DNA of 64,000 nt from Pannonibacter indicus (GTDB lineage: Bacteria > Pseudomonadota > Alphaproteobacteria > Rhizobiales > Stappiaceae), in assembly GCF_001418225.1 (NCBI RefSeq), contig NZ_LIPT01000006.1, positions 62,001-126,000 on the forward strand. Direction: 5' to 3'. Below the pieces are notes generated by a model that saw nothing but the letters and a program-made list of their open reading frames with translations, was not told where the DNA came from and searched no databases. The position numbers and the translations under genes are program-made. Shown in pieces: positions 1 through 64,000 of the stretch (positions are counted from its first letter, which is position 1; every line of letters begins with the position of its first letter).

Positions 1-445
<445 letters not shown>

Positions 446-558
446 GGCGGCACAATCCCGGATTATACGGGGCGGGCCGGATTGGGGCACCGGAGCACCT
501 TTTGAGACACCGGCAAAGCCCGTGAAACCACGGCAGCCGCGACGGCGGGCAGGACCCC

Positions 559-1647
559 ATGCTGACAGTTCTTGGCATCGAAACCAGCTGCGACGAAACC
601 GCCGCCTCCGTGGTGCGCGGGCCGCAGACGCCCGAAGTCCTCTCCAACGTCATCCGCTCTCAGATTGACGAGCACACCGAGTTCGGCGGCGTGGTGCCGG
701 AAATCGCCGCCCGCGCCCATATCGCCGTGCTGGACCGGATCGTGGCCGAAGCCATGGCGGAAGCTGGCGTCAGCTTCGATGACATCGACGCGGTGGCCGC
801 GACCGCGGGCCCCGGCCTCATCGGCGGTGTCATCGTCGGGCTGATGACGGCCAAGTCCATCGCCATGGCTGCGGGAAAGCCGCTCATCGCCGTCAACCAT
901 CTGGAAGGCCATGCCCTGACGGCGCGCCTCACCGACCAGTTGGACTTCCCCTATCTGCTGCTGCTTGTTTCGGGCGGGCACACCCAGTTCCTGCTGGTCA
1001 CCGGCATTGGTGCCTATGAGCGGCTGGGCAGCACCATCGATGATGCCATCGGCGAGGCCTTCGACAAGACCGCCAAGCTGCTCGGCCTGCCCTATCCGGG
1101 CGGCCCGGCGGTGGAGCGTATGGCCGCGCGCGGTGATGCCGGCCGCTTTGCCCTGCCCCGCCCGCTGATGGACCGGCCCGGCCTCGACATGTCCTTTGCC
1201 GGGCTGAAGACGGCGCTGCGCACCACGGCGCAAAAACTGCAGCCGGTGGACGAGCAGACCGTCTGCGACCTTTGCGCCGGGTTTCAGAAGGCGGTTGCCG
1301 ACGTGCTGGCCATCCGCACCCGCGCCGCCCTTGCCCTGTTCCGCGAGCGGTTTGCCGGGGCGGAACCCGTAATCGTCGTGGCGGGCGGCGTTGCCGCCAA
1401 TGGCGAGATCCGCCGTGCGCTGACATCTGCCGCCGATGCGGCCGGAGCCCGCTTCATCGCCCCTCCGGCCCGGCTGTGCACGGACAACGCCGCCATGATC
1501 GCCTGGGCCGGGATCGAGCACATGGTGGAAGCCCGCCGCACGGGCGCCTCCCTCAACGGCATGTCCTTTTCCCCCCGCCCCCGCTGGCCTCTCGACGAGA
1601 CCTCCGCCGGTCTGCTGGGCGCGGGGAAAAAGGGCGCTAAGGTTTAA
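559..1647 (+). CDS. tsaD: tRNA N6-adenosine threonylcarbamoyltransferase TsaD
   Basis: TsaD transfers the threonylcarbamoyl group to A37 of ANN-decoding tRNAs, working with TsaB and TsaE in the cytoplasm. The 362-residue length is typical. The N terminus [19 protein letters not shown] is diagnostic. The HLEGH metal-binding motif gives His114 and His118, followed by LLVSGGHTQ and, near the C terminus, [14 protein letters not shown] and the [11 protein letters not shown] segment. The ATG at 559 begins exactly at the conserved N terminus. The gene diverges from hemC and is followed by a small DUF2384 gene and a Nudix gene on the same strand. Confidence 0.97.
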
Positions 1648-1676
1648 GAACATCAAGGCTCTGAACGAGGCACCAA

Positions 1677-1889
1677 ATGGCAAAGACCCAGAGTGGTGAT
1701 CTTGCGAAAGAGGATATTCTCACCCGCATCGAGACATGGGCAGGCGGAGAAGCTGAGGCTCTGCACTGGTATCGTTCCTGCCCCATTCCAGCTTTCGATG
1801 GCAGGACAGCGGAAGCGCTCGTGAAGGCGGGGCAGTCTTCCGCCATATGGGACTATCTCGACAACTTAGACCGCGGCGCATGTTCATAA
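1677..1889 (+). CDS. Small DUF2384 (MbcA/ParS/Xre toxin-binding domain) protein
   Basis: This 70-residue protein resembles the C-terminal toxin-binding domain of MbcA/ParS/Xre antitoxins. The pattern is RIETWAGGEAEALHWYRSCP, then PAFDGRTAEALVKAGQ and IWDYLDNLDRGACS, equivalent to the family's W-[FY]-[RK]...P...G.TP.ELL...G...V...L..I..G. The HTH region normally present before this domain is absent. No RES-domain or other toxin gene is adjacent; the neighbours are tsaD and a Nudix hydrolase. It could be a solitary antitoxin, a regulator or a remnant. The domain assignment rests on pattern memory, so function is open. Confidence 0.72.
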   Translation: MAKTQSGDLAKEDILTRIETWAGGEAEALHWYRSCPIPAFDGRTAEALVKAGQSSAIWDYLDNLDRGACS

Positions 1890-1939
1890 CCCGGTTCCCT
1901 TCTCCATCCGGAGTTGCTAGGCAGGGGCGGTTTTGAAGG

Positions 1940-2401
1940 ATGGATACTGCCATGCATGTGCGCCACAAGGCCTATGTCTACCTCACCTGCGGGCGCAAGC
2001 TGCTGGTTTTTACCCAGCCGGATCAGCCGGAAATCGGCCTGCAAGTGCCCGGCGGCACGCTGGATCCGGGCGAGAGCCACCTCATCGGCGCGAGGCGCGA
2101 ATTCTTCGAGGAAACCGGGCTGACATTGGACGGCGCCCTTGATCACCTCGCTGACCAGGACCACGTGTTCGACAATGGCCGGGGGCGTGATCTGCACAAG
2201 CGCCGCCATTTTCACGCCACGGTGCCGGCGATTCTCAAGGACGAGTGGGAACACTACGAAATGACGCCGTGCGATGGCGGCGATCCGATCCGCTTCCGCC
2301 TGTTCTGGCAGGATCTGTTCACCGAGGTGGACCCTGCCGTGTTCTACGAGGGCTTCGGCGCACAGATCGGCCTGCTGCGGCAGCGCCTGCAAGGGAGATA
2401 G
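1940..2401 (+). CDS. Nudix hydrolase
   Basis: This 153-residue protein should hydrolyse a nucleoside diphosphate linked to another moiety, using divalent metal; the substrate is unknown. The Nudix box GX5EX7REUXEEXGU is complete: GTLDPGE, seven residues, then REFFEETGL at about residues 39-61. An in-frame ATG at 1952 gives a slightly shorter protein (MHVRHKAYVYLTCG) and sits better behind the GAAGGA ribosome site, so the start could be either. The stop is three bases before the gpsA start, suggesting cotranscription. Confidence 0.88.
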   Translation: MDTAMHVRHKAYVYLTCGRKLLVFTQPDQPEIGLQVPGGTLDPGESHLIGARREFFEETGLTLDGALDHLADQDHVFDNGRGRDLHKRRHFHATVPAILKDEWEHYEMTPCDGGDPIRFRLFWQDLFTEVDPAVFYEGFGAQIGLLRQRLQGR

Positions 2402-2404
2402 ACC

Positions 2405-3409
2405 ATGGCCGGGATCGAGACCATTGCCGTTCTGGGCGGCGGTGCCTGGGGTACGGCGCTGGCGCTTTCTGCCGCGCGTGCGGGCCGGTCCGTCCTGCTG
2501 TGGGCCCGCGATCCCGCCCTTGTTTCAGAAATCCGCGCCCGCCAGACCAACAGCGCCTATCTGCCGGGCGTCACCTTCGACGAGCCTCTGACGGCCACCG
2601 GCGACATCACCGAAGCGGCGAAGGCCGATGCCATCCTGCTGGTGACACCGGCCCAGACCACACGGGCCGTGCTGACGCCGCTGGCAGGGCTTCTGCGCCC
2701 CGGCACGCCGGTGGTGCTCTGCTCCAAGGGCATCGAAAAGGGCACCGGTAACCTTCTCACCGGCACGCTGGCCGAAGTGCTGCCGCAGGCCCATCCGGCC
2801 GTGCTGTCCGGCCCGAGCTTTGCCGCCGATGTGGCGCGCGGCCTGCCGACGGCCGTAACGGTTGCCGCCCGTGACGGCGCAATGGCTGATGCGCTGGCGC
2901 TGGCGCTCGCCTCCGCCAGCTTCCGGCCCTATGCCTCAAGTGACATCATCGGCACGCAGGTGGGCGGGGCGCTGAAGAACGTTCTGGCCATCGCCTGCGG
3001 CGCGGTGGCGGGGCGCAAGCTCGGCGCCTCGGCGCAGGCCGCTCTCACCGCACGCGGCTTTGCCGAACTGACACGTCTGGGCCTTGCCATGGGCGCAAGG
3101 CCGGAGACGCTGACGGGCCTTTCCGGCCTTGGCGACCTGGTGCTCAGCTGCTCTTCCACCCAGTCCCGCAACTTCAGCTTTGGCCAAAAGCTGGGCGAGG
3201 GCCGTACGGCGGAAGACCTGCTGAACGCGGGCGAAAAGCTGGCAGAAGGCGTGTTTTCCGCTGAAATCGCCGTGGAACTGGGCGAGCGGCACGGGGTCGA
3301 TCTGCCGGTCTGCAAGGTGGTGGCCGATGTGATCGCCGCCCGGCTGACCATTGACGAGGCGCTGAACCGGCTGATGAGCCGCCCGCTGCGGCGCGAGGCC
3401 GGAGCCTGA
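2405..3409 (+). CDS. gpsA: Glycerol-3-phosphate dehydrogenase [NAD(P)+]
   Basis: GpsA reduces dihydroxyacetone phosphate to sn-glycerol 3-phosphate for phospholipid synthesis. The 334-residue protein begins with the Rossmann motif VLGGGAWGTALA, then carries VLCSKGIEKGTGNLL, VLSGPSFAADVARGLPTAVT and the catalytic-domain segment GGALKNVLAIACG with its lysine. TGLSGLGDLVLSCSSTQSRN is the classical C-domain signature. The start is ATG at 2405. It lies between the Nudix gene and YciI, in the usual rhizobial order after tsaD. Confidence 0.97.
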   Translation: MAGIETIAVLGGGAWGTALALSAARAGRSVLLWARDPALVSEIRARQTNSAYLPGVTFDEPLTATGDITEAAKADAILLVTPAQTTRAVLTPLAGLLRPGTPVVLCSKGIEKGTGNLLTGTLAEVLPQAHPAVLSGPSFAADVARGLPTAVTVAARDGAMADALALALASASFRPYASSDIIGTQVGGALKNVLAIACGAVAGRKLGASAQAALTARGFAELTRLGLAMGARPETLTGLSGLGDLVLSCSSTQSRNFSFGQKLGEGRTAEDLLNAGEKLAEGVFSAEIAVELGERHGVDLPVCKVVADVIAARLTIDEALNRLMSRPLRREAGA

Positions 3410-3506
3410 CGCAGGCTGCCGCAAGATTTGCGTGAACCCCGGCGATTTTGCCGCTTCATTCCACCGTCAAATGTTCTAACCTGCGGCCCAAACAGGAGGT
3501 TCTTCC

Positions 3507-3797
3507 ATGCTTTATGCCCTGATCTGCACCGACAAGCCCGGCGCACTGCAGACGCGCCTCGACAACCGCCCGGCGCATGTGGAATTTCTCAAGGCCATGG
3601 GCAGCCGCCTGAAGGCGGCTGGTCCCTTTCTCGATGACGCCGGCAACATGACCGGCAGCCTCGTCATCATCGAAGCGGAGAACCGGGACGAGGCCCTCGC
3701 CGTTTCGCAGGAAGACCCCTATGCCCGCGCCGGACTTTTTGCCTCCGTCGAGATCCGCCCGTGGAACTGGGTGATGAAGAACCCGGAGGCGCAGTGA
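3507..3797 (+). CDS. YciI family protein
   Basis: This 96-residue protein has the dimeric alpha/beta-barrel fold of the YciI family. The conserved pattern is R..H..F...M...G.....GP, seen here as RPAHVEFLKAMGSRLKAAGP, followed by a DPYARAGLF segment and RPWNWV near the C terminus. YciI proteins are proposed small enzymes with a conserved His-Asp pair (here His29 and Asp70); a physiological role is rarely known. An AGGAGG ribosome site precedes ATG 3507. The stop overlaps the start of the EVE gene, so the two are probably translationally coupled. Confidence 0.9.
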   Translation: MLYALICTDKPGALQTRLDNRPAHVEFLKAMGSRLKAAGPFLDDAGNMTGSLVIIEAENRDEALAVSQEDPYARAGLFASVEIRPWNWVMKNPEAQ

Positions 3798-4225
3798 CCG
3801 TGAAATACTGGCTGATCAAGTCCGAGCCGGACGTGTGGTCCTGGGAAATGCAGAAAGCCAAGGGCGCTGCGGGCGAGGAATGGACGGGCGTGCGCAATTA
3901 TCTGGCCCGCAACAACATGCGTGCCATGTCGCTGGGCGACCGGGCGTTCTTCTACCATTCCAACATCGGCAAGGAGATTGTTGGCGTGGCGGAAGTGTGC
4001 AGCGGCATCGCGCAGGACAGCACGACGGATGATCCGCGCTGGGACTGCGTGCATTTCCGCGCCGTCTGCGACATGCCGAAACCCGTCACGCTGGCCGCCG
4101 TCAAGGCCGAACCGCGCCTTGCCCAGATGGCCCTCGTCACCTCCATGCGCCTGTCGGTGCAGCCGGTGACGGAAGAGGAATGGAAACTGGTGTGCGAGAT
4201 GGGCGGGCTCGATCCGAACGTCTGA
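3794..4225 (+). CDS. EVE domain protein
   Basis: This 143-residue protein is a single EVE (PUA-like) domain. The family pattern is present: YWLIKSEPDVWSW, then GVRNYLARNNMRAMSLGDRAFFYHS, GKEIVGVAEV and, further on, W.CVHFRAV. EVE domains of the THYN1/YtfE-like type bind modified bases in DNA; the ligand here is unknown. The start chosen is GTG at 3794, which overlaps the YciI stop (GTGA) and has CGGAGG five bases upstream; a second GTG follows at 3800. A longer upstream reading would run through the YciI frame and is not supported. Confidence 0.88.
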   Translation: MTVKYWLIKSEPDVWSWEMQKAKGAAGEEWTGVRNYLARNNMRAMSLGDRAFFYHSNIGKEIVGVAEVCSGIAQDSTTDDPRWDCVHFRAVCDMPKPVTLAAVKAEPRLAQMALVTSMRLSVQPVTEEEWKLVCEMGGLDPNV

Positions 4226-4255
4226 TTCCCTTTTCCCGCAGTTCAGGAGACCGGA

Positions 4256-4915
4256 TTGACCGGCATTGCAGACCCGAAGCACTTCATCGAGACGAACACG
4301 GAAGTGCTCGCCGTCCCGCATGCCAGCGAAATCCGGCTCCACCTCGCCAGCGAAGCCATGGACCTGTGGCAGAAAACCGAGGATGAACTGGGTGAAATCG
4401 GCCTGCCGCCACCGTTCTGGGCCTTTGCCTGGGCAGGCGGGCAGGCGCTGGCGCGCTATCTCCTCGACAATCCGGATCTGGTGCAAGGCAAGACGGTGAC
4501 GGATTTTGCCGCCGGCTCCGGCATTGTCGGCATCGCCGCGATGATGGCAGGGGCCGCTTCGGTGACGGCCGTGGAAATCGACCGCTTTGCCATCGAGGCC
4601 ATCCGCCTCAATGCGGCGCTCAACGGCGTCCGTCTGTTCACGGAGCTGGGCGACATCACCGGCACTCCGCCGCCGCAGACGGACCTGATGATCTGCGGCG
4701 ACGTGTTCTACGAGCTGCCCATGTCGCGCAAGCTGATTGCCTGGCTCGACCAGCTGGACGAGGCCCGCACCCTGATTCTCGTCGGCGATCCGGGCCGCTC
4801 CTATCTGCCGAAAGACAGGCTGGAGCATCTGGCCACCTATACGGTACCGGTGAGCCGCAGCCTTGAGGATTCGGAAGTGAAGAAAACCAGCGTCTACCGC
4901 TTCCGGCCAGCCTAG
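4256..4915 (+). CDS. METTL20/ETFBKMT-like protein lysine methyltransferase
   Basis: This 219-residue class I SAM-dependent methyltransferase resembles the METTL20 family, which methylates lysines of electron-transfer flavoprotein beta; an Agrobacterium homologue is known to do so. The distinctive features are PPFWAFAWAGGQALARYLLDN before the SAM site, VTDFAAGSGIVGIAA as motif I, VTAVEIDRFAIEA as the acidic loop and CGDVFYE as the post-II motif. The start is TTG at 4256 behind a clear AGGAGA. Substrate is inferred from family resemblance only. It follows the EVE gene by 30 bases. Confidence 0.85.
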   Translation: MTGIADPKHFIETNTEVLAVPHASEIRLHLASEAMDLWQKTEDELGEIGLPPPFWAFAWAGGQALARYLLDNPDLVQGKTVTDFAAGSGIVGIAAMMAGAASVTAVEIDRFAIEAIRLNAALNGVRLFTELGDITGTPPPQTDLMICGDVFYELPMSRKLIAWLDQLDEARTLILVGDPGRSYLPKDRLEHLATYTVPVSRSLEDSEVKKTSVYRFRPA

Positions 4916-5090
4916 GGAGCCTGATCCAAAGGCGCCTGCGAACAGCCTCTGCTGCAACGCCGCATAAAGCAGCTTGCGCTTTTTGCAGGCAACCCCTCCT
5001 ATAGAGATCCCTTTCCGCCAGACCATTCTGGCAAGAAAACCTGCTTTGCCGGCCCGAACCGGCAGCATCAAGTCCCCCGAGGAGCCTTCC

Positions 5091-6257
5091 ATGCCGGTCG
5101 TCAACCGTATTGCCGATCTTGCCGATGAAATCGCCAGCTGGCGCCGTGATTTCCATGAAAACCCGGAAATCATGTACGAGACAGTCCGCACAGCCGCCAA
5201 GGTTGCTGACCTGCTGCGCAGCTTCGGGCTGGACGAGGTGGTAACCGGCATTGGCAGGACCGGCGTTGTCGGCGTGATCCGGGGCAAGAACGGCGGCGCT
5301 GGCAGGGTGATTGGCCTGCGCGCCGACATGGACGCCCTGCCCATCGAAGAGATGACCGGCCTGCCCTATGCATCGAAGACGCCGGGCAAGATGCATGCCT
5401 GCGGCCATGACGGCCACACTTCCATGCTGCTGGGCGCAGCGAAATACCTCGCCGAAACCCGCAATTTCAACGGCACGGCGGTGGTCATCTTCCAGCCGGC
5501 CGAAGAGGGCGGCGCAGGCGCCAAGGCCATGATCGACGACGGGCTGATGACCCGCTGGGCCATCGATGAAGTTTACAGCCTGCACAATCTGCCCGGCCTG
5601 CCGGTGGGCGAATTCGCCATCCGCAAGGGGCCGATCATGGCCGCAACCGATGAGTTCCGCATCACCATCACCGGGCGCGGCGGCCATGCGGCCAAGCCGC
5701 ATGAGACGGTCGATCCGATCATTACCGGCACGCAGATCGTCAGCGCCTTGCAGACCATCGCCAGCCGCGCGGTCAATCCGCTCGATTCGGTGGTCGTCTC
5801 CGTCACGATCTTCGAGGCAGGTACGGCCTTCAACGTCATTCCCGAAACGGCAACCCTGCGGGGCACCATCCGCAGCCTGACCGATGCCACGCGCGATCTG
5901 GCGGAGAGGCGCCTGAACGAGATCGTCAGCGCCCTGTGCACCGCCTATGGCGCCACGGCCGAGATCGAATTCCGCCGCGGCTATCCGGTCACCGCCAACC
6001 ACGATGACCAGACGGACTTTGCCGTCAGCGTCGCCGAGGAAATCGCCGGACCTGAGCGGGTGCAGCGCGAGACCGAACCGATGATGGGCGGCGAGGACTT
6101 CTCCTACATGCTGCTGGAGCGCCCGGGCGCCTATATTTTCGCCGGAAACGGCGACAGCGCCAGCTTGCATCACCCGCGCTACAACTTCAATGACGGGCTG
6201 ATCCCGTCCGGAAGCTCCTATTTCGTGCGGCTGGTGGAAAAAGCGCTCGCCGCCTGA
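5091..6257 (+). CDS. M20 family amidohydrolase (hippurate hydrolase/N-acyl amino acid amidase type)
   Basis: This 388-residue dizinc hydrolase probably cleaves N-acyl amino acids or a related amide. Signature stretches are WRRDFHENPEIMYETVRTA, GLRADMDALPIEE, KMHACGHDGHTSMLLGAA and FQPAEEGGAGAKAMIDDG; MGGEDFSYM supplies a late metal-ligand region. The dimerisation domain begins near ITGRGGHAAKPHETVDPI. ATG 5091 is chosen because it has a CGAGGAG ribosome site and family-like N terminus; the open frame extends 39 codons further upstream without family similarity. The precise substrate cannot be deduced. Confidence 0.93.
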   Translation: MPVVNRIADLADEIASWRRDFHENPEIMYETVRTAAKVADLLRSFGLDEVVTGIGRTGVVGVIRGKNGGAGRVIGLRADMDALPIEEMTGLPYASKTPGKMHACGHDGHTSMLLGAAKYLAETRNFNGTAVVIFQPAEEGGAGAKAMIDDGLMTRWAIDEVYSLHNLPGLPVGEFAIRKGPIMAATDEFRITITGRGGHAAKPHETVDPIITGTQIVSALQTIASRAVNPLDSVVVSVTIFEAGTAFNVIPETATLRGTIRSLTDATRDLAERRLNEIVSALCTAYGATAEIEFRRGYPVTANHDDQTDFAVSVAEEIAGPERVQRETEPMMGGEDFSYMLLERPGAYIFAGNGDSASLHHPRYNFNDGLIPSGSSYFVRLVEKALAA

Positions 6258-6279
6258 TCCTGCCGCGCATCTGACATCG

Positions 6280-6320
6280 CCTGCCCCGGCTCCGGAACGC
6301 CACCGGAACCGGGGCAGGCA
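6280..6320 (+). terminator. Strong hairpin after the M20 hydrolase gene
   Basis: Arms 6280-6296 and 6304-6320 pair at 16 of 17 positions around a seven-base loop. It starts 22 bases after the hydrolase stop. There is no T-tract, so it may be an RNA-stabilising end rather than a true intrinsic terminator. Confidence 0.6.
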
Positions 6321-6485
6321 ATGTGCGAAGCAGGGTTTCATGTGCTGACCGTTCATGCCACCCTCTCAGAAAGCTTCGGAAAAGCTTCCTGCATCATCCT
6401 TAGGGATCATGCTTTCATTCTCTTCTGGCAGGCAGCCAAAGAGTTTTTTATGGTGGCGAGAGATAATAGAATATCGGGGCCCCTC

Positions 6486-7421
6486 ATGCTCGTGACTGCT
6501 GCAGCCATCGAGGCTGCCTATGACCGAATTACGCCCCATATCCGCGTCACGCCAGCTCTGCAGCTCAGATCCGGAGATCTCAATCTTCCGTCGGGAGTTT
6601 CCCTGAAGCTGGAATCCCTGCAGCACAGCGGCTCCTTCAAGGCGCGCGGAGCCTTCAACATGCTGTTGAGCAAGGATATTCCGGCCGCTGGCGTCGCCGC
6701 CGCCTCGGGCGGCAATCATGGGGTGGCCGTCGCCTATGCCGCCCGCAGTCTTGGCATCCAGGCCAGGATTTTTGTGCCTGAACTGGCAACCCCGTTCAAG
6801 ACAGCCAAGATCCGCAGCTACGGAGCCGAGCTTGAAATTGGCGGGGAAACCTATGCCGAAGCGCGTGACGCTTGCAGCGCCTATCAGGCCCAGACCGGCG
6901 CAATGGACATTCATGCCTATGCCGCAGCCGAAACAATCGTCGGACAGGGGACCCTGGCGCTGGAGTGGGAAAGCCAGACCCGGGGACTGGATACATTGCT
7001 CATCGCCGTGGGCGGTGGCGGCCTGATTTCCGGCATAGCCACGTGGTTTGCCGGAAAAACCCGCATCATCGGCGTTGAGACCGAAGGCTGCCAGACCATG
7101 AAATGCGCACTGGAAGCCGGACAGCCGGTTGATGTGCCGGTCTCCGGCATAGCCGTCGACAGCCTCGGTGCGCGGCGGACGTCCGACCTCACCTATGCCA
7201 TTTCCGTACGCTGCGTCGAGCGGATCGTCACCGTCAGCGACGAAGAGGTGATGGCCGCACAGCAGCGGCTCTGGCAGGGGCTGCAGCTGGTGGCAGAACC
7301 TGGCGGTGCGGCAGCTTTCGCAGCGCTGCTGTGCGGTGCCTATGTGCCCCAGCGCGGTGAGCGCACCGGCATCCTTCTGTGCGGCGGCAACATGGATCCT
7401 GCGGGACTGACCGCCCACTGA
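6486..7421 (+). CDS. PLP-dependent threonine/serine dehydratase-like enzyme
   Basis: This 311-residue fold-type II PLP enzyme is of the threonine dehydratase/serine racemase group. The lysine that binds PLP is Lys52 in SGSFKARGAFN; SGGNHGVAVAYAA contacts the phosphate side, and VGGGGLISGIA is the glycine-rich phosphate loop. LLCGGNMDP near the end is typical. There is no C-terminal ACT domain, so it resembles a catabolic enzyme rather than feedback-regulated IlvA. ATG 6486 aligns with the family's VTAAAIEAAYDRI beginning and has a CGGGG upstream; ATG 6450 in frame is an alternative. Physiological substrate is uncertain. Confidence 0.85.
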   Translation: MLVTAAAIEAAYDRITPHIRVTPALQLRSGDLNLPSGVSLKLESLQHSGSFKARGAFNMLLSKDIPAAGVAAASGGNHGVAVAYAARSLGIQARIFVPELATPFKTAKIRSYGAELEIGGETYAEARDACSAYQAQTGAMDIHAYAAAETIVGQGTLALEWESQTRGLDTLLIAVGGGGLISGIATWFAGKTRIIGVETEGCQTMKCALEAGQPVDVPVSGIAVDSLGARRTSDLTYAISVRCVERIVTVSDEEVMAAQQRLWQGLQLVAEPGGAAAFAALLCGAYVPQRGERTGILLCGGNMDPAGLTAH

Positions 7422-7553
7422 TGTACGCGCCTCCCTCACTTGATCAAATGCCCAGCCTTGCTTGAACTCTTGCCGCGCGCCTTCGCCTTGAAAAGGCAGC
7501 CTCAAGCCGCTAACCCAAGGGCCAGAGCAATTTCAAAAACGGGATGGACACCC

Positions 7554-8666
7554 ATGGCAACTCACAAGCTTCTTCTTCTGCCCGGCGACGGCATCGGCCC
7601 GGAAATCATGCCCGAGGTGAAGAAGATCATCGCCTGGTTCAACGCACGCGGCACGGACACGTTCGAGACCGAGGAAGGTCTCGTCGGCGGCTGCGCCTAT
7701 GATGCGCATGGCCAGTCCATTTCCGAAGGCGACATGGCCAAGGCCATGGCCGCCGATGCCGTGATCTTCGGCGCCGTCGGCGGCCCGAAGTGGGACAAGG
7801 TGCCTTACGAGGTGCGCCCGGAAGCGGGCCTGCTGCGCCTGCGCAAGGACATGCAGCTTTTCGCCAACCTGCGCCCGGCCATCTGCTATCCGGCGCTGGC
7901 CGGCGCTTCCTCGCTGAAGCGGGAAGTGATCGAGGGTCTCGATATCCTGATCCTGCGCGAGCTGACGGGCGGCGTCTATTTCGGCGAGCCGAAGACCATC
8001 ACCGACCTCGGCAACGGCCAGAAGCGCGCCATTGACACGCAGGTCTATGACACCTACGAGATCGAGCGCATCGCCAAGGCGGCCTTCGAGCTGGCCCGCA
8101 CCCGGAAGGGCAAGGTCACTTCGATGGAAAAACGCAACGTCATGAAGTCGGGCGTGCTCTGGAACGAAGTGGTCACCGCCACCCACAAGAACGGCTATGA
8201 GGACGTTCAGCTGGAGCACATGCTGGCAGACGCCGGCGGCATGCAGCTCGTCCGCTGGCCGAAGCAGTTCGACGTCATCGTCACCGACAACCTGTTCGGC
8301 GACATGCTGTCCGACGTCGCCGCCATGCTGACCGGCTCGCTCGGCATGCTGCCGTCCGCCTCGCTCGGCGCTCCCGATGCCGCCACCGGCAAGCGCAAGG
8401 CGCTGTATGAGCCGGTGCATGGCTCGGCTCCGGACATTGCCGGCACGGGCGCTGCCAACCCGATCGCCATGATCGCCTCCTTCGCCATGGCCCTGCGCTA
8501 CTCCTTCGAGAAGGTGGCGGAAGCGGACATGCTGGACAAGGCCATCGCCAACGCGCTGGACAAGGGCCTGCGCACCCGCGACATCGCCTCGGAAGGCACC
8601 ACCGTCATCGGCACCTCCGCCATGGGCGATGCCATCGTGGCTGAGCTGAACGCCCTCAGCGCCTGA
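7554..8666 (+). CDS. leuB: 3-Isopropylmalate dehydrogenase
   Basis: LeuB oxidises and decarboxylates 3-isopropylmalate in leucine synthesis, using NAD+. The 370-residue protein starts [19 protein letters not shown]. It has [25 protein letters not shown] and the substrate/metal-binding stretch [17 protein letters not shown], followed by [22 protein letters not shown] 7554 fits the family N terminus. Upstream frame extension to 7440 lacks similarity and is left out. The gene appears to be a single unit, ending at a GC-rich hairpin. Confidence 0.97.
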
Positions 8667-8687
8667 TCTGAATACTAACCGATCACG

Positions 8688-8720
8688 AGGCCGCCGCTTG
8701 CCATGCGCAGGCGGCGGCCT
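8688..8720 (+). terminator. GC-rich hairpin downstream of leuB
   Basis: A ten-base perfect stem (8688-8697 with 8711-8720) with a 13-base loop lies 21 bases after the leuB stop. Only two T residues follow, so termination strength is doubtful. Confidence 0.45.
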
Positions 8721-8771
8721 TATGCATTGCGCCCCAACCAGAGGCACACTCCAGTCGAAAGGCACGGCAAC

Positions 8772-9185
8772 ATGGCCAAGGAAAAACCGTTTCTCGGCAC
8801 CTGGATCCTCGATGTGGAGGAAAGCGACTTCGAGCAGGGCGATCCGCCGCGCTCGGCCACCTTGCGCATCGAAGACGATTTCGGCGTGCTGACCTTCACG
8901 ATGAACACCGTATCGGCCAATGGCGAAGTCACCAACGACAGCTTCACCGCCATGCCGGACGGCCCGCCGATCCGACTTGGCAAGAGCGGGCTGGCCGATT
9001 CCATGCGCCTCGGCTTTGCGACCGAGCGCAATCTCGTCTCCGAAGCCCAGCGCGACGGCGTCACGCTGATGAAGGCGGAGCGCGAACTTTCGGAAGATGG
9101 CCGCACGCTGACCGTCACCCAGACTGTCCTGCTGCCCGGCGCCGTCACCAGCCGCAATATCTCCGTCTACCGCCGCTCGCAGTAA
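8772..9185 (+). CDS. Conserved small protein of unknown function
   Basis: This 137-residue cytoplasmic protein has no signal peptide. Its pattern, FLGTWILDVEESDFEQG, then SATLRIEDDFGVLTF and a C-terminal SRNISVYRR, resembles a widespread lipocalin-like fold in which a GTW.L....S.F..G motif opens an antiparallel beta sheet. I do not recognise a function. ATG 8772 is chosen; the frame is open upstream to 8703 but without a good ribosome site. The codon bias matches neighbouring genes. Two hairpins begin seven bases after its stop. Confidence 0.75.
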   Translation: MAKEKPFLGTWILDVEESDFEQGDPPRSATLRIEDDFGVLTFTMNTVSANGEVTNDSFTAMPDGPPIRLGKSGLADSMRLGFATERNLVSEAQRDGVTLMKAERELSEDGRTLTVTQTVLLPGAVTSRNISVYRRSQ

Positions 9186-9191
9186 AGCCAC

Positions 9192-9218
9192 CCCTTAATG
9201 AGGCTCACTCATTGAGGG
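9192..9218. repeat. Inverted repeat 1 (11-base stem)
   Basis: Arms 9192-9202 and 9208-9218 pair over 11 positions (one G-T pair), loop GCTCA. The core ATGAG-loop-CTCAT is shared with the next hairpin. It starts seven bases after the stop of the preceding gene but has no T-tract. Confidence 0.75.
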
Positions 9219-9226
9219 ATGTTATT

Positions 9227-9261
9227 CCAATGCTCGATGAGCTTGACTCATCGAGCATTGG
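9227..9261. repeat. Inverted repeat 2 (15-base perfect stem)
   Basis: Arms CCAATGCTCGATGAG (9227-9241) and CTCATCGAGCATTGG (9247-9261) are perfectly complementary around the loop CTTGA. The top of the stem has the same ATGAG-N5-CTCAT core as repeat 1. It may act as a terminator, an RNA-end protector or a protein-binding palindrome. Confidence 0.85.
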
Positions 9262-9289
9262 TTAAGACCGTGCGGCGCTTGAGCCTTTT

Positions 9290-9321
9290 CAAGGCGTGAT
9301 GCGTCAGCATCGAAAGCCTTG
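9290..9321. repeat. Nested stem-loop
   Basis: CAAGGC (9290-9295) pairs with GCCTTG (9316-9321), and inside it GATGC (9298-9302) pairs with GCATC (9307-9311) around GTCA. A fourth, weaker hairpin, AGTCAA with TTGACT, lies at 9363-9382. Confidence 0.55.
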
Positions 9322-9408
9322 GTATTAAGGCTGGCGCAGATCAGAACAAAAAGTGAAAATACAGTCAAACCGCCTCTTGACTGGATCAAACCCCTCTGGA
9401 ATCGATAG

Positions 9409-9423
9409 GAACATAGAAAGAAC
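9409..9423 (-). promoter_or_regulatory. LexA-box-like direct repeat GTTC-N7-GTTC
   Basis: The reverse strand reads GTTCTTTCTATGTTC, an exact match to the GTTC-N7-GTTC recognition pattern of alphaproteobacterial LexA. No recognisable SOS gene starts next to it on either strand. A pattern with eight fixed bases is expected about once per window of this size by chance. Confidence 0.3.
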
Positions 9424-9863
9424 AAAATCCAGATGACGGGCCGGAACGCCAACCGGACCATTCAACGCCAGCCTGGAGGGAGGCTCCCTATCCGCACATG
9501 GTTTGCGCCCGGCACACAACCGGGCATAGTCAGGCATGCTGGCAGTATCCCCGCCTGCGTGGGTGCCGCAGACCATGCCGCACCTGCCCGCAGACACAGC
9601 AGGCAACAGCGCAGGCATCCTGCCCCGGGTGCCTTGGCGCTCGCCTTCTGCTCCGCCTTTCCTCCCAGCGCCTTGGGCCGGAAAGGCGGGCGGCCGGGCA
9701 TTTTGGAAATTCGCCGTGAACGCATGTGCTATGGGCAGGCGGCCAGCCAGCTTGTGCAAGGGCTCCACCAGCGGCATGGCCAGTGATGACGGCGGGTCCA
9801 GTGATAACGGCGCATTCTGGTGCTGGCTGCCGGCTGCTGGGTTTTGGCTCCGCCTGCCTGCAC

Positions 9864-9916
9864 CAAAAACAATCGGGGCGCAAAAACAATCGGGGCGCCG
9901 ATTGCGCGGCGCCCCG
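9864..9916 (-). terminator. argG intrinsic terminator with duplicated T-tract
   Basis: On the reverse strand the 10-base perfect stem (9916-9907 with 9900-9891, six-base loop) begins 28 bases after the argG stop and is followed by ATTGTTTTTG. The 17-base unit covering the T-tract is present twice in tandem (9864-9880 and 9881-9897), giving a second T-run. Confidence 0.85.
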
Positions 9917-9943
9917 GTCTGAACTTGCCGCCCTGAGAAATGC

Positions 9944-11164
9944 TCAGCGGCTCTGGTTACGCTTGGCGAGGGTGCGCAGGCGCAGGGCGTTGAGCTTGAT
10001 GAAGCCGGCGGCGTCCTTCTGATCGTAGGCGCCCTGGTCGTCCTCGAAGGTGACCAGCTTGTCGGAATAGAGCGACTTCGGGCTCTCGCGGCCGATGACC
10101 ATGACGTTGCCCTTGTAGAGCTTCAGAGTCACTTCGCCTTCCACATGCTCCTGGCTCTTGTCGATCAGGGCCTGCAGCATTTCGCGCTCGGGCGAGAACC
10201 AGAAGCCGTAATAGATCAGCTCCGCATAGCGCGGCATGATCTCGTCCTTCAGGTGCGCGGCGCCGCGGTCCAGCGTGATGGATTCCATCGCGCGGTGTGC
10301 GGTGAGCAGGATGGTGCCGCCCGGCGTTTCGTAGACGCCGCGGCTCTTCATGCCGACGAAGCGGTTCTCGACGAGGTCCAGGCGGCCGATGCCGTTGTCG
10401 CGGCCATAGTCGTTGAGCTTGGCCAGCAGGGTTGCCGGGGACAGGCGCTCGCCGTTGATGGAAACCGCGTCACCGCGCTCGAAGCCGATCTTGATGATCG
10501 TCGGGGTGTCGGGCGCCGATTCCGGGGAAATGGTGCGCATATGCACATATTCGGGAGCCTCGACCGCCGGGTCTTCCAGCACCTTGCCCTCGGAGGAGGA
10601 GTGCAGCAGGTTGGCGTCCACGGAGAACGGGGCCTCGCCCTTCTTGTCCTTGGCGACCGGAATCTGGTGCTTCTCGGCAAAGTCCAGCAGGTCGGTGCGG
10701 CTCTTGAAGGTCCAGTCGCGCCAGGGGGCGATGATCTTGATATCCGGATTCAGCGCATAGGCGGACAGTTCGAAGCGGACCTGATCATTGCCCTTGCCGG
10801 TGGCGCCATGGGCGATGGCATCCGCGCCGGTCTTGCGGGCGATTTCGATCAGGTGCTTGGAGATCAGCGGACGGGCGATGGAGGTGCCCAGCAGATAGAC
10901 GCCTTCGTAGACGGCATTGGCGCGGAACATCGGGAAGACGAAATCGCGGACGAATTCTTCGCGCACGTCCTCGATGAAGATTTCCTTGATGCCCAGCATC
11001 TCAGCCTTCTTGCGGGCCGGCTCCAGCTCCTCGCCCTGGCCGAGGTCAGCGGTGAAGGTCACCACTTCGGCGCCCAGTTCGGTCTGGAGCCACTTCAGGA
11101 TGATGGAGGTGTCGAGGCCGCCGGAATAGGCAAGCACGACCTTCTTGATGTCGCCATGGGCCAT
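9944..11164 (-). CDS. argG: Argininosuccinate synthase
   Basis: ArgG condenses citrulline and aspartate with ATP to form argininosuccinate in arginine synthesis. The sequence begins [20 protein letters not shown], with the SGGLDTS PP-loop of N-type ATP pyrophosphatases. [15 protein letters not shown] and APWRDW follow, as expected. The start chosen is ATG 11164 (MAHGDIKK), giving 406 residues, close to the family norm. The open frame reaches a GTG at 11200, but the extra 12 residues lack family similarity. It diverges from opgG and ends at an intrinsic terminator. Confidence 0.97.
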
Positions 11165-11449
11165 GGAGATATGTCCGTTCGCTGTTCTTTTTGACGTCAC
11201 ATTTGGCGTGTTAAGACATTCCGGCTGCGCCGCCGGATGCCTTGGAAAACCGCGCGCACTCTAGTTGCGGCAAAGCAGACTGCAAAGCCTTTTTCTGCGC
11301 CAAGCGCCTCAAGCCCCAAAGGGCCGCGAGCCAAGCAAATACGCCGCTTGCAGGTATATCGCCGCAGATGTATTTTCCGCCGCCGCCCTGAAATGGGCAG
11401 ATTTGCCGGGCCTGTTCCCAGCTGGCGGTTTTTCCATCAGGGATGTCTC

Positions 11450-13006
11450 ATGCGTTTCTTCGCTTCCTGTCTGCTTCTTCTCGGACTGACTGCGGCCTCC
11501 GCCGGATCAGCGCTTGCCGGCGACCTGTCCGCCCGGCGCGGTCCTGCATCGCCCTTCAGCTTCGATACCGTGATTGGCCAGGCCAAGGCTCTGGCGGCCA
11601 AACCCTATGCAGAGCCCAAGACCCGCTCTGCCGACACGCTCGAAAAGATTGACTTCGATGCTCACTGGAAGATCCGGTTCGATCCGAAGGAAACGGTGTC
11701 CATCAGCCCGGATGCACCGGTCCAGTTTTTCCATCTCGGCCGCTATTTCAAGAACCCGGTCAAGATCTATCAGGTCGAAAGCGGAGTCAGCCGGGAAATC
11801 CTCTACGATCCGGCCTATTTCGACAGCCCCAAGGACAGCCCGGCGCGCAAGCTGCCTGCCGATATCGGCTTCGCCGGTTTCCGCATCATGCGTCCAGACC
11901 TGAAGACGGACTGGGTCTCCTTCCTCGGCGCGTCCTATTTCCGCACCGACGGCCAGTCGCATCAGTATGGCCAGTCGGCCCGCGGCCTTGCCATCAACTC
12001 GGGCATGTCCGAACCGGAGGAATTCCCGCGCTTCACGTCCTTCTGGCTGGCGCCGGGCGAAGCTCCGGAAGAAACCATGGTGCTCTACGCGCTGATGGAC
12101 AGCCCCAGCGTTGCCGGGGCCTACAAGATGACCATGCGCAACAAGGATGGCGCAGGCCAGACCATCGACGTGGAAAGCCGCCTGTTCTTCCGCAAGCCGG
12201 TGGAGCGCCTTGGCATCGCGCCGCTGACCAGCATGTACTGGTATTCCGAGACGAACCGCTCCACGGGCCTCGACTGGCGCCCGGAAGTGCATGACACGGA
12301 CGGCCTTGCCATCGTCATGGAAAACGGCGAGCAGATCTGGCGTCCGCTGAACAACCCGAAGAGCGTGCGCACCTCCACCTTCCAGGCCACCAACCTGAAG
12401 GGCTTCGGCCTGGCTCAGCGTGACCGCGCCTACACCAACTATGAAGATGACGGCGTGTTTTATGAAAAGCGCCCGTCCGTCTGGCTGGAGCCGCTGACGC
12501 CGTTTGGCGAAGGCGCGGTGCAGCTGATCGAGATCCCGACCGATGACGAGATCTACGACAACATCGTCGCCTATTTCATCCCCAGCAACCTGCCGGCCGC
12601 CGGTGAGGAGCGCAGCTTTTCCTACCGGATGCACTGGAAGGACGCCCATCCTCTGCCCGGCTCCGGCGCACGCACCGTAGCCACCCGTGCCGGTCAGGGC
12701 GGTGTTCCCGGCCAGCCGCGCCCGGCAGACCAGATCAAGCTGTCCATCGACTTCGAGGGCCCGGCCCTCAAGGGTCTCGGCCAGCAGGATGGTGTGACGG
12801 CGGTGGTGGAACTGTCGCGCGGCGAGCCGATCAACCCCTACGTCCTGCCGGTCGTCGGCACGAACCGCTGGCGCCTGATCTTCGACGCCAAGGTGGAAGA
12901 TCATGACCCGATCGAAGCCCGCGCCTTCCTCAGGCACGGCGATGACGTGGTGACCGAAACCTGGCTCGGCCAGATCAGTCACGAACTGGTCGCCCGCCCG
13001 CAGTAA
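11450..13006 (+). CDS. opgG: Periplasmic glucan biosynthesis protein OpgG (MdoG)
   Basis: This 518-residue OpgG-family protein acts in the periplasm in synthesis or branching of osmoregulated periplasmic glucans. A signal peptide is clear: MRFFASCLLLLGLTAASAG, then cleavage after SALA. Family stretches include SPFSFDTVIGQAKALAAKPY, FRIMRPD.....W.SFLGASYFR and TSMYWYSETNR. The C-terminal immunoglobulin-like part contains the RW.L.FD segment. ATG 11450 is supported by the signal peptide. No opgH glucosyltransferase lies in the window; it may be encoded elsewhere, or this may be an OpgG acting alone. Confidence 0.95.
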   Translation: MRFFASCLLLLGLTAASAGSALAGDLSARRGPASPFSFDTVIGQAKALAAKPYAEPKTRSADTLEKIDFDAHWKIRFDPKETVSISPDAPVQFFHLGRYFKNPVKIYQVESGVSREILYDPAYFDSPKDSPARKLPADIGFAGFRIMRPDLKTDWVSFLGASYFRTDGQSHQYGQSARGLAINSGMSEPEEFPRFTSFWLAPGEAPEETMVLYALMDSPSVAGAYKMTMRNKDGAGQTIDVESRLFFRKPVERLGIAPLTSMYWYSETNRSTGLDWRPEVHDTDGLAIVMENGEQIWRPLNNPKSVRTSTFQATNLKGFGLAQRDRAYTNYEDDGVFYEKRPSVWLEPLTPFGEGAVQLIEIPTDDEIYDNIVAYFIPSNLPAAGEERSFSYRMHWKDAHPLPGSGARTVATRAGQGGVPGQPRPADQIKLSIDFEGPALKGLGQQDGVTAVVELSRGEPINPYVLPVVGTNRWRLIFDAKVEDHDPIEARAFLRHGDDVVTETWLGQISHELVARPQ

Positions 13007-13029
13007 GGGCTTGTAACGCAAACAGAAAG

Positions 13030-13060
13030 GGCCCGGACGGCATCCCCGTCCGGGCCTTTT
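13030..13060 (+). terminator. opgG intrinsic terminator
   Basis: An 11-base perfect stem, GGCCCGGACGG (13030-13040) with CCGTCCGGGCC (13046-13056), is followed directly by TTTT. It begins 24 bases after the opgG stop. Confidence 0.88.
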
Positions 13061-13097
13061 CCGCTCTTGCAGGACCAAGCCATCTGTCAGGCAGCCA

Positions 13098-13724
13098 TCA
13101 GGCGCCAGTTCCGGAGCCGGGGCCATAAGCCCGCAGCATCATATCCACGGTCTCGGAGATGATCGCGCCCATCTCCTCCCGGCCGACCGCGCTGCCCGAG
13201 AAGAAATAGGGATAGAAACCGCGCGACTTCAGCAGCCCCAGGAACTGGGCGGCGGCCACTTCCGGCTTTCCCCTTTGCAGGGCACCGGCTGCGAAAGCAT
13301 CCTGCATGAAGCGTTCGAAAACACGGAACTTGTCCATGCGCGCGGCAACTTCAGCAGACAGGACTGGATCACGGAACGCCTCGCCAAAGATCATGCGCGC
13401 CATCCGCAGGAAGCAGGGATTGACCAGAAGCTCGCCCTCGGCCCAGCCAAGGGCTTCAAGCTGCCCGGCAACCGGCAGGTCCGGACGGAACGTCACATTG
13501 AGGGCTGCGGTCATCCAGGAAGCGAGGCAATCCGTGATGGCACGGAACAGCGCTTCCTTGCTTTCGAAGTGATTGTAGACCGTGCGTTTGGAAACACCTG
13601 CTCGGCCGGAGATGCGGTCCATGCTGGCCCCTGCAAATCCGCGCTCCTGAAACTCGGCCACGGCGGCTTCAATGATCTGTTTGCGCTTCTGCTCGCTGAG
13701 CGAAAGCCCTCTGTCCTCGGTCAT
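13098..13724 (-). CDS. TetR/AcrR family repressor
   Basis: This 208-residue regulator has an N-terminal helix-turn-helix at about residues 12-60: IIEAAVAEFQERGFAGASMD, then GVSKRTVYNHFESKEALFRA. The C-terminal part looks like the AefR-type ligand domain. It is transcribed away from the molybdenum hydroxylase genes across a 123-base gap containing a near-perfect 23-base palindrome, so it very likely controls that operon and itself. The inducer is unknown, plausibly an aromatic or aldehyde substrate of the oxidoreductase. Confidence 0.93.
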   Translation of the reverse strand: MTEDRGLSLSEQKRKQIIEAAVAEFQERGFAGASMDRISGRAGVSKRTVYNHFESKEALFRAITDCLASWMTAALNVTFRPDLPVAGQLEALGWAEGELLVNPCFLRMARMIFGEAFRDPVLSAEVAARMDKFRVFERFMQDAFAAGALQRGKPEVAAAQFLGLLKSRGFYPYFFSGSAVGREEMGAIISETVDMMLRAYGPGSGTGA

Positions 13725-13754
13725 GGCCCTTTCTTTCCAGAAACTGGCCCCCTT

Positions 13755-13772
13755 GTAAACTCGGGACTTTAC
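13755..13772. promoter_or_regulatory. Second candidate TetR operator
   Basis: GTAAA at 13755-13759 and TTTAC at 13768-13772 form an inverted repeat whose outer half-sites match those of the stronger palindrome 18 bases further on. Confidence 0.45.
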
Positions 13773-13789
13773 ATAACGCCGCCCACGAT

Positions 13790-13812
13790 GTAAACTATAC
13801 CGTGTAGTTTAC
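13790..13812. promoter_or_regulatory. Candidate TetR operator palindrome
   Basis: Positions 13790-13812 form a 23-base palindrome, GTAAACTA..AC-C-GT..TAGTTTAC, with a single mismatched pair. It lies between the divergent TetR gene and the two-subunit oxidoreductase operon, 36 bases before the first operon start. Length and symmetry suit a TetR dimer. Confidence 0.75.
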
Positions 13813-13847
13813 CCTTAGCCAACACAAGCTAGCCACGGGAGCCCTTC

Positions 13848-14309
13848 ATGCCAGTTACCCTGACACTCAACGGCAAGGAACAGGTGATCGACGCCGGCCC
13901 GGACACGCCCCTGCTCTGGGTCCTTCGCGACACCCTCGGCCTCACGGGCACCAAGTTCGGTTGCGGCATTGCCCAGTGCGGCGCCTGCACGGTGCATCTG
14001 GACGGCACCCCGGTCCGCTCCTGCCAGACCTATCTGGGCGATCTGGAGGGAACCAGCATCACCACGATCGAAGGGCTTGAAAGCCCGGCCGCCAAGGCCC
14101 TTCAGGCGGCCTGGACGGAACTTGACGTGCCGCAGTGCGGCTATTGCCAATCCGGGCAGATCATGGCCGCAGCGGCCCTGCTGATGGAAACACCGAAACC
14201 CACCGACGCCGATATCGAGGCGGCCATGGATGGCAACGTCTGCCGCTGCGCCACCTATGCCCGGATCAAGACAGCCATTCACGCGGCTTCAGACAAGCTG
14301 GAGGGCTGA
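13848..14309 (+). CDS. (2Fe-2S)-binding subunit of a molybdenum hydroxylase (IorA type)
   Basis: This 153-residue small subunit carries two [2Fe-2S] clusters that pass electrons from the molybdenum site. The plant-type cluster is in [17 protein letters not shown] with a later SCQ; the second uses CGYCQSGQ and CRCATY. Length and order match isoquinoline 1-oxidoreductase alpha subunit and related aldehyde dehydrogenases. It precedes the large subunit by four bases. There is no own signal peptide, so it would be exported by hitchhiking on the Tat signal of the large subunit. Confidence 0.93.
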
Positions 14310-14313
14310 CAGA

Positions 14314-16509
14314 ATGCAGCACAGGATTTTCTCTCCCCTCACCGCTGCAGCGCCCAGCCGCCGCGGTTTCCTCAAGCTTTCCGCAGGCGCTGCCGGCGGG
14401 CTGCTGATCGGCCTCAACCTGCCGGGCAGCGGAAGAACAGCGGCTGCCGCAACGTCTGAAGGCATGTTCCTGCCTTTCGTGCATGTGCTGCCGGACAACA
14501 CCGTCGTTGTCCTGTCCAAGCATCTCGACAAGGGACAAGGTGTGGCCACGGGTCTTGCAACACTGGTTGCAGACGAAATGGACGCAGAATGGGCCCAGGT
14601 CCGGGCCGATTTCGCCCCGGCCGACGCCGCGCTCTACAAGAACCTGCTCCTCGGCATCCAGGGCACGGGCGGCTCCACAGCCATTGCCAATTCCTTCATG
14701 CAATACCGCACGGCCGGAGCGGCCGCGCGCAGCATGCTGGTTCAGGCAGCCGCCAGGGCCTGGTCGGTCCCCGCAGCTGAAGTCACCGTCAGCGCCGGCC
14801 GGATCTCTCATCCTTCCGGCAAATCAGCGAGCTTCGGCGAGATGGCCGGGCTTGCGGCGGCCGAGGCCGTTCCGGCCGAACCGCGGCTGAAAACTCCGCA
14901 GGAATGGGTCTATATCGGCAAGTCGTTCAAGCGGGTCGACACTGCGCGCAAATCCAACGGCGCAGCTGGCATCTATGGCATGGACCAGCGTTTCGACAAC
15001 ATGCTGACCGCCGTCCTCGCCCGCCCTCCGCGCTTCGGCAGCACGGTGGCCAGCGTCGATGACAGTGCCGCCCGCGCCATTGCCGGCGTGGTGGATGTGA
15101 TCACCGTGCCCAGCGGTGTTGCGGTTCTGGCAAGCGGCACCTGGCAGGCCATGCAGGGGCGTGATGCCCTCTCCGTCACCTGGGACGACAGTGGCGCCGA
15201 AATGCGCTCGACTGCGGACATGGAAGCCGAGCTGAGAGAACTGACCGGCACACCGGGCGCAGCCGCAGAAGGCAACGCCGATGCAGAGCCCCTGCTGGCC
15301 GGGGCAGCGCGGATCATCGAAGCGGATTACATGTTCCCCTTCCTCGCGCATGCACCGATGGAGCCGCTGGACATCACCGTGCTTTACGACGGCAGCAGCG
15401 CCACCTTCTGGACCGGCTCGCAATTCCAGACGACGGATCAGGCCGTCAGCGCCGCCATCCTTGGACTGACACCGGACAAGGTGACAATCAACACGCTCTG
15501 GGCCGGCGGCTCCTTCGGCCGGCGCGCCCAGCCGGACAGCCACTATTTCGCCGAAGCGGCTCTGATTGCCAAGGCACGGCATGAGGCAGGCCATGCCCCC
15601 CAGCCGCTGAAGATTGTCTGGACCCGTGAGGACGACATTCGCGGCGGCTATTACCGCCCGATGACGGCCCACAAGGTGAAGGTGGGACTGGACGAGGCAG
15701 GCCGGATCACCGGCTGGCTGCATCGCATCGCGGGCAAGTCCATCATGAAGGGCACGGGGTTCGAAGCCTTCATGATCAAGAACGGCATCGATGACACCAT
15801 GGTGGAAGGCGTGCATGGCACGACCTACGACATCCCCGGCTTCCAGCTGGAAGCGCACATGACCGCAACGCCGGTGCCGGTGCTGTGGTGGCGGTCGGTC
15901 GGGCACACCCACACGGCCTATGTGATGGAGACCATGATCGACCGCATCGCCCGGGAAACCGGCGCCGATCCGGTCGCCTTCCGCGAAAGCCTGATCAAGA
16001 ATGATCCGCGCAAGCTGGGCGTTCTGCGGCTGGCCGCAGAAAAGGCAGGCTGGGACACCCCGCTTCCCGAGGGCCGTTACCGCGGCGTTGCGGTTCACAC
16101 CTCCTTCAGCAGTTATGTGGCCGAAGTTGCGGAAATCTCCTTCCGCGAAGACGGCACGGTGAAGGTGGAAAAGGTCGTCTGCGCCGTGGACTGCGGCATC
16201 CCGGTCAATCCGGACAATATCCGGGCTCAGGTCGAAGGTGCCATTGGCTATGGGCTTGGCGCCGTGCTGCGCAACGAGATCACGCTCACGGACGGCGAGG
16301 TGGACCAGTCGAACTTCGACACCTACCTGCCCCTGCGCATGTCCGACATGCCTGTCATCGAGGTGCATATCGTTCCGTCCGAAGAAGCCCCGACCGGCAT
16401 CGGCGAGCCCGGCACGCCGCCGATCGGACCGGCAGTGGCCAATGCCATTGCAGCAGCAAGGGGTGACTATGTGACGGTGCTGCCCTTCAGCAAGCACGGG
16501 CTGGCCTGA
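14314..16509 (+). CDS. Molybdopterin-binding subunit of an aldehyde/isoquinoline oxidoreductase (IorB type)
   Basis: This 731-residue subunit of the xanthine dehydrogenase family binds molybdopterin cytosine dinucleotide and hydroxylates an aldehyde or N-heterocycle. A Tat signal is visible at residues 12-35: [19 protein letters not shown]. Family stretches are [66 protein letters not shown] and [15 protein letters not shown]. The penultimate segment holds the catalytic Glu of GIGEPG. No FAD subunit or cytochrome partner gene follows; electron acceptor and substrate are unknown. Confidence 0.93.
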
Positions 16510-16571
16510 CCCTCAAAGGCCGGCGCAGCGGTCAGTCACAGACTCGCCTGACAGGCATATGGCTGTATCAG

Positions 16572-16603
16572 GGACCCGGTTGGAACCCCTCCGGGTCCTT
16601 TTT
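16572..16603 (+). terminator. Intrinsic terminator after the hydroxylase operon
   Basis: An eight-base perfect stem, GGACCCGG (16572-16579) with CCGGGTCC (16591-16598), is followed by five T residues. Confidence 0.85.
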
Positions 16604-16678
16604 CCTTGGCCGAACGGGACTGACACCGGCCCTCAAGCTCCGCGCAGGCAACACGCCTGTGCGGACCATTCTGAGGTA

Positions 16679-17917
16679 TCAGGCCGCGCCTTCCAGCGCG
16701 TCCCGGTCCTTCTTGCGCATGCGCTCAGAGGCGGACTTGAGCTGGCCGCAGGCGGCGAAAATGTCGCGGCCGCGCGGGGTGCGGATGGGCGAGGCATAGC
16801 CGGCGCGGTTGACGATGTCGGCGAATTCCTCGATCCGTTCCCAGTCGGAGCACTCGTAGTCCGAGCCCGGCCAGGGGTTGAAGGGGATGAGGTTGATCTT
16901 CGCCGGAATGCCCGCGAGCAGGCGCACCAATTCCCGCGCATCCGCATCGCTGTCGTTCACGCCCTTCAGCATCACATATTCGAAGGTGATGCGCTTGGCA
17001 TTGGACAGGCCCGGATAGCGGCGGCAGGCCTCCAGAAGCTCCTGGATCGGCCACTTCTTGTTGATCGGCACCAGCACGTCGCGCAGATCATCGCGCACCG
17101 CATGCAGGGAAATCGCCAGCATGCAGCCGATCTCGTCGCCCGTGCGGGCAATCTCCGGCACCACGCCGGAGGTGGACAGGGTGATGCGGCGCTTGGACAG
17201 CGACAGGCCGTCACCATCGGACGCGATCAGCAGCGCCTGCTTCACATTGTCGAAATTGTAGAGCGGCTCGCCCATGCCCATCATCACCACATTGGTGACG
17301 AGGCGGCCTTCGGAGGGCACGATGGCACCCTGCGGGGTAGCGGCGTCAGGAAAATCGCCCAGCCGGTCGCGCGCGATCAGAATCTGCGAGAGGATCTCTT
17401 CCGAAGTGAGATTGCGCACCATCTTCTGGGTGCCCGTGTGGCAGAAGGTGCAGGTCAGCGTGCAGCCCACCTGCGAGGAAACGCAGAGCGTGCCGCGCCC
17501 TTCTTCCGGAATATAGACGGTCTCGATCTCCACCGGGCGCCCTGCCCCGCGCGGGGGAAAGCGGAACAGCCACTTGCGCGTGCCGTCGACGGAAATCTGC
17601 TCCGAGACGATTTCCGGCCGCGCAATGGAGAAATGGTCCTGCAGCGTGTAGCGCAGATCCTTGGCGATGTTGCTCATCTGGCCGAAGTCAGACACGCCGC
17701 GCACATAGAGCCAGTGCCACAACTGCTGGGCGCGCATCTTGCGCTGGCGCTCGGGGATATCGATGGAGGCCATGGCTTCGGCGAGCCCGGCCCTGTCGAG
17801 ACCGATCAGCGTAGGCTTTTCCGCCGCAGCAACAAGCGCCGGGGCCGGAGCGGCCGGCTGTGCAGCTGCAGATGTCTGCGCGGCGGAACGATGCGCAAGG
17901 TCAAGCGAGATCGCCAT
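16679..17917 (-). CDS. rlmN: Dual-specificity 23S rRNA/tRNA adenine-C2 methyltransferase RlmN
   Basis: RlmN is a radical SAM enzyme that methylates C2 of A2503 in 23S rRNA and A37 in some tRNAs. The CX3CX2C cluster motif is [14 protein letters not shown], Cys152, Cys156 and Cys159. [12 protein letters not shown] and [13 protein letters not shown] precede the SAM-binding part. The C-terminal stretch [14 protein letters not shown] carries the methyl-carrying cysteine. The start is ATG 17917 ([11 protein letters not shown]), giving 412 residues; the frame is open further upstream without similarity. Confidence 0.96.
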
Positions 17918-18224
17918 GGCGTCCAGTATCCAGATCCGAGGGTCAAAACCCGAAGGTTGAGAGGCCGCAAAGGCCATGCGCCGGAACGGACCAGTCCGCT
18001 GCTTCAGCGCTTTGAAAACAGAAAAGGCGCAGCCTCCCGCAGGAGCCGCGTCCATTGGCGCCTGAAAAACCACAGGAGCGCCGGAAAATCAACTGCCGAT
18101 GCGATGAGAGGCGGCAAATGCCGTGCGGCAAGGGGTGCAGCCTGGAGGCTGCCCCCTTTGCGCCGTGTTCAAGCCGCTGGTCCGCGGAGTGCCAGGCGGC
18201 CGGTACAGCCGGCTGCCTTCAGGC

Positions 18225-18734
18225 TCAGCGGCAGGCCTGGTTGGCGGTGTCGATGGCCGCCGTCACGCCCGAGAGCGAGAAGGAATAGGATGTTTCCGTG
18301 CCGCGGCCCGAAACAGCCTTTACACTCATCTTGCTGCCCGCCTTCATGGCGGCAACGAGCTGCTGTTCGGCAGCCGCGTTCTCCACCCATGCCCCATCGT
18401 TCTTGGTGAACATGGTGAAGGGCTTGCCGTCGATATCGACAGTCACCTGCGATCCTTCCCGCAGCGGATAGCCGACCTGCAGGCTCGGCTCGTTGTTCAC
18501 GCCTTCCGAAGGACGGGTCGACACGAAGAAGAACACATCTCCGTGATTACGGTCCGTCGGCAGCATCTGCGTGGGCTTGGTCAGGGCGAAGCAGACCTTG
18601 CCGCCACCGCTCGCGTGGGTATAGGCCGCCCAATCCCTCTGCTGCTTCAGCAGCGTCGGAGCCTGGGCGACGGCGGCAGCTCCGGACAGAGCGAGGAACA
18701 GACCGGCGGTTACCAGGGTTCGTGCTTGCATCAT
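18225..18734 (-). CDS. Invasion-associated locus B (IalB) family protein
   Basis: This 169-residue secreted protein has a signal peptide (MMQARTLVTAGLFLALSGAAAVAQA) and an IalB-like domain: W..Y....G..KVCFALTKPT, then FFFVSTRPSEGVNNEPSLQVGYPLREGSQV in outline, ending in GTETSYSFSLSGV. IalB proteins are periplasmic and of unclear biochemical role; in Bartonella IalB is linked to erythrocyte invasion. Two ATGs in tandem (18734, 18731) follow GGAG; the first is used. It diverges from the ECF sigma gene. Confidence 0.9.
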   Translation of the reverse strand: MMQARTLVTAGLFLALSGAAAVAQAPTLLKQQRDWAAYTHASGGGKVCFALTKPTQMLPTDRNHGDVFFFVSTRPSEGVNNEPSLQVGYPLREGSQVTVDIDGKPFTMFTKNDGAWVENAAAEQQLVAAMKAGSKMSVKAVSGRGTETSYSFSLSGVTAAIDTANQACR

Positions 18735-18960
18735 CTCCACACCGTTTTGCTTGCGCGTCAAACGCTTCAGATTTTACTCAAGTGTCGTCCGGCATATAAA
18801 CCTTGGATTAAGGCTACCTTAAAGCCGGTTACGAAAGGGTTGAAAGCCAATCAATCGCGTGGCGCTCGCCGCCATTCCCGCTATTATCGGCTCGCGTCAT
18901 GCGCACGCTGGCTGGATAAATCGGGCGAGAGTGTGACATACGTTCCGGGATTACCGGATT

Positions 18961-19569
18961 ATGATCGTGTTAAAACCCGGCGCATTGGGAGTGAAGTCTG
19001 CGGTGAGTCAGGCGCAGTATTTTTCAGAACTGATCGAGAGGGTCGCCGCAACGCAGGATAAGGCTGCGTTCATCGAATTATTCGATCACTTCGCGCCGCG
19101 CATCAAAGGCTACCTGATGCAGCAGGGCACCGACAGCGCCAGCGCCGAGGAACTGGCGCAGGAGGTGATGGTCATCCTGTGGCGCAAGGCCGCCCTTTTC
19201 GACAAGAGCAAGGCCTCTGCCAGCACCTGGCTGTTCCGCATTGCCCGCAACCGGCGCATCGACTCCCTCCGCCGCCTGAAGAACGGCGATCTGGATGCGG
19301 AAGATCCCGCCCTGCAGCCCTCCGCGCCGGAAGATCCAGATGTCATTCTCGACACAGGATTGCGGGAGGAGCGCATCCGCGCAGCTCTCGATGAGCTTCC
19401 CGAGGCTCAGCGGGAGGTGGTGCGCCAGGCCTTTTTCCTCGGGCTGTCCCACAACGAGATCGCCGAAAGCACCGGCCTGCCGCTCGGCACCGTCAAATCC
19501 CGCATCCGCCTTGCCTTCGCCCGCCTGCGGCAGGTGCTGGAGGCAGATGCGGCGGTCGACACCGACTGA
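18961..19569 (+). CDS. ECF-type RNA polymerase sigma factor, RpoE-like
   Basis: This 202-residue protein has the two core ECF regions. Region 2 is AAFIELFDHFAPRIKGYLMQ through LFRIARNRRIDSLRRL, and region 4 is LDELPEAQREVVRQAFFLG through GLPLGTVKSRIRLAFARLR. Region 2 resembles RpoE of Rhodobacter sphaeroides, which pairs with the zinc anti-sigma ChrR, but no anti-sigma gene is adjacent: the downstream gene is a convergent RNA methyltransferase. ATG 18961 is used; GTG at 18991 or 19003 would remove a non-conserved leader and is possible. Function and inducing signal are unknown. Confidence 0.92.
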   Translation: MIVLKPGALGVKSAVSQAQYFSELIERVAATQDKAAFIELFDHFAPRIKGYLMQQGTDSASAEELAQEVMVILWRKAALFDKSKASASTWLFRIARNRRIDSLRRLKNGDLDAEDPALQPSAPEDPDVILDTGLREERIRAALDELPEAQREVVRQAFFLGLSHNEIAESTGLPLGTVKSRIRLAFARLRQVLEADAAVDTD

Positions 19570-19627
19570 ACACGGCTGATGATGCTGGCGCATCATGCCT
19601 GGAAATTGCTCAAGGGCCGCACGGCTT

Positions 19628-19666
19628 CATCAGCCTCCGGTGAACCAGAGTCACCGGAAGCTGATG
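19628..19666. terminator. Hairpin between convergent genes
   Basis: Arms 19628-19642 and 19652-19666 pair at 14 of 15 positions with a nine-base loop. The hairpin abuts the stop codon of the reverse-strand methyltransferase and lies 58 bases after the sigma factor stop. There is no T-run on either side. Confidence 0.55.
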
Positions 19667-20218
19667 TCAGTCGTCCCAGCCCGGAATCTGCCGCCCCTGC
19701 CGCATGATGGGCCCGCCATGGCGGTGCGGGATCTTGTCCTGCTTCGGCCCGCCGGCTGTCACCGGCCTGTCAGCATAGCGGCCCAGCGCCCGGTGCCGGT
19801 CATAGAGCACGATGGCCCCGGCGGTGGCGACGTTGATGCAGAACTTGGCCGGGATCTTCACCACATGGTCGCAGCGCGCCAGCATGGCGGAGGACAGGGA
19901 GCCGCGCTCTGGCCCCAGTACATAGGCAGCGCGCAGCGGGTGCATGAAGCTCGGCAGATCGATGGCCTCGTCCGTCAGCTCGATGCCGACAAGCTGGCAA
20001 CCCGCGGGCAGATCCATCGTGTCCACGGTGTCCCATTCGAACAGCGGCAGATGATCCGGGCTCTTGGAGGTGTCGGAGCGCGGCGCCCGGCGGATGGCAG
20101 GCCCAGCATCCACGGTGAAGAAGAAGCTCGCCCCGAAGGCATGCGCCGAGCGCATCAGGTTGCCAAGGTTCATCCGCTTGGACAGGCCCTCAGCCCCCAC
20201 ACCGAAATAGCCGCGCAT
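19667..20218 (-). CDS. SpoU/TrmH family RNA 2'-O-methyltransferase
   Basis: This SPOUT-fold enzyme of 183 residues should 2'-O-methylate a ribose in tRNA or rRNA. The three SpoU motifs are present: MNLGNLMRSAHAFGA, YVLGPERGSLS and KIPAKFCINVATAGAIVLYD, which form the knotted SAM site. Start ATG 20218 (MRGYFGVGAEG) sits just before motif 1, behind GGAAG; ATG 20257 is possible. The C-terminal tail is rich in Arg and Gly. The exact target nucleotide is not deducible. Confidence 0.9.
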   Translation of the reverse strand: MRGYFGVGAEGLSKRMNLGNLMRSAHAFGASFFFTVDAGPAIRRAPRSDTSKSPDHLPLFEWDTVDTMDLPAGCQLVGIELTDEAIDLPSFMHPLRAAYVLGPERGSLSSAMLARCDHVVKIPAKFCINVATAGAIVLYDRHRALGRYADRPVTAGGPKQDKIPHRHGGPIMRQGRQIPGWDD

Positions 20219-20413
20219 CTTCCACTTCCCTCTTCCGTCATTCCTGCAGAGGCTCATAGACGCTGGGGCTGCCCGCCTCAACCCGTCAACGCGCATCTGC
20301 GTTCATGGGTCCCCGCTGCGCAGCGCGTTCCGTGACGAGATTTCCCTTGCAGTGCAGCACTGCGGACCGCAGATTAACCATGGTTCACAACATGTGTGGA
20401 GCGGGGGCCCTGC

Positions 20414-21388
20414 GTGAAAGCCATCCTTTGTCATACCTACGGTCCGGCTTCATCGCTGACCGTTGAAGATCTGCCTGTGCCGCCAGTTGGTCCGGGTGAA
20501 GTGCTGGTCCGCGTCAAAGCCTGCGCGCTGAACTTCTTCGACACGCTGATCATTCAGGGCAAATACCAGCTGCAGCCGGAAATGCCCTTCTCCCCCAGCG
20601 CCGAATTTGCAGGCATCGTGGAGCGCACCGGCGAGGGCGTGGAACGCCTGCGCCCGGGCGACAAGGTCATCGGCTACATCCGCTTCGGCGCGGCGCGGGA
20701 ACTGGTGGTGGCCAGCGAGGATGACCTCATCCCCATGCCCGAAGGGATTTCCTTCGAGGAAGCTGCCGGGGTTTCCGTCACCTATGGCACCACGCTGCAC
20801 GCCTTCCGCGACAGGGCAAAGCTCCAGGAAGGCGAAACCGTGGCGGTGCTGGGCGCTTCCGGCGGCGTTGGGCAGGCTGCGGTGGAGATCGCCTCCCTGA
20901 TGGGCGCACGCGTCATCGCCTGCGCCTCCTCGGAAGAAAAGCTCAGCCGCGCCCGCCAGCTCGGCGCAGTGCTGACCATCAATTACGAGAAAGAGAACCT
21001 GAAGGCGCGGATCAAGGAGCTGACGGATGGCGCCGGGGCCGATGTGGTTTATGATCCGGTGGGCGGTGATCTGGCCGAGCAGGCGCTGCGGGCCACCGGC
21101 TGGGAAGGCCGCTATCTGGTCATCGGCTTTGCGGCAGGCCAGATCCCGAAGATCCCGCTCAATCTGGTGATGCTGAAGGGCTGTGATGTCCTCGGCGTCT
21201 TCTGGGGCGAATCGATCATCCGCGACCCCGAGGGCCACTGGGCCAACATGAGCCAGATTCTCGACTGGGTGCGCCAGGGCCGGTTGAAGCCGCAGATCCA
21301 CGCGGTCTACCCGCTGGAGGAGGCCGCAAAGGCCATCCAGGAGATCGCAGACCGCAAGGTCATGGGCAAAGTGATCCTGACGCCCTGA
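20414..21388 (+). CDS. NADPH:quinone oxidoreductase family protein (zinc-free MDR)
   Basis: This 324-residue medium-chain reductase has the N-terminal GroES-like fold and a C-terminal NADPH Rossmann domain with VLGASGGVGQAAVEIA. It lacks the zinc-binding cysteines and histidines of alcohol dehydrogenases, as in quinone reductases and enoyl reductases. ATG is absent; GTG 20414 (MKAILCHTYGPA) matches the family beginning, and GTG 20396 is less likely. The typical substrate is an enone or quinone, not known here. Confidence 0.92.
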   Translation: MKAILCHTYGPASSLTVEDLPVPPVGPGEVLVRVKACALNFFDTLIIQGKYQLQPEMPFSPSAEFAGIVERTGEGVERLRPGDKVIGYIRFGAARELVVASEDDLIPMPEGISFEEAAGVSVTYGTTLHAFRDRAKLQEGETVAVLGASGGVGQAAVEIASLMGARVIACASSEEKLSRARQLGAVLTINYEKENLKARIKELTDGAGADVVYDPVGGDLAEQALRATGWEGRYLVIGFAAGQIPKIPLNLVMLKGCDVLGVFWGESIIRDPEGHWANMSQILDWVRQGRLKPQIHAVYPLEEAAKAIQEIADRKVMGKVILTP

Positions 21389-21433
21389 CAGGGCTGCCAA
21401 GGCTCTTCGCCCGTCTGCCGTTTGAAACGAAAA

Positions 21434-21458
21434 GAGCCCGGGCGTGAGACCCGGGCTC
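21434..21458 (-). terminator. Intrinsic terminator of the phytase-like gene
   Basis: A nine-base perfect stem, GAGCCCGGG (21434-21442) with CCCGGGCTC (21450-21458), is followed on the reverse strand by TTTTCGTTTC. It begins 25 bases beyond the reverse gene's stop. It may also serve the convergent quinone reductase gene. Confidence 0.75.
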
Positions 21459-21482
21459 CGGTCTTGGCATCTGCGGAAGAGA

Positions 21483-23696
21483 TCAGTTCAGCTTGTCCAC
21501 CGAACCAAGGGTGAAGATCTGGGTTTCACCCGGCGCATCGTCGACGCCGTCGTTGTCGGTGACGAGGATCATCCGGCCATCGGCGGTGACGGTAAAGCCT
21601 TCCGGCTTGTCGAGCAGCCAGCCCTTGGACGAGGCCAGCGCCGGGATCAGATCCAGCTTCACGGTCTTTTCCACCACCGGCAGGGTGCCGCCGAGGGCAA
21701 CCGGCTCGATGCCGGCAAGATCGATCACAGTGATCTGCTTGATGGCAGCAAATTCACCCCCCTGATTGTCACGCTCCAGCACGGCGAAGCGCTCGCCGCC
21801 CAGATGGGTGATTTCGGACAGGCCAACCCAGCCGCCGGCAGAGCTCTTCGGCTTGTCGAGCGGATAGTGGACGAAGCCCCAGGATTTGTCCGCCGGGTCG
21901 TAGATGCCCAGCTTGACGAGGCCCTTGGCATCATCGCCCCACTCGCGCTGGATCGCCGTCACGACCAGCGTCTTGCCGCCGCGCTCGAATTCGGCAACGC
22001 CCTCAAAGCCGAAACGCCTGGACTGGGCAACGAGAGCTTCCGGCAGGCTGATTTCTTCCGTCACCTTGCCGTTGGCATCGGCCTTGACCAGGAGATGCGG
22101 CACGCCTTCCTTCTCCGGATTGCCTTCGCTGACAAGCCAGAAACCACCATCCTTAGCCAGCGAAATACCTTCCATGTCGAACTTCTTCGGCGAGCCGCCG
22201 GTGATGTTCACATAGGACGTGATCTCCACCGGGCTCATCGACAGATCGAGCGTGTAGATGCGGGCCTTGTCATAGAAGCTGTCCGAAACCGCATAGAGCT
22301 TGTTCGGATTGCTCTTGTCAGCCGCAAGGCCCGAGAGCGCACCCCAGCCGATCGGAGCACCGGTTTCCGGATCAAAGGCGGAGGTCAGCACCGGATAGGC
22401 CGGCTTGTCTGCGCCAAATTCATAGATGCTAACCTGCGAGCGCAGGCCATCTTCGGCGCTGTCCGCTTCGTTGGCGACGACAAACAGATTGCGGGACGGA
22501 ATGACCAGCACGCCCTCCGGCGCCACATGGGTGGGCAGCATCTGCAGGAATTGCGGCTCGCCGCCCGTGTCCTTGAACACCGACACCATGTTGGCGCGCT
22601 CGGAGTTCACGAAAATGAGCTTCTGGCCGCCGAATTCACCAACGGTCACACCTTCCGGCTCCGTGCCCTTCTTGGAGGCGCGCTTGGCCGGATAGTGGCC
22701 GGTCATCATGGCGATGTGCTCAAGCTTGTTGCCGCTGTCGTAGAGCACTTCACCCTTGGTGTTCCAGATGGTGAAGCCGCGCGAGCCGCCTTCATAGTCG
22801 CCTTCGTTGGCGGTGATGAAGCGGTCATTGCCGAGCCAGGCCACGGCATCGGGCTCGCGCTTGACGTTCTCGGTGTTGCCCGAGGCGTCGGAGCTGGCGC
22901 CCTTGGCGACCGGAACAGCTTCCGCGCTGGCGGTACCGGCGGAGAAATGTGCCGTCACCGTGCCGGAGGCAAGATCGATGAGGACCAGATGGTTGTTTTC
23001 CTGCAGTGTCAGGACCGCGACGTTGTCTTCGTTGATCGAGACGAATTCCGGCTCCGGATCCTCCGGTGCGATCTCGGCAAGACCGGTCACGTCAACGATG
23101 CGGGCCGCCTCGCAATTGACGGGCATGCCATCGGCATCCAGATCGAAGATGGCGACATGGCCGGCGGGAAGCTGCGGCAGCTTGCCTTCGTTCAACTCTT
23201 CATCGCGCTCGTTCTCGATGGCAACGGCCAGGAACTTGCCATCCGGCGAAATGGCGACCGAATCCGGCTGGCCCTTCACGTCGCAGGTGGCGGCGATGGA
23301 CTTGTCCGCAAGGCTGATCACCGCCAGATGGCCCGACGGCTCGGTGTAGTTCGGGCTGGTGTTGACACCGGCGAGGATGAACTTCTGCGCCGCCGTCACC
23401 GAAGTGGGCTCACCGCCCATGGCGATGCGGCCCGCCGGCTTCGGCTCGGCCGGATTGGCGATGTCAACGAAGACCACGGCTTCACCGGGGCTGTCGGAAA
23501 AAACCAGCGTCTGGCCATCCTTCGTCGCGGTGATGATCTCGGCAGAGGTCTGCGCCGCAGGATCAACGCCTTCGGCCAGCGTCTTGTAGACAGGCATGGT
23601 GGCGATGCGGGTGAAATAGGTGTCGGCAGCAAATGCCTGTGAAACCGCGGCCAGAACGGAAAAACCAGCCAGAAGCTGGCTGCGCAGAGAAATCAT
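21483..23696 (-). CDS. Secreted protein with beta-propeller and phytase-like esterase domain
   Basis: This 737-residue protein has a signal peptide (MISLRSQLLAGFSVLAAVSQ, cut near AFA) and two parts. Residues about 30-420 resemble a beta-propeller of the alkaline-phosphatase-like or choice-of-anchor-I kind, with repeats such as SGHLAVISLADKSIA and SVAISPDGKFLAVAIENE. Residues about 430-737 look like the esterase-like activity of phytase family: GALSGLAADKSNPNKLYAVSD, FDMEGISLAKDGGFWLVSEG, RFGFEGVAEF and a C-terminal LDKPEGFTVTADG. ATG 23696 follows GGGGGG. The substrate is unknown; phosphate ester hydrolysis is only suggested by family name. Confidence 0.85.
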   Translation of the reverse strand: MISLRSQLLAGFSVLAAVSQAFAADTYFTRIATMPVYKTLAEGVDPAAQTSAEIITATKDGQTLVFSDSPGEAVVFVDIANPAEPKPAGRIAMGGEPTSVTAAQKFILAGVNTSPNYTEPSGHLAVISLADKSIAATCDVKGQPDSVAISPDGKFLAVAIENERDEELNEGKLPQLPAGHVAIFDLDADGMPVNCEAARIVDVTGLAEIAPEDPEPEFVSINEDNVAVLTLQENNHLVLIDLASGTVTAHFSAGTASAEAVPVAKGASSDASGNTENVKREPDAVAWLGNDRFITANEGDYEGGSRGFTIWNTKGEVLYDSGNKLEHIAMMTGHYPAKRASKKGTEPEGVTVGEFGGQKLIFVNSERANMVSVFKDTGGEPQFLQMLPTHVAPEGVLVIPSRNLFVVANEADSAEDGLRSQVSIYEFGADKPAYPVLTSAFDPETGAPIGWGALSGLAADKSNPNKLYAVSDSFYDKARIYTLDLSMSPVEITSYVNITGGSPKKFDMEGISLAKDGGFWLVSEGNPEKEGVPHLLVKADANGKVTEEISLPEALVAQSRRFGFEGVAEFERGGKTLVVTAIQREWGDDAKGLVKLGIYDPADKSWGFVHYPLDKPKSSAGGWVGLSEITHLGGERFAVLERDNQGGEFAAIKQITVIDLAGIEPVALGGTLPVVEKTVKLDLIPALASSKGWLLDKPEGFTVTADGRMILVTDNDGVDDAPGETQIFTLGSVDKLN

Positions 23697-23981
23697 GATG
23701 CCCCCCGAAGCGGGATGTTTGGTTGAAAGACGGGGCACGCTAGGCAGCACAGACGAAGCTGCGGTGACAGAGCGATGAAGCTTTTGTGACGCAGACCCCG
23801 GAACTGCGGCAGTTGCGCCACAGCCCGCAAGGCTCGGGGTGTCAGACTGCAGATAAATTCTGGACAGAAGCCCCCCGCCGGGTTTCTACTAAGGTACTCC
23901 TTGCGGATGGCTCAACATCCGCTGGCTGGCCACTTGAGTGCCGCCAGCCATTCCCACGCTCTCCTTTTGCGGACACCCAGC

Positions 23982-25181
23982 ATGACACGCGGCTTCTTGC
24001 GCCTTGCCCTTGTGCTTGGCCTGCTTTCCTGCATTGGCCCCTTTGCGGTCGATCTCTATCTGCCGGCCCTGCCGCAGATCACGGCTGGCCTTGGCACGAC
24101 CGCCAGCGCTGCTCAGATGACGTTTACCGCCTATTTCCTCGCCTTTGGCCTTGCCCAGCTGATCTATGGACCGATGGCAGATTGGCTGGGCCGCAAGCCG
24201 CCGGTCTATGCAGGCCTTGCCGTGTTCATCGCCGGATCCGCCATCTGTGCACTGTCTGCGGATATCAACTGGCTTGTCTTTGGCCGCTTCGTGCAGGCCT
24301 TGGGCGCGGCATCTGTCATGGTCATTCCGCGCGCCATCGTGCGCGACATGCACACCGGCACAGAAGCTACTCGATTGATGGCGCTGGTGATGCTGGTGAT
24401 CAGCATCTCGCCGATGCTGGCACCGCTCACCGGCTCAGCCATCATTGCGGTGGGGAGCTGGCGCTTCCTGTTCGTGGCCCTTGGCCTTGCCGCAGCACTG
24501 GCCATGGCCCTCACCGCCTGGCAGCTGCCCGAAACCCTGCCGCCGGAGCGGCGCATGCCGCTGCGGCTGAAAGCCATTTTCGGAGGCTGCCTTGACCTGA
24601 TTCGCGATGCCCGCTTCCTCGGGCTGACGATGACAGGCGGCTTCGGCATGGCGAGTTTCTTCGTCTTCATCGGCGCGGCCTCGTTTGTCTACACCGGCCA
24701 CTATGGCATGAGCCCGGTGGGCTTCAGCCTTGCCTTCGCGCTGAATGCTATCGGCTTTTTCGGCACGTCGCAGCTCGCGGCTGGGCTCGGGCGCAAGCAT
24801 GGCATGGCGCGCGTCGCCTTTCTGGCCGTCACTGGCTTTGCCCTTTGCAACGGGGTGCTGGTGACGCTGGTGGCCTTCGGCTTCGATGCTCTTGCCGTGG
24901 TGATGGTGCTGCTCTTCCTCGGCAATGCCTGCCTTGGTCTCGTCATTGCCCCCACCATGGTGATGGCGCTGGACGATCACGGCGAGAACGCAGGCCTTGC
25001 CTCGTCCCTCGGCGGCACGCTGCAGATGCTGGCTGGCGCCCTGATGCTGGTGCTGGCCAGCCCGTTCTTCGACGGAAGCGTGCTGCCCATGGTGGGCGCC
25101 ATCGCCGCCTGTGCGGCCTGCGCCTTCATCGTCGCTGTCCCCACGCTGGGGCGGAACCGGACCGCACCGCTCCACCCCTGA
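23982..25181 (+). CDS. Bcr/CflA family multidrug efflux MFS transporter
   Basis: This 399-residue transporter has 12 predicted membrane segments and the Bcr/CflA motif set: FAVDLYLPALPQI at the start of TM1, GPMADWLGRKPP in the cytoplasmic loop between TM2 and TM3 (motif A), and a later ISPMLAPLTGSAI. It should export drugs or small metabolites by proton antiport. ATG 23982 is chosen at the family N terminus; the frame is open 27 codons upstream. The specific substrate is unknown. Confidence 0.93.
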   Translation: MTRGFLRLALVLGLLSCIGPFAVDLYLPALPQITAGLGTTASAAQMTFTAYFLAFGLAQLIYGPMADWLGRKPPVYAGLAVFIAGSAICALSADINWLVFGRFVQALGAASVMVIPRAIVRDMHTGTEATRLMALVMLVISISPMLAPLTGSAIIAVGSWRFLFVALGLAAALAMALTAWQLPETLPPERRMPLRLKAIFGGCLDLIRDARFLGLTMTGGFGMASFFVFIGAASFVYTGHYGMSPVGFSLAFALNAIGFFGTSQLAAGLGRKHGMARVAFLAVTGFALCNGVLVTLVAFGFDALAVVMVLLFLGNACLGLVIAPTMVMALDDHGENAGLASSLGGTLQMLAGALMLVLASPFFDGSVLPMVGAIAACAACAFIVAVPTLGRNRTAPLHP

Positions 25182-25514
25182 GGTGGAGCGGCCTCCAGCC
25201 AATCAAACATTGACAACAGCCGCAATTCCCGCCAAAAGCGTGGCCGGTCCTGCCGTTAGAGAGTGTGGATTGAGACGATGATGTTCCGGCTTGCTGCCGC
25301 AGACATGGGCATTGAGGCGATGGCTCCGGCCAGCGCTGCTGCCGCTCGTCTTATGACCACCGCAGCCAAACTCACTAAAACCACCGCTAAAACCACCGTT
25401 TGACGGTGCCTCTCGTCCCGCGCTCCCCCGGGATGGGCGGGCGCCGGAGAGCCGGGCAGGTGCCGCGTGTGCGGACCCGCCGGGCAAGCGGGGAGACGGA
25501 TGAGAGAGGAATTC
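25182..25514. other. 333-base gap before asd
   Basis: This gap has one short reading frame, 25278-25403, described separately as a candidate leader peptide. A TTGACA at 25210-25215 could be a -35 element, but no matching -10 hexamer is visible at the usual spacing. The remainder, 25404-25514, is very GC-rich and has potential to fold. Confidence 0.5.
25278..25403 (+). CDS. Candidate Thr/Lys-rich leader peptide upstream of asd
   Basis: A 41-codon frame starts with ATGATG and ends TGA, 111 bases before asd. The last 15 codons encode TTAAKLTKTTAKTTV, with seven Thr and three Lys. Thr and Lys are both end products of the pathway in which asd acts, which is the composition expected of an attenuation or translation-coupling leader. 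Just after its stop, CCTCTC (25409-25414) is complementary to GAGAGG (25504-25509), the ribosome site of asd. No T-run terminator is seen. Translation and regulation are inference. Confidence 0.5.
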   Translation: MMFRLAAADMGIEAMAPASAAAARLMTTAAKLTKTTAKTTV

Positions 25515-26549
25515 ATGGGCTACAAGATCGCCATTGTTGGTGCCACGGGCAATGTGGGCCGCGAAATGCTGGACATTCTGGCCGAGCGCGGCTTCCCGGC
25601 GGCTGAAGTCGTGCCGCTGGCCTCGCGCCGGTCGCAGGGCACCGAAGTCTCCTTCGGCGACAAGACGCTGAAGGTACAGGCGCTGGAAAACTATGATTTC
25701 TCCGACACCGATATCTGCCTGATGTCCGCCGGCGGCAGCGTTGCCAAGGAATGGGCTCCGAAGATCGGCGCACAGGGCTGCGTCGTCATCGATAACTCCT
25801 CCGCCTGGCGCTACGACGCGGACGTGCCGCTGATCGTGCCGGAAGTGAATGCCGACGCAGTTGCCGGCTTTTCCAAGAAGAACATCATCGCCAACCCGAA
25901 CTGTTCCACCGCGCAGCTCGTCGTGGCGCTGAAGCCGCTGCATGACGCGGCCACCATCAAGCGCGTCGTCATCTCCACCTACCAGTCCGTTTCGGGCGCC
26001 GGCAAGGAGGCGATGGAAGAGCTGTTCAACCAGACCCGCGCCATCTTCGTGAATGATCCGGTCGAGAACCAGAAGTTCACCAAGCGCATCGCCTTCAACG
26101 TCATCCCGCACATCGACGTGTTCATGGAAGACGGCTACACGAAGGAAGAGTGGAAGGTTCTGGCCGAGACCAAGAAGATCCTTGATCCGAAGATCAAGGT
26201 CACCTGCACCGCCGTGCGCGTGCCGGTGTTCATCAGCCACTCGGAAAGCGTCAACATCGAGTTCGAGAAGCCGATCTCGGCCGATGAAGCGCGCGATATC
26301 CTGCGCGAGGCGCCGGGCTGCCTTGTCATCGACAAGCGCGAGGACGGCGGCTACATCACGCCTCACGAGACCGCCGGTGAAGACGCCACCTACATCTCGC
26401 GCATCCGCGAGGATGCCACGGTGGAGAACGGCCTCAACATCTGGGTCGTGGCCGACAACCTGCGCAAGGGTGCAGCCCTCAACGCCGTGCAGATCGCCGA
26501 AGTTCTGGTGAACCGCGGCCTGATCAAGCCGAAGAAGCAGGCCGCCTGA
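25515..26549 (+). CDS. asd: Aspartate-semialdehyde dehydrogenase
   Basis: Asd reduces aspartyl phosphate to aspartate semialdehyde, the branch-point for lysine, diaminopimelate, threonine and methionine. The 344-residue protein begins YKIAIVGATGNVGREML (NADP-binding). The catalytic Cys lies in NPNCSTAQLVVAL; the later segment RVPVFISHSESVNIEF supplies substrate-binding residues. An AGAGAGGA ribosome site is five bases before ATG 25515. The gene is monocistronic by position, ending at a clear terminator, and is preceded by a candidate Thr/Lys leader. Confidence 0.97.
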   Translation: MGYKIAIVGATGNVGREMLDILAERGFPAAEVVPLASRRSQGTEVSFGDKTLKVQALENYDFSDTDICLMSAGGSVAKEWAPKIGAQGCVVIDNSSAWRYDADVPLIVPEVNADAVAGFSKKNIIANPNCSTAQLVVALKPLHDAATIKRVVISTYQSVSGAGKEAMEELFNQTRAIFVNDPVENQKFTKRIAFNVIPHIDVFMEDGYTKEEWKVLAETKKILDPKIKVTCTAVRVPVFISHSESVNIEFEKPISADEARDILREAPGCLVIDKREDGGYITPHETAGEDATYISRIREDATVENGLNIWVVADNLRKGAALNAVQIAEVLVNRGLIKPKKQAA

Positions 26550-26578
26550 TCCTTCTGCACTGAACAGAGCCCGTCAGC

Positions 26579-26609
26579 AAAAGCCCCGGATTGAACCTCC
26601 GGGGCTTTT
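26579..26609 (+). terminator. asd intrinsic terminator
   Basis: A 12-base perfect stem, AAAAGCCCCGGA (26579-26590) with TCCGGGGCTTTT (26598-26609), has its T-run within the end of the stem and starts 29 bases after the asd stop. Confidence 0.92.
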
Positions 26610-26680
26610 CAGCTTTAACATGCCCGCCAGAACAGAACGCCGCGCGCCGGACAGGCAGCCTGCGGCCATGGAGGAAACAG

Positions 26681-27394
26681 ATGAGGGGCATCTTGGGCGC
26701 AGCCGCTAGAGGCCATGCCGCCACGCGCTTTTCGGACCAGCTGGTGCAGGCCGCCGGAGCGAACTGGACCGCTGCCACCGAACATCCCTTCACCCATGCC
26801 ATCGGCAGCGGCACCATGCCCCGGGACGCCTATGTGCGCTATCTCATCGAGGACTATACGTTCATCACGGATCTGGCTTCCGTGATCGGCTATCTGGTGG
26901 CCAAGGCCCCGGACATGGCGGCAAAGCGCCCGTTCGCGGCGTTTCTGGCGCTGCTGACCTCCAACGAGAACGACTATTTCATCCGCTCCTTTGCAGCGCT
27001 CGATGTGGCGCCGGAGGTCTATCTTGAGGCCGCACAGGGGCCTGTGACCCGTGCCTTCGCCAGCCTGCTGCTGGAGGCGGCCGAGGCAAGCTACGAGGAA
27101 GGGCTTGCCTGCCTGCTCTGCGCCGAATGGGTCTATCTGACCTGGGGCGAACGAGAGGCCCGAAAGCCGCGCCCGGCCGATTTCTGGCTGGCCGAATGGA
27201 TTGATCTGCACGCCGGTCCCGGCTTCGAGGGCTTCGTCTCGTTCCTGCGCGACGAGATGGACCGGACTGCCGCCCGCCTTACGGAAACTGAGAGAAACCG
27301 GGCCATGGAGCGGTTTGTGCACATGTGCGCACTGGAAAAATCCTTCTTCGACGCGGCCTGGAACGGCCCAGCAGGAGCGGCCCAACCGGCCTGA
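26681..27394 (+). CDS. TenA family protein (thiamine salvage aminopyrimidine hydrolase type)
   Basis: This 237-residue all-helical protein belongs to the TenA/thiaminase II family, which hydrolyses thiamine breakdown products for salvage. Indicators are HPFTHAIGSGTMPRDAYVRYLIEDY and, near the end, HMCALEKSFFDAAW. At the position of the catalytic Cys (LPCYW in Bacillus subtilis TenA) it has LLCAEW, so the Cys is displaced by Ala and a Glu sits beside Trp, as in the TenA_E subgroup. ATG 26681 follows GGAGGAAACAG. It precedes an EamA transporter. Confidence 0.85.
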   Translation: MRGILGAAARGHAATRFSDQLVQAAGANWTAATEHPFTHAIGSGTMPRDAYVRYLIEDYTFITDLASVIGYLVAKAPDMAAKRPFAAFLALLTSNENDYFIRSFAALDVAPEVYLEAAQGPVTRAFASLLLEAAEASYEEGLACLLCAEWVYLTWGEREARKPRPADFWLAEWIDLHAGPGFEGFVSFLRDEMDRTAARLTETERNRAMERFVHMCALEKSFFDAAWNGPAGAAQPA

Positions 27395-27405
27395 CCCCCA
27401 CCATC

Positions 27406-28299
27406 ATGCCCATCCATGAAATCGCCGCGCTCGCGGCCGCGGCCCTCTGGGCTTACGGCGGCATCATCTCCGCCACCCCGTCCTCCCATCTGGGTGCGAT
27501 TGCCTTCAACCGGCTGCGCATGCTCATGGTCTTTGCCATGCTGGCCGCTGCGGTGACCGTTGGCCCCGGCTGGAGCTCGCTTGGCTTTGAGCACTTGGGC
27601 GCACTGGTGCTCTCCGGCCTCATCGGCATCTTCATCGGCGATACGGCCCTGTTCCTGACGCTCAACCGGATGGGTCCGCGCCGCACCGCCATGCTGTTCT
27701 CGCTGAACGCACCCATGTCTGCGGTGCTCGGCTGGCTGGTGCTGGGCGAGGCGCTGAGCGGACAGGTGCTGGCAGGCGTCATCATCTGCTTTGCCGGAGT
27801 GATACTGTCCATCGCCTTCGGCAAACGCCGGTCGCAGCTCCACACCTGGGAGAGCATCAAGGGGCCACTGTGGATCGGTCTTCTCCTCGGCCTGGCAGCC
27901 GCCCTGTCGCAATCCGTTGGCTCCCTCATTGCACGCCCGGTGATGGAAACGGGCGTTGATCCGGTCGTGGCCTCGGCCGTGCGCATCGGCATCGCCGCGC
28001 TCGGCCTTGTCTGCCTCGGCGCCCTGCCCTTTGCCTATCTGAAACCGGCGAACCCGCTCACGCTCAGGATTGCCGGCTGGACGGCCCTGTCGGGCTTCAT
28101 CGGCATGGGTGTCGGCATGACCCTGGTGCTGTTTGCGCTGTCCGGCGGCAAGGTGGGGATCATCTCCACCCTGTCCGCCACGACGCCAGCCCTGCAGCTG
28201 CCGCTCCTGTGGTGGCGCACCGGCGAAATGCCGGCCCCTGGCGCCTGGATCGGCGCCGCACTGGTCGTCTTCGGCTGCGGGCTGATGTTCGGGGTATAG
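27406..28299 (+). CDS. EamA/DMT family transporter
   Basis: This 297-residue membrane protein has about ten hydrophobic segments in two EamA repeats, typical of the drug/metabolite transporter superfamily. The first begins EIAALAAAALWAYGGIIS and ends near LGWLVLGEALSGQVLAGVII; the second is in the last 150 residues and ends ALVVFGCGLMFGV. It starts 11 bases after the TenA stop, so the two genes may be cotranscribed, which would fit transport of a thiamine-related compound, though this is a guess. The stop is five bases from the convergent ecm stop. Confidence 0.9.
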   Translation: MPIHEIAALAAAALWAYGGIISATPSSHLGAIAFNRLRMLMVFAMLAAAVTVGPGWSSLGFEHLGALVLSGLIGIFIGDTALFLTLNRMGPRRTAMLFSLNAPMSAVLGWLVLGEALSGQVLAGVIICFAGVILSIAFGKRRSQLHTWESIKGPLWIGLLLGLAAALSQSVGSLIARPVMETGVDPVVASAVRIGIAALGLVCLGALPFAYLKPANPLTLRIAGWTALSGFIGMGVGMTLVLFALSGGKVGIISTLSATTPALQLPLLWWRTGEMPAPGAWIGAALVVFGCGLMFGV

Positions 28300-28304
28300 C
28301 CCCT

Positions 28305-30311
28305 TCAGGCCGCCCGCTCTCCCTGCTCGCCGGCAATGCGCACCACATCGGCCATGATGCCGGTGAGCTGGAAGTCCTTCGGGGTGTAGACCGCAGCAAC
28401 GCCCATGGCCTTCAGCGTCCGGGCGTCCTCATCCGGAATGATGCCGCCGACAACGACTGGAATATCGGCAATGCCTGCCGCCCGGAGCCGCTCCAGCACG
28501 TCGCGCACCAGCGCCAGATGGGAGCCGGAGAGGATCGACAGGCCGATGACATGCACGCTCTCCTCCAGCGCCGCGTTGACGATCTGCGCCGGGGTGAGGC
28601 GGATGCCCTCGTAGACCACTTCCATGCCGCAGTCGCGGGCACGCACGGCAATCTGCTCCGCGCCATTGGAATGGCCATCGAGCCCCGGCTTGCCAACAAG
28701 GAACTTCAGCCTGCGGCCCAGCTTGCGCGAGACGGCTTCCACGCTTTCGCGCACCGCCGCCACATCGCCCGCATCGTCCCGTGCGGCGCGGCCAACGCCG
28801 GTGGGGGCACGGTATTCGCCAAAGACCTCGCGCAGCGCCGCACCCCATTCGCCAGTTGTTACGCCCGCCTTGGCCGCAGCGATCGAGGGTTCCATGATGT
28901 TGCGCCCTTCACGCGCCGCCGCCTTGAGCCCGGCAATCGCCGCCTCCGCTGCGGCCCCGTCACGAGCGGAACGCCAGGCCTTGATGCGCTCGATGGCTTC
29001 ATCTTCCACATGCGCTGAAACGGTGAGGATGCCGCCATCTTCCCCGGCGGCCAGTGGCGAGGGCTCGCTTTCCGTCCAGCGGTTGACACCGACGACGATC
29101 TGCTCGCCGCTCTCGATGCCTGCAAGCCGGCGGCTGTTCGCCTCCACCAGCTGCTGCTTCATGTAGCTGGTCTCAACAGCAGCGACGGCCCCACCCATGG
29201 CATCGATCCGGGCCAGCTCTGCCCGCGCTTCGGCCTTCAGCTCTTCCACCTTTGCGTTGATGACGGAGGAGCCGTCAAAGATATCGTCATAGTCGAGCAG
29301 GTCGGTCTCATAAGCGAGAATCTGCTGCATGCGCAAGGACCATTGCTGATCGAACGGCCGGGGCAGGCCCAGCGCCTCGTTCCAGGCCGGAAGCTGCACC
29401 GCACGGGCGCGGGCATTCTTCGACAGAACCACGGCCAGCATCTCGATCAGAATGCGGTAGACGTTGTTCTCCGGCTGCGGCTCGGTCAGGCCCAGCGAGT
29501 TGACCTGCACCCCATAACGGAAGCGGCGGTAGCGCGGATCGGCGATGCCATAGCGGTCGCGGCAGATCTCATCCCACAATTCGGTGAAGGCGCGCATCTT
29601 GCACATCTCGGTGATGAAGCGCATGCCCGCATTGACGAAGAAGGAAATGCGGCCCACTGCCTGCGGAAACTCGGCTTCCGGAATGGCACCGCTCGCCTTC
29701 ATGCCGTCAAGAATGGCGATGGCCGTTGCCAGTGCGAAGGACAGCTCCTGCACCGGCGTCGCCCCCGCTTCCTGCAGATGGTAGGAGCAGACATTCATCG
29801 GGTTCCACTTCGGCATCTCGCTGTAGGTCCAGGCGATTACATCCGTGGTGAGCCGCAGCGAGGGTGCGGGCGGGAAAACGTAAGTGCCGCGCGAAAGATA
29901 TTCCTTGATGATGTCGTTCTGGGTGGTACCGGCCAGCCGCTTGCGGTCCGCGCCCTGTTCATCTGCCGCAGCCACATAGAGCGCCAGCAGCCAGGGGGCG
30001 GTGGCGTTGATCGTCATGGACGTGTTCATCCGCTCCAGCGGAATGTCCTGAAACAGGGTGCGCATGTCGCCCAGATGCGCCACCGGCACGCCCACCTTGC
30101 CGACCTCGCCCCGCGACAGCAGGTCATCGGGATCATAGCCCGTCTGGGTCGGCAGATCGAAGGCGATGGAAAGACCGGTCTGGCCCTTGGTCAGATTGGC
30201 CCGGTAGAGCCTGTTGGAATCGGCCGCCGTGGAATGGCCCGCATAGGTGCGGAAGATCCAGGGCTCATCCCGCTTCCGGCCGCCCTCGCCCATCGTCTTG
30301 TCATCACTCAT
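28305..30311 (-). CDS. ecm: Ethylmalonyl-CoA mutase
   Basis: Ecm converts (2R)-ethylmalonyl-CoA to (2S)-methylsuccinyl-CoA with adenosylcobalamin in the ethylmalonyl-CoA pathway for C2 assimilation. The 668-residue protein was formerly called MeaA. The N-terminal barrel has FRTYAGHSTAADSNRLYR, SIAFDLPTQTGYDPDD and MNTSMTINATAPWLLALY. The C-terminal B12 domain contains GLDGHSNGAEQ (base-off motif DXHXXG, Asp near residue 543), then GLSILSGSHL and VVVGGIIPDED. ATG 30311 follows GAGGG. ccr and mch of the same pathway are 6 and 10 kb away. Confidence 0.94.
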   Translation of the reverse strand: MSDDKTMGEGGRKRDEPWIFRTYAGHSTAADSNRLYRANLTKGQTGLSIAFDLPTQTGYDPDDLLSRGEVGKVGVPVAHLGDMRTLFQDIPLERMNTSMTINATAPWLLALYVAAADEQGADRKRLAGTTQNDIIKEYLSRGTYVFPPAPSLRLTTDVIAWTYSEMPKWNPMNVCSYHLQEAGATPVQELSFALATAIAILDGMKASGAIPEAEFPQAVGRISFFVNAGMRFITEMCKMRAFTELWDEICRDRYGIADPRYRRFRYGVQVNSLGLTEPQPENNVYRILIEMLAVVLSKNARARAVQLPAWNEALGLPRPFDQQWSLRMQQILAYETDLLDYDDIFDGSSVINAKVEELKAEARAELARIDAMGGAVAAVETSYMKQQLVEANSRRLAGIESGEQIVVGVNRWTESEPSPLAAGEDGGILTVSAHVEDEAIERIKAWRSARDGAAAEAAIAGLKAAAREGRNIMEPSIAAAKAGVTTGEWGAALREVFGEYRAPTGVGRAARDDAGDVAAVRESVEAVSRKLGRRLKFLVGKPGLDGHSNGAEQIAVRARDCGMEVVYEGIRLTPAQIVNAALEESVHVIGLSILSGSHLALVRDVLERLRAAGIADIPVVVGGIIPDEDARTLKAMGVAAVYTPKDFQLTGIMADVVRIAGEQGERAA

Positions 30312-30502
30312 GCGGACACCCTCCACCCGGCCTGACGGCCGTCATCCATCCCAGCACGATAAGGCCTCAGCGGCACCGGATAAATTCGCCAAAAGTCGCC
30401 CTGCTGCGGCGCAATATAATTTCACCAAACGAAATAATTTTCATAAGAAAATACCGCGCCGTACAAATTTACCGTTACGTCAAATAATAAGAAATTAACA
30501 CG

Positions 30503-30523
30503 AACTATACTTATCGTATAGTT
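30503..30523. promoter_or_regulatory. Inverted repeat AACTATAC-N5-GTATAGTT
   Basis: Eight-base perfect arms at 30503-30510 and 30516-30523 lie 25 bases before the start of the truncated chemoreceptor gene, in a notably AT-rich stretch (about 30412-30550). This is a plausible operator or promoter element. Its ACTATAC half-site also occurs in the TetR palindrome at 13790, with different spacing. Confidence 0.5.
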
Positions 30524-30548
30524 AGGTTGAAATCAGGAACTCAGTCAC

Positions 30549-31286
30549 ATGAGATTATCATTTATACTTAGAGCAGTTGTCGTAACACTTGCCGCAACGG
30601 CATGCCCGGTCACAGGATGGATAAGTATTGAATCGAACTCGAGGCTTCAGAAATATAGCCTTGCAAGTGCGCGCGTTAAGACGATGCAGGCCCTGTCTGA
30701 CATTCCCGCAAATGCGAACGCGGATCGGGGCCTGATCACTCTTCTTCTGGATTCCGAAAACGCGGCCGAACGCTCGCGTGAGGCCGACGTTGCCAAGAGC
30801 CGCCAGCCGGCGGATGTTGCCTTCACCAAGGCCTTGGATGCAGCGGCAGAGCTTGCCGCGCTTGAGCCGGCCAATGCCGCCGCTGCAGACATCGTGAAAA
30901 AGAGCCAGGCAGACTGGCTCCAGATGCGCGCAGCCAATGACCGGCTGGTGTTCTCCGCTCCGCTGGAGCAGCGCCGCAAGGCCTCGCAGGATACGTTTGC
31001 GGCTTCCGCAAACATGAACAAGACGGTGCTGGATGCAATCGACCGCGAAATGGAGATCCCAGCCGAAGTCGATGGCGAAGTCCGCCAGATCCGGGGCGAG
31101 AATGTCGAGGAAGCGGCGGCCGGCACAGTGAAAGTCTCCCGCAACATCACCGATGTGAACGAAGCCGCAGAACTGACCGGCCACATCGCCCGTGATGTTG
31201 TCAGCGCCTCCAACGGCATTTCCAGCCAGGCAGAGGAACTGAAGGGCAAGGTGGAAAGCTTCGTCCGCCGCGTTCGCGCCGGCTGA
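30549..31286 (+). CDS. Chemoreceptor-like protein lacking HAMP and most of the signalling domain
   Basis: This 245-residue protein begins with one membrane segment (residues about 5-26) and an exported helical sensor-like region: KTMQALSDIPANANADRGLI and KASQDTFAASANMNKTVLDA. From about residue 185, EAAAGTVKVSRNITDVNEAA through SSQAEELKGKVESFVRRVRA is the extreme C-terminal tail of a methyl-accepting chemotaxis protein. The second membrane segment, HAMP domain and the hairpin tip that binds CheW and CheA are absent, as if deleted in frame. It is probably a remnant or an unusual small membrane protein. The stop follows in frame, with no frameshift. Confidence 0.75.
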   Translation: MRLSFILRAVVVTLAATACPVTGWISIESNSRLQKYSLASARVKTMQALSDIPANANADRGLITLLLDSENAAERSREADVAKSRQPADVAFTKALDAAAELAALEPANAAAADIVKKSQADWLQMRAANDRLVFSAPLEQRRKASQDTFAASANMNKTVLDAIDREMEIPAEVDGEVRQIRGENVEEAAAGTVKVSRNITDVNEAAELTGHIARDVVSASNGISSQAEELKGKVESFVRRVRAG

Positions 31287-31466
31287 CAGCCACCGCCACC
31301 ACTGCAAGACGAGGACAGCCCCCGCGCGGGGCTGTCTTCATGTGAGGCCCCCCGGCGAAATACCGGTTTTCCGGCCGCAATGGCTGGCAAACGGCAGCAT
31401 GAGCCCCTATGTTGGACCCATCGGCCGGGTGAATGTCCCGGAATGGCGGCCCGCTGCGGACATGGC

Positions 31467-31898
31467 ATGACACCTGCACACAGCAGACAGGATATAGAAG
31501 ACGGCACCGCAGGCGCATCCCGCCTTGCGCCGGTTCTGTTCAAGCTGCTGCTGCTGGCTTTTCTGGCCACCCTGCAATGGACGGCCCTGCCGGGACAAAT
31601 CTCCCGGCCGGATCTGCAAAGGGCCGAGGCAGGGCTTGCCAGCGCCGGACAGGCCGCGCAAGCGGCCCAGCGCGCCAGAGACGCCTGGCGCAATGCCACG
31701 GCAGAATGGCGCAAGTCCGGACCGGACCGTCACCTCTCCCCGCCTCCGCAAGGCTCTGATCCGGCTGGCCTTGCCCCCTCAGGCACAGAGCACCTTCCGC
31801 AGGCCGGACGGCTAGCACAGGCAGCAGTTTCCCCTGCCCTGCCCGCACTGGCACTGCCGCGCGATTTTGATGCCCGCGCCCCTCCGGCTGCGGCCTGA
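31467..31898 (+). CDS. Small membrane-anchored protein of unknown function
   Basis: This 143-residue frame has one hydrophobic segment (RLAPVLFKLLLLAFLATLQW), then an Ala/Arg-rich helical stretch and a Pro/Ala-rich tail. Third-position GC is high, as in the neighbouring genes, which supports coding. The ribosome site is weak and I recognise no family. ATG 31467 was chosen as the first good in-frame start. It lies 107 bases before secDF, so it may be an accessory or an unrelated hypothetical gene. Confidence 0.45.
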   Translation: MTPAHSRQDIEDGTAGASRLAPVLFKLLLLAFLATLQWTALPGQISRPDLQRAEAGLASAGQAAQAAQRARDAWRNATAEWRKSGPDRHLSPPPQGSDPAGLAPSGTEHLPQAGRLAQAAVSPALPALALPRDFDARAPPAAA

Positions 31899-32005
31899 CG
31901 GAGCATTGCTCCCTTTCTGACCTGACTTTCCCTGTTTTTCTCCACGGCTGACGCTTGCGCAGGACTGGTTCCGCGCGGGTGTGCCGTTCCATGGATCATC
32001 ACACC

Positions 32006-34549
32006 ATGCGCAAATCACGCTGGGTGCTTGCAGCCTATCTGGCTGTCATCATCTTCGGGCTGCTGGCGGCATTGCCCAATTTCCTGTCCCCCTCACAACT
32101 GGCCAGCCTGCCCGGCTGGCTGCCGAAACAGCCCGTCACGCTGGGCCTTGATCTTCGCGGCGGATCGCATCTCGTGCTGGAAACGGACACGAAGGCCCTG
32201 CTGAAGGACCGGATCGACGATCTGCAGCGGCAGGCCCGTCAGAGCCTGACCAGCGCCGGCATTGCCACATCGTCCCTGCGCGCCGGGGACGGCACCGTCA
32301 CCATTGCCCTCAAGGATGAAGGGCAGACGGACGCCGCCCTAGAAGCGCTGCGCCCGCTGATCAACGCCGCTGGCGGACTGATGCCCGGCATGGCCGGAGC
32401 GCCGGACATGACCATCACCCGCACCAGCCCCGGCACGCTGGAGATGAAGCTGACGGAAGAAGGCATCCGCGACCGCATCAGTGCGGCCGTGGCCCAGAGC
32501 CTTGAGATCATCCGCATGCGCATCGATCAGGCCGGTGTCGCCGAGCCCGTGATCCAGCGGGCGGGCGGGGACCGCATCATGGTGCAATTGCCCGGCGTGC
32601 AGGACCCGGCCCGCATCCGCGAGCTTCTTGGCAGCACCGCCAAGCTCTCCTTTCACATGCTGGCCGATGCCGCACCGGGCGCACGCCTGCCGGCCGGTGT
32701 CAGCCTGCTCCCGGCAGTCAGGGGCAGCACGCAATATCCGGTCGAAAACCGTGCCGCCCTGTCAGGCGAGCGGCTGGCCGATGCAAGGGCAGGCTTTGAC
32801 CCGCAGACCCGCGCTCCGCTGGTGCTGTTCCGCTTTGACAGCAGCGGCGCACGGCAGTTTGCCGAAATCACAAAGGCCAACACCGGCAAACCTTTCGCCA
32901 TCGTGCTGGATGGCAAGGTCTTGAGCGCGCCGGTCATCCAGCAGCCGATCACTGGCGGCTCGGGCCAGATCAGCGGCAACTTCACCATTGCGGAAGCTGC
33001 AGACCTTGCCGCCCTGCTGCGTGCGGGCGCCCTGCCTGCCCCGCTCACCGTCATCGAGGAGCGGACCGTCGGCGCGGATCTGGGAGCAGATGCCATTGCA
33101 AGGGGCGTTGAAACCGGCATCGCAGGTTTCGGCCTGGTGTTTGCCTTCATGATGGTGCTCTACGGCCGCTGGGGCCTTGTCGCCAATTTCGCGCTGGCGC
33201 TGAACGTGCTGCTGACGCTGGGCGGCCTCAGCCTGATGGGCGCAACGCTGACGCTGCCCGGCATCGCCGGTATCGTACTCGGCATCGGCCTTGCGGTGGA
33301 TGCCAACGTGCTGATCAACGAGCGCATCCGCGAGGAAACACGCAAGGGGCTCAGCGCCCACGCGGCGCTCGATGCCGGCTTCAGGCGCGCCTATGCGACG
33401 ATTGTGGATTCCAACGTTACGGCACTGATCGCAACCGTCCTGCTTTTCTGGTTCGGCACCGGCCCGGTGCGCGGTTTTGCCGTCACCATGGGCCTCGGCA
33501 TCGCCATTTCCATGTTCACCGCCGTGTCGATCGTCCGGGTCATCATGACGGCCATCGTGCGCAGGTGGCGGCTGAAGAAGCTGGTCATCGAACCGCCCTT
33601 CGGCTTCCGCCTGATCCCCGACGGCACCAGCATCCGCTTCATGCGCGGGCGCTTCATCGGCATAGGCATGTCCATCTTCCTGTCGCTTGCTTCCGTGGCT
33701 CTGCTGATCAAGCCGGGCCTCAACCTCGGCGTCGACTTCCGGGGCGGCATCCAGATGGAGGTGACAACGCAAGGGCCCGCCGATCTTGCCGGCCTGCGCA
33801 GCGGGCTGGGCGGGCTGGGTCTAGGCGAGATCGCCCTGCAGCAATTCGGCGATCCCACCCACGTCCTCCTGCGGGCCGAGCGCCAGCCGGGCGGCGAGGA
33901 GGCACAGACGGCAGCCGTCAACACCATCCGCAGCAGCCTTGCCCAGATTGCACCCGGCTCTCAGGTGGAGCGTACGGAAGTGGTTGGGCCGAAGGTCAGC
34001 GGCGAACTGGCGGCAGCGGGCATCCTTGCCGTCATTCTGGCCAGCCTTGCCATGCTGTTCTACATCTGGGTCCGCTTCGAATGGCCGTTCGCGGTCGGCG
34101 CCATCGCCACACTGGTGCTGGACGTGACCAAGACGGCCGGCTTCTTCGCGCTCACCGGCATCGACTTCAACCTCACGGCCATTGCCGCGCTGCTGACGCT
34201 CGTCGGCTACTCGGTCAATGACAAGGTGGTGGTCTATGACCGCATGCGCGAGAACATGCGCCTCTACAAGCAGATGCCGCTGCGGGAGATGATCGACAAG
34301 TCGATCAACGAAACCCTCGGGCGCAGCCTCTACACCTCGATCACCGCCTTCCTGGCCATGCTGCCCATGGCCATATGGGGCGGCAGCGCGGTGGAGAGCT
34401 TCGCCGTGCCGATGGTGTTCGGCATCGTGGTGGCGGCCAGTTCATCGGTGTTCATCGCCGCACCGATCCTCCTCTTCCTCGGCGACTGGCGCAAACGCCG
34501 CCAGAAAAAGGCAGAAACACCGGCTGCCGAACCGGCGGCGCAAGCCTGA
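32006..34549 (+). CDS. secDF: Fused protein translocase subunit SecDF
   Basis: SecDF uses the proton gradient to pull exported proteins through SecYEG. The 847-residue fusion has the SecD half (first membrane helix, then VTLGLDLRGGSHLVLETD, LPGVQDPARIRELLG and TVGADLGADAI), and the SecF half starting near LNLGVDFRGGIQMEV. Each half ends in five membrane helices; GIGLAVDANVLINERIREE and VGYSVNDKVVVYDRMREN are the conserved cytoplasmic-side stretches. ATG 32006 (MRKSRWVLAAYL) matches the SecD beginning; ATG 31991 is an alternative. Fusion is usual in Alphaproteobacteria. Confidence 0.96.
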   Translation: MRKSRWVLAAYLAVIIFGLLAALPNFLSPSQLASLPGWLPKQPVTLGLDLRGGSHLVLETDTKALLKDRIDDLQRQARQSLTSAGIATSSLRAGDGTVTIALKDEGQTDAALEALRPLINAAGGLMPGMAGAPDMTITRTSPGTLEMKLTEEGIRDRISAAVAQSLEIIRMRIDQAGVAEPVIQRAGGDRIMVQLPGVQDPARIRELLGSTAKLSFHMLADAAPGARLPAGVSLLPAVRGSTQYPVENRAALSGERLADARAGFDPQTRAPLVLFRFDSSGARQFAEITKANTGKPFAIVLDGKVLSAPVIQQPITGGSGQISGNFTIAEAADLAALLRAGALPAPLTVIEERTVGADLGADAIARGVETGIAGFGLVFAFMMVLYGRWGLVANFALALNVLLTLGGLSLMGATLTLPGIAGIVLGIGLAVDANVLINERIREETRKGLSAHAALDAGFRRAYATIVDSNVTALIATVLLFWFGTGPVRGFAVTMGLGIAISMFTAVSIVRVIMTAIVRRWRLKKLVIEPPFGFRLIPDGTSIRFMRGRFIGIGMSIFLSLASVALLIKPGLNLGVDFRGGIQMEVTTQGPADLAGLRSGLGGLGLGEIALQQFGDPTHVLLRAERQPGGEEAQTAAVNTIRSSLAQIAPGSQVERTEVVGPKVSGELAAAGILAVILASLAMLFYIWVRFEWPFAVGAIATLVLDVTKTAGFFALTGIDFNLTAIAALLTLVGYSVNDKVVVYDRMRENMRLYKQMPLREMIDKSINETLGRSLYTSITAFLAMLPMAIWGGSAVESFAVPMVFGIVVAASSSVFIAAPILLFLGDWRKRRQKKAETPAAEPAAQA

Positions 34550-34565
34550 GCGCATAAAAACGGAC

Positions 34566-34593
34566 TGCCCCGCCGCTTTTTGCCGGCGGGGCA
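34566..34593 (+). terminator. Hairpin downstream of secDF
   Basis: Ten-base perfect arms, TGCCCCGCCG (34566-34575) and CGGCGGGGCA (34584-34593), start 17 bases after the secDF stop. The T-run is in the loop and not after the stem, so function as an intrinsic terminator is uncertain. Confidence 0.55.
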
Positions 34594-34650
34594 CTTGCAC
34601 CGCACGGACGAACTCAATCAAAAAGAAAGTTCCAGAAGGATAACAGCCAT

Positions 34651-36363
34651 ATGCCCCATGACACGCCGCTGATTGCCACCATCGTTGCCGGACTTGGCAT
34701 CGCATTCATTCTGGGGGCAATTGCGAACCGGCTGAGGCTGCCGCCGCTGGCGGGCTACCTGATCGCGGGCGTGCTGGTGGGTCCGCACACCCCGGGCTTC
34801 GTCGCCGACCAGAATCTCGCGCCCGAACTTGCGGAGATCGGCGTCATCCTGCTGATGTTCGGCGTCGGCCTGCATTTTTCGCTGAAGGACCTTTTGTCGG
34901 TGCGGGCGATTGCTGTGCCAGGCGCATTGGTGCAGATCCTCGCCGCGACGCTGATGGGGGCTGGCCTTGCCTGGATGATGGACTGGCCGCTGCGTTCCGG
35001 GCTTGTCTTCGGCCTTGCCCTGTCGGTTGCCAGCACCGTAGTGCTGCTGCGCGCCCTGCAGGAACGCCGCCTCGTTGCGACAGAACAAGGGCGCATCGCG
35101 GTCGGCTGGCTGATCGTCGAAGATCTGGCCATGGTGCTGGCGCTTGTCATCCTGCCCGCGATTGCCAGCGTCATCGGCGGGCAAAGCAACATTGCGCCCG
35201 ATCCGCTGGCCGCCCGTTTCGGCCTTGGCATCTGGGGCGTCCTGGGTCTGACACTGGTCAAGGTCGCGGCCTTTGTGGCGCTGATGCTGATCATCGGGCG
35301 GCGGGTGATCCCCTGGATCCTGCATTACATTGCCCACACCGGCTCGCGCGAACTGTTCCGCCTTGCGGTGCTGTCCATCGCTCTGGGTGTCGCCTTTGGC
35401 GCGGCCAAGCTTTTCGGCGTGTCGCTGGCGTTGGGGGCCTTCTTCGCCGGCATGATCCTGAGCGAATCCCAGCTCAGCCACAGGGCCGCCGAGGAATCCC
35501 TGCCCCTGCGCGATGCCTTCGCCGTGCTGTTCTTCGTCTCGGTCGGCATGCTGTTCGACCCGGCGAGCATCATCGAGGACCCGCTGCCCGTCATGGCAAC
35601 GGTCTTCATCATCATTGCCGGCAAGTCCGTTGCGGCCTTTGTCATCGTCCGGCTGTTCGGGCATTCGCGGGAGACTGCGCTGACCATTGCCGCGAGCCTT
35701 GCCCAGATCGGCGAGTTCTCCTTCATCCTCGCCGAGCTTGGCGGCAAGCTGAACCTCCTGCCGGACCAGGGCCGCGATCTCATCCTTGCCGGTGCCATCC
35801 TGTCCATCCTGCTCAACCCGCTGTTCTTCGCCGCCATCGACTGGCTGAAGCCCAGGACGGAAGCACAGGAGGAAGGCGCTGATGCACCAACGGCCCAGCA
35901 AGCGGAAAAGCAGGCGAATACGCCGGTCGTGCAGGCCACCAGCCAGACCGGGCATACCATTCTCGTCGGCTTCGGCCGGGTCGGCAGCCTTACCGGGCGG
36001 GAGCTGCAGGCTGCAGGCGAACCGCTGCTGGTGATCGAGGATGCGGACAAATCCCTGACCGCGCTGAAAGAAGCCGGCATCGAGGCGATCGTTGGCAATG
36101 GCGCCCGTCAGGACGTGCTGCAGGCGGCCAACATCGCAGAAGCCCGGCGGCTGATCATTGCCATTCCCAACGCCTTCGAGGCGGGGCAGATCGTCCTTCA
36201 GGCCAAAGCCGCCAATCCGGAGATCGAGATCATCGCCCGCGCGCATTTCGATGCGGAGGTGGACCATCTCGCAGGCCTTGGTGTCGGCACCATCATCATG
36301 GGCGAGCATGAGATTGCAAGGGCCATCGTGGAGAAGGTGACCGGAGCGCGTCCGCTCACCTGA
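34651..36363 (+). CDS. YbaL/KefB-type monovalent cation:proton antiporter
   Basis: This 570-residue CPA2 transporter has about 13 membrane helices, then a cytoplasmic RCK/TrkA-N domain. The membrane part contains RLRLPPLAGYLIAGVLVGPH, LLMFGVGLHFSLKDLL and VLFFVSVGMLFDP. The nucleotide-binding motif VGFGRVGSLTGRELQ is at about residue 433, with DADKSLTALKEAGIEAIVGN after it. It should export K+ in exchange for protons, controlled by nucleotides. A Gln/Ala-rich linker of about 35 residues separates the two parts. Confidence 0.93.
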   Translation: MPHDTPLIATIVAGLGIAFILGAIANRLRLPPLAGYLIAGVLVGPHTPGFVADQNLAPELAEIGVILLMFGVGLHFSLKDLLSVRAIAVPGALVQILAATLMGAGLAWMMDWPLRSGLVFGLALSVASTVVLLRALQERRLVATEQGRIAVGWLIVEDLAMVLALVILPAIASVIGGQSNIAPDPLAARFGLGIWGVLGLTLVKVAAFVALMLIIGRRVIPWILHYIAHTGSRELFRLAVLSIALGVAFGAAKLFGVSLALGAFFAGMILSESQLSHRAAEESLPLRDAFAVLFFVSVGMLFDPASIIEDPLPVMATVFIIIAGKSVAAFVIVRLFGHSRETALTIAASLAQIGEFSFILAELGGKLNLLPDQGRDLILAGAILSILLNPLFFAAIDWLKPRTEAQEEGADAPTAQQAEKQANTPVVQATSQTGHTILVGFGRVGSLTGRELQAAGEPLLVIEDADKSLTALKEAGIEAIVGNGARQDVLQAANIAEARRLIIAIPNAFEAGQIVLQAKAANPEIEIIARAHFDAEVDHLAGLGVGTIIMGEHEIARAIVEKVTGARPLT

Positions 36364-36591
36364 TCCTGCCCTGCACCCAGCGCCCTGCCTTCTGTGCACC
36401 GCAAAACAGTGCAGACTGCCGCAACGCAAGTTAAGCAATAGTCGTATAGATCAAGCGCCATTTTAGACGGATAGTTGCGCGATAGCAGGTCTTTCGCACC
36501 CAACCGCTGCTGCGCCGCAATAGTCCTGCGCCGCAGGGAGGCGTGCAGGAGCCGGGCTGGCAGTTTCATGCCGGAGTGGAGGAGGACACCC

Positions 36592-37911
36592 ATGGCGACC
36601 GTGGCACAGGCAGCATCGCAGGCAGCATCCGAGGCAAACGACAATCTGACGAAGAGGGACACACCCTTGAAGGATCTTTACGAAATCGGCGAAATCCCGC
36701 CTCTCGGCCATGTGCCGGAGAAGATGTATGCCTGGGCAATCCGGCAAGACCGGCACGGCCCGCCGGAAGAGGCCATGAAGCTGGAAGTGGTGCCGACCTG
36801 GACGCTCGACAGCCACGAGGTTCTGGTTCTCGTCATGGCCGCTGGCGTCAACTACAACGGCATTTGGGCCGCACTTGGCGAGCCCATCTCCGTCTTCGGC
36901 AGCCACAAGAGCGCCTATCACATCGCCGGTTCCGATGCCTCGGGCATTGTCTGGGCCGTCGGCTCCAAGGTGAAGCGCTGGAAGGTGGGCGATGAAGTCG
37001 TCATCCATTGCAATCAGGATGACGGCGACGACGAAGAGTGCAATGGCGGCGACCCGATGTTCTCGCCCACCCAGCGGATCTGGGGCTACGAGACGCCGGA
37101 TGGCTCCTTCGCCCAGTTCGCCCGCGTCCAGTCGCAGCAGCTGATGCCGCGCCCCAAGCACCTGACCTGGGAAGAAGCCGCCTGCTACACGCTGACGCTG
37201 GCGACCGCCTACCGCATGCTGTTCGGCCATGCGCCGCACCAGCTGCGGCCGGGCCAGAACGTGCTGGTCTGGGGCGCCTCGGGCGGCCTTGGCGTCTTCG
37301 GTGTGCAGCTGGCCGCCGCCGCCGGGGCCAATGCCATCGGCGTCATCTCGGACGAGGACAAGCGCGATTACGTCATGTCGCTGGGCGCCAAGGGCGTGAT
37401 CAACCGCAAGGATTTCAACTGCTGGGGCCAGCTGCCCAAGGTCAACTCCCCCGAGTTCAACACCTGGACGCAAGAAGCGCGCAAGTTCGGCAAGGCCATC
37501 TGGGACATCACCGGCAAGGGCAATGACGTGGACATGGTGTTCGAGCATCCGGGCGAGCAGACCTTCCCGGTCTCGGCTCTGGTGGTCAAGCGCGGCGGCA
37601 TGGTCGTGTTTTGTGCGGGCACGACAGGCTTCAACATCACCTTTGACGCCCGTTATGTCTGGATGCGGCAGAAGCGTATCCAGGGCTCGCACTTCGCCCA
37701 TCTGAAGCAGGCATCCGAGGCGAACAAGTTCGTCATCGACCGGCGCATCGATCCGTGCATGTCGGAAGTGTTCGGCTGGCACCAGATCCCCAAGGCCCAC
37801 ACCAAGATGTGGAAGAACCAGCATGCGCCGGGCAACATGGCGGTTCTGGTCAACTCGCCAGTGCCGGGCCTGCGGACCTTCGAAGATGTGCTGGAGGCGG
37901 GCAAGCGCTGA
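36592..37911 (+). CDS. ccr: Crotonyl-CoA carboxylase/reductase
   Basis: Ccr reductively carboxylates crotonyl-CoA to ethylmalonyl-CoA with NADPH and CO2, the defining step of the ethylmalonyl-CoA pathway. The 439-residue protein is an unusual MDR enzyme. The N-terminal PLKDLYEIGEIPPLGHVP, the MAAGVNYNGIWAALGEPIS stretch and WGYETPDGSFAQFARVQ are diagnostic. VLVWGASGGLGVFGVQLA (about residue 225) binds NADPH, and VFEHPGEQTFPVS and FCAGTTGFNITFD follow. ATG 36592 has GGAGGACACC before it. Ecm and Mch of this pathway are also encoded here. Confidence 0.97.
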   Translation: MATVAQAASQAASEANDNLTKRDTPLKDLYEIGEIPPLGHVPEKMYAWAIRQDRHGPPEEAMKLEVVPTWTLDSHEVLVLVMAAGVNYNGIWAALGEPISVFGSHKSAYHIAGSDASGIVWAVGSKVKRWKVGDEVVIHCNQDDGDDEECNGGDPMFSPTQRIWGYETPDGSFAQFARVQSQQLMPRPKHLTWEEAACYTLTLATAYRMLFGHAPHQLRPGQNVLVWGASGGLGVFGVQLAAAAGANAIGVISDEDKRDYVMSLGAKGVINRKDFNCWGQLPKVNSPEFNTWTQEARKFGKAIWDITGKGNDVDMVFEHPGEQTFPVSALVVKRGGMVVFCAGTTGFNITFDARYVWMRQKRIQGSHFAHLKQASEANKFVIDRRIDPCMSEVFGWHQIPKAHTKMWKNQHAPGNMAVLVNSPVPGLRTFEDVLEAGKR

Positions 37912-37952
37912 AAGGGCTTGTCAGTGAGCGGGCGGCCCCCCGGCGGCCCGCA

Positions 37953-38834
37953 TCACGTCATGGCGAACATGCGCACCTGTTTGGAGAAACGCGAATGGCG
38001 CAGGCCGAAGAGGTGGTGCAGGATGCTGTCCACGTCCGCCGGATAGAAGGGCTTGCGCAGGAAAGCACGGGCCCGCACCTTCTCGGCAGCTGAGTCCAGC
38101 GTGTCGTTGTATTCGGTCGACATCAGGATCACATCCGAGCCGCGCGCCAAGGTCGACAGCCGCTCGGCCAGTTCCAGACCCGTCATGTTCGGCATGTTGA
38201 AATCGGTGAAGATCACCCGGTAGGGTTTTTCGCTGACCAGCTTGATGGCGGCCGCGCCGTCCCCGGCTTCGACGATGTTCAATTTGAAGATCGACCGCTC
38301 CAGCACCTTGCGCACGATCTTGCGGACAGTCGTCGAGTCATCCACGATCAGAACGTCAAAGGGCGTGCTGATGGCCTGAAAGACATCGAGGATATGCTTG
38401 ACCTGTGCAGCCGTGAAAGGCTTGGCCAGAAAGTCGTAGGCACCGAAGTTCTTGAGCTTGGACTCTGCCGCCTCATCCAGGCCATCGGACATGGAGACGG
38501 CGAAAGTCTTCGAACCCATGACCTGAATGGCCGCCATGACCTCGACGCCGTTCAGCTGCGGCATGTTGATGTCGAGGAAGGCAATCTGAAATGCGTTCTT
38601 GCTCAGAAGCTCGACCGCTTCCTTTCCATCAGCCGCAGCGGTGATGGCAACGTCATACCCTGAATATTGCAGCGCCCGCTCAATAAACTTGCGCACAGTT
38701 GCACTGTCGTCTGCAACCAGCACCCTGATTGGCTCTTCAGCTGACGATCCCAAAAAGCTGCCCCGCGATTGCCTTGAGTTGTCTTTTTCCGGCCGCTCAT
38801 TCCGGGTGGCGGTCTTGGCGGCAATATGAAACAT
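37953..38834 (-). CDS. Response regulator with two receiver domains and no output domain
   Basis: This 293-residue protein is two CheY-like receivers in tandem. Receiver 1 spans about residues 36-150 with acidic Asp42/Asp43, phosphoacceptor Asp88 (AFLDINMPQLNG) and Lys138 (LAKPF). Receiver 2 spans about 160-280, with Asp165/Asp166, phosphoacceptor Asp211 (FTDFNMPNMTG) and Lys261 (LRKPF). Both have the full catalytic set. The N-terminal 35 residues are charged and unstructured. No DNA-binding or enzymatic domain follows, so it likely works by protein interaction. It has no adjacent kinase and diverges from a CAP lipoprotein gene. Confidence 0.93.
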   Translation of the reverse strand: MFHIAAKTATRNERPEKDNSRQSRGSFLGSSAEEPIRVLVADDSATVRKFIERALQYSGYDVAITAAADGKEAVELLSKNAFQIAFLDINMPQLNGVEVMAAIQVMGSKTFAVSMSDGLDEAAESKLKNFGAYDFLAKPFTAAQVKHILDVFQAISTPFDVLIVDDSTTVRKIVRKVLERSIFKLNIVEAGDGAAAIKLVSEKPYRVIFTDFNMPNMTGLELAERLSTLARGSDVILMSTEYNDTLDSAAEKVRARAFLRKPFYPADVDSILHHLFGLRHSRFSKQVRMFAMT

Positions 38835-39038
38835 GATTTTCTTAATTTTCCAGAAGCATTCGGCGGAACCCCCCTTATTTAGCGAGGCCGATCAGAAAAA
38901 ATTACAGGTACGCAACCTGAAATATATTAAGTGTTGAGCATTCCACGCGCCGTCTATCGCCCGGCGCCGGAATTCCGGCCTAATGTGCGCATACGATTCG
39001 GCGGGTTGCGGGGCGACCGGACAAGAGGCGGCGAAGAC

Positions 39039-39584
39039 ATGCATTTTGATGAGGAAGCCATCGCTTCCAGGCGCGAGATCCTGACAGGTTCCATGATGCT
39101 GGGCGGCGCGCTGCTGCTGGCCGGCTGCCAGAGCAAGACACCAGCTGACGTTCCGCCCTATTACCGGGATCTGGCGCGGGTGAACGCCGTTGTCGATCAG
39201 GCAACGGCCCAGCAGATGATTTCCCAGTACCGGGAGAACAACGGACGCGGCCGCGTCGTGGCGGACCCGGTCCTGATCACCCTTGCCCAGCAGCAGGCAA
39301 GGGTCATCGCAGCGGCGGATGATATCCGCGCCTCGCTCTACCCGCAGAACCAGCTGAAGAACCGGCTGGATGCCATCGGCGAGAGCAAGTCCTATGGCGT
39401 CGAGAACGTCAGCGCCGGTTACCGCACGCTGGCTGAGGCCTTCTCCGGCTGGCGCGAGTCGCCCACCCATAACAAGGTGATGCTGGATGAGCGCGTGACC
39501 CGCATGGGCATTGCCACCGCCTACAGCCCCTCCTCCAAGTACAAGGTGTTCTGGAGCCTCGTGCTCGTCTCGCCCAAGGGCTGA
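39039..39584 (+). CDS. CAP/SCP domain lipoprotein
   Basis: This 181-residue secreted protein has a lipobox, MMLGGALLLAGCQ, so it should be lipidated at the Cys. The mature part is a CAP (CRISP/antigen 5/PR-1) domain: LARVNAVVDQATAQQMISQYRENNG, a GENVSAGY-like SYGVENVSAGYRTLAEAFSG, then W..SP.H...ML as WRESPTHNKVMLDERVTRMG. Bacterial CAP proteins are of unclear function. ATG 39039 is chosen as it precedes the signal sequence closely. It is divergent from the double-receiver gene. Confidence 0.85.
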   Translation: MHFDEEAIASRREILTGSMMLGGALLLAGCQSKTPADVPPYYRDLARVNAVVDQATAQQMISQYRENNGRGRVVADPVLITLAQQQARVIAAADDIRASLYPQNQLKNRLDAIGESKSYGVENVSAGYRTLAEAFSGWRESPTHNKVMLDERVTRMGIATAYSPSSKYKVFWSLVLVSPKG

Positions 39585-39660
39585 CCTCAGGACGGCGCAA
39601 GAACGAAGGGCAGGCGGCGGCTTCCCCTCCCTGCCCTTTCCCGTTCTCTTTCCAGCGGCA

Positions 39661-40332
39661 TCAGCCTTGCGGCGCCGCAATAATCTCGTAGCCGGGGCAG
39701 GTTTCGAACCGCTCGCTCTCCGGGTCCATCACCCGCAACTCGCCGCTGCCGATATCGAACCAGGCGCCGTGAACCTTGAGAGAACCGTCCGTGCAGGCCT
39801 GATCGATGAAAGGGAAGGTGCGCAGGTTCTTCAGCGACTGGCGCACACCGGCATATTCCATCGCCAGCTGCGGGTCATCCAGCCGGTCCACCGGCATGCA
39901 GGCCATGGCGATGGCAGCAGGCTCCAGCAGCTTGATCCAGCGGCCGATGAACTCACCCGTCGCCAGCGGTGCATTGGCATTCTGCCGGAATGCCTGCACG
40001 CCGCCGCATTTGGCATGGCCCATGACAACGATATGCTTCACCTTGAGAACGCGCACGGCATATTCCAGCGCGGCACTGGTTCCGTGCTGGCCTTCGGTCT
40101 GCTCAAAGGGCGGCACCAGATTGGCAACGTTGCGCACCACGAAAAGCTCGCCGGGACCTGCATGGAACACACCTTCCGGCGCGACCCGGCTGTCGCAGCA
40201 GGAAATGACCAGCACCTCGGGCTTCTGGCCATAAATCGCCAGCTGCTCCTGCTGTTCGCGGAAGCGGACATAGCCCTTCTGGAGATAGCGGCCATAACCG
40301 TCGATCAGGTCCTGCGGAAACTCGTTTGCCAT
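39661..40332 (-). CDS. Beta-class carbonic anhydrase
   Basis: This 223-residue enzyme interconverts CO2 and bicarbonate. Zinc ligands are Cys45 in ISCCDSRV (with Asp47-Arg49), His106 and Cys109 in MGHAKCGG. The intervening FVVRNVANLVPP stretch is typical. The start at 40332 (MANEFPQDL) has AAGGAG ten bases upstream; ATG 40341 is only one base from that site and less likely. It is divergent from mesaconyl-CoA hydratase, so a bicarbonate supply role for Ccr and acetyl-CoA carboxylase is possible but inferred. Confidence 0.94.
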   Translation of the reverse strand: MANEFPQDLIDGYGRYLQKGYVRFREQQEQLAIYGQKPEVLVISCCDSRVAPEGVFHAGPGELFVVRNVANLVPPFEQTEGQHGTSAALEYAVRVLKVKHIVVMGHAKCGGVQAFRQNANAPLATGEFIGRWIKLLEPAAIAMACMPVDRLDDPQLAMEYAGVRQSLKNLRTFPFIDQACTDGSLKVHGAWFDIGSGELRVMDPESERFETCPGYEIIAAPQG

Positions 40333-40550
40333 GTCAGTCATGCTCCTTGCCATCCGGCAGGCCCCAGTATGCGGCGCGGAAGGCGGTTATAAAGGCTGGG
40401 GACGCTGCCGCCAACCCCGCGCCTTCCCTGCCCTGCACCTGTCCTCCCTTGCGCCGGCTTGTCCCAAGGCCTTCAACCAAGGTTCCCCTTGCCCCGGAGC
40501 CGGGCAGCGGTCTTAATCATCCGCAGATGCAACGATTTGGGAGGCGGAAC

Positions 40551-41603
40551 GTGAGCAAGACCAGCGCGGGCAATTTCTTCGAGGACTTCCGGATTGGCCA
40601 GGTGATCCGGCATGCAACCCCGCGCACGGTGACCGCTGGTGACGTAGCGCTCTACACCGCCATCTACGGCCCGCGTTTTGCGGTGCAAAGCTCGAATGCC
40701 TTCGCGCAGGAACTGGGCTATCCGGCCGCACCCATCGACGACCTGCTGACCTTCCACATCGTCTTCGGCAAGACGGTGCCGGACATTTCCCTCAATGCCG
40801 TGGCAAACCTCGGCTATGCGGGCGGGCGCTTCCTTGCCCCCGTCTATCCCGGCGACACCCTGTCCGCCGTGTCGGAAGTGATCGGCCTCAAGGAAAACTC
40901 CAACGGCAAGACCGGAGTCGTCTATGTGCGCTCCACCGGCTACAAGTCCGATGGCACCGAGGTTCTGGACTACGTGCGCTGGGTCATGGTCAACAAGCGG
41001 GACCCCGGCAATCCGGCGCCTGCGCCCGTTGTCCCGACTCTGCCCGAGAGCATTGCGCCGGATGCTCTTGGCGATGCCGTGCCGCTGCTCGATACGGCCA
41101 ACTGGGACAATGACCTGGCCGGCAGCCGCTTCCGCTTTGATGACTATGTGCCCGGCGAGCGCATCGACCATGTGGATGGCATGACGGTGGAAGAGGCCGA
41201 GCACCAGCTTGCCACCCGGCTCTACCAGAACACGGCGAAGGTGCACTTCAATCAGCACACGGAAGGCAAGGGCCGGTTCGGCAAGCGGCTGATCTATGGC
41301 GGCCACGTGATCTCACTGGCCCGCGCCCTCTCCTTCAACGGGCTGGGCTCCGCCTTCCACATCGCCGCCATCAACGCCGGCCGCCATGTGGCACCGCTGT
41401 TTGCGGGCGACACGGTCTATGCCTGGTCGGAAGTGATCGATGCGGCAACGATCGAGGGCCGGGAAGACGTGGGCGCGCTGCGCCTGCGGCTCGTCGCCAC
41501 CAGAAACACCCCTTGCGCGGACTTCCCCTATGCCACGGCAGATGGCGTCTATGCGGACAATGTGGTGCTGGACTTCGACTACTGGGCCTTGATGCCGAAG
41601 TGA
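40551..41603 (+). CDS. mch: Mesaconyl-CoA hydratase (beta-methylmalyl-CoA dehydratase)
   Basis: Mch hydrates mesaconyl-C1-CoA to beta-methylmalyl-CoA in the ethylmalonyl-CoA pathway. The 350-residue protein has two MaoC-like hot-dog halves. GNFFEDFRIGQVIRHATPRT, ALYTAIYGPRFAVQSS and GLKENSNGKTGVVYVRSTGY resemble the Rhodobacter enzyme closely. The second half has VHFNQHTEGKGRFGKRLIYG with a hydratase HG-like motif in GGHVISLARAL. GTG 40551 follows GGGAGGCGGAAC and matches the family start. It is convergent with xerD, 12 bases apart. Confidence 0.92.
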   Translation: MSKTSAGNFFEDFRIGQVIRHATPRTVTAGDVALYTAIYGPRFAVQSSNAFAQELGYPAAPIDDLLTFHIVFGKTVPDISLNAVANLGYAGGRFLAPVYPGDTLSAVSEVIGLKENSNGKTGVVYVRSTGYKSDGTEVLDYVRWVMVNKRDPGNPAPAPVVPTLPESIAPDALGDAVPLLDTANWDNDLAGSRFRFDDYVPGERIDHVDGMTVEEAEHQLATRLYQNTAKVHFNQHTEGKGRFGKRLIYGGHVISLARALSFNGLGSAFHIAAINAGRHVAPLFAGDTVYAWSEVIDAATIEGREDVGALRLRLVATRNTPCADFPYATADGVYADNVVLDFDYWALMPK

Positions 41604-41615
41604 CCCGCCAACCCC

Positions 41616-42557
41616 TTACCGCTTCGCCAGCGGATGATGGGTTTCGACGAGGGCCTGCAGGCGCTCGTCGAGGACATGGGTGTAAATCTGCGTTGTGGAA
41701 ATATCCGCATGGCCCAGCAACTGCTGCACAACGCGCAGATCCGCGCCGTTCTGCAAAAGATGCGAAGCGAAGGCATGGCGCAGCACATGCGGCGAGACCT
41801 TCTGCACATCAAGGCCGATAGAGGCGGCGAGCGCCTTCAGGTCGCGGGCAAAGGCCTGACGGGTGAAGTGGCCGCTTTCGCCATAGGAGGGAAACAGCCA
41901 GGGGCTGGCGGTAAAGGCGCCTGCGGCGTTGCGCAGGGCCACATAGTCCTTCATCGCCGCCTGCGCCCTTGAGCTCAGTGGCACGAGCCGCTCCTTGCCG
42001 CCCTTGCCCTTGATTTCGATGAGCCGGGCATCGCGCAGCGCCGCCTTCACCGGCAGGGCCACCAGTTCGGACACACGCAGGCCCGTGGCATAGAGCACTT
42101 CGAGCAGCGTGTAGAGCCGCGCGGCCCTGAGGCGGCGGCTGGCGGCCGTCTGCGCATCCTCGCCATCCCCTGCCTGCACCGCATCGGCAGCGCTGCGCGC
42201 GGCTTCGATCAGCCGGTCCACCTCGTCTTCGGAGAGAACCTTGGGCAGGGACTGGCGCCGCTTCGGCGCCCCTTGTGTGCGCGTCGGATCATCCGTGCGC
42301 ATACCCTCGGCATACAGAAACTTGAAATACTGGCGCAGCGCCGAAAGCCGCCGCGCCTGCGAGGACGGGGCAAAGCCGCGCCCTGCCAGATCGCCGAGAT
42401 AGGCGGAGATATCGTCCTGGCCCGCCAACTGCGGCGCGGTGGAGCCCAGAAAGTCCGAAAAATCCTCCAGATCGCGCCGGTAGCTTTCCAGCGTGTTGAG
42501 CGCCGCGCCGCGCTCGGCCGCGATCATTTCCAGAAAGGCTTCGATGCTGCTGTTCAT
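41616..42557 (-). CDS. xerD: Site-specific tyrosine recombinase XerD
   Basis: XerD with XerC resolves chromosome dimers at dif. The 313-residue protein has the N-terminal SAM-like core-binding fold (residues about 5-90) and catalytic residues Arg161 (ATGLRVSEL), Lys185 ([13 protein letters not shown]), His257 and Arg260 ([14 protein letters not shown]), His283 (LGHADI) and Tyr292 (TQIYTHV). All six are present. ATG 42557 is at the family N terminus. A microprotein gene lies 26 bases upstream on the same strand. XerD next to aroK is standard in Rhizobiales, so this is not a mobile element. Confidence 0.96.
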
Positions 42558-42583
42558 GCTGGCTGCACCCTTGTGGCCGCCCG

Positions 42584-42727
42584 TCAGCGGGCAAAGCCAT
42601 CCTTCTGCACCCGCACGGTGATCTCCCGCTCGCTCGGATGGACAAAATTCGCCAGCGAAAAGACGATGCCATAGGCAGCAGCCCCCAGAAGGGCCAGAAC
42701 CAGGATCAGTCGGGTCAAGGTCGGCAC
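42584..42727 (-). CDS. 47-residue single-pass membrane microprotein
   Basis: The reverse strand encodes [20 protein letters not shown], then [15 protein letters not shown] and [12 protein letters not shown]. There is one membrane helix (residues about 5-25), a [11 protein letters not shown] stretch and a short polar tail. GTG 42727 has CTGGGG eight bases upstream; the stop is 26 bases before xerD. Similar small proteins occur between xerD and aroK in other Rhizobiales, as I recall, which supports a real gene. Function is unknown. It is too short for most gene callers. Confidence 0.68.
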
Positions 42728-42870
42728 GGCAAAAACCCCAGAGAACCGGCAAGGAGAATCGGCGGCGGCTCGCCTTTCTTTTTGCGGCAGGCAGGCTCCC
42801 CTAGCAAGCCGCTTGTTTTTTGCCGGAATATGTTAAAAGGCGCTTCATGAACCGTTCAGGGAGGGCCAAG

Positions 42871-43494
42871 GTGAACGCAGCCGCATCGGGCACACAGGTG
42901 AAGGACGCACGTGCGGCCCGGATCGTCACCGCCCTTGGAAACCGCTCCATCGTGCTTGTCGGCATCATGGGCTGCGGCAAATCCAGCGTCGGGCGCCGCC
43001 TTGCCCAACGCCTGGGCCTTGATTTCGTCGATGCCGATACCGAAATCGAGACGGCAGCCAACATGACGATCTCCGAGATTTTCGCCCTGCACGGCGAGCC
43101 GGAATTCCGCCGCGGCGAGGAAAAGGTGATCGCCCGCCTGCTGCAGCAGGGTCCGCAGGTGCTGGCCACCGGCGGCGGCGCTTTCATGAGCGAGGCGACA
43201 CGCAACGCGATCAAGGCAAACGGTGTGTCTGTCTGGCTGAGAGCCGACCTTGCGACAGTGATGGTGAGGGTCCGCAAGCGCCCGACGCGCCCGCTGCTGC
43301 AAAACGCCGATCCGGAAAGCACCATGCGCCAGCTGCTGGAAAAGCGCGAGCCGGTCTATGCCCTGGCGGACACCACCGTCTGGTCCCGGGAAGTGCCGCA
43401 TGAAGTGGTGATGGAAGACGTGATTTCGGCGGTCGAAGGCCATCTGAACCTGCGCACAGGCAGGATGAACAGCGAAGAGGGCCAAAATGGCTGA
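42871..43494 (+). CDS. aroK: Shikimate kinase
   Basis: AroK phosphorylates shikimate with ATP in aromatic amino acid synthesis. The 207-residue protein has Walker A GIMGCGKSSVGRRLA, the shikimate-binding FVDADTEIE and FRRGEEKVI, and TGGGAFM. GTG 42871 is preferred because AGGGAGG lies six bases upstream; the frame is open to ATG 42847 and 42820, but those lack ribosome sites. The C terminus overlaps aroB by eight bases, so they are translationally coupled. It is divergent from the microprotein/xerD pair. Confidence 0.95.
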   Translation: MNAAASGTQVKDARAARIVTALGNRSIVLVGIMGCGKSSVGRRLAQRLGLDFVDADTEIETAANMTISEIFALHGEPEFRRGEEKVIARLLQQGPQVLATGGGAFMSEATRNAIKANGVSVWLRADLATVMVRVRKRPTRPLLQNADPESTMRQLLEKREPVYALADTTVWSREVPHEVVMEDVISAVEGHLNLRTGRMNSEEGQNG

Positions 43495-44623
43495 CAGACT
43501 TGAGACCACGGCAGAGCCGGTCACCGTGCCGGTGGATCTGGGCGAGCGTTCCTATGACATCGTCATCGGCCGCGATGTGCTGACGGGCGCCGGTGCGCGC
43601 ATTGCCACCCTCATGCCGGGTGCAAGGCTCGCCGTCATCACCGACGAAACCGTCGCCCGCACCCATCTGCCCGCGCTGTCGGCCAGCCTGAAGGCCGCAG
43701 GACTGGAACACACGGTCATCACCGTGCCGCCGGGCGAGCAGACCAAATGCTATGCCCAGTTCGAGCGTCTGTGCGACGAGGTTCTGGCTGCACGGCTGGA
43801 GCGCGGCGACGCGGTTCTTGCCTTTGGCGGCGGCGTTGTGGGGGATCTGGCAGGCTTCGTATCGGCTTCCGTGCGCCGGGGCATGACCTTCATCCAGATG
43901 CCGACCACGCTGCTGTCCCAGGTGGATTCCTCCGTCGGCGGCAAGACCGGCATCAACTCCCGCTACGGCAAGAACCTGATCGGCGCCTTCCACCAGCCCG
44001 CCCTGGTGCTGGCCGATACGGCCATTCTCGACACACTTTCGGACCGCGAATTCCGCGCCGGCTATGCCGAAGTGGTGAAATACGGCCTTCTGGGCGATGC
44101 GGACTTCTTCGAATGGCTCGACCTCAACTGGAAGGGCATCTTCGACGGCACCTCCGCCCGTGAGGAAGCGGTGGCGCGCTCCTGCGCCGCCAAGGCAGCC
44201 ATTGTCGGCGCCGACGAGCGGGAAAGCGGCCAGCGGGCGCTGCTGAACCTCGGTCACACCTTCGGCCACGCCCTGGAATCAGCGGTCGAATATGACGGCA
44301 CCCGGCTCGTGCACGGCGAAGGCGTGTCCATCGGCATGATGCTGGCGCATGAATTCTCCGCCCGCCTTGGCCTGCTGCCGCAGGCGGATGTGGAGCGGGT
44401 CGAAGCCCACCTGATCAAGGTGGGGCTGCCCGTCCGCATGCATCAGATCCCCGGCCAGCTGCCGCCGGCCGAAACCCTTCTCGACAGCATCGCCCAGGAC
44501 AAGAAGGTCAGCCGCGGCGCCCTGACTTTCATCCTGACCCGGGGCATCGGCCACGCCTTCGTGGAAAAGGGCGTGGACCCGGCCGCCGTACTCGAATTCC
44601 TGAAGGAGAAACTTCAGCGATGA
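43487..44623 (+). CDS. aroB: 3-Dehydroquinate synthase
   Basis: AroB converts DAHP to 3-dehydroquinate with zinc and NAD+. The 378-residue protein has TVPPGEQTKCYAQFERLCD, AFGGGVVGDLAGFVSA, RRGMTFIQMPTTLLSQVDSS and GGKTGINSRYGKNLIGAFHQ in outline; HTFGHALE supplies zinc ligands. The gene starts inside the aroK end and overlaps the CorC-like gene by four bases (ATGA). This tight three-gene operon is common in the order. Confidence 0.97.
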   Translation: MADRLETTAEPVTVPVDLGERSYDIVIGRDVLTGAGARIATLMPGARLAVITDETVARTHLPALSASLKAAGLEHTVITVPPGEQTKCYAQFERLCDEVLAARLERGDAVLAFGGGVVGDLAGFVSASVRRGMTFIQMPTTLLSQVDSSVGGKTGINSRYGKNLIGAFHQPALVLADTAILDTLSDREFRAGYAEVVKYGLLGDADFFEWLDLNWKGIFDGTSAREEAVARSCAAKAAIVGADERESGQRALLNLGHTFGHALESAVEYDGTRLVHGEGVSIGMMLAHEFSARLGLLPQADVERVEAHLIKVGLPVRMHQIPGQLPPAETLLDSIAQDKKVSRGALTFILTRGIGHAFVEKGVDPAAVLEFLKEKLQR

Positions 44624-45954
44624 ACGACACCACCCTCTGGTTCACCGGCGGCTCCATCCTGTTCCTGCTCGTTCTGTCCGGATTTTTCTCCGGCTCCGAG
44701 ACAGCCCTGACGGCAGCTTCCCGCGCGCGTATGCACCAGATGGAAAAGGCCGGTGACAGCCGCGCCGGCATCGTCGGCAAGCTGATTGCCGCCCGTGAGC
44801 GCCTCATCGGCGCGCTGCTTCTGGGCAACAACATCGTCAACATTCTGGCGTCATCGCTGGCCACCAGCCTGTTCCTCAGCCTTTTCGGCGAGGCGGGCGT
44901 GGCGCTGGCGACGCTGGTGATGACCGTGCTCGTCGTGGTTCTCTCGGAGGTGATGCCCAAGACCTGGGCCATTTCCAACCCGGACCGCTTCGCCCTTGCC
45001 GTTGCCCGGCCGGTGCGGATCATCGTTGCCATCTTCGGCCCGGTCGTCATGGGCATCGAAGTCATCGTCCGGCTGCTGATGCGGGCCATCGGCATCCGGG
45101 TGGACGACAACACTTCGATCCTGTCGCCTCATGAGGAACTGCGCGGCGCCGTGGACCTGCAGCATCTGGAGGGCGGGCTGGTCAAGGCCGACCGCGACCG
45201 TCTGGGCGGGCTGCTGGACCTTGCCGAACTGGAAGTCTCCGACGTCATGGTCCACCGCACCAACATGATGGCGCTCAATGTGGATGACGATGTCTCCCGG
45301 ATCGTCGATGCTGCCCTCGCCGCACCCTACACCCGCATGCCGCTTTGGCGCGGGGAGAGCGACAATTTCGTCGGCGTGCTGCATGCCAAGGATCTGCTGC
45401 GCGCGCTGAAGGCGGCTGATGGTGACTTCGGCAAGCTGGACATTATGAAAATCGCCACGCCGCCCTGGTTTGTGCCCGACACCACAAACCTGCAGGACCA
45501 GCTCAACGCCTTCCTCAAGCGAAAGTCCCATCTGGCCTTCGTCATCGATGAATATGGCGAGGTCATGGGCATCGTAACGCTGGAAGACATTCTGGAAGAG
45601 ATCGTCGGCGAGATTGCGGACGAGCATGACGTGGAACTGAGCGGCGTGCGCCCGCAGGCGGACGGCTCGGTCATCGTCGACGGATCGGTGACGATCCGCG
45701 ACCTCAACCGCGCCAATGATTGGGCTCTGCCGGATGACGAGGCGACAACCATCGCCGGGCTTGTCATCCATGAGGCGCGGATGATCCCCGAGGAGCGTCA
45801 GATCTTCACCTTCCACGGCTTCCGCTTCACCGTGCTGCGGCGGGAGAAGAACCGCATCACCCGGCTGCGCGTCATGCCGCTGTCGGCCAAGGACCAGCGC
45901 CCTGCGCCGCAGAAGCGCGAGACAAAGGCGGCCTCCGGCAGCGCTTCGGGCTGA
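44620..45954 (+). CDS. HlyC/CorC family transporter-like protein (CNNM and CBS domains)
   Basis: This 444-residue protein has an N-terminal CNNM/DUF21 membrane domain (about four helices; LSGFFSGSETALTAASRARM is typical), then two CBS domains around residues 200-330 (DVMVHRTNMMAL and FVIDEYGEVMGIVTLEDI), and a C-terminal CorC-HlyC domain. Related proteins affect Mg2+ or Co2+ efflux. It overlaps aroB by four bases. The specific ion is unknown. Confidence 0.94.
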   Translation: MNDTTLWFTGGSILFLLVLSGFFSGSETALTAASRARMHQMEKAGDSRAGIVGKLIAARERLIGALLLGNNIVNILASSLATSLFLSLFGEAGVALATLVMTVLVVVLSEVMPKTWAISNPDRFALAVARPVRIIVAIFGPVVMGIEVIVRLLMRAIGIRVDDNTSILSPHEELRGAVDLQHLEGGLVKADRDRLGGLLDLAELEVSDVMVHRTNMMALNVDDDVSRIVDAALAAPYTRMPLWRGESDNFVGVLHAKDLLRALKAADGDFGKLDIMKIATPPWFVPDTTNLQDQLNAFLKRKSHLAFVIDEYGEVMGIVTLEDILEEIVGEIADEHDVELSGVRPQADGSVIVDGSVTIRDLNRANDWALPDDEATTIAGLVIHEARMIPEERQIFTFHGFRFTVLRREKNRITRLRVMPLSAKDQRPAPQKRETKAASGSASG

Positions 45955-45961
45955 ATGCAGG

Positions 45962-46267
45962 TCAGCCGGCCGGCTGGCTGACCTGACGGGCGCGCGGGTC
46001 CGGCTCATCCGGCGTGCGCGCTTCGATCGCGAGCGCATGCAGCCCTTCGGCGAAGAACTCCGCAGCCGCATCGTTGATGGCGCGGTGGCGGGCCACACGG
46101 CTCATTCCAGAGAAAGCCTCGGCCACGATACGGATGCGGAAATGGGTCTCGCCGCCCTCCCGCCATCCGCCGTGCCCCTTGTGCCGGTCCGATTCGTCCA
46201 GAACCTCCAGCGCAGCGGGGGAAAAGATCGAAGTCAGCCTTTCGGCCATGCGGGTCTTGATACTCAT
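45962..46267 (-). CDS. bolA: BolA family protein
   Basis: This 101-residue protein of the BolA/IbaG family works with monothiol glutaredoxins in iron-sulphur trafficking. The class II KH-like fold is seen in HFRIRIVAEAFSGMSRVARH, with RVARHRAINDAAAEFFAEG helix following and the invariant His. The N-terminal segment SPAALEVLDESDRHKGHGGW is typical. It is convergent with the CorC-like gene and divergent from the J-domain gene. Confidence 0.94.
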   Translation of the reverse strand: MSIKTRMAERLTSIFSPAALEVLDESDRHKGHGGWREGGETHFRIRIVAEAFSGMSRVARHRAINDAAAEFFAEGLHALAIEARTPDEPDPRARQVSQPAG

Positions 46268-46411
46268 GGCATCCCGTGTGAGTTATGAGCTTCATGCCCT
46301 GTGGCACCGGCACCACGCACCGGACTGCAAGGCCTGTTCTGGTACTCATTCCTCCCCTTTATTGTCCGGGTCAACCTTGTTCCGGGCACAAGCGCTGTCC
46401 ATAATCGCTGC

Positions 46412-47002
46412 ATGAAACTGGATTCCAAAATCTTCGACCGCATACGCGTCAAGCCGGACAGGGACCGGCTCGAAGAAGACACCTATCCCACCTGCCAGTT
46501 TCCGGGGTGCAGCCGCCCCGGAACCCATCGCGCGCCGCAAGGCCGCGACCGGGAAGGCATGTTCTTCAATTTCTGCGTCGACCATGTGCGCGAATACAAC
46601 AAGTCCTACAATTATTTCTCCGGCATGAGCGACGATGCGGTGCGCGCCTATCAGAAGGAATCACTCACCGGCCACCGTCCCACGTGGAAAATGGGCGTCA
46701 ACCGGCAGGCAGCTGACGGGCCGGACGGGTTCGATCCGAGGGCCACGGTCCGCCAGCGCGCCCATGCGCGGCAAAATGCCGGACATGTGTCGCGCGCAAG
46801 AAAGCTACTGGCCCTTGAAAAGCGGTCCTTTGATGTGCTCAATCTTCCCGGAGAGGCACGCGGAGACGAAATCAAGGCGCGCTACAAGGAATTGGTGAAA
46901 TTGCATCATCCGGATGCCAATGGCGGGGATCGTTCTTCCGAGGACCGCCTGCGGGAAATCATTCAGGCCTACAACGTCCTGAAGAAAGCCGGTTTCTGTT
47001 AG
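46412..47002 (+). CDS. J-domain protein with N-terminal zinc-like motif
   Basis: This 196-residue DnaJ-like protein should stimulate an Hsp70. The J domain is at the C terminus (residues about 135-196): FDVLNLPGEARGDEIKARYK, then HHPDAN (HPD motif) and an IIQAYNVLKKAG helix. The N-terminal 70 residues contain TYPTCQFPGCSRPGTHRAPQ and FFNFCVDHVREYN, with Cys/His spacing suggesting metal binding. It precedes cobS, the standard rhizobial order. Its client is unknown. Confidence 0.93.
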   Translation: MKLDSKIFDRIRVKPDRDRLEEDTYPTCQFPGCSRPGTHRAPQGRDREGMFFNFCVDHVREYNKSYNYFSGMSDDAVRAYQKESLTGHRPTWKMGVNRQAADGPDGFDPRATVRQRAHARQNAGHVSRARKLLALEKRSFDVLNLPGEARGDEIKARYKELVKLHHPDANGGDRSSEDRLREIIQAYNVLKKAGFC

Positions 47003-47068
47003 CCCGCCGTTCCGCGGGCATCCCCCCAACGACCCTGACCCCGGCCCGGCCGTGGCAGCGGAGGACCG

Positions 47069-48055
47069 ATGACTGATACGAAGACTGTGGCTGAAAATAC
47101 GCCTGACACCGAAATCTCCGTCGAGGAAGTCTTCGGCTTCCAGAGCACCCTGCGCGTGCCGGCCTACAGGACGGCCAACGAATATGTGCCGGAAGCCGAC
47201 CCGGACTACCTGTTCGACCGCGTCACGACCCTTGCGATCCTCGCCGGCTTTGCCCGCAACCGCCGCGTGATGGTGACCGGCTACCACGGCACCGGCAAGT
47301 CGACCCACATCGAGCAGGTCGCTGCCCGCCTCAACTGGCCTTGCGTGCGTGTCAACCTCGACAGCCACATCAGCCGCATCGACCTCATCGGCAAGGACGC
47401 CATCGTCCTGCGTGACGGCAAGCAGGTGACCGAATTCCGCGATGGCATCCTGCCCTGGGCCTACCAGAACAACGTCGCCCTCGTGTTCGACGAATATGAC
47501 GCAGGCCGCCCCGACGTGATGTTCGTGATCCAGCGCGTGCTGGAATCCTCCGGCCGCCTGACGCTGCTCGACCAGAACCGCGTCCTGCGTCCGCACCCCT
47601 ATTTCCGCCTGTTCGCCACCGCCAACACCATCGGCCTTGGCGACACCTCCGGCCTCTACCACGGCACGCAGCAGCTCAATCAGGCGCAGATGGACCGCTG
47701 GTCGATCGTGACAACTCTGAACTATCTGCCGCATGATAACGAGGTGGAGATCGTGCTGGCCAAGGCCAAGCACTTCCAGGGCGCGGCAGGCCGCAACACC
47801 GTGTCGCGCATGGTGCGCCTTGCCGACATGACCCGCAGCGCCTTCGTCAATGGCGACCTCTCCACCGTGATGAGCCCGCGTACGGTCATCACCTGGGCCG
47901 AGAACTGCGAGATTTTCGGCGACGTCGGCTTCTCCTTCCGCCTGACCTTCCTCAACAAGTGCGACGAGACCGAGCGCACGCTGGTGAGCGAGTTCTATCA
48001 GCGCTGCTTCGGTGAAGAGCTGCCGGAATCTTCCGTCAACATGGTCATGAGCTGA
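47069..48055 (+). CDS. cobS: Aerobic cobaltochelatase subunit CobS
   Basis: CobS is the AAA+ ATPase subunit of the CobNST complex that inserts cobalt into hydrogenobyrinic acid a,c-diamide in aerobic B12 synthesis. The 328-residue protein has Walker [11 protein letters not shown] (about residue 71), Walker [11 protein letters not shown], and the sensor stretch [26 protein letters not shown]-like RPHPYFRLF and a C-terminal AAA lid follow. The stop is five bases before cobT. Two downstream CobT and phytase-like genes complete a probable operon. Confidence 0.97.
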
Positions 48056-48059
48056 GGCA

Positions 48060-49961
48060 ATGGCAGGTCCGGGCAGCAACAGCGGAGCCGGGGGCAAGGG
48101 GCAGCCGCCCACGGAGCCCTTCAAGCAGGCCCTCACCGGCACCATGCGTGCCATTGCGGGCAATCCGGAACTGGAGGTCATCTTCTCCGGTGACCGTCCG
48201 GGCCTTGCCCCCAATGCGGCGCGCCTGCCCGAACCGGCACGCAAGCCGGGTCTGCGGGAGCTGACGATCACCCGCGGACTGGGTGATTCCATGGCCCTGC
48301 GCATGGCCTGCCACGACGTGAAGGTGCATCAGCGCCACGCGCCGAAAGCTCCCGATGCACGGCAGATCTATGATGCGGTCGAGCAGGCCCGCTGCGAGGC
48401 GGTGGGCGCGGCCCGCATGCCTGGCGTTGCCAGCAATCTGGCCGCCATGCTGGATGACAGATACGTCCGCCTCGGCTCTGCCGATATCACCAGCCGCGAG
48501 GAGGCGCCGCTGGTCGATGCCCTGTCGCTGATGATCCGCGAGCGCCTGACCGGAGCCCCGCCGCCGCCAAGCGCCGGCAAGCTCGTCGACATGTGGCGCA
48601 GCTGGATCGAGCAGAAGGCCGGACACGATCTCGACCGGCTCGTCACCCGGTTTGAGGATCAGGCGGCCTTTGCCGGCCAGATGCGCAACGTGCTGAAGGC
48701 GCTCGACATGGCCGATGAGGCCGGCGACGAGAATGACGAGCACGACGATCCGGAGGAGAGCAACGAGCAGGGCCGCAACGAGGACGCGGAAACCGGCGGC
48801 GAAGCGGAAGAAGACACTGGCGGCGACGAAAGCGTGCCGCAGGAAACGGAGATGACCGGCGAGGAAATGGAGGCCGGCGACACCGAAGCCTCCGAATCCG
48901 GCTCCATGGAAATGGATCAGGAAGACCTCGATGCGGATGCGGAGGAGCCCGGCGAGAACCAGCGCCGTGAAGCCCCGCTGAGCAACCGCCCGGTCTCCGA
49001 TTACCGCATCTACACGCCCCGCTTCGACGAGGTGGTGACGGCGGAAGATCTGTGCGATGCGGCCGAACTCGACCGTCTGCGCGCCTTTCTCGACAAGCAG
49101 CTCGTCAACCTGCAGAGCGCCGTAGCCCGGCTTGCCAACCGCCTGCAGCGCAGGCTGATGGCTCAGCAGAACCGCTCCTGGGACTTCGATCTTGAGGAGG
49201 GTATCCTCGACACCGCCCGCCTGACGCGCGCGGTGACGGACCCGATGCAGCCGCTCGCCTTCAAGCAGGAGCGCGACACCAATTTCCGCGACACGGTGGT
49301 GACGCTGCTTCTCGACAATTCCGGCTCCATGCGCGGCCGCCCGATCACCGTGGCGGCCGCCTGCGCCGATATTCTGGCCCGCACGCTGGAGCGCTGCGGC
49401 GTGAAGGTGGAAATCCTCGGCTTCACCACCAGGGCCTGGAAGGGCGGCCAGTCCCGCGAGGCCTGGCTTGCCGCCGGAAAGCCGGCTCAGCCGGGCCGCC
49501 TCAACGATCTGCGCCACATCATCTACAAGGCGGCAGATGCCCCTTGGCGGCGGGCACGGCGCAATCTCGGCCTGATGATGCGCGAAGGCCTCTTGAAGGA
49601 AAACATCGACGGCGAGGCGCTGGACTGGGCGCACCGCCGCCTGCTGGCGCGGACCGAAAACCGCCGCATCCTGATGATGATCTCCGATGGCGCGCCCGTG
49701 GACGACTGCACCCTGTCGGTCAATCCGGGCAACTATCTGGAGCGGCACCTGCGTTTCGTCATTGATGAAATCGAGAACCGGTCGCCCGTGGAACTGATCG
49801 CCATCGGCATCGGCCATGACGTGACGCGCTACTATTCGCGCGCGGTGACGATCGTCGATGCGGAGGAACTGGCCGGCGCCATGACCGAGCAGCTCGCCGA
49901 CCTGTTCCAGGACACCAATGTGGGCGCAGTGCCCCAGCGCGGGCGGCGCAAGCGCGCATGA
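48060..49961 (+). CDS. cobT: Aerobic cobaltochelatase subunit CobT
   Basis: CobT pairs with CobS as a chelatase scaffold. The 633-residue protein has a very acidic linker at about residues 218-305 ([20 protein letters not shown] and following), typical of CobT. The C-terminal VWA domain has the MIDAS motif [12 protein letters not shown] at about residue 417, and [20 protein letters not shown] later. The start is ATG 48060. It overlaps the next gene by four bases (ATGA). The large subunit CobN is not in this window. Confidence 0.97.
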
Positions 49962-50998
49962 GGAAGGCCTGGCTGGCGGCGGCAGCCGCCGTCCTGCTGG
50001 CCTTCACCGGTGCGGCAGGCCTTCCGGAGGCCCATGCCGCACCGCTGCTGCAGGACGGGGAAAGCCTCTCCATCCGCACGCGGCCAATCACGCAGTTTCA
50101 GCGCGGCAGCGATGCAACCCGCTTTGGCAAGCTCACCTTTCTGGGCGGGCTGGACCTGTCCTTGCCTGCCAAGAAATATGGCGGCATCTCCGCCCTGATC
50201 ACGCTGGAGGGCGGAACGTCCCATCTGGCGGTGACCGATGACGCCCGCTGGATTGCCTTTGAGCTGCAGCAGGACGCCAACGGCCGCCCGCTGGGCATCG
50301 TGTCTGCCCGCACCGCCCTTGCACTCGACCCGAAGGGCACCGCCCTGCAAAACAGCAATGCCTGGGACACGGAAGGCATGACGCTTGGCATCAACGGCAA
50401 GCGGACGGAACTGTTCGTCAGTGTGGAGCGGGTCAACCGCATCTACCGCTTTGCCTGGCCGCTGACGTCAGGCAAGGCCAAGGCCCTGTCGCAGGTGGAA
50501 ACGCCGGAAGGCTTCCGCAAACTGCGCGGCAACAAGGGACCGGAGGCACTGGCAGGCTCGGCCCTGTCCAGCCCGCTGAAGGGCGGTCTCGTTGCCATCG
50601 GTGAACGCCACCCGGATGCGGCGAAGAACGCCCTGCCCGGCTTCATCATCGGCGGGCCATTGGCGGGCAGTTTCGAGATCGAGCGCTCCGGCGAGTTCGA
50701 TGCCACGGAGGCCGAGTTCCTGCCGGGTGGCGATCTGCTGCTGCTGGAGCGGCGCTTCAACATGCAGGACTGGATCGGCATGCGCCTGCGCCGCTTCAAG
50801 GGCAGCGAGATCCGCCCCGGCGCAAAACTGAAGGGGGAAATCGTGCTGGAGGCAGGTCCCTCACATGAGATCGACAATATGGAAGCGCTCGGCATCCACA
50901 AGGATTCGGCCGGGCGCGTGATCCTGACCCTGATGTCGGACAACAACCGCTCGCTGCTGCAGCGCACGCTGCTGCTGCGGTTCAGGCTTGATGATTGA
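49958..50998 (+). CDS. Secreted esterase-like/phytase-family protein
   Basis: This 346-residue protein has a signal peptide ([20 protein letters not shown], cut near AHA) and a six-bladed propeller of the esterase-like phytase family: [50 protein letters not shown] and [20 protein letters not shown]. It begins in the last codon of cobT. This linkage with cobT is common in Rhizobiales, though its relation to cobalamin is not understood. It is a paralogue of the larger 21483-23696 gene in domain, not full-length. Confidence 0.9.
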
Positions 50999-51007
50999 AA
51001 CGGCAGA

Positions 51008-51673
51008 TCAGCGGGAGGCCGGTGCGGAGCCTGCGTCCTGCATTGGCCGGATGAACGCAAAGAGAATGCGGTAGGGTGCCAGCAGGAATAGGGCGACGGA
51101 AAGCTTCACCGTCAGATCGCCCAGGGCCCAGGAAATCCAGCGCGGCAGTTCCGCGGCGAAGATGCCGAAAAGCGGGGCGTTTTCAACGGCGAAGTCATCG
51201 TGATAGCCAAGCAGGCCGGTAAAGAGCGGCGAAAAGGCAATCGAAAAGAAGATCAGCGTATCCACCACCGAGCCGATAACCGACGAGACGAGCGGCGCTT
51301 TCCACCAGGCCGCGCGGCGCAGCCGGTTGAACAGCGTCACATCGAGAAGCTGGGCAATCAGGAAAGCCGAGCCGGAAGCCACCGCTAGGCGCGGCGTTGC
51401 CAGAACCACCGAAAGCAGCACCGCCAGCACAAAGCCGGCATAAACCACCCGGCGCGCAGCGGCAGGACCGAAGCGCCGGTTGGTGAGATCGGTGACAAGG
51501 AAGGCAGCCGGATAGGTGAAGGCGCCCCAGGTCAGCAGGTCGGCCAGCAGAAGGCCGCCCACCGTTCCCTCGACCGGAAACTGGACCAGAAAATTGGAGG
51601 CCACAACGACAATCGCCATCGCAAGCACTGCGATGGCGATATCACCATTGGAAATGGCGTTTGTCTTGCTCAT
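51008..51673 (-). CDS. Queuosine precursor transporter, YhhQ/VUT family
   Basis: This 221-residue inner membrane protein has about six helices and the VUT family stretches LLADLLTWGAFTYPAAFLVTD (in outline), NRRFGPAAARRVVYAGF and GSVVDTLIFFSIAF. It should import queuosine precursors such as preQ0 or preQ1. It starts at ATG 51673 and is 16 bases from rpmB in the same direction, after rpmB. It is convergent with the phytase-like gene. Confidence 0.9.
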   Translation of the reverse strand: MSKTNAISNGDIAIAVLAMAIVVVASNFLVQFPVEGTVGGLLLADLLTWGAFTYPAAFLVTDLTNRRFGPAAARRVVYAGFVLAVLLSVVLATPRLAVASGSAFLIAQLLDVTLFNRLRRAAWWKAPLVSSVIGSVVDTLIFFSIAFSPLFTGLLGYHDDFAVENAPLFGIFAAELPRWISWALGDLTVKLSVALFLLAPYRILFAFIRPMQDAGSAPASR

Positions 51674-51688
51674 CCGGCAAGAGCCAAA

Positions 51689-51979
51689 TCAGGCAGCGGC
51701 GGCCTGGCGGCGCTTGACTTCGGCCTTGATCAGGCGTGCCTTGCTGGACAGCTCGCAGTCAGCAGCCTTCAGAAGGAAGGCATCCAGGCCGCCACGGTGC
51801 TCGACCGAGCGCAGGGCGTGGGCGCTGATGCGCAGCTTGAACGTCTCACCCAGCGTGTCGCTGATGAGGGAAACGTTGCACAGGTTCGGCAGGAACCGGC
51901 GACGGGTCTTGTTGTTGGCGTGGGAAACGTTGTTCCCGGACATGACGTCCTTGCCGGAAAGCTCGCAACGGCGTGCCAT
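51689..51979 (-). CDS. rpmB: 50S ribosomal protein L28
   Basis: L28 is a 96-residue component of the large subunit. The start [20 protein letters not shown] is diagnostic, and [20 protein letters not shown] follows. The last part has [20 protein letters not shown]. It reads in the same direction as the queuosine transporter, 15 bases downstream. A strong promoter is found 120 bases upstream. Confidence 0.97.
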
Positions 51980-52356
51980 TGGATCACCCTTTTTCTACTG
52001 GCCGGGGCCGCTGGGACCCGGTACGGTTACAGCCGGTATGGAGCGGACCGCGAGGTCCGGCAACATCAAAACCGGCTCATTTCGGAAAAATCTGGCTCCC
52101 TATACTGGCCTTGGCGGTCAGCGTCAAGGCATCACCGCCTCAGGAAAGCGAAAGCTGCAAAATCCGATGCAGGATGCCGGAAATTAACCAAGCGGTTACC
52201 ATACCGCCGAACAATTGGCATGATGATGCCGTTCGCTGCGCGCCAGCCGCGCCGGAAGCACATGAAAGAATTCGCCAGGCAGGCAGCAAAGGGGCGGCGG
52301 CTCCTGCCAGGAAAAGTTGTCACCAGGCACCGGACAAGGTGCCGAGGAGGTTCGAC
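51980..52356. other. 377-base divergent region between rpmB and the DUF3108 gene
   Basis: The region holds a good promoter for rpmB (52099-52127) and a poorly defined upstream region for the DUF3108 gene. Long overlapping frames here lack ribosome sites and similarity. I see no further feature. Confidence 0.5.
52099..52127 (-). promoter_or_regulatory. Probable rpmB promoter
   Basis: On the reverse strand TTGACG (52127-52122) and TATAGG (52104-52099) are separated by exactly 17 bases, a close sigma70-type match. It lies about 120 bases before rpmB. Confidence 0.7.
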
Positions 52357-53223
52357 GTGTCGAGATACGTATTGAGCAGAAAGGCCGGAACCTTGCCCGC
52401 CACCCTTCGTGCGCTCGCCCTGACCTGCGCCACCGCCCTGCCCGTTTCGATGGCTTCCGCGGACGCAGGTGCCAAGACCGCCCGCATCGGCGGACTCTAT
52501 GACATCACGGTCGCGGGACTTGTCATCGGCAAGGGCAGCATGTCCATCGTGCTGCAGGGCAATGCCTATTCGGCCAAGGTCGGGCTTGAGCCCGCCGGTA
52601 TCGGCAGCCTGTTTTCCACCGGACGCGGCGGGGCAGAGGCCACCGGCTGGCTGGTGGGCGGCAAGGTGGTTCCGTCCAAATATTCCATGGCCTCGCAGGC
52701 AGCGAACCGCGATTTCTACGTGCTGATGACGCAGGGCTCCGGCAACATCCGCGAGGCAGAGGCCGCGCCCCCCTTCAAGCCGGTGCCGGACCGCATCGAA
52801 ATCACCAAGAAGCACCAGCAGAACGCCATGGACCCGCTGAGCGCCGCCGTGATGCCGGTCGCCACGGGCAAGGACGCGCTGGGGCCCGCCGCCTGCAATC
52901 GCAAGCTGCCCGTGTTTGACGGCTGGACCCGCTTCGACATCGAGATGGAATACAAGGAGATCAAGGAAGTCTCCGGCCGCGGCTATGACGGGCCCGTCGT
53001 CGTCTGCGGGGCGCGCTGGAAGGCGATTGCCGGCCACCGCCCGGGCAAGGAATCCGTCAAGCAGATGGAAGAGGCCCAGATGGAAGCCTGGCTGGCGCCA
53101 ATGGGCCGCAATGACGTGCTCATCCCCTACCGGATCGTCATGCCCACAGCCAGCGGCCAGATGGTTGTGGAAGCAACAAAGCTGAACATCAACGGCCCCG
53201 GACAGGATCAGGCTGCCCGCTGA
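52357..53223 (+). CDS. DUF3108 domain secreted protein
   Basis: This 288-residue protein has a signal peptide (residues about 12-35, RALALTCATALPVSMASA) followed by a DUF3108 domain: GGLYDITVAGLVIGKGSMSI, YSAKVGLEPAGIGSLFSTGRG in outline, and WTRFDIEMEYKEIKE. Proteins of this family are envelope-located and of unknown function. GTG 52357 is chosen because GAGGAGG is six bases upstream. Upstream open frame to 51973 has no support. It is followed by a weak hairpin (53255-53274). Confidence 0.83.
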   Translation: MSRYVLSRKAGTLPATLRALALTCATALPVSMASADAGAKTARIGGLYDITVAGLVIGKGSMSIVLQGNAYSAKVGLEPAGIGSLFSTGRGGAEATGWLVGGKVVPSKYSMASQAANRDFYVLMTQGSGNIREAEAAPPFKPVPDRIEITKKHQQNAMDPLSAAVMPVATGKDALGPAACNRKLPVFDGWTRFDIEMEYKEIKEVSGRGYDGPVVVCGARWKAIAGHRPGKESVKQMEEAQMEAWLAPMGRNDVLIPYRIVMPTASGQMVVEATKLNINGPGQDQAAR

Positions 53224-53432
53224 AGGCACGGATCTCCGGCCTTTTCAAAACAGGCCCCGGCGGTTTTGCCGGGGATCGCTTGCACGATCCTTAACCTCCT
53301 GATACAGCCCCGCTTGACTCATGGGGTCTTGCTCTCCAGTGTCGCGCCACAACATTAGACCCGGGACACACGGCGCGCGAAAGGTCCGGCCCTCTGCGGG
53401 CAGGACTGCGGCGGCCATCAGGTAAACGGTTC

Positions 53433-54386
53433 ATGCACAGCTATCTGGAATTTGAAAAACCCGTCGCCGACATCATCGGCAAGGCCCAGGAACTGCGCGC
53501 GCTGGCAGCGACCGGCGAAGCGGTGAACGTGGACGAGGAAGTCGGCCGCCTTGAAGCCAAGGCCAGCCAGACCCTCAACGACCTCTATTCCAAGCTGACC
53601 CCCTGGCAGAAGACGCTGGTGGCCCGCCATCCGGACCGCCCGCATGCGGCCCATTACATCCAGGGACTGATCGAGGATTTCACGCCGCTGGCCGGCGACC
53701 GCAAGTTCTCCGACGATCAGGCGATCATTGCCGGTTTCGGCCGCTTCCGGGGCCAGTCTGTCGCCATCCTGGCGCAGGAAAAGGGGTCGGATACGGAATC
53801 CCGCCTCAAGCACAATTTCGGCATGGCCCGTCCGGAAGGCTACCGCAAGTCGGTGCGCATCATGGATCTGGCCGACCAGTTCGGCATTCCGGTGCTGTCC
53901 TTCGTCGACACGGCCGGTGCCTATCCGGGCCTTGGCGCGGAAGAGCGCGGCCAGGCGGAAGCCATCGCCCGCTCTACCGACCGCTGCCTCAGCCTCGGCG
54001 TGCCGAACATTGCCACCGTCATCGGTGAAGGCGGCTCGGGCGGCGCCATCGCCATTGCCGCCACCAGCAAGGTGCTTATGCTGGAACACGCCATCTACAG
54101 CGTGATCTCCCCGGAAGGCGCAGCCTCGATCCTGTGGCGCGACAGCGCCAGGGCGCAGGAAGCGGCGACCAGCATGAAGATCACTGCACAGGACCTCCTG
54201 AAACTCGGCATCATCGACGGCATCATCGAAGAACCGGCGGGCGGCGCCCACCGCGCCCGTGAAACGGCCATCGACCGCACCGGCAAGGCGATCGAAGAGG
54301 CGCTGAAGTCCTTCGAGGGCCTGTCTGCCGATGAGGTCCGCAAGCTGCGCCGCGACAAGTTCCTCGCCATCGGCCGCAATCTCTGA
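53433..54386 (+). CDS. accA: Acetyl-CoA carboxylase carboxyltransferase subunit alpha
   Basis: AccA with AccD transfers carboxyl from biotin to acetyl-CoA in fatty acid synthesis. The 317-residue protein starts YLEFEKPVADIIGKAQELR. AILAQEKGSDTESRLKHNFG, then MARPEGYRKSVRIMDLADQF, FVDTAGAYPGLGAEERGQAE and GEGGSGGAIAIA form the crotonase-like core. ISPEGAASILWRD and later ITAQDLLKLGIIDGII are diagnostic. It ends at an intrinsic terminator. Confidence 0.97.
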   Translation: MHSYLEFEKPVADIIGKAQELRALAATGEAVNVDEEVGRLEAKASQTLNDLYSKLTPWQKTLVARHPDRPHAAHYIQGLIEDFTPLAGDRKFSDDQAIIAGFGRFRGQSVAILAQEKGSDTESRLKHNFGMARPEGYRKSVRIMDLADQFGIPVLSFVDTAGAYPGLGAEERGQAEAIARSTDRCLSLGVPNIATVIGEGGSGGAIAIAATSKVLMLEHAIYSVISPEGAASILWRDSARAQEAATSMKITAQDLLKLGIIDGIIEEPAGGAHRARETAIDRTGKAIEEALKSFEGLSADEVRKLRRDKFLAIGRNL

Positions 54387-54410
54387 GAGCTGCGCAGATG
54401 GAATCTTCTG

Positions 54411-54447
54411 AAACCGGTGCAGGGATGCCTGCGCCGGTTTTTGTTTT
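54411..54447 (+). terminator. accA intrinsic terminator
   Basis: Arms 54411-54423 and 54428-54440 pair at 12 of 13 positions with a GATG loop, followed by TTGTTTT. The hairpin is 24 bases after the accA stop. Confidence 0.85.
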
Positions 54448-54613
54448 GACCGGTTCATGCCCTCCACTCCCCGTTTTCTCTACGGTGATTTATGATCCAG
54501 CGTGGTACTGCCATCTTGCGGAAGAAGAGACGGCACCTTACCCTTGTGCCGGTGATGGCTTTGCCTGTCCTCAGCGGGAAGATGGGCAGTTTTTCTTTCA
54601 GGTGTGACGGCAG

Positions 54614-55981
54614 ATGGGCGTGATTGCCTTTCCAAAGATTCCGGGCCGCAAGGTGATCCGCCTGGCTGGCGCCCTGGCTGTGGCCACGCTTCTTGCCGGC
54701 TGCCAGTCGGGGGATGAATACGTTGCCTTCGGCCCCAAGCACCTGCGCGAGGTGCGCCCGGCAATCAAGGCGAAGTTCACCGAACTGAAGATGGATGCGC
54801 ACTCGCCCATCCTGATCCGCATCTTCAAGGAAGAAAGCACGCTTGAGGTCTGGAAGCAGAACCGGGAAGGCCGTTTTGCCCTGCTCCAAACCTTCGATAT
54901 CTGCAAGTGGTCCGGCGAGCTTGGACCGAAGATCAAGGAAGGTGACCGGCAGGCGCCGGAGGGTTTCTACGAGATCACGCCGGGGCTGATGAACCCGAAC
55001 TCCAGCTACCATCTTGCCTTCAACATGGGCTTCCCCAATGCCTATGACCGGGCGCACAACCGCACCGGCACGCATCTGATGGTGCATGGCGCCTGCTCCT
55101 CGCGCGGCTGTTATGCCATGACCGATCCGCAGATCGAGGACATCTATGCGCTGGCACGGGACAGCTTCAAGGGCGGGCAGCGGTCGTTCCAGGTGCAGGC
55201 GTTCCCCTTCCGCATGACGGCGGAAAACATGGCGCGGCACAATGACAGCCCGCACATGGATTTCTGGCGCATGCTGAAGGTGGGCTACGACCACTTCGAG
55301 GTGACGAAACAGGCGCCGAAGATCGATGTCTGCGAAAAGCAGTATGTGTTCAACGCCATGCCGCTGATGGCCAATGTGCCCTTCCGCGCCACGGCCAAAT
55401 GCCCGGCCTATGAAGTCCCGCAGGCCATCCGCCTCGCCGTGGAAGCCAAGCAGAAGAAGGACGCTGAGGCCTTCGAAGTGGCGATGGCCAATATCCGGGA
55501 AGAGGCGGAGCGCGAAAAGCGCGCCAAGGAACGCGCTGCCCTGATCGCCTCTATCGTCAACCCGAAGTTCGGCAGCCATAGCAAGCCGGAAGAGGCAGGC
55601 GAACAGGCGGCTGCCGCGACGTCTGCCGAAGAGGCTCCAGCAACACCGGCCTCCACCGGCGGCGTCTTCGCCAGCCTTTTTGCCTCGAAAGCCGCCCAGC
55701 CGGCAGAGACAACACCTGGCGAACCCGGGCAGACCGCCGCCAGTGCGGCATCACCTGCGGCCTCTCAAGCAGCCTCTCAGGCAGCCACCCCTGCCGCAGC
55801 AAAGCCGCAGCCCGCAGCGGAGGTGACCGCAACGGCCTTCGCTCCGGACGCTCAGGCTGGTGAACAGAAGCCCGGCTTCTTCAAGCGCTGGCTGAGTTTC
55901 AGCGGCTCGCAAGACGATGACACCACCCCGCCCCAGGTCGACCTGACCACCGTCACCACGGCGCCGCGGGTAAAGCCCTGA
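54614..55981 (+). CDS. L,D-transpeptidase family lipoprotein with long Ala/Pro tail
   Basis: This 455-residue protein has a signal with lipobox (VATLLAGCQ). The L,D-transpeptidase (YkuD/YafK-type) fold is around residues 50-190: IRIFKEESTLEVWKQ, then HLMVHGACSSRGCYAM with the catalytic Cys at about residue 166 in SRGCYAM. It should cross-link or anchor peptidoglycan. About 130 C-terminal residues are low complexity, rich in Ala, Pro, Ser and Gln, ending in FFKRWLSFSGSQDDDTTPPQ. No binding domain was recognised. Its start lies just after GTGTGACGGCAG. Confidence 0.9.
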   Translation: MGVIAFPKIPGRKVIRLAGALAVATLLAGCQSGDEYVAFGPKHLREVRPAIKAKFTELKMDAHSPILIRIFKEESTLEVWKQNREGRFALLQTFDICKWSGELGPKIKEGDRQAPEGFYEITPGLMNPNSSYHLAFNMGFPNAYDRAHNRTGTHLMVHGACSSRGCYAMTDPQIEDIYALARDSFKGGQRSFQVQAFPFRMTAENMARHNDSPHMDFWRMLKVGYDHFEVTKQAPKIDVCEKQYVFNAMPLMANVPFRATAKCPAYEVPQAIRLAVEAKQKKDAEAFEVAMANIREEAEREKRAKERAALIASIVNPKFGSHSKPEEAGEQAAAATSAEEAPATPASTGGVFASLFASKAAQPAETTPGEPGQTAASAASPAASQAASQAATPAAAKPQPAAEVTATAFAPDAQAGEQKPGFFKRWLSFSGSQDDDTTPPQVDLTTVTTAPRVKP

Positions 55982-55994
55982 ACCCCGCGGAACC

Positions 55995-56744
55995 TTAGGC
56001 CCAGATGGCGATGCGGTGGCCGAGGCTGTCGCGGGAGAAATCCTTCGGGAAGGGCTCCGCCCCGCCTGCCAGGATGCGCAGGGCCATGACGGCATTGACG
56101 CAGGCATCGAGGAAATCATCCGCCCCTGCCCCGCGCGGCGGCTTTTGTGACAGGAACGCAGGCTCAAGCCGGTGAGCGGCGAGACAGGCACGGCGCTCGT
56201 CCATGCCGTCTGGATTGATGCGGCTCTTGATCTTCTTCGGCAGGCTCATGGGCGCGCCGCCATTGAGCCGCCAGAAGGCCACCTCGGGGTGCACCTCGAA
56301 CACGCGCTCTTGCCGTTCCGAGACCAGCGCATTGTCCAGCTCGCGGATTTTCGGGAAGAGATGGAAGGCCTGTTTTGACACCTTGCGCGGCGGCTCGGAT
56401 GTTTCCTGCGCGATGCGGCAGGCTTCCCGGTAGTCTTCGCAATAGACCGCGGCACGGGAGGGAACGGAAAACACCGAGGACTGGCGCATGCCCAGAAGCG
56501 GGCGCACATGCCGTTCCGGCCCGCGCCCCTCGGGGCCGATCCGGTCCGGCAGGCCGATGGGCATGTCCACGGCCAGAACCTCAAGCCGGGGCTGAAGCGC
56601 CAGAAGATCCGCAAAACGGGGCGTCACCAGCACCTGCGGCTGCGCGGTCAGGCTTTCGTCAAGAATTACCGCAATCCAGCCCGCCGGACAGCCATCAACT
56701 CCGGCAACCCGTCTGGCCTGAGACATGGACCCCGGCCCGGTCAT
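55995..56744 (-). CDS. DUF429 family protein (predicted RNase H-like nuclease)
   Basis: This 249-residue protein begins VAGVDGCPAGWIAVIL and continues AVDMPIGLPDRIG, FEVHPEVAFW and GADDFLDACVNAVMALRI, the DUF429 signatures, with acidic residues at Asp positions as in an RNase H-like fold. The biochemical function is undefined. Start ATG 56744 overlaps the pdxY stop (ATGA), so it is translationally coupled; ATG 56726 is an alternative. Both genes are on the reverse strand. Confidence 0.9.
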   Translation of the reverse strand: MTGPGSMSQARRVAGVDGCPAGWIAVILDESLTAQPQVLVTPRFADLLALQPRLEVLAVDMPIGLPDRIGPEGRGPERHVRPLLGMRQSSVFSVPSRAAVYCEDYREACRIAQETSEPPRKVSKQAFHLFPKIRELDNALVSERQERVFEVHPEVAFWRLNGGAPMSLPKKIKSRINPDGMDERRACLAAHRLEPAFLSQKPPRGAGADDFLDACVNAVMALRILAGGAEPFPKDFSRDSLGHRIAIWA

Positions 56745-57625
56745 CGCGCGCCGGCGCTCTCCATCACCCGGCGGGTGCTGACCAGCGCCATGGGACGGCA
56801 GAGCGTCTGCTGTTCGGCGGCGTAAAGCAGTTCGTTGGCGCCCTGCTTCACCGTGCGGGCAACCAGCTCGAATACGGAAGCGGCAGCGCGCACCAGCGCC
56901 TCGTCCTCATCCATGCCTTCCAGCAGGCGGGCCATGAACAGGGCAGAGAAGAAATCACCCGTGCCATGCGGCGGATTGTCGATGGCCGCGTGTTCGGCCG
57001 CAACGGCGCCGCGCTTGCCCACAAGCAGGTTGGAGATGGAATTGCGCCGCAGCGCCGGGGCGGAGGTGACAACCACCCGTTCCGGACCCAGATGCCGCGC
57101 GGCGGACAGGGCCTGCAGCTCCGTATCGGTTGGCCGCCCGGTCAGCCAGGCCAGCTCGTAACGGTTCGGCGTCGAGATATCCGCCAGCGGGACAAGCTCG
57201 TCACGGATGGCTGCAGCGGTTGCCTCCGGCACATAGAGGCCTTCCAGATCGCCGATCACCGGATCGCAGAGATAGGACACCTCGGGCCGCAGCTTGCGCA
57301 GCGCCTTGACGAGCCGGGCGACGGCAGAGGCCTGTTCCGGCGAGCCGAGATAACCGCTGATGACCGCGCCGATCTCCGGCAGGAAGGGGGAAGCTGCCAG
57401 ATCCGCCGTGATGGCGTCGAAATCCGTCATCGGCGCAACGATGCGCTGACCGCGCCCGACCAGCGGCTGCCAGGGCAACAGAATGGTCGGCAGATACCAC
57501 ACCGGGAAGCCCAGACGCTCCAGCGCGAAGACAGCGCCGCGCCCGCCCACACTGCCGCGCACCACCTGTGATGTGATCACCAGAATGGCCGGCTTTGCAC
57601 CGCCGTCCTTCACCGCATTCAGCAT
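56741..57625 (-). CDS. pdxY: Pyridoxal kinase
   Basis: PdxY phosphorylates pyridoxal to pyridoxal 5'-phosphate with ATP. The 294-residue ribokinase-like protein has ILVITSQVVRGSVGGRGA (substrate side), LCDPVIGD (adenine loop) and PPHGTGDFFSALFMA, where GTGD holds the catalytic Asp. It is 42 bases downstream of the ispG stop on the same strand and overlaps DUF429 by four bases. In Rhizobiales this gene is often unlinked to other B6 genes. Confidence 0.93.
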   Translation of the reverse strand: MLNAVKDGGAKPAILVITSQVVRGSVGGRGAVFALERLGFPVWYLPTILLPWQPLVGRGQRIVAPMTDFDAITADLAASPFLPEIGAVISGYLGSPEQASAVARLVKALRKLRPEVSYLCDPVIGDLEGLYVPEATAAAIRDELVPLADISTPNRYELAWLTGRPTDTELQALSAARHLGPERVVVTSAPALRRNSISNLLVGKRGAVAAEHAAIDNPPHGTGDFFSALFMARLLEGMDEDEALVRAAASVFELVARTVKQGANELLYAAEQQTLCRPMALVSTRRVMESAGAR

Positions 57626-57667
57626 TCCGGCAACTCCTGTTTCAGCACTGCGGCCGGGAGGGCGAAC

Positions 57668-58936
57668 TCACTCCTGCGCAGCGGAGGGCAATTCCAGCGG
57701 CTTGCCCGAACCGTATTTCTGCTCGATATAGCCCAGCACCATGGCCTTGAAGTCTTCCGCGATGGAGGGCCCGCGCAGCGTCATGACCTTCTCGCCATCG
57801 ATGAACACAGGCGCAGAAGGCGATTCGCCCGTGCCCGGCAAAGAGATGCCGATGTCGGCGAATTTGGATTCGCCCGGCCCGTTGACGATGCAGCCCATCA
57901 CTGCGACGTTGAGATTCTCCACCCCTGGATACTGCTCGCGCCAGACCGGCATCGACACGCGGATATGCTCCTGGATGTCGCTGGCCAGCTCCTGGAAGAC
58001 GGTCGACGTGGTGCGCCCGCATCCCGGACAGGCCGCCACCACCGGCACGAAGGCGCGGAAGCCCATCACCTGCAGCAGCTCCTGCGCCACCTGCACCTCG
58101 CGCGAGCGGTCACCGCCCGGCTCCGGCGTCAGCGACACGCGGATGGTGTCGCCAATGCCCTGCTGCAGCAGGATGCCCATGGAGGCCGCCGAGGCGACGA
58201 TGCCCTTGGTGCCCATGCCCGCTTCCGTGAGGCCCAGATGCAGCGCATAATCGCAGCGCGCCGCCAGATCCGCATAAACGGCGATCAAGTCCTGCACATT
58301 GCTGACCTTGGCGGACAGGATGATCTTGTTGCGCGCCATGCCGAGACCTTCGGCGCGCTCGGCCGAGAGAAGCCCGGACTGGATGATCGCCTCACGCATG
58401 ACGGCGGAAGCGGCAACCGGATTGGCGCTGGCGGCATTCTCGTCCATCAGCTTCGTCAGAAGCTCCTGATCGAGAGAGCCCCAGTTGACGCCGATGCGCA
58501 CCGGCTTGTCATATTTCTGGGCGATGTCGATGATCTGCGAGAACTGGGTGTCGCGCTTGGCCTTGAAGCCCACGTTGCCCGGATTGATGCGGTACTTGGC
58601 CAAAGCCTCGGCACAGGCCGGATGGTCGGCCAGCAGCTTGTGGCCGATGTAATGGAAGTCGCCGATCAGCGGCACATTGATGCCGATGCGATCCAGCCGC
58701 TCGCGGATGCGCGGAACGGCCGCAGCGGACTCGTCCCTGTCCACCGTGATGCGCACCAGCTCGGACCCGGCCCGCGCCAGCGCGGCGACCTGCGCCACGG
58801 TGGCATCGGCATCCGCCGTGTCCGTGTTGGTCATGGATTGCACGACGACGGGCGCATCGCCGCCCACCATCACGGAACCCACCTGCACGGCAACCGACCG
58901 GCGCCGGGGCAGGCGCATCGGGACATACTCGCTCAT
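57668..58936 (-). CDS. ispG: 4-Hydroxy-3-methylbut-2-enyl-diphosphate synthase
   Basis: IspG (GcpE) makes HMBPP in the non-mevalonate isoprenoid pathway using a [4Fe-4S] cluster. The 422-residue protein has [51 protein letters not shown] and [16 protein letters not shown]. Cluster cysteines lie in [11 protein letters not shown] and [11 protein letters not shown]. The ATG at 58936 ([12 protein letters not shown]) is chosen; the frame is open 30 codons upstream without similarity. It diverges from the next membrane protein. Confidence 0.96.
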
Positions 58937-59173
58937 CAGATCAGCCAACCTCGTATTCACCCTCCGCCCGCACCGGGGACGGGCGCTTTTCATGGCCTGA
59001 TTAAATTGGCTCTCACATAAGGGCAATCAAGAACCGCACGCAAGGCGCGATGCAGCGCATCAGCGCGGCAAACTGTGATCCGGAGCACTTGCGCCGCCCC
59101 GCCGGACCAGCCTATAGACCTGATGATTGCACTTGGCATTTCCTGCAAGTGACAAGACCAGCCTGGAGCCCCC

Positions 59174-59944
59174 ATGTATTCGGATATCCTGCATCAGTCA
59201 GCGTCCCTGATCCGCCAGAACATCACCATCGCCTTCCGTATTGCCGGATCGTGGATGGTGATCATGCTGGTCATCAATGCCCTGACCGATGCAAGCGAAG
59301 GCGTCCCGGGCCTGAATATCATTCTGGCCCTGACCGGTTTCGTGCTGTCGCTGGTCAGCGGCGCCTCCATCGCCAGCGGCTGGCACCGGTTTGGCCTGCT
59401 GCAGGAACAACCCGATCTCATCCACCTGCGCTTTGGACTGTATGAGCGGCGGGTACTCTGGCGCATGGTGCAGACGGCCCTGATCCTGATGGGGCCGGTC
59501 ATCGGCATCATTCTCGTTGCCATGATGTTCAACACTTTCGTGCCGCATATCATCATGGTGGTGCTGCTTGCCGGGCTGACGGTCCTGACCATTGCGCTGA
59601 TGTACCGCATCAGCTTCATCGTCCCGGCCTCTGCCGTTGGCCACCATCTGCCGGTCGCAGAAGCCTTCCGCATCAGCAAGGGCTATGCCGGCCCGATGTT
59701 CGTGACAACGCTTCTGCTCAGCATTCCGGTGATCCTGGTCCTCGGCCTTGCCATTGCAGGCGGATATCAGATCCTCGCCGGTGGCTCGATCATCCTCGGT
59801 TTCGTGGTTCTGGCGGTTTTCGGTACACTGCTGCAGATCATCACCACCACCATTGGCCTTGCTGTCGTGACGGTGGCCTACAAGGACGTCGCGGAAAAAC
59901 TCTGGGCCGAAAACCCTGACAATCCGATATTCGCCCAGTACTGA
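59174..59944 (+). CDS. Multi-pass membrane protein of unknown function
   Basis: This 256-residue protein has about six hydrophobic segments in pairs (residues about 24-38, 48-68, 96-112, 120-140, 174-195 and 205-232). The cytoplasmic regions are short, with a SISKGYAG-like RISKGYAGPMFV. I do not recognise a family function. It starts at ATG 59174 with GGAGCCCCC before it. It is divergent from ispG and precedes bdhA by about 150 bases. Confidence 0.75.
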   Translation: MYSDILHQSASLIRQNITIAFRIAGSWMVIMLVINALTDASEGVPGLNIILALTGFVLSLVSGASIASGWHRFGLLQEQPDLIHLRFGLYERRVLWRMVQTALILMGPVIGIILVAMMFNTFVPHIIMVVLLAGLTVLTIALMYRISFIVPASAVGHHLPVAEAFRISKGYAGPMFVTTLLLSIPVILVLGLAIAGGYQILAGGSIILGFVVLAVFGTLLQIITTTIGLAVVTVAYKDVAEKLWAENPDNPIFAQY

Positions 59945-60036
59945 CAGGCTGGCCAGCGCAGGCAGCGCAGCGTCCTGCAAAAGCTCAGGCTTTCATTACC
60001 GATTTGTCATGCAACCGCATCAGCGCAACTGCGTTG

Positions 60037-60047
60037 TTGCAGTGCAA
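60037..60047. promoter_or_regulatory. PhaR-like TGC-rich site TTGCAGTGCAA
   Basis: TTGCAGTGCAA is a TGC-rich, near-palindromic element 52 bases before bdhA. Its reverse complement TTGCACTGCAA resembles sites bound by PhaR, the polyhydroxybutyrate regulator, in Paracoccus and Rhodobacter. The match is by memory and inspection only. Confidence 0.45.
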
Positions 60048-60048
60048 G

Positions 60049-60068
60049 GCAGCTTCATGTGAAGCTGC
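60049..60068. repeat. 20-base inverted repeat upstream of bdhA
   Basis: GCAGCTTCA (60049-60057) and TGAAGCTGC (60060-60068) are perfect nine-base arms with a two-base centre. It lies between the PhaR-like site and the bdhA start. Confidence 0.7.
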
Positions 60069-60099
60069 GGCCGGAATTCGGTCAGGGAGCCTGAAAGAC

Positions 60100-60882
60100 A
60101 TGCTGAAGAACAGAAACGCCGTCATCACCGGATCCACCTCCGGCATCGGCCTTGCCTATGCGCGGGCGCTGGCAGCCGAAGGCGCCAATGTGATGATCAA
60201 CGGCTTTGGCGACAAGGACAAGATCGAGGCCGAGCGCTCCGGCATCGAAAAGGACTTCGGCGTCCGCTGCATCTATTCGCCAGCCGACATGACCAAGAGC
60301 GACGAGATCGCCGCCATGATCGCCGCGTCGGAGAAGGAATTCGGCAGCGTCGACATCCTGATCAACAACGCCGGCATCCAGCATGTCTCGCCCATCGACG
60401 AGTTCCCCGTCGACAAGTGGAACGCGATCATCGCCATCAACCTGTCGTCCGCCTTCCACACCATCCGCGCCGCCCTGCCAGGCATGAAGGCACGCGGCTG
60501 GGGACGGATCATCAACACCGCCTCCGCTCACGCGCTGGTCGCCTCCCCCTTCAAGTCCGCCTATGTGGCCGCCAAACACGGCATTGCCGGGCTGACCAAG
60601 ACCGTTGCGCTGGAAGCTGCCGAAAAGGGTGTCACCGTCAACGCCATCTGCCCTGGCTATGTCTGGACGCCGCTGGTCGAGGCCCAGATCCCCGACACGA
60701 TGAAGGCGCGCCACATGACCGAGGACGAGGTCAAGCGCGAGGTGCTGCTCAAGGCCCAGCCGACCAAGGAATTCGTCACCGTGGAAGAGGTCGCGGCTGT
60801 TGCCGTCTTCCTGTGTTCGGATGCAGCAAAGTCCATTACGGGCACGCTGCTGCCCGTCGATGGCGGCTGGACGGCCCAGTAA
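60100..60882 (+). CDS. bdhA: 3-Hydroxybutyrate dehydrogenase
   Basis: BdhA oxidises D-3-hydroxybutyrate to acetoacetate with NAD+, needed to use polyhydroxybutyrate. The 260-residue SDR has AVITGSTSGIGLAYARALAA (cofactor), ILINNAGIQHVSPIDEFP, and active site Ser in NTASAHALVASPFKSAYVAAKHG region with Tyr-x3-Lys. The CPGYVWTPLVEAQIPD stretch is typical for this enzyme. ATG 60100 is chosen. The stop TAATG overlaps the patatin start by one base, indicating translational coupling. Confidence 0.95.
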   Translation: MLKNRNAVITGSTSGIGLAYARALAAEGANVMINGFGDKDKIEAERSGIEKDFGVRCIYSPADMTKSDEIAAMIAASEKEFGSVDILINNAGIQHVSPIDEFPVDKWNAIIAINLSSAFHTIRAALPGMKARGWGRIINTASAHALVASPFKSAYVAAKHGIAGLTKTVALEAAEKGVTVNAICPGYVWTPLVEAQIPDTMKARHMTEDEVKREVLLKAQPTKEFVTVEEVAAVAVFLCSDAAKSITGTLLPVDGGWTAQ

Positions 60883-61937
60883 TGACAGAGGCCAGAAAGC
60901 GGAAAGTTCCGCCGCGCAAATCCGCGCCGGGGCGCAAGGTCATCAATCTGGCCCTTCAGGGGGGCGGCGCCCATGGCGCCTTCACCTGGGGGGTGCTGGA
61001 TTATCTTCTGGAAGATGACCGCTTTGAAATTGACGGCATCAGCGGCACTTCGGCAGGCGCCATGAATGCAGTAGCCCTGGCCTGCGGCCTGCACGAGGGC
61101 GGACCAGAAGGGGCGCGGGAGCGTCTGCGGACCTTCTGGAAGAAGGTGAGCCAGCACGCCTATCTCAGCCCGATCCGGCGCTCGCCGCTGGACATGGCCC
61201 TTGGCCAGTGGAGCCTCGACTTCTCGCCGAGCTACATTGCCATGGATCTCATCTCCCGCTTTGCCTCGCCCTACGAGTTCAATCCGCTCAACATCAATCC
61301 GCTGCATGAGGTGCTGAAGGAGATCATCGACTTTGACTCCGTCCGCGCCTGCGGGCGTGTGCGGGTGTTCGTGTCGGCCACCAATGTGCACACGGGCAAG
61401 ATCAAGGTTTTCAGCGGTGACGAGCTGACGGCCGATGCCGTGATGGCCTCGGCCTGCCTGCCGCAGGTGTTCCAGGCGGTCGAGATTGACGGCGTGCCCT
61501 ACTGGGACGGCGGCTACATGGGCAACCCGCCGCTCTATCCGCTGTTCTACGAGACCGGCACGCAGGACCTGCTGCTGGTGCAGATCAACCCGATCGAGCG
61601 CAAGGGAACCCCGAAGACGGCCCGCGAAATCCAGAACCGGATGAACGAGATCACCTTCAATTCCACGCTGTTGCGCGAAATGCGGTCCATCGAATTCGTG
61701 CTGCGCCTTCTCAACGAAGGCAAGCTGGATGAGAAGGACTACAAGAGGGTCTATTTCCACCGCATCGACGGAGAAGCCCTGAAGCCGCTGCAGGCCTCCT
61801 CCAAGTTCAATGCGGAATGGGCCTTCATCAAGGAGCTGTTCTCCATCGGCCGCAAGACCGCAGCCGGCTGGGTGGAGCGCAATTACGATGCCGTTGGCGA
61901 GCGATCGACCGTCGATCTGCGCTCGGAGTTCCAGTGA
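60882..61937 (+). CDS. Patatin-like phospholipase family protein
   Basis: This 351-residue serine hydrolase has the oxyanion-hole motif QGGGAHGAFTWG (about residue 26), the nucleophile GTSAG (about residue 55) and the catalytic Asp in YWDGGYMGN (about residue 209). These make a patatin Ser-Asp dyad. The overlap with bdhA suggests a linked role, perhaps intracellular polyhydroxybutyrate or lipid hydrolysis. Genes of this type next to bdhA are common in Rhizobiales. The true substrate is unknown. Confidence 0.92.
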   Translation: MTEARKRKVPPRKSAPGRKVINLALQGGGAHGAFTWGVLDYLLEDDRFEIDGISGTSAGAMNAVALACGLHEGGPEGARERLRTFWKKVSQHAYLSPIRRSPLDMALGQWSLDFSPSYIAMDLISRFASPYEFNPLNINPLHEVLKEIIDFDSVRACGRVRVFVSATNVHTGKIKVFSGDELTADAVMASACLPQVFQAVEIDGVPYWDGGYMGNPPLYPLFYETGTQDLLLVQINPIERKGTPKTAREIQNRMNEITFNSTLLREMRSIEFVLRLLNEGKLDEKDYKRVYFHRIDGEALKPLQASSKFNAEWAFIKELFSIGRKTAAGWVERNYDAVGERSTVDLRSEFQ

Positions 61938-62287
61938 TTAATAGAAATTAACCGGAATTTGCATTCTGCCACGCAGAATAAAATCAATAACAAAGATAAA
62001 CATCATTAAACCAAACAAAACGCACGAAGATCAGTTTTATCGGCAAAGAAAACCTTTTGGAAACCACTCCAATCCTAATGTCGGAAAGCTGATTGTCAGG
62101 TTGTGCGTCGTCAGCGATTGCAGACGGAAGGAAGTGGCACTGCGACCCGCTACTTCCTTCCGGCCCGCAGCACTCTTCCCCCCATCTTTGAAATGCAGAC
62201 CGGGACAAGATGTCCGGCTATGCAACTCTGTGCTTTGCGCCCGGCCCGGTGAGGGCTAAAAGAGGCGCGGGGCGCAGGAGGTTGGAC
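61938..62287. other. 350-base intergenic region, AT-rich first half
   Basis: The first 100 bases (about 61938-62050) are notably AT-rich, and a small hairpin (ATTCTG with CAGAAT) lies at about 61963-61979. A strong stem-loop follows at 62125-62162. No protein frame with a ribosome site was found. A promoter for the pentapeptide gene presumably lies here but was not pinpointed. Confidence 0.5.
62125..62162. repeat. 14-base stem-loop between the patatin and pentapeptide genes
   Basis: Arms 62125-62138 and 62149-62162 pair over 14 positions, including one G-T pair, with a ten-base loop. The outer 11 bases, CGGAAGGAAGT and ACTTCCTTCCG, are perfectly complementary. No T-tract follows. Confidence 0.75.
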
Positions 62288-63133
62288 ATGGCACTGCGAT
62301 TGACATCGAGACTTGCAGGAGCGCTCATCCTGACGGCCTTGGCATTGCTGCCGCAGGGCTCAGGCGGCGCCTTTGCACAGACGGCGGCCCCGCAAGGCAC
62401 ATTCGATCAGATCACCGCACAGAATGGCTGCCCCGGCTGCGACCTGAAGCTGGAAAGCCTGCGCACATTGAAACTGGACATGCCGGATTTCACCGGCGTC
62501 AACCTGCGCGAGGCCGATCTGAAGGAAGCCATTCTCACCGGCGCCAGGCTCGCTGGCGCCGACCTGCGCCGCACGGAACTGGAGCGAGCCATTCTCGATG
62601 GGGCGGACATGACCCGCAGTTCCATGCGCGGCGTGGATCTGGAGAAGGCCTCCCTGATCAAGGCAAGGCTGTCCGGCTCAGACATGCGGGACGCGGATCT
62701 GAATGACGCGGTGCTGACCAGCGCCAAGCTGGACAACACGGATCTGCGCAACGCCAAACTGACCCGCAGCATAGCCATCGGCGCCAATTTCTCCGGCAGC
62801 AAGATGGACGGAGCAAGTCTGGAACGGGCGGACCTGAGCAGTGCCATGCTGGACAATGCCCGCCTGCCCTATGCCGGCCTCGACCGGATCATCGCGGTGG
62901 ATGCCAGTTTCCGCAATGCGGACCTCAGCGGCACCCGCATCACCAGCGGCGACCTCACCGATGCCGACCTCTCGGGCGCCAACATGACCGGCGCACTGCT
63001 GCGCAACACCCGCCTGCCCGGCGCAAAGCTGAAGGATGTGCGCGGGCTTGACCCCAAGCGCATGATCAACCTGTGCGGCGACGCGCGCACCGAATTGCCT
63101 GCCGGCTTCGAGCCGCTGAAGCCTTGCTCGTGA
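62288..63133 (+). CDS. Secreted pentapeptide-repeat protein
   Basis: This 281-residue protein has a signal peptide (residues 1-30, ending AFA) and about 35 A(D/N)LXX-type pentapeptide repeats from about residue 55 to 255: READLKEAILTGARLAGADL, then RRTELERAILDGADMTRSSM as examples. This forms a right-handed quadrilateral beta helix. A CPGC motif lies before the repeats. Function is unknown; it is in the envelope, not a DNA-gyrase protecting type with N-terminal export absent. ATG 62288 follows GCAGGAGG. Confidence 0.92.
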   Translation: MALRLTSRLAGALILTALALLPQGSGGAFAQTAAPQGTFDQITAQNGCPGCDLKLESLRTLKLDMPDFTGVNLREADLKEAILTGARLAGADLRRTELERAILDGADMTRSSMRGVDLEKASLIKARLSGSDMRDADLNDAVLTSAKLDNTDLRNAKLTRSIAIGANFSGSKMDGASLERADLSSAMLDNARLPYAGLDRIIAVDASFRNADLSGTRITSGDLTDADLSGANMTGALLRNTRLPGAKLKDVRGLDPKRMINLCGDARTELPAGFEPLKPCS

Positions 63134-63150
63134 GTGGCAGGGATAGAATC

Positions 63151-63181
63151 AAAAGGGCCGCCCCACCGGACGGCCCTTTTT
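63151..63181. terminator. Bidirectional terminator between pentapeptide and mipA genes
   Basis: A ten-base perfect stem, AAAAGGGCCG (63151-63160) with CGGCCCTTTT (63171-63180), ends in a T-run in both directions. It lies between convergent genes. Confidence 0.88.
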
Positions 63182-63206
63182 CATGTCTGTCAACCGGTAA
63201 CGCGGC

Positions 63207-64000
63207 TCAGAACGCGTCGAAGGAGAAGCGGTAGGTCACGCCGGTGCCGATGGTGTACTGATTGCGGCTGCCGCGGTTGCGGACGATCGGGCTGCGGGCC
63301 GCATCGCCGATCAGCCGGTCATAACCGCCTTCCACATGCAGCTTCACCTGATCCGTCAGATCATAGCTGGCGCGGGACGCAACGCCGATGCTCTTGAAAC
63401 CGCCGCTGGCGCGGAACTCGTTGAGCCCGCTGGCCTGGGCCTCAGACGGCGAAACGCTGAAGTAGGTGTCCATGTAGCGGCTGGAGGCAAAGCCGAGGCG
63501 CGGACCGGCGCTGAGTTCCAGCTTCGGCATCGGCTTCATGATCAGGTCAGCGCCGATCTGGCCGGTCTGCCCCTTGTGACCGTTGAAGCCCTGGCGCAGC
63601 TCGCCGAACACCCGGAACCCATCGCCCTGGAAACCGGCACCCAGCCCTGCTTCCAGTGCCCAGTCCACCTTGCGGGTGCCGCTCAGCCTGGACGTGTCGG
63701 ACGGCCGGCGCTGTCCGATGAAGTTGAAGGACGGGTAGAAATAGATGCCCGTGCGCGCCTGGCCGTCAGCCACCTGCCCCAGAATCGGCAGATAGAAGCG
63801 GCTGACGTAGATCAGCGGAACCGGTGACACCAGATAGGTATCCGCGCCATCATAACGCGGCTTGACCATGGCACCGACACCCAGATCCAGCACATACTGA
63901 TGGCCGGAGGTGCCGCTGGAGGAACCATAGGAATAATCCTGCGCGGCCGCCGGAAGGGAGGCACCGGCAAAAGCAGAGGTCAAGGCGAGGAGAGCGAACT
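63207..64000 (-). CDS. MipA/OmpV family outer membrane protein, 5' end outside window
   Basis: The reverse strand encodes a beta-barrel protein of the MipA/OmpV family; it may affect murein synthesis scaffolding or outer membrane permeability. It runs in an open frame to the window edge, with the end of a signal peptide at about 63940-64000 (LLALTSAFAGASLPAAAQ), so the start is not included. Typical stretches are VLDLGVGAMVKPRYDGAD, DWALEAGLGAGFQ and the terminal aromatic YRFSFDAF, a barrel-insertion signal. The apparent in-window start is an internal TTG, not the gene start. Confidence 0.88.
   Translation of the reverse strand, partial: FALLALTSAFAGASLPAAAQDYSYGSSSGTSGHQYVLDLGVGAMVKPRYDGADTYLVSPVPLIYVSRFYLPILGQVADGQARTGIYFYPSFNFIGQRRPSDTSRLSGTRKVDWALEAGLGAGFQGDGFRVFGELRQGFNGHKGQTGQIGADLIMKPMPKLELSAGPRLGFASSRYMDTYFSVSPSEAQASGLNEFRASGGFKSIGVASRASYDLTDQVKLHVEGGYDRLIGDAARSPIVRNRGSRNQYTIGTGVTYRFSFDAF

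Follow-up and report, generated by a model that had tools for sequence, protein, structure and literature searches.

A conserved Thr/Lys-rich leader frame precedes asd in Pannonibacter indicus and its relatives and is very probably an attenuator

Results

The asd locus and its leader frame

The window analysed here is the whole 64,000-nucleotide stretch of the Pannonibacter indicus genome between positions 62,001 and 126,000 of contig NZ_LIPT01000006.1; asd, its leader frame and the RNA elements described below all lie on its + strand. Asd (aspartate-semialdehyde dehydrogenase) supplies the synthesis of Lys, Thr and Met as well as cell-wall diaminopimelate. The gene (25515..26549, 344 aa) is assigned by NCBIfam and Pfam: its product scores 475 bits against TIGR01296 asd_B (cut-off 324.2), also matches NF011456 and contains PF01118 and PF02774. 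Upstream, at 23901-25181, is the gene for a Bcr/CflA-family MFS transporter, whose match sits away from asd in several relatives, and downstream, at 26591-27394, is a TENA/THI-4 family gene. A terminator-like hairpin with TTTT, read by eye 3' of asd (26579..26609), suggests that the asd transcript comprises a single gene; because the end of asd has this ordinary terminator-like hairpin, the genome is not generally devoid of U-tracts.

Between the transporter gene and asd is a 41-codon frame (25278..25403) with an ATG at 25278-25280 (or a start at 25281) and a TGA stop at 25401-25403. Its final 15 codons (25356..25400) encode TTAAKLTKTTAKTTV, with seven Thr and three Lys. The frame, its stop, the CCTCTC motif at 25409-25414, GAGAGG at 25504-25509 and the asd start at 25515 are all where the initial annotation had placed them. 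The Thr/Lys enrichment is far outside chance: of the 1,625 open 15-codon tails that the window contains over all six frames, no other has seven or more Thr and no other reaches a Thr plus Lys sum of 10, the runner-up by that sum having six. A larger collection of 17,443 tails came from loci of at least 3 kb, near-copies and duplicates included; its 121 tails with at least five Thr and a Thr plus Lys sum of at least seven are all sense-strand and lie no more than 400 nt upstream of asd. These 121 are not independent of each other. The best tail near hom, lysC or thrC of the same genome reaches a Thr plus Lys sum of only 5, and we therefore see no similar leader at those genes.

The leader peptide matches no Pfam family, and Rfam covariance models give no match to the window at the gathering score or to 25150-25600 up to an E of 1. 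TTGACA at 25210..25215, read by eye, is a weak candidate for the -35 element of a leader transcript, and TTGAC stands at the same place in several relatives when the upstream alignment is inspected by eye; a promoter scan of 25150-25600 returned no full match and scored no promoter-like site.

The leader is conserved across Hyphomicrobiales and beyond

We scored a leader as present when the last 15 codons of a frame held at least four Thr, with Thr plus half the Lys count at least five, and the stop lay 65-175 nt before the asd start (60-200 nt in one of the scans). The locus search matched 193 of 199 genomes, and upstream DNA was taken from part of them; 170 of 229 examined loci, duplicates included, pass the rule. 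In Hyphomicrobiales, the order of the window, the leader is present in 77 of the 111 genomes with upstream DNA and in 26 of 40 families, a sample that is not random, 50 of the genomes being best-match loci and the rest either hand-picked at one to three per family or returned by a further search. Counted by relatedness, it is found in the window's own genome (1/1), in 4/4 genomes of the genus, 19/19 of the family and 53/87 of the order. Thirty-four genomes of the order have no leader by the rule, and the 14 families without one are f2, f7, f8, f18, f26, f31-f36, f39, f46 and f50. Among the named relatives, of which Roseibium and Stappia are nearest by Asd, the leader precedes asd in 78 of 80, both misses being Ancylobacter. 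The rule itself lets through some odd short frames (L049, L120, L129 and L140) and misses L188, whose Thr/Lys leader frame is clear but stops 235 nt short of asd, a far longer spacer than most relatives have; the counts are uncorrected for either error.

Of 106 genomes from other orders 14 carry the leader, and these represent 6 of 68 families. Among the last 40 of the 106 loci, six (G393, G304, G455, G434, G245 and G501) were chosen from leader-bearing families, and the count before those 40 was 8 of 66. L153-L155 (family f154) are Thr-rich asd leaders from outside the order of the window.

The initial annotation had proposed aligning the asd upstream regions of relatives. In such alignments the frame is conserved: the Thr/Lys tail is kept, frame length varies in threes, conserved blocks follow the stop, and the tails show an excess of synonymous changes, quantified below. 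An ATG stands 37-46 codons before the stop in most of the 31 loci listed. The three Sinorhizobium loci (L094, L108 and L126) have tails with six Thr and three Lys, and the frames of L094 and L108 are 38 codons long.

A small frame of this kind is already in print. The account of SEP5 of S. meliloti in a 2023 Ribo-seq study reports that it is translated and carries six Thr and three Lys codons near its end, calls it 'possibly a leader peptide' and places it in the 5' UTR of an 'aspartate dehydrogenase' gene, which we take to be asd (PMC10117765). S. meliloti is not among our named loci, and the three Sinorhizobium loci stand in for it. Like SEP5 as it is described there, the window leader is a small frame with late Thr and Lys codons before asd, and it suits a leader of that type: clustered Thr and Lys codons end it and asd follows directly. 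The statement of the initial annotation that no asd leader had been described in this group is thus not quite right. The same account calls SEP5 'conserved only in Sinorhizobium' (PMC10117765), a range that is too narrow, the leader being found across the order and beyond. The literature that we searched holds such a frame before asd in one species only, and papers outside the searched set may mention others.

Codon usage and constraint in the tails

Over the last 15 codons of 67 non-redundant loci, of which three belong to other orders, Thr makes up 43.5% and Lys 15.7% of residues, against 5.3% and 6.7% in Asd. Each of the 67 leaders has at least one Lys, and the totals are 437 Thr versus 158 Lys. 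Met (1.4%) and Ile (1.9%) show no enrichment in these tails, though both are products of the Asd route. The Lys codons are strongly biased, with AAA outnumbering AAG by 121 to 37 in the tails and the reverse, 71 to 913, in asd (43 full genes). A general liking for A at third positions fails to explain this, because the same tails favour ACG over ACA (156 versus 40). Fisher tests on codon bias give p values of 4e-78 and 7e-27 on related rows that are not independent. A modelling paper, in the part that bears on codon choice, identifies attenuator codons with the codons at which translation responds most strongly to starvation (PMC1183508).

Comparing 37 disjoint pairs of related tails, with rows anchored at the stop and no gaps, we counted 42, 52 and 91 changes at codon positions 1, 2 and 3, respectively. 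Synonymous changes account for 61 of the 141 changed codons, against 27.6% expected for random single changes, and the remaining 80 are nonsynonymous.

A strand 3' of the leader stop is complementary to the ribosome-binding region of asd

A small hairpin spans the stop codon (25394..25408), with CACCG at 25394-25398 pairing with CGGTG at 25404-25408. In an alignment of 26 Stappiaceae-type sequences 94.4% of its cells are paired, and because it hardly varies it provides no evidence either way. The MFE fold then contains a local hairpin, H1 (25404..25446), with 17 pairs and the loop CGCTCCCC, which we propose as an anti-sequestor. In the Stappiaceae-type alignment 84.5% of H1 cells are paired, a share that 2 of 500 shuffles reached, and 12 are changed on both sides, a number that none of the 500 reached; the partner slid by +3 gives 10. 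Weaker measures were reached by more of the 500 shuffles: 29 for double-change pairs, 51 for the covariation score and 343 for further pair types. Own against exchanged arms, H1 gives a z of -9.3 by duplex energy (63 loci) and 1.35 by helix length (60 loci). A second hairpin, H2 (25451..25485), lies between H1 and the ribosome site in the predicted fold only, and its length and sequence differ among relatives. RNAalifold found almost no consensus in the raw Stappiaceae-type alignment, because spacer lengths differ.

The ribosome-binding region of asd (25490..25509, read from the sequence and aligned) comprises a pre-SD element, GGGGAG at 25490-25495, and the SD itself, GAGAGG at 25504-25509. 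The complementarity of CCTCTC to GAGAGG, pointed out in the initial annotation, is present; as a description it is incomplete, being part of a longer complementarity. In full, CTCTCGTCC (25410..25418) is complementary to GGATGAGAG (25498-25506), which overlaps the SD, and CTCCCC (25423..25428) is complementary to the pre-SD. We had initially tested the SD pairing by duplex energy, which gave an uncorrected p of 0.0001 and, when centred, a z of -3.74 with controls of -1.35 to -1.89, several other test windows being not significant; these tests were replaced by a test on helix length. By the latter, the mean SD helix is longer between own than between exchanged partners at 60 loci (z 3.06, p 0.002; reversed control z 1.11), and SD helices of at least 8 bp are no commoner than by exchange (2 observed versus 1.6). 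The pre-SD pairing reaches a z of 4.84 at the 60 loci, against 1.07 for the reversed control and 1.81 for leaderless loci, and here helices of at least 8 bp occur at 30 of the 60 against 17.8 expected (p 0.0001). Examples of such own-partner helices are 12 bp in L209 and 11 bp in L216.

In the Stappiaceae-type alignment 96.2% of cells of the pre-SD pairing are paired with none changed on both sides, and the SD pairing is not significant within this alignment alone. As an example of co-variation, CCCTCACC faces GGTGAGGG in L119, and at the same place in L131 CCCTCTCT faces GGAGAGGG. In the consensus fold of Rhizobiaceae-type sequences, GCUCUCU pairs with AGAGAGC at the asd SD. A strand of the leader RNA is thus complementary to the SD region and co-varies with it across families, as in translation attenuators.

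U-tract terminators are rare in the order and common among leaders of other orders

As the initial annotation had noted, no T-run terminator is visible: a scan of 25150-25600 found no terminator-like site with a T-run, and in the order as a whole the same kind of site follows only 2 of 166 leaders (L190 and L191). Leaderless loci have a U-tract terminator in 5 of 129 cases (last 150 nt, same scan), and a run of five T follows the stop of 4 of 170 leaders. The U-tract terminator and the mutually exclusive antiterminator and terminator of thrL/trpL-type systems are therefore both absent between the leader and asd in the window.

Of the 14 leaders of other orders, 8 are followed by a GC hairpin and U-tract according to the scan, and L274 adds one by eye; L153-L155, L166 and L279 have no U-tract terminator by scan. 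The nine loci in which Thr/Lys leaders are followed by U-tract terminators (L251, L272, L274, L276, L278 and L280-L283) come from families f81, f87, f140 and f179, and they are apparently classical transcription attenuators of asd. In several other-order leaders the strand after the stop can, by eye, pair with the 5' arm of the terminator, an antiterminator layout. When the nine were folded, the antiterminator was favoured at some ribosome position in five (L251, L272, L278, L280 and L282) and not favoured in L274, L276, L281 and L283.

A quick tree of Asd, built from 55 hand-picked rows, separates the nine terminator-type leaders from the terminator-free ones of the order, and leader presence needs at least 14 changes on it; the root of this tree is an arbitrary midpoint and many of its forks are weak.

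Folding with a ribosome on the leader

We folded the window sequence with the ribosome front at successive positions, given relative to the first base of the stop. RNA left free from 45-60 nt upstream of the stop has an SD accessibility of 0.46-0.50. This rises to 0.60-0.77 for fronts between -30 and +3, and fronts at or past +12, as for a terminating ribosome, give 0.75-0.80. Between the last two ranges it drops: over +4 to +10 it is 0.36-0.51, and over +4 to +6, with the ribosome on the last Thr codons, 0.36-0.43. The folding that the initial annotation had suggested thus gives a divided answer: the predicted SD opens for most positions in the codon run, as a switch model would have it, and its accessibility drops at the last Thr codons, which, together with the terminating ribosome, do not fit that model. 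Averaged by family, the profile over 19 front positions hardly changes and shows no clean opening of the SD on the Thr codons; in Rhizobiaceae the SD remains closed, at 0.20-0.23, for fronts short of +20.

The trigger put forward in the initial annotation, a ribosome on the late Thr codons that covers CCTCTC directly, did not hold up. By toeprint geometry, a ribosome with the last Thr codon (25395-25397) in its A site would presumably have its front at about 25407-25408, and CCTCTC begins at 25409. We reject direct occlusion because the front falls short of the motif and SD accessibility falls precisely there. H1, a conserved hairpin that would capture CCTCTC, makes a better candidate for the structure that frees the SD.

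With H1 locked, predicted SD accessibility goes up in 19 of 25 Stappiaceae-type loci, 31 of 47 others and 12 of 25 Rhizobiaceae loci. Outside Rhizobiaceae the gain is small: in the Stappiaceae-type loci it is 0.238 against a mean of 0.183 and a maximum of 0.230 for 20 swapped local regions; in the other loci it is 0.168 against a swapped mean of 0.132 and maximum of 0.166, and it is reversed in Rhizobiaceae. As modelled, H1 may act as a competing anti-sequestor in Stappiaceae-type loci and not in Rhizobiaceae. The folds are equilibrium folds that include neither pseudoknots nor co-transcriptional folding; being limited in this way, and recovering only part of the switch in the terminator-type relatives, they neither prove nor disprove switching.

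Discussion

The conserved Thr/Lys leader of asd is, with high probability, an attenuator of some kind, and like the ribosome-mediated attenuators of the thrL/trpL type it has a leader frame with regulatory codons for products of the pathway. Its wide conservation suggests that it would let the cell tune asd to the supply of Thr and Lys. Our preferred reading, which we consider reasonably likely, is a ribosome-mediated attenuator that senses Thr and probably Lys and acts here on translation.

We infer that the frame is translated in this organism and that ribosomes stall on it, the RNA then switching between two structures in the following direction. When Thr-tRNA is scarce, and probably also when Lys-tRNA is, a ribosome would stall in the Thr/Lys run. 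The RNA after the leader stop could then fold into H1, capturing the pyrimidine strand 25409-25420, the asd ribosome site would be open, and Asd would be made. When supply is good, the ribosome would run to the stop and disturb the 5' half of H1, leaving CTCTCGTCC and CTCCCC free to pair with their partners in and ahead of the asd SD, GGATGAGAG and GGGGAG. With the SD region paired, translation of asd would start less often. Such a switch is possible because the strand that H1 would capture is also the one that would pair with the SD.

The initial annotation had preferred translation over transcription attenuation, and the co-variation of the SD complementarity and the lack of U-tracts favour the same choice; in the order of the window the attenuator probably acts on translation. 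The alternative is that transcription stops when Thr and Lys are plentiful without a normal U-tract, at a GC-rich hairpin or through Rho acting on RNA that a moving or missing ribosome leaves bare. Hairpins are predicted between leader and asd, and similar leaders of other orders do have U-tract terminators (8 of 14 by scan, plus L274). Yet only 2 of 166 leaders in the order have one, while the end of asd appears by eye to have its own, and the SD complementarity co-varies, a thing that termination does not need; we regard this alternative as unlikely. Still less likely is a plain translated upstream frame whose slow Thr/Lys run would serve to hold the RNA open or to bring ribosomes to asd, with no sensing of one amino acid by alternative folds. 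The family-wide folding scan, with no clean switch, would agree with it, and as far as its account of SEP5 goes PMC10117765 shows only that SEP5 is translated; against it stand the specific enrichment of Thr and Lys before a gene of the same pathway, the AAA bias and the terminator-type relatives.

Whether both amino acids are read is a separate matter. In a variant of the preferred reading Thr alone would be sensed, and the Lys codons, mostly AAA, would serve as A-rich, weakly structured spacers. Thr far exceeds Lys in the tails (437 versus 158), and a need for unstructured RNA could underlie the AAA preference; Lys is nevertheless found in each of the 67 non-redundant tails and is also a product of the Asd route, and we think this variant somewhat improbable. 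That the frame is an untranslated chance product, or a by-product of an ACC/AAA-rich RNA motif, is hardly credible. Nonsynonymous changes are indeed common (80 of 141), but length changes are in frame, the ATG is at a similar distance in most relatives, third positions show an excess of changes (91 against 42 and 52), and SEP5 is reported in that study's account of it as translated (PMC10117765).

Attenuators of this kind are already known. The thrL and trpL attenuators likewise have a leader frame with codons for the product of the pathway, and E. coli thrL reads Thr and Ile; compared with them the asd leader of the window has no U-tract terminator, as is true of nearly all leaders in the order, would control asd alone and has two amino acids in one run. 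Translation attenuators of the erm type share the leader peptide, the alternative hairpins and the sequestration of the SD, but there the ribosome is stalled by a drug acting on the nascent chain, and in the asd leader it would be stalled by amino-acid shortage. The LEU element of leuA in Actinobacteria, as set out in the relevant part of its description, also combines a regulatory codon run with pairing to the SD of the gene; in that element a pseudoknot is proposed and it is the run of Leu codons that pairs with the SD (PMC1262725), whereas in asd the pairing strand follows the stop. The parts of PMC1273637 that deal with leader peptides and with threonine name no asd element. The account of SEP5 in PMC10117765, the one suggested member in print, includes no test of RNA structure or regulation, whereas the leader of the window type spans the order and beyond. 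What is new is this breadth, together with the AAA bias, the co-variation with the SD and the existence of two types of output.

Perhaps, although we lean slightly against it, the output of a single old Thr/Lys attenuator of asd shifted, to transcription termination in some orders and to translation in Hyphomicrobiales; two end products would then be read in one run of codons, with Lys mostly as AAA. The two types of leader may instead have separate or repeated origins. With two types of output, what seems to be the same leader provides a natural experiment in how an attenuator moves from one level, transcription or translation, to the other, and our results correct the claim that SEP5 is confined to Sinorhizobium. 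If the leader does read both Thr and Lys, it would be a simple two-input controller at a branch point, spread through a very large bacterial group.
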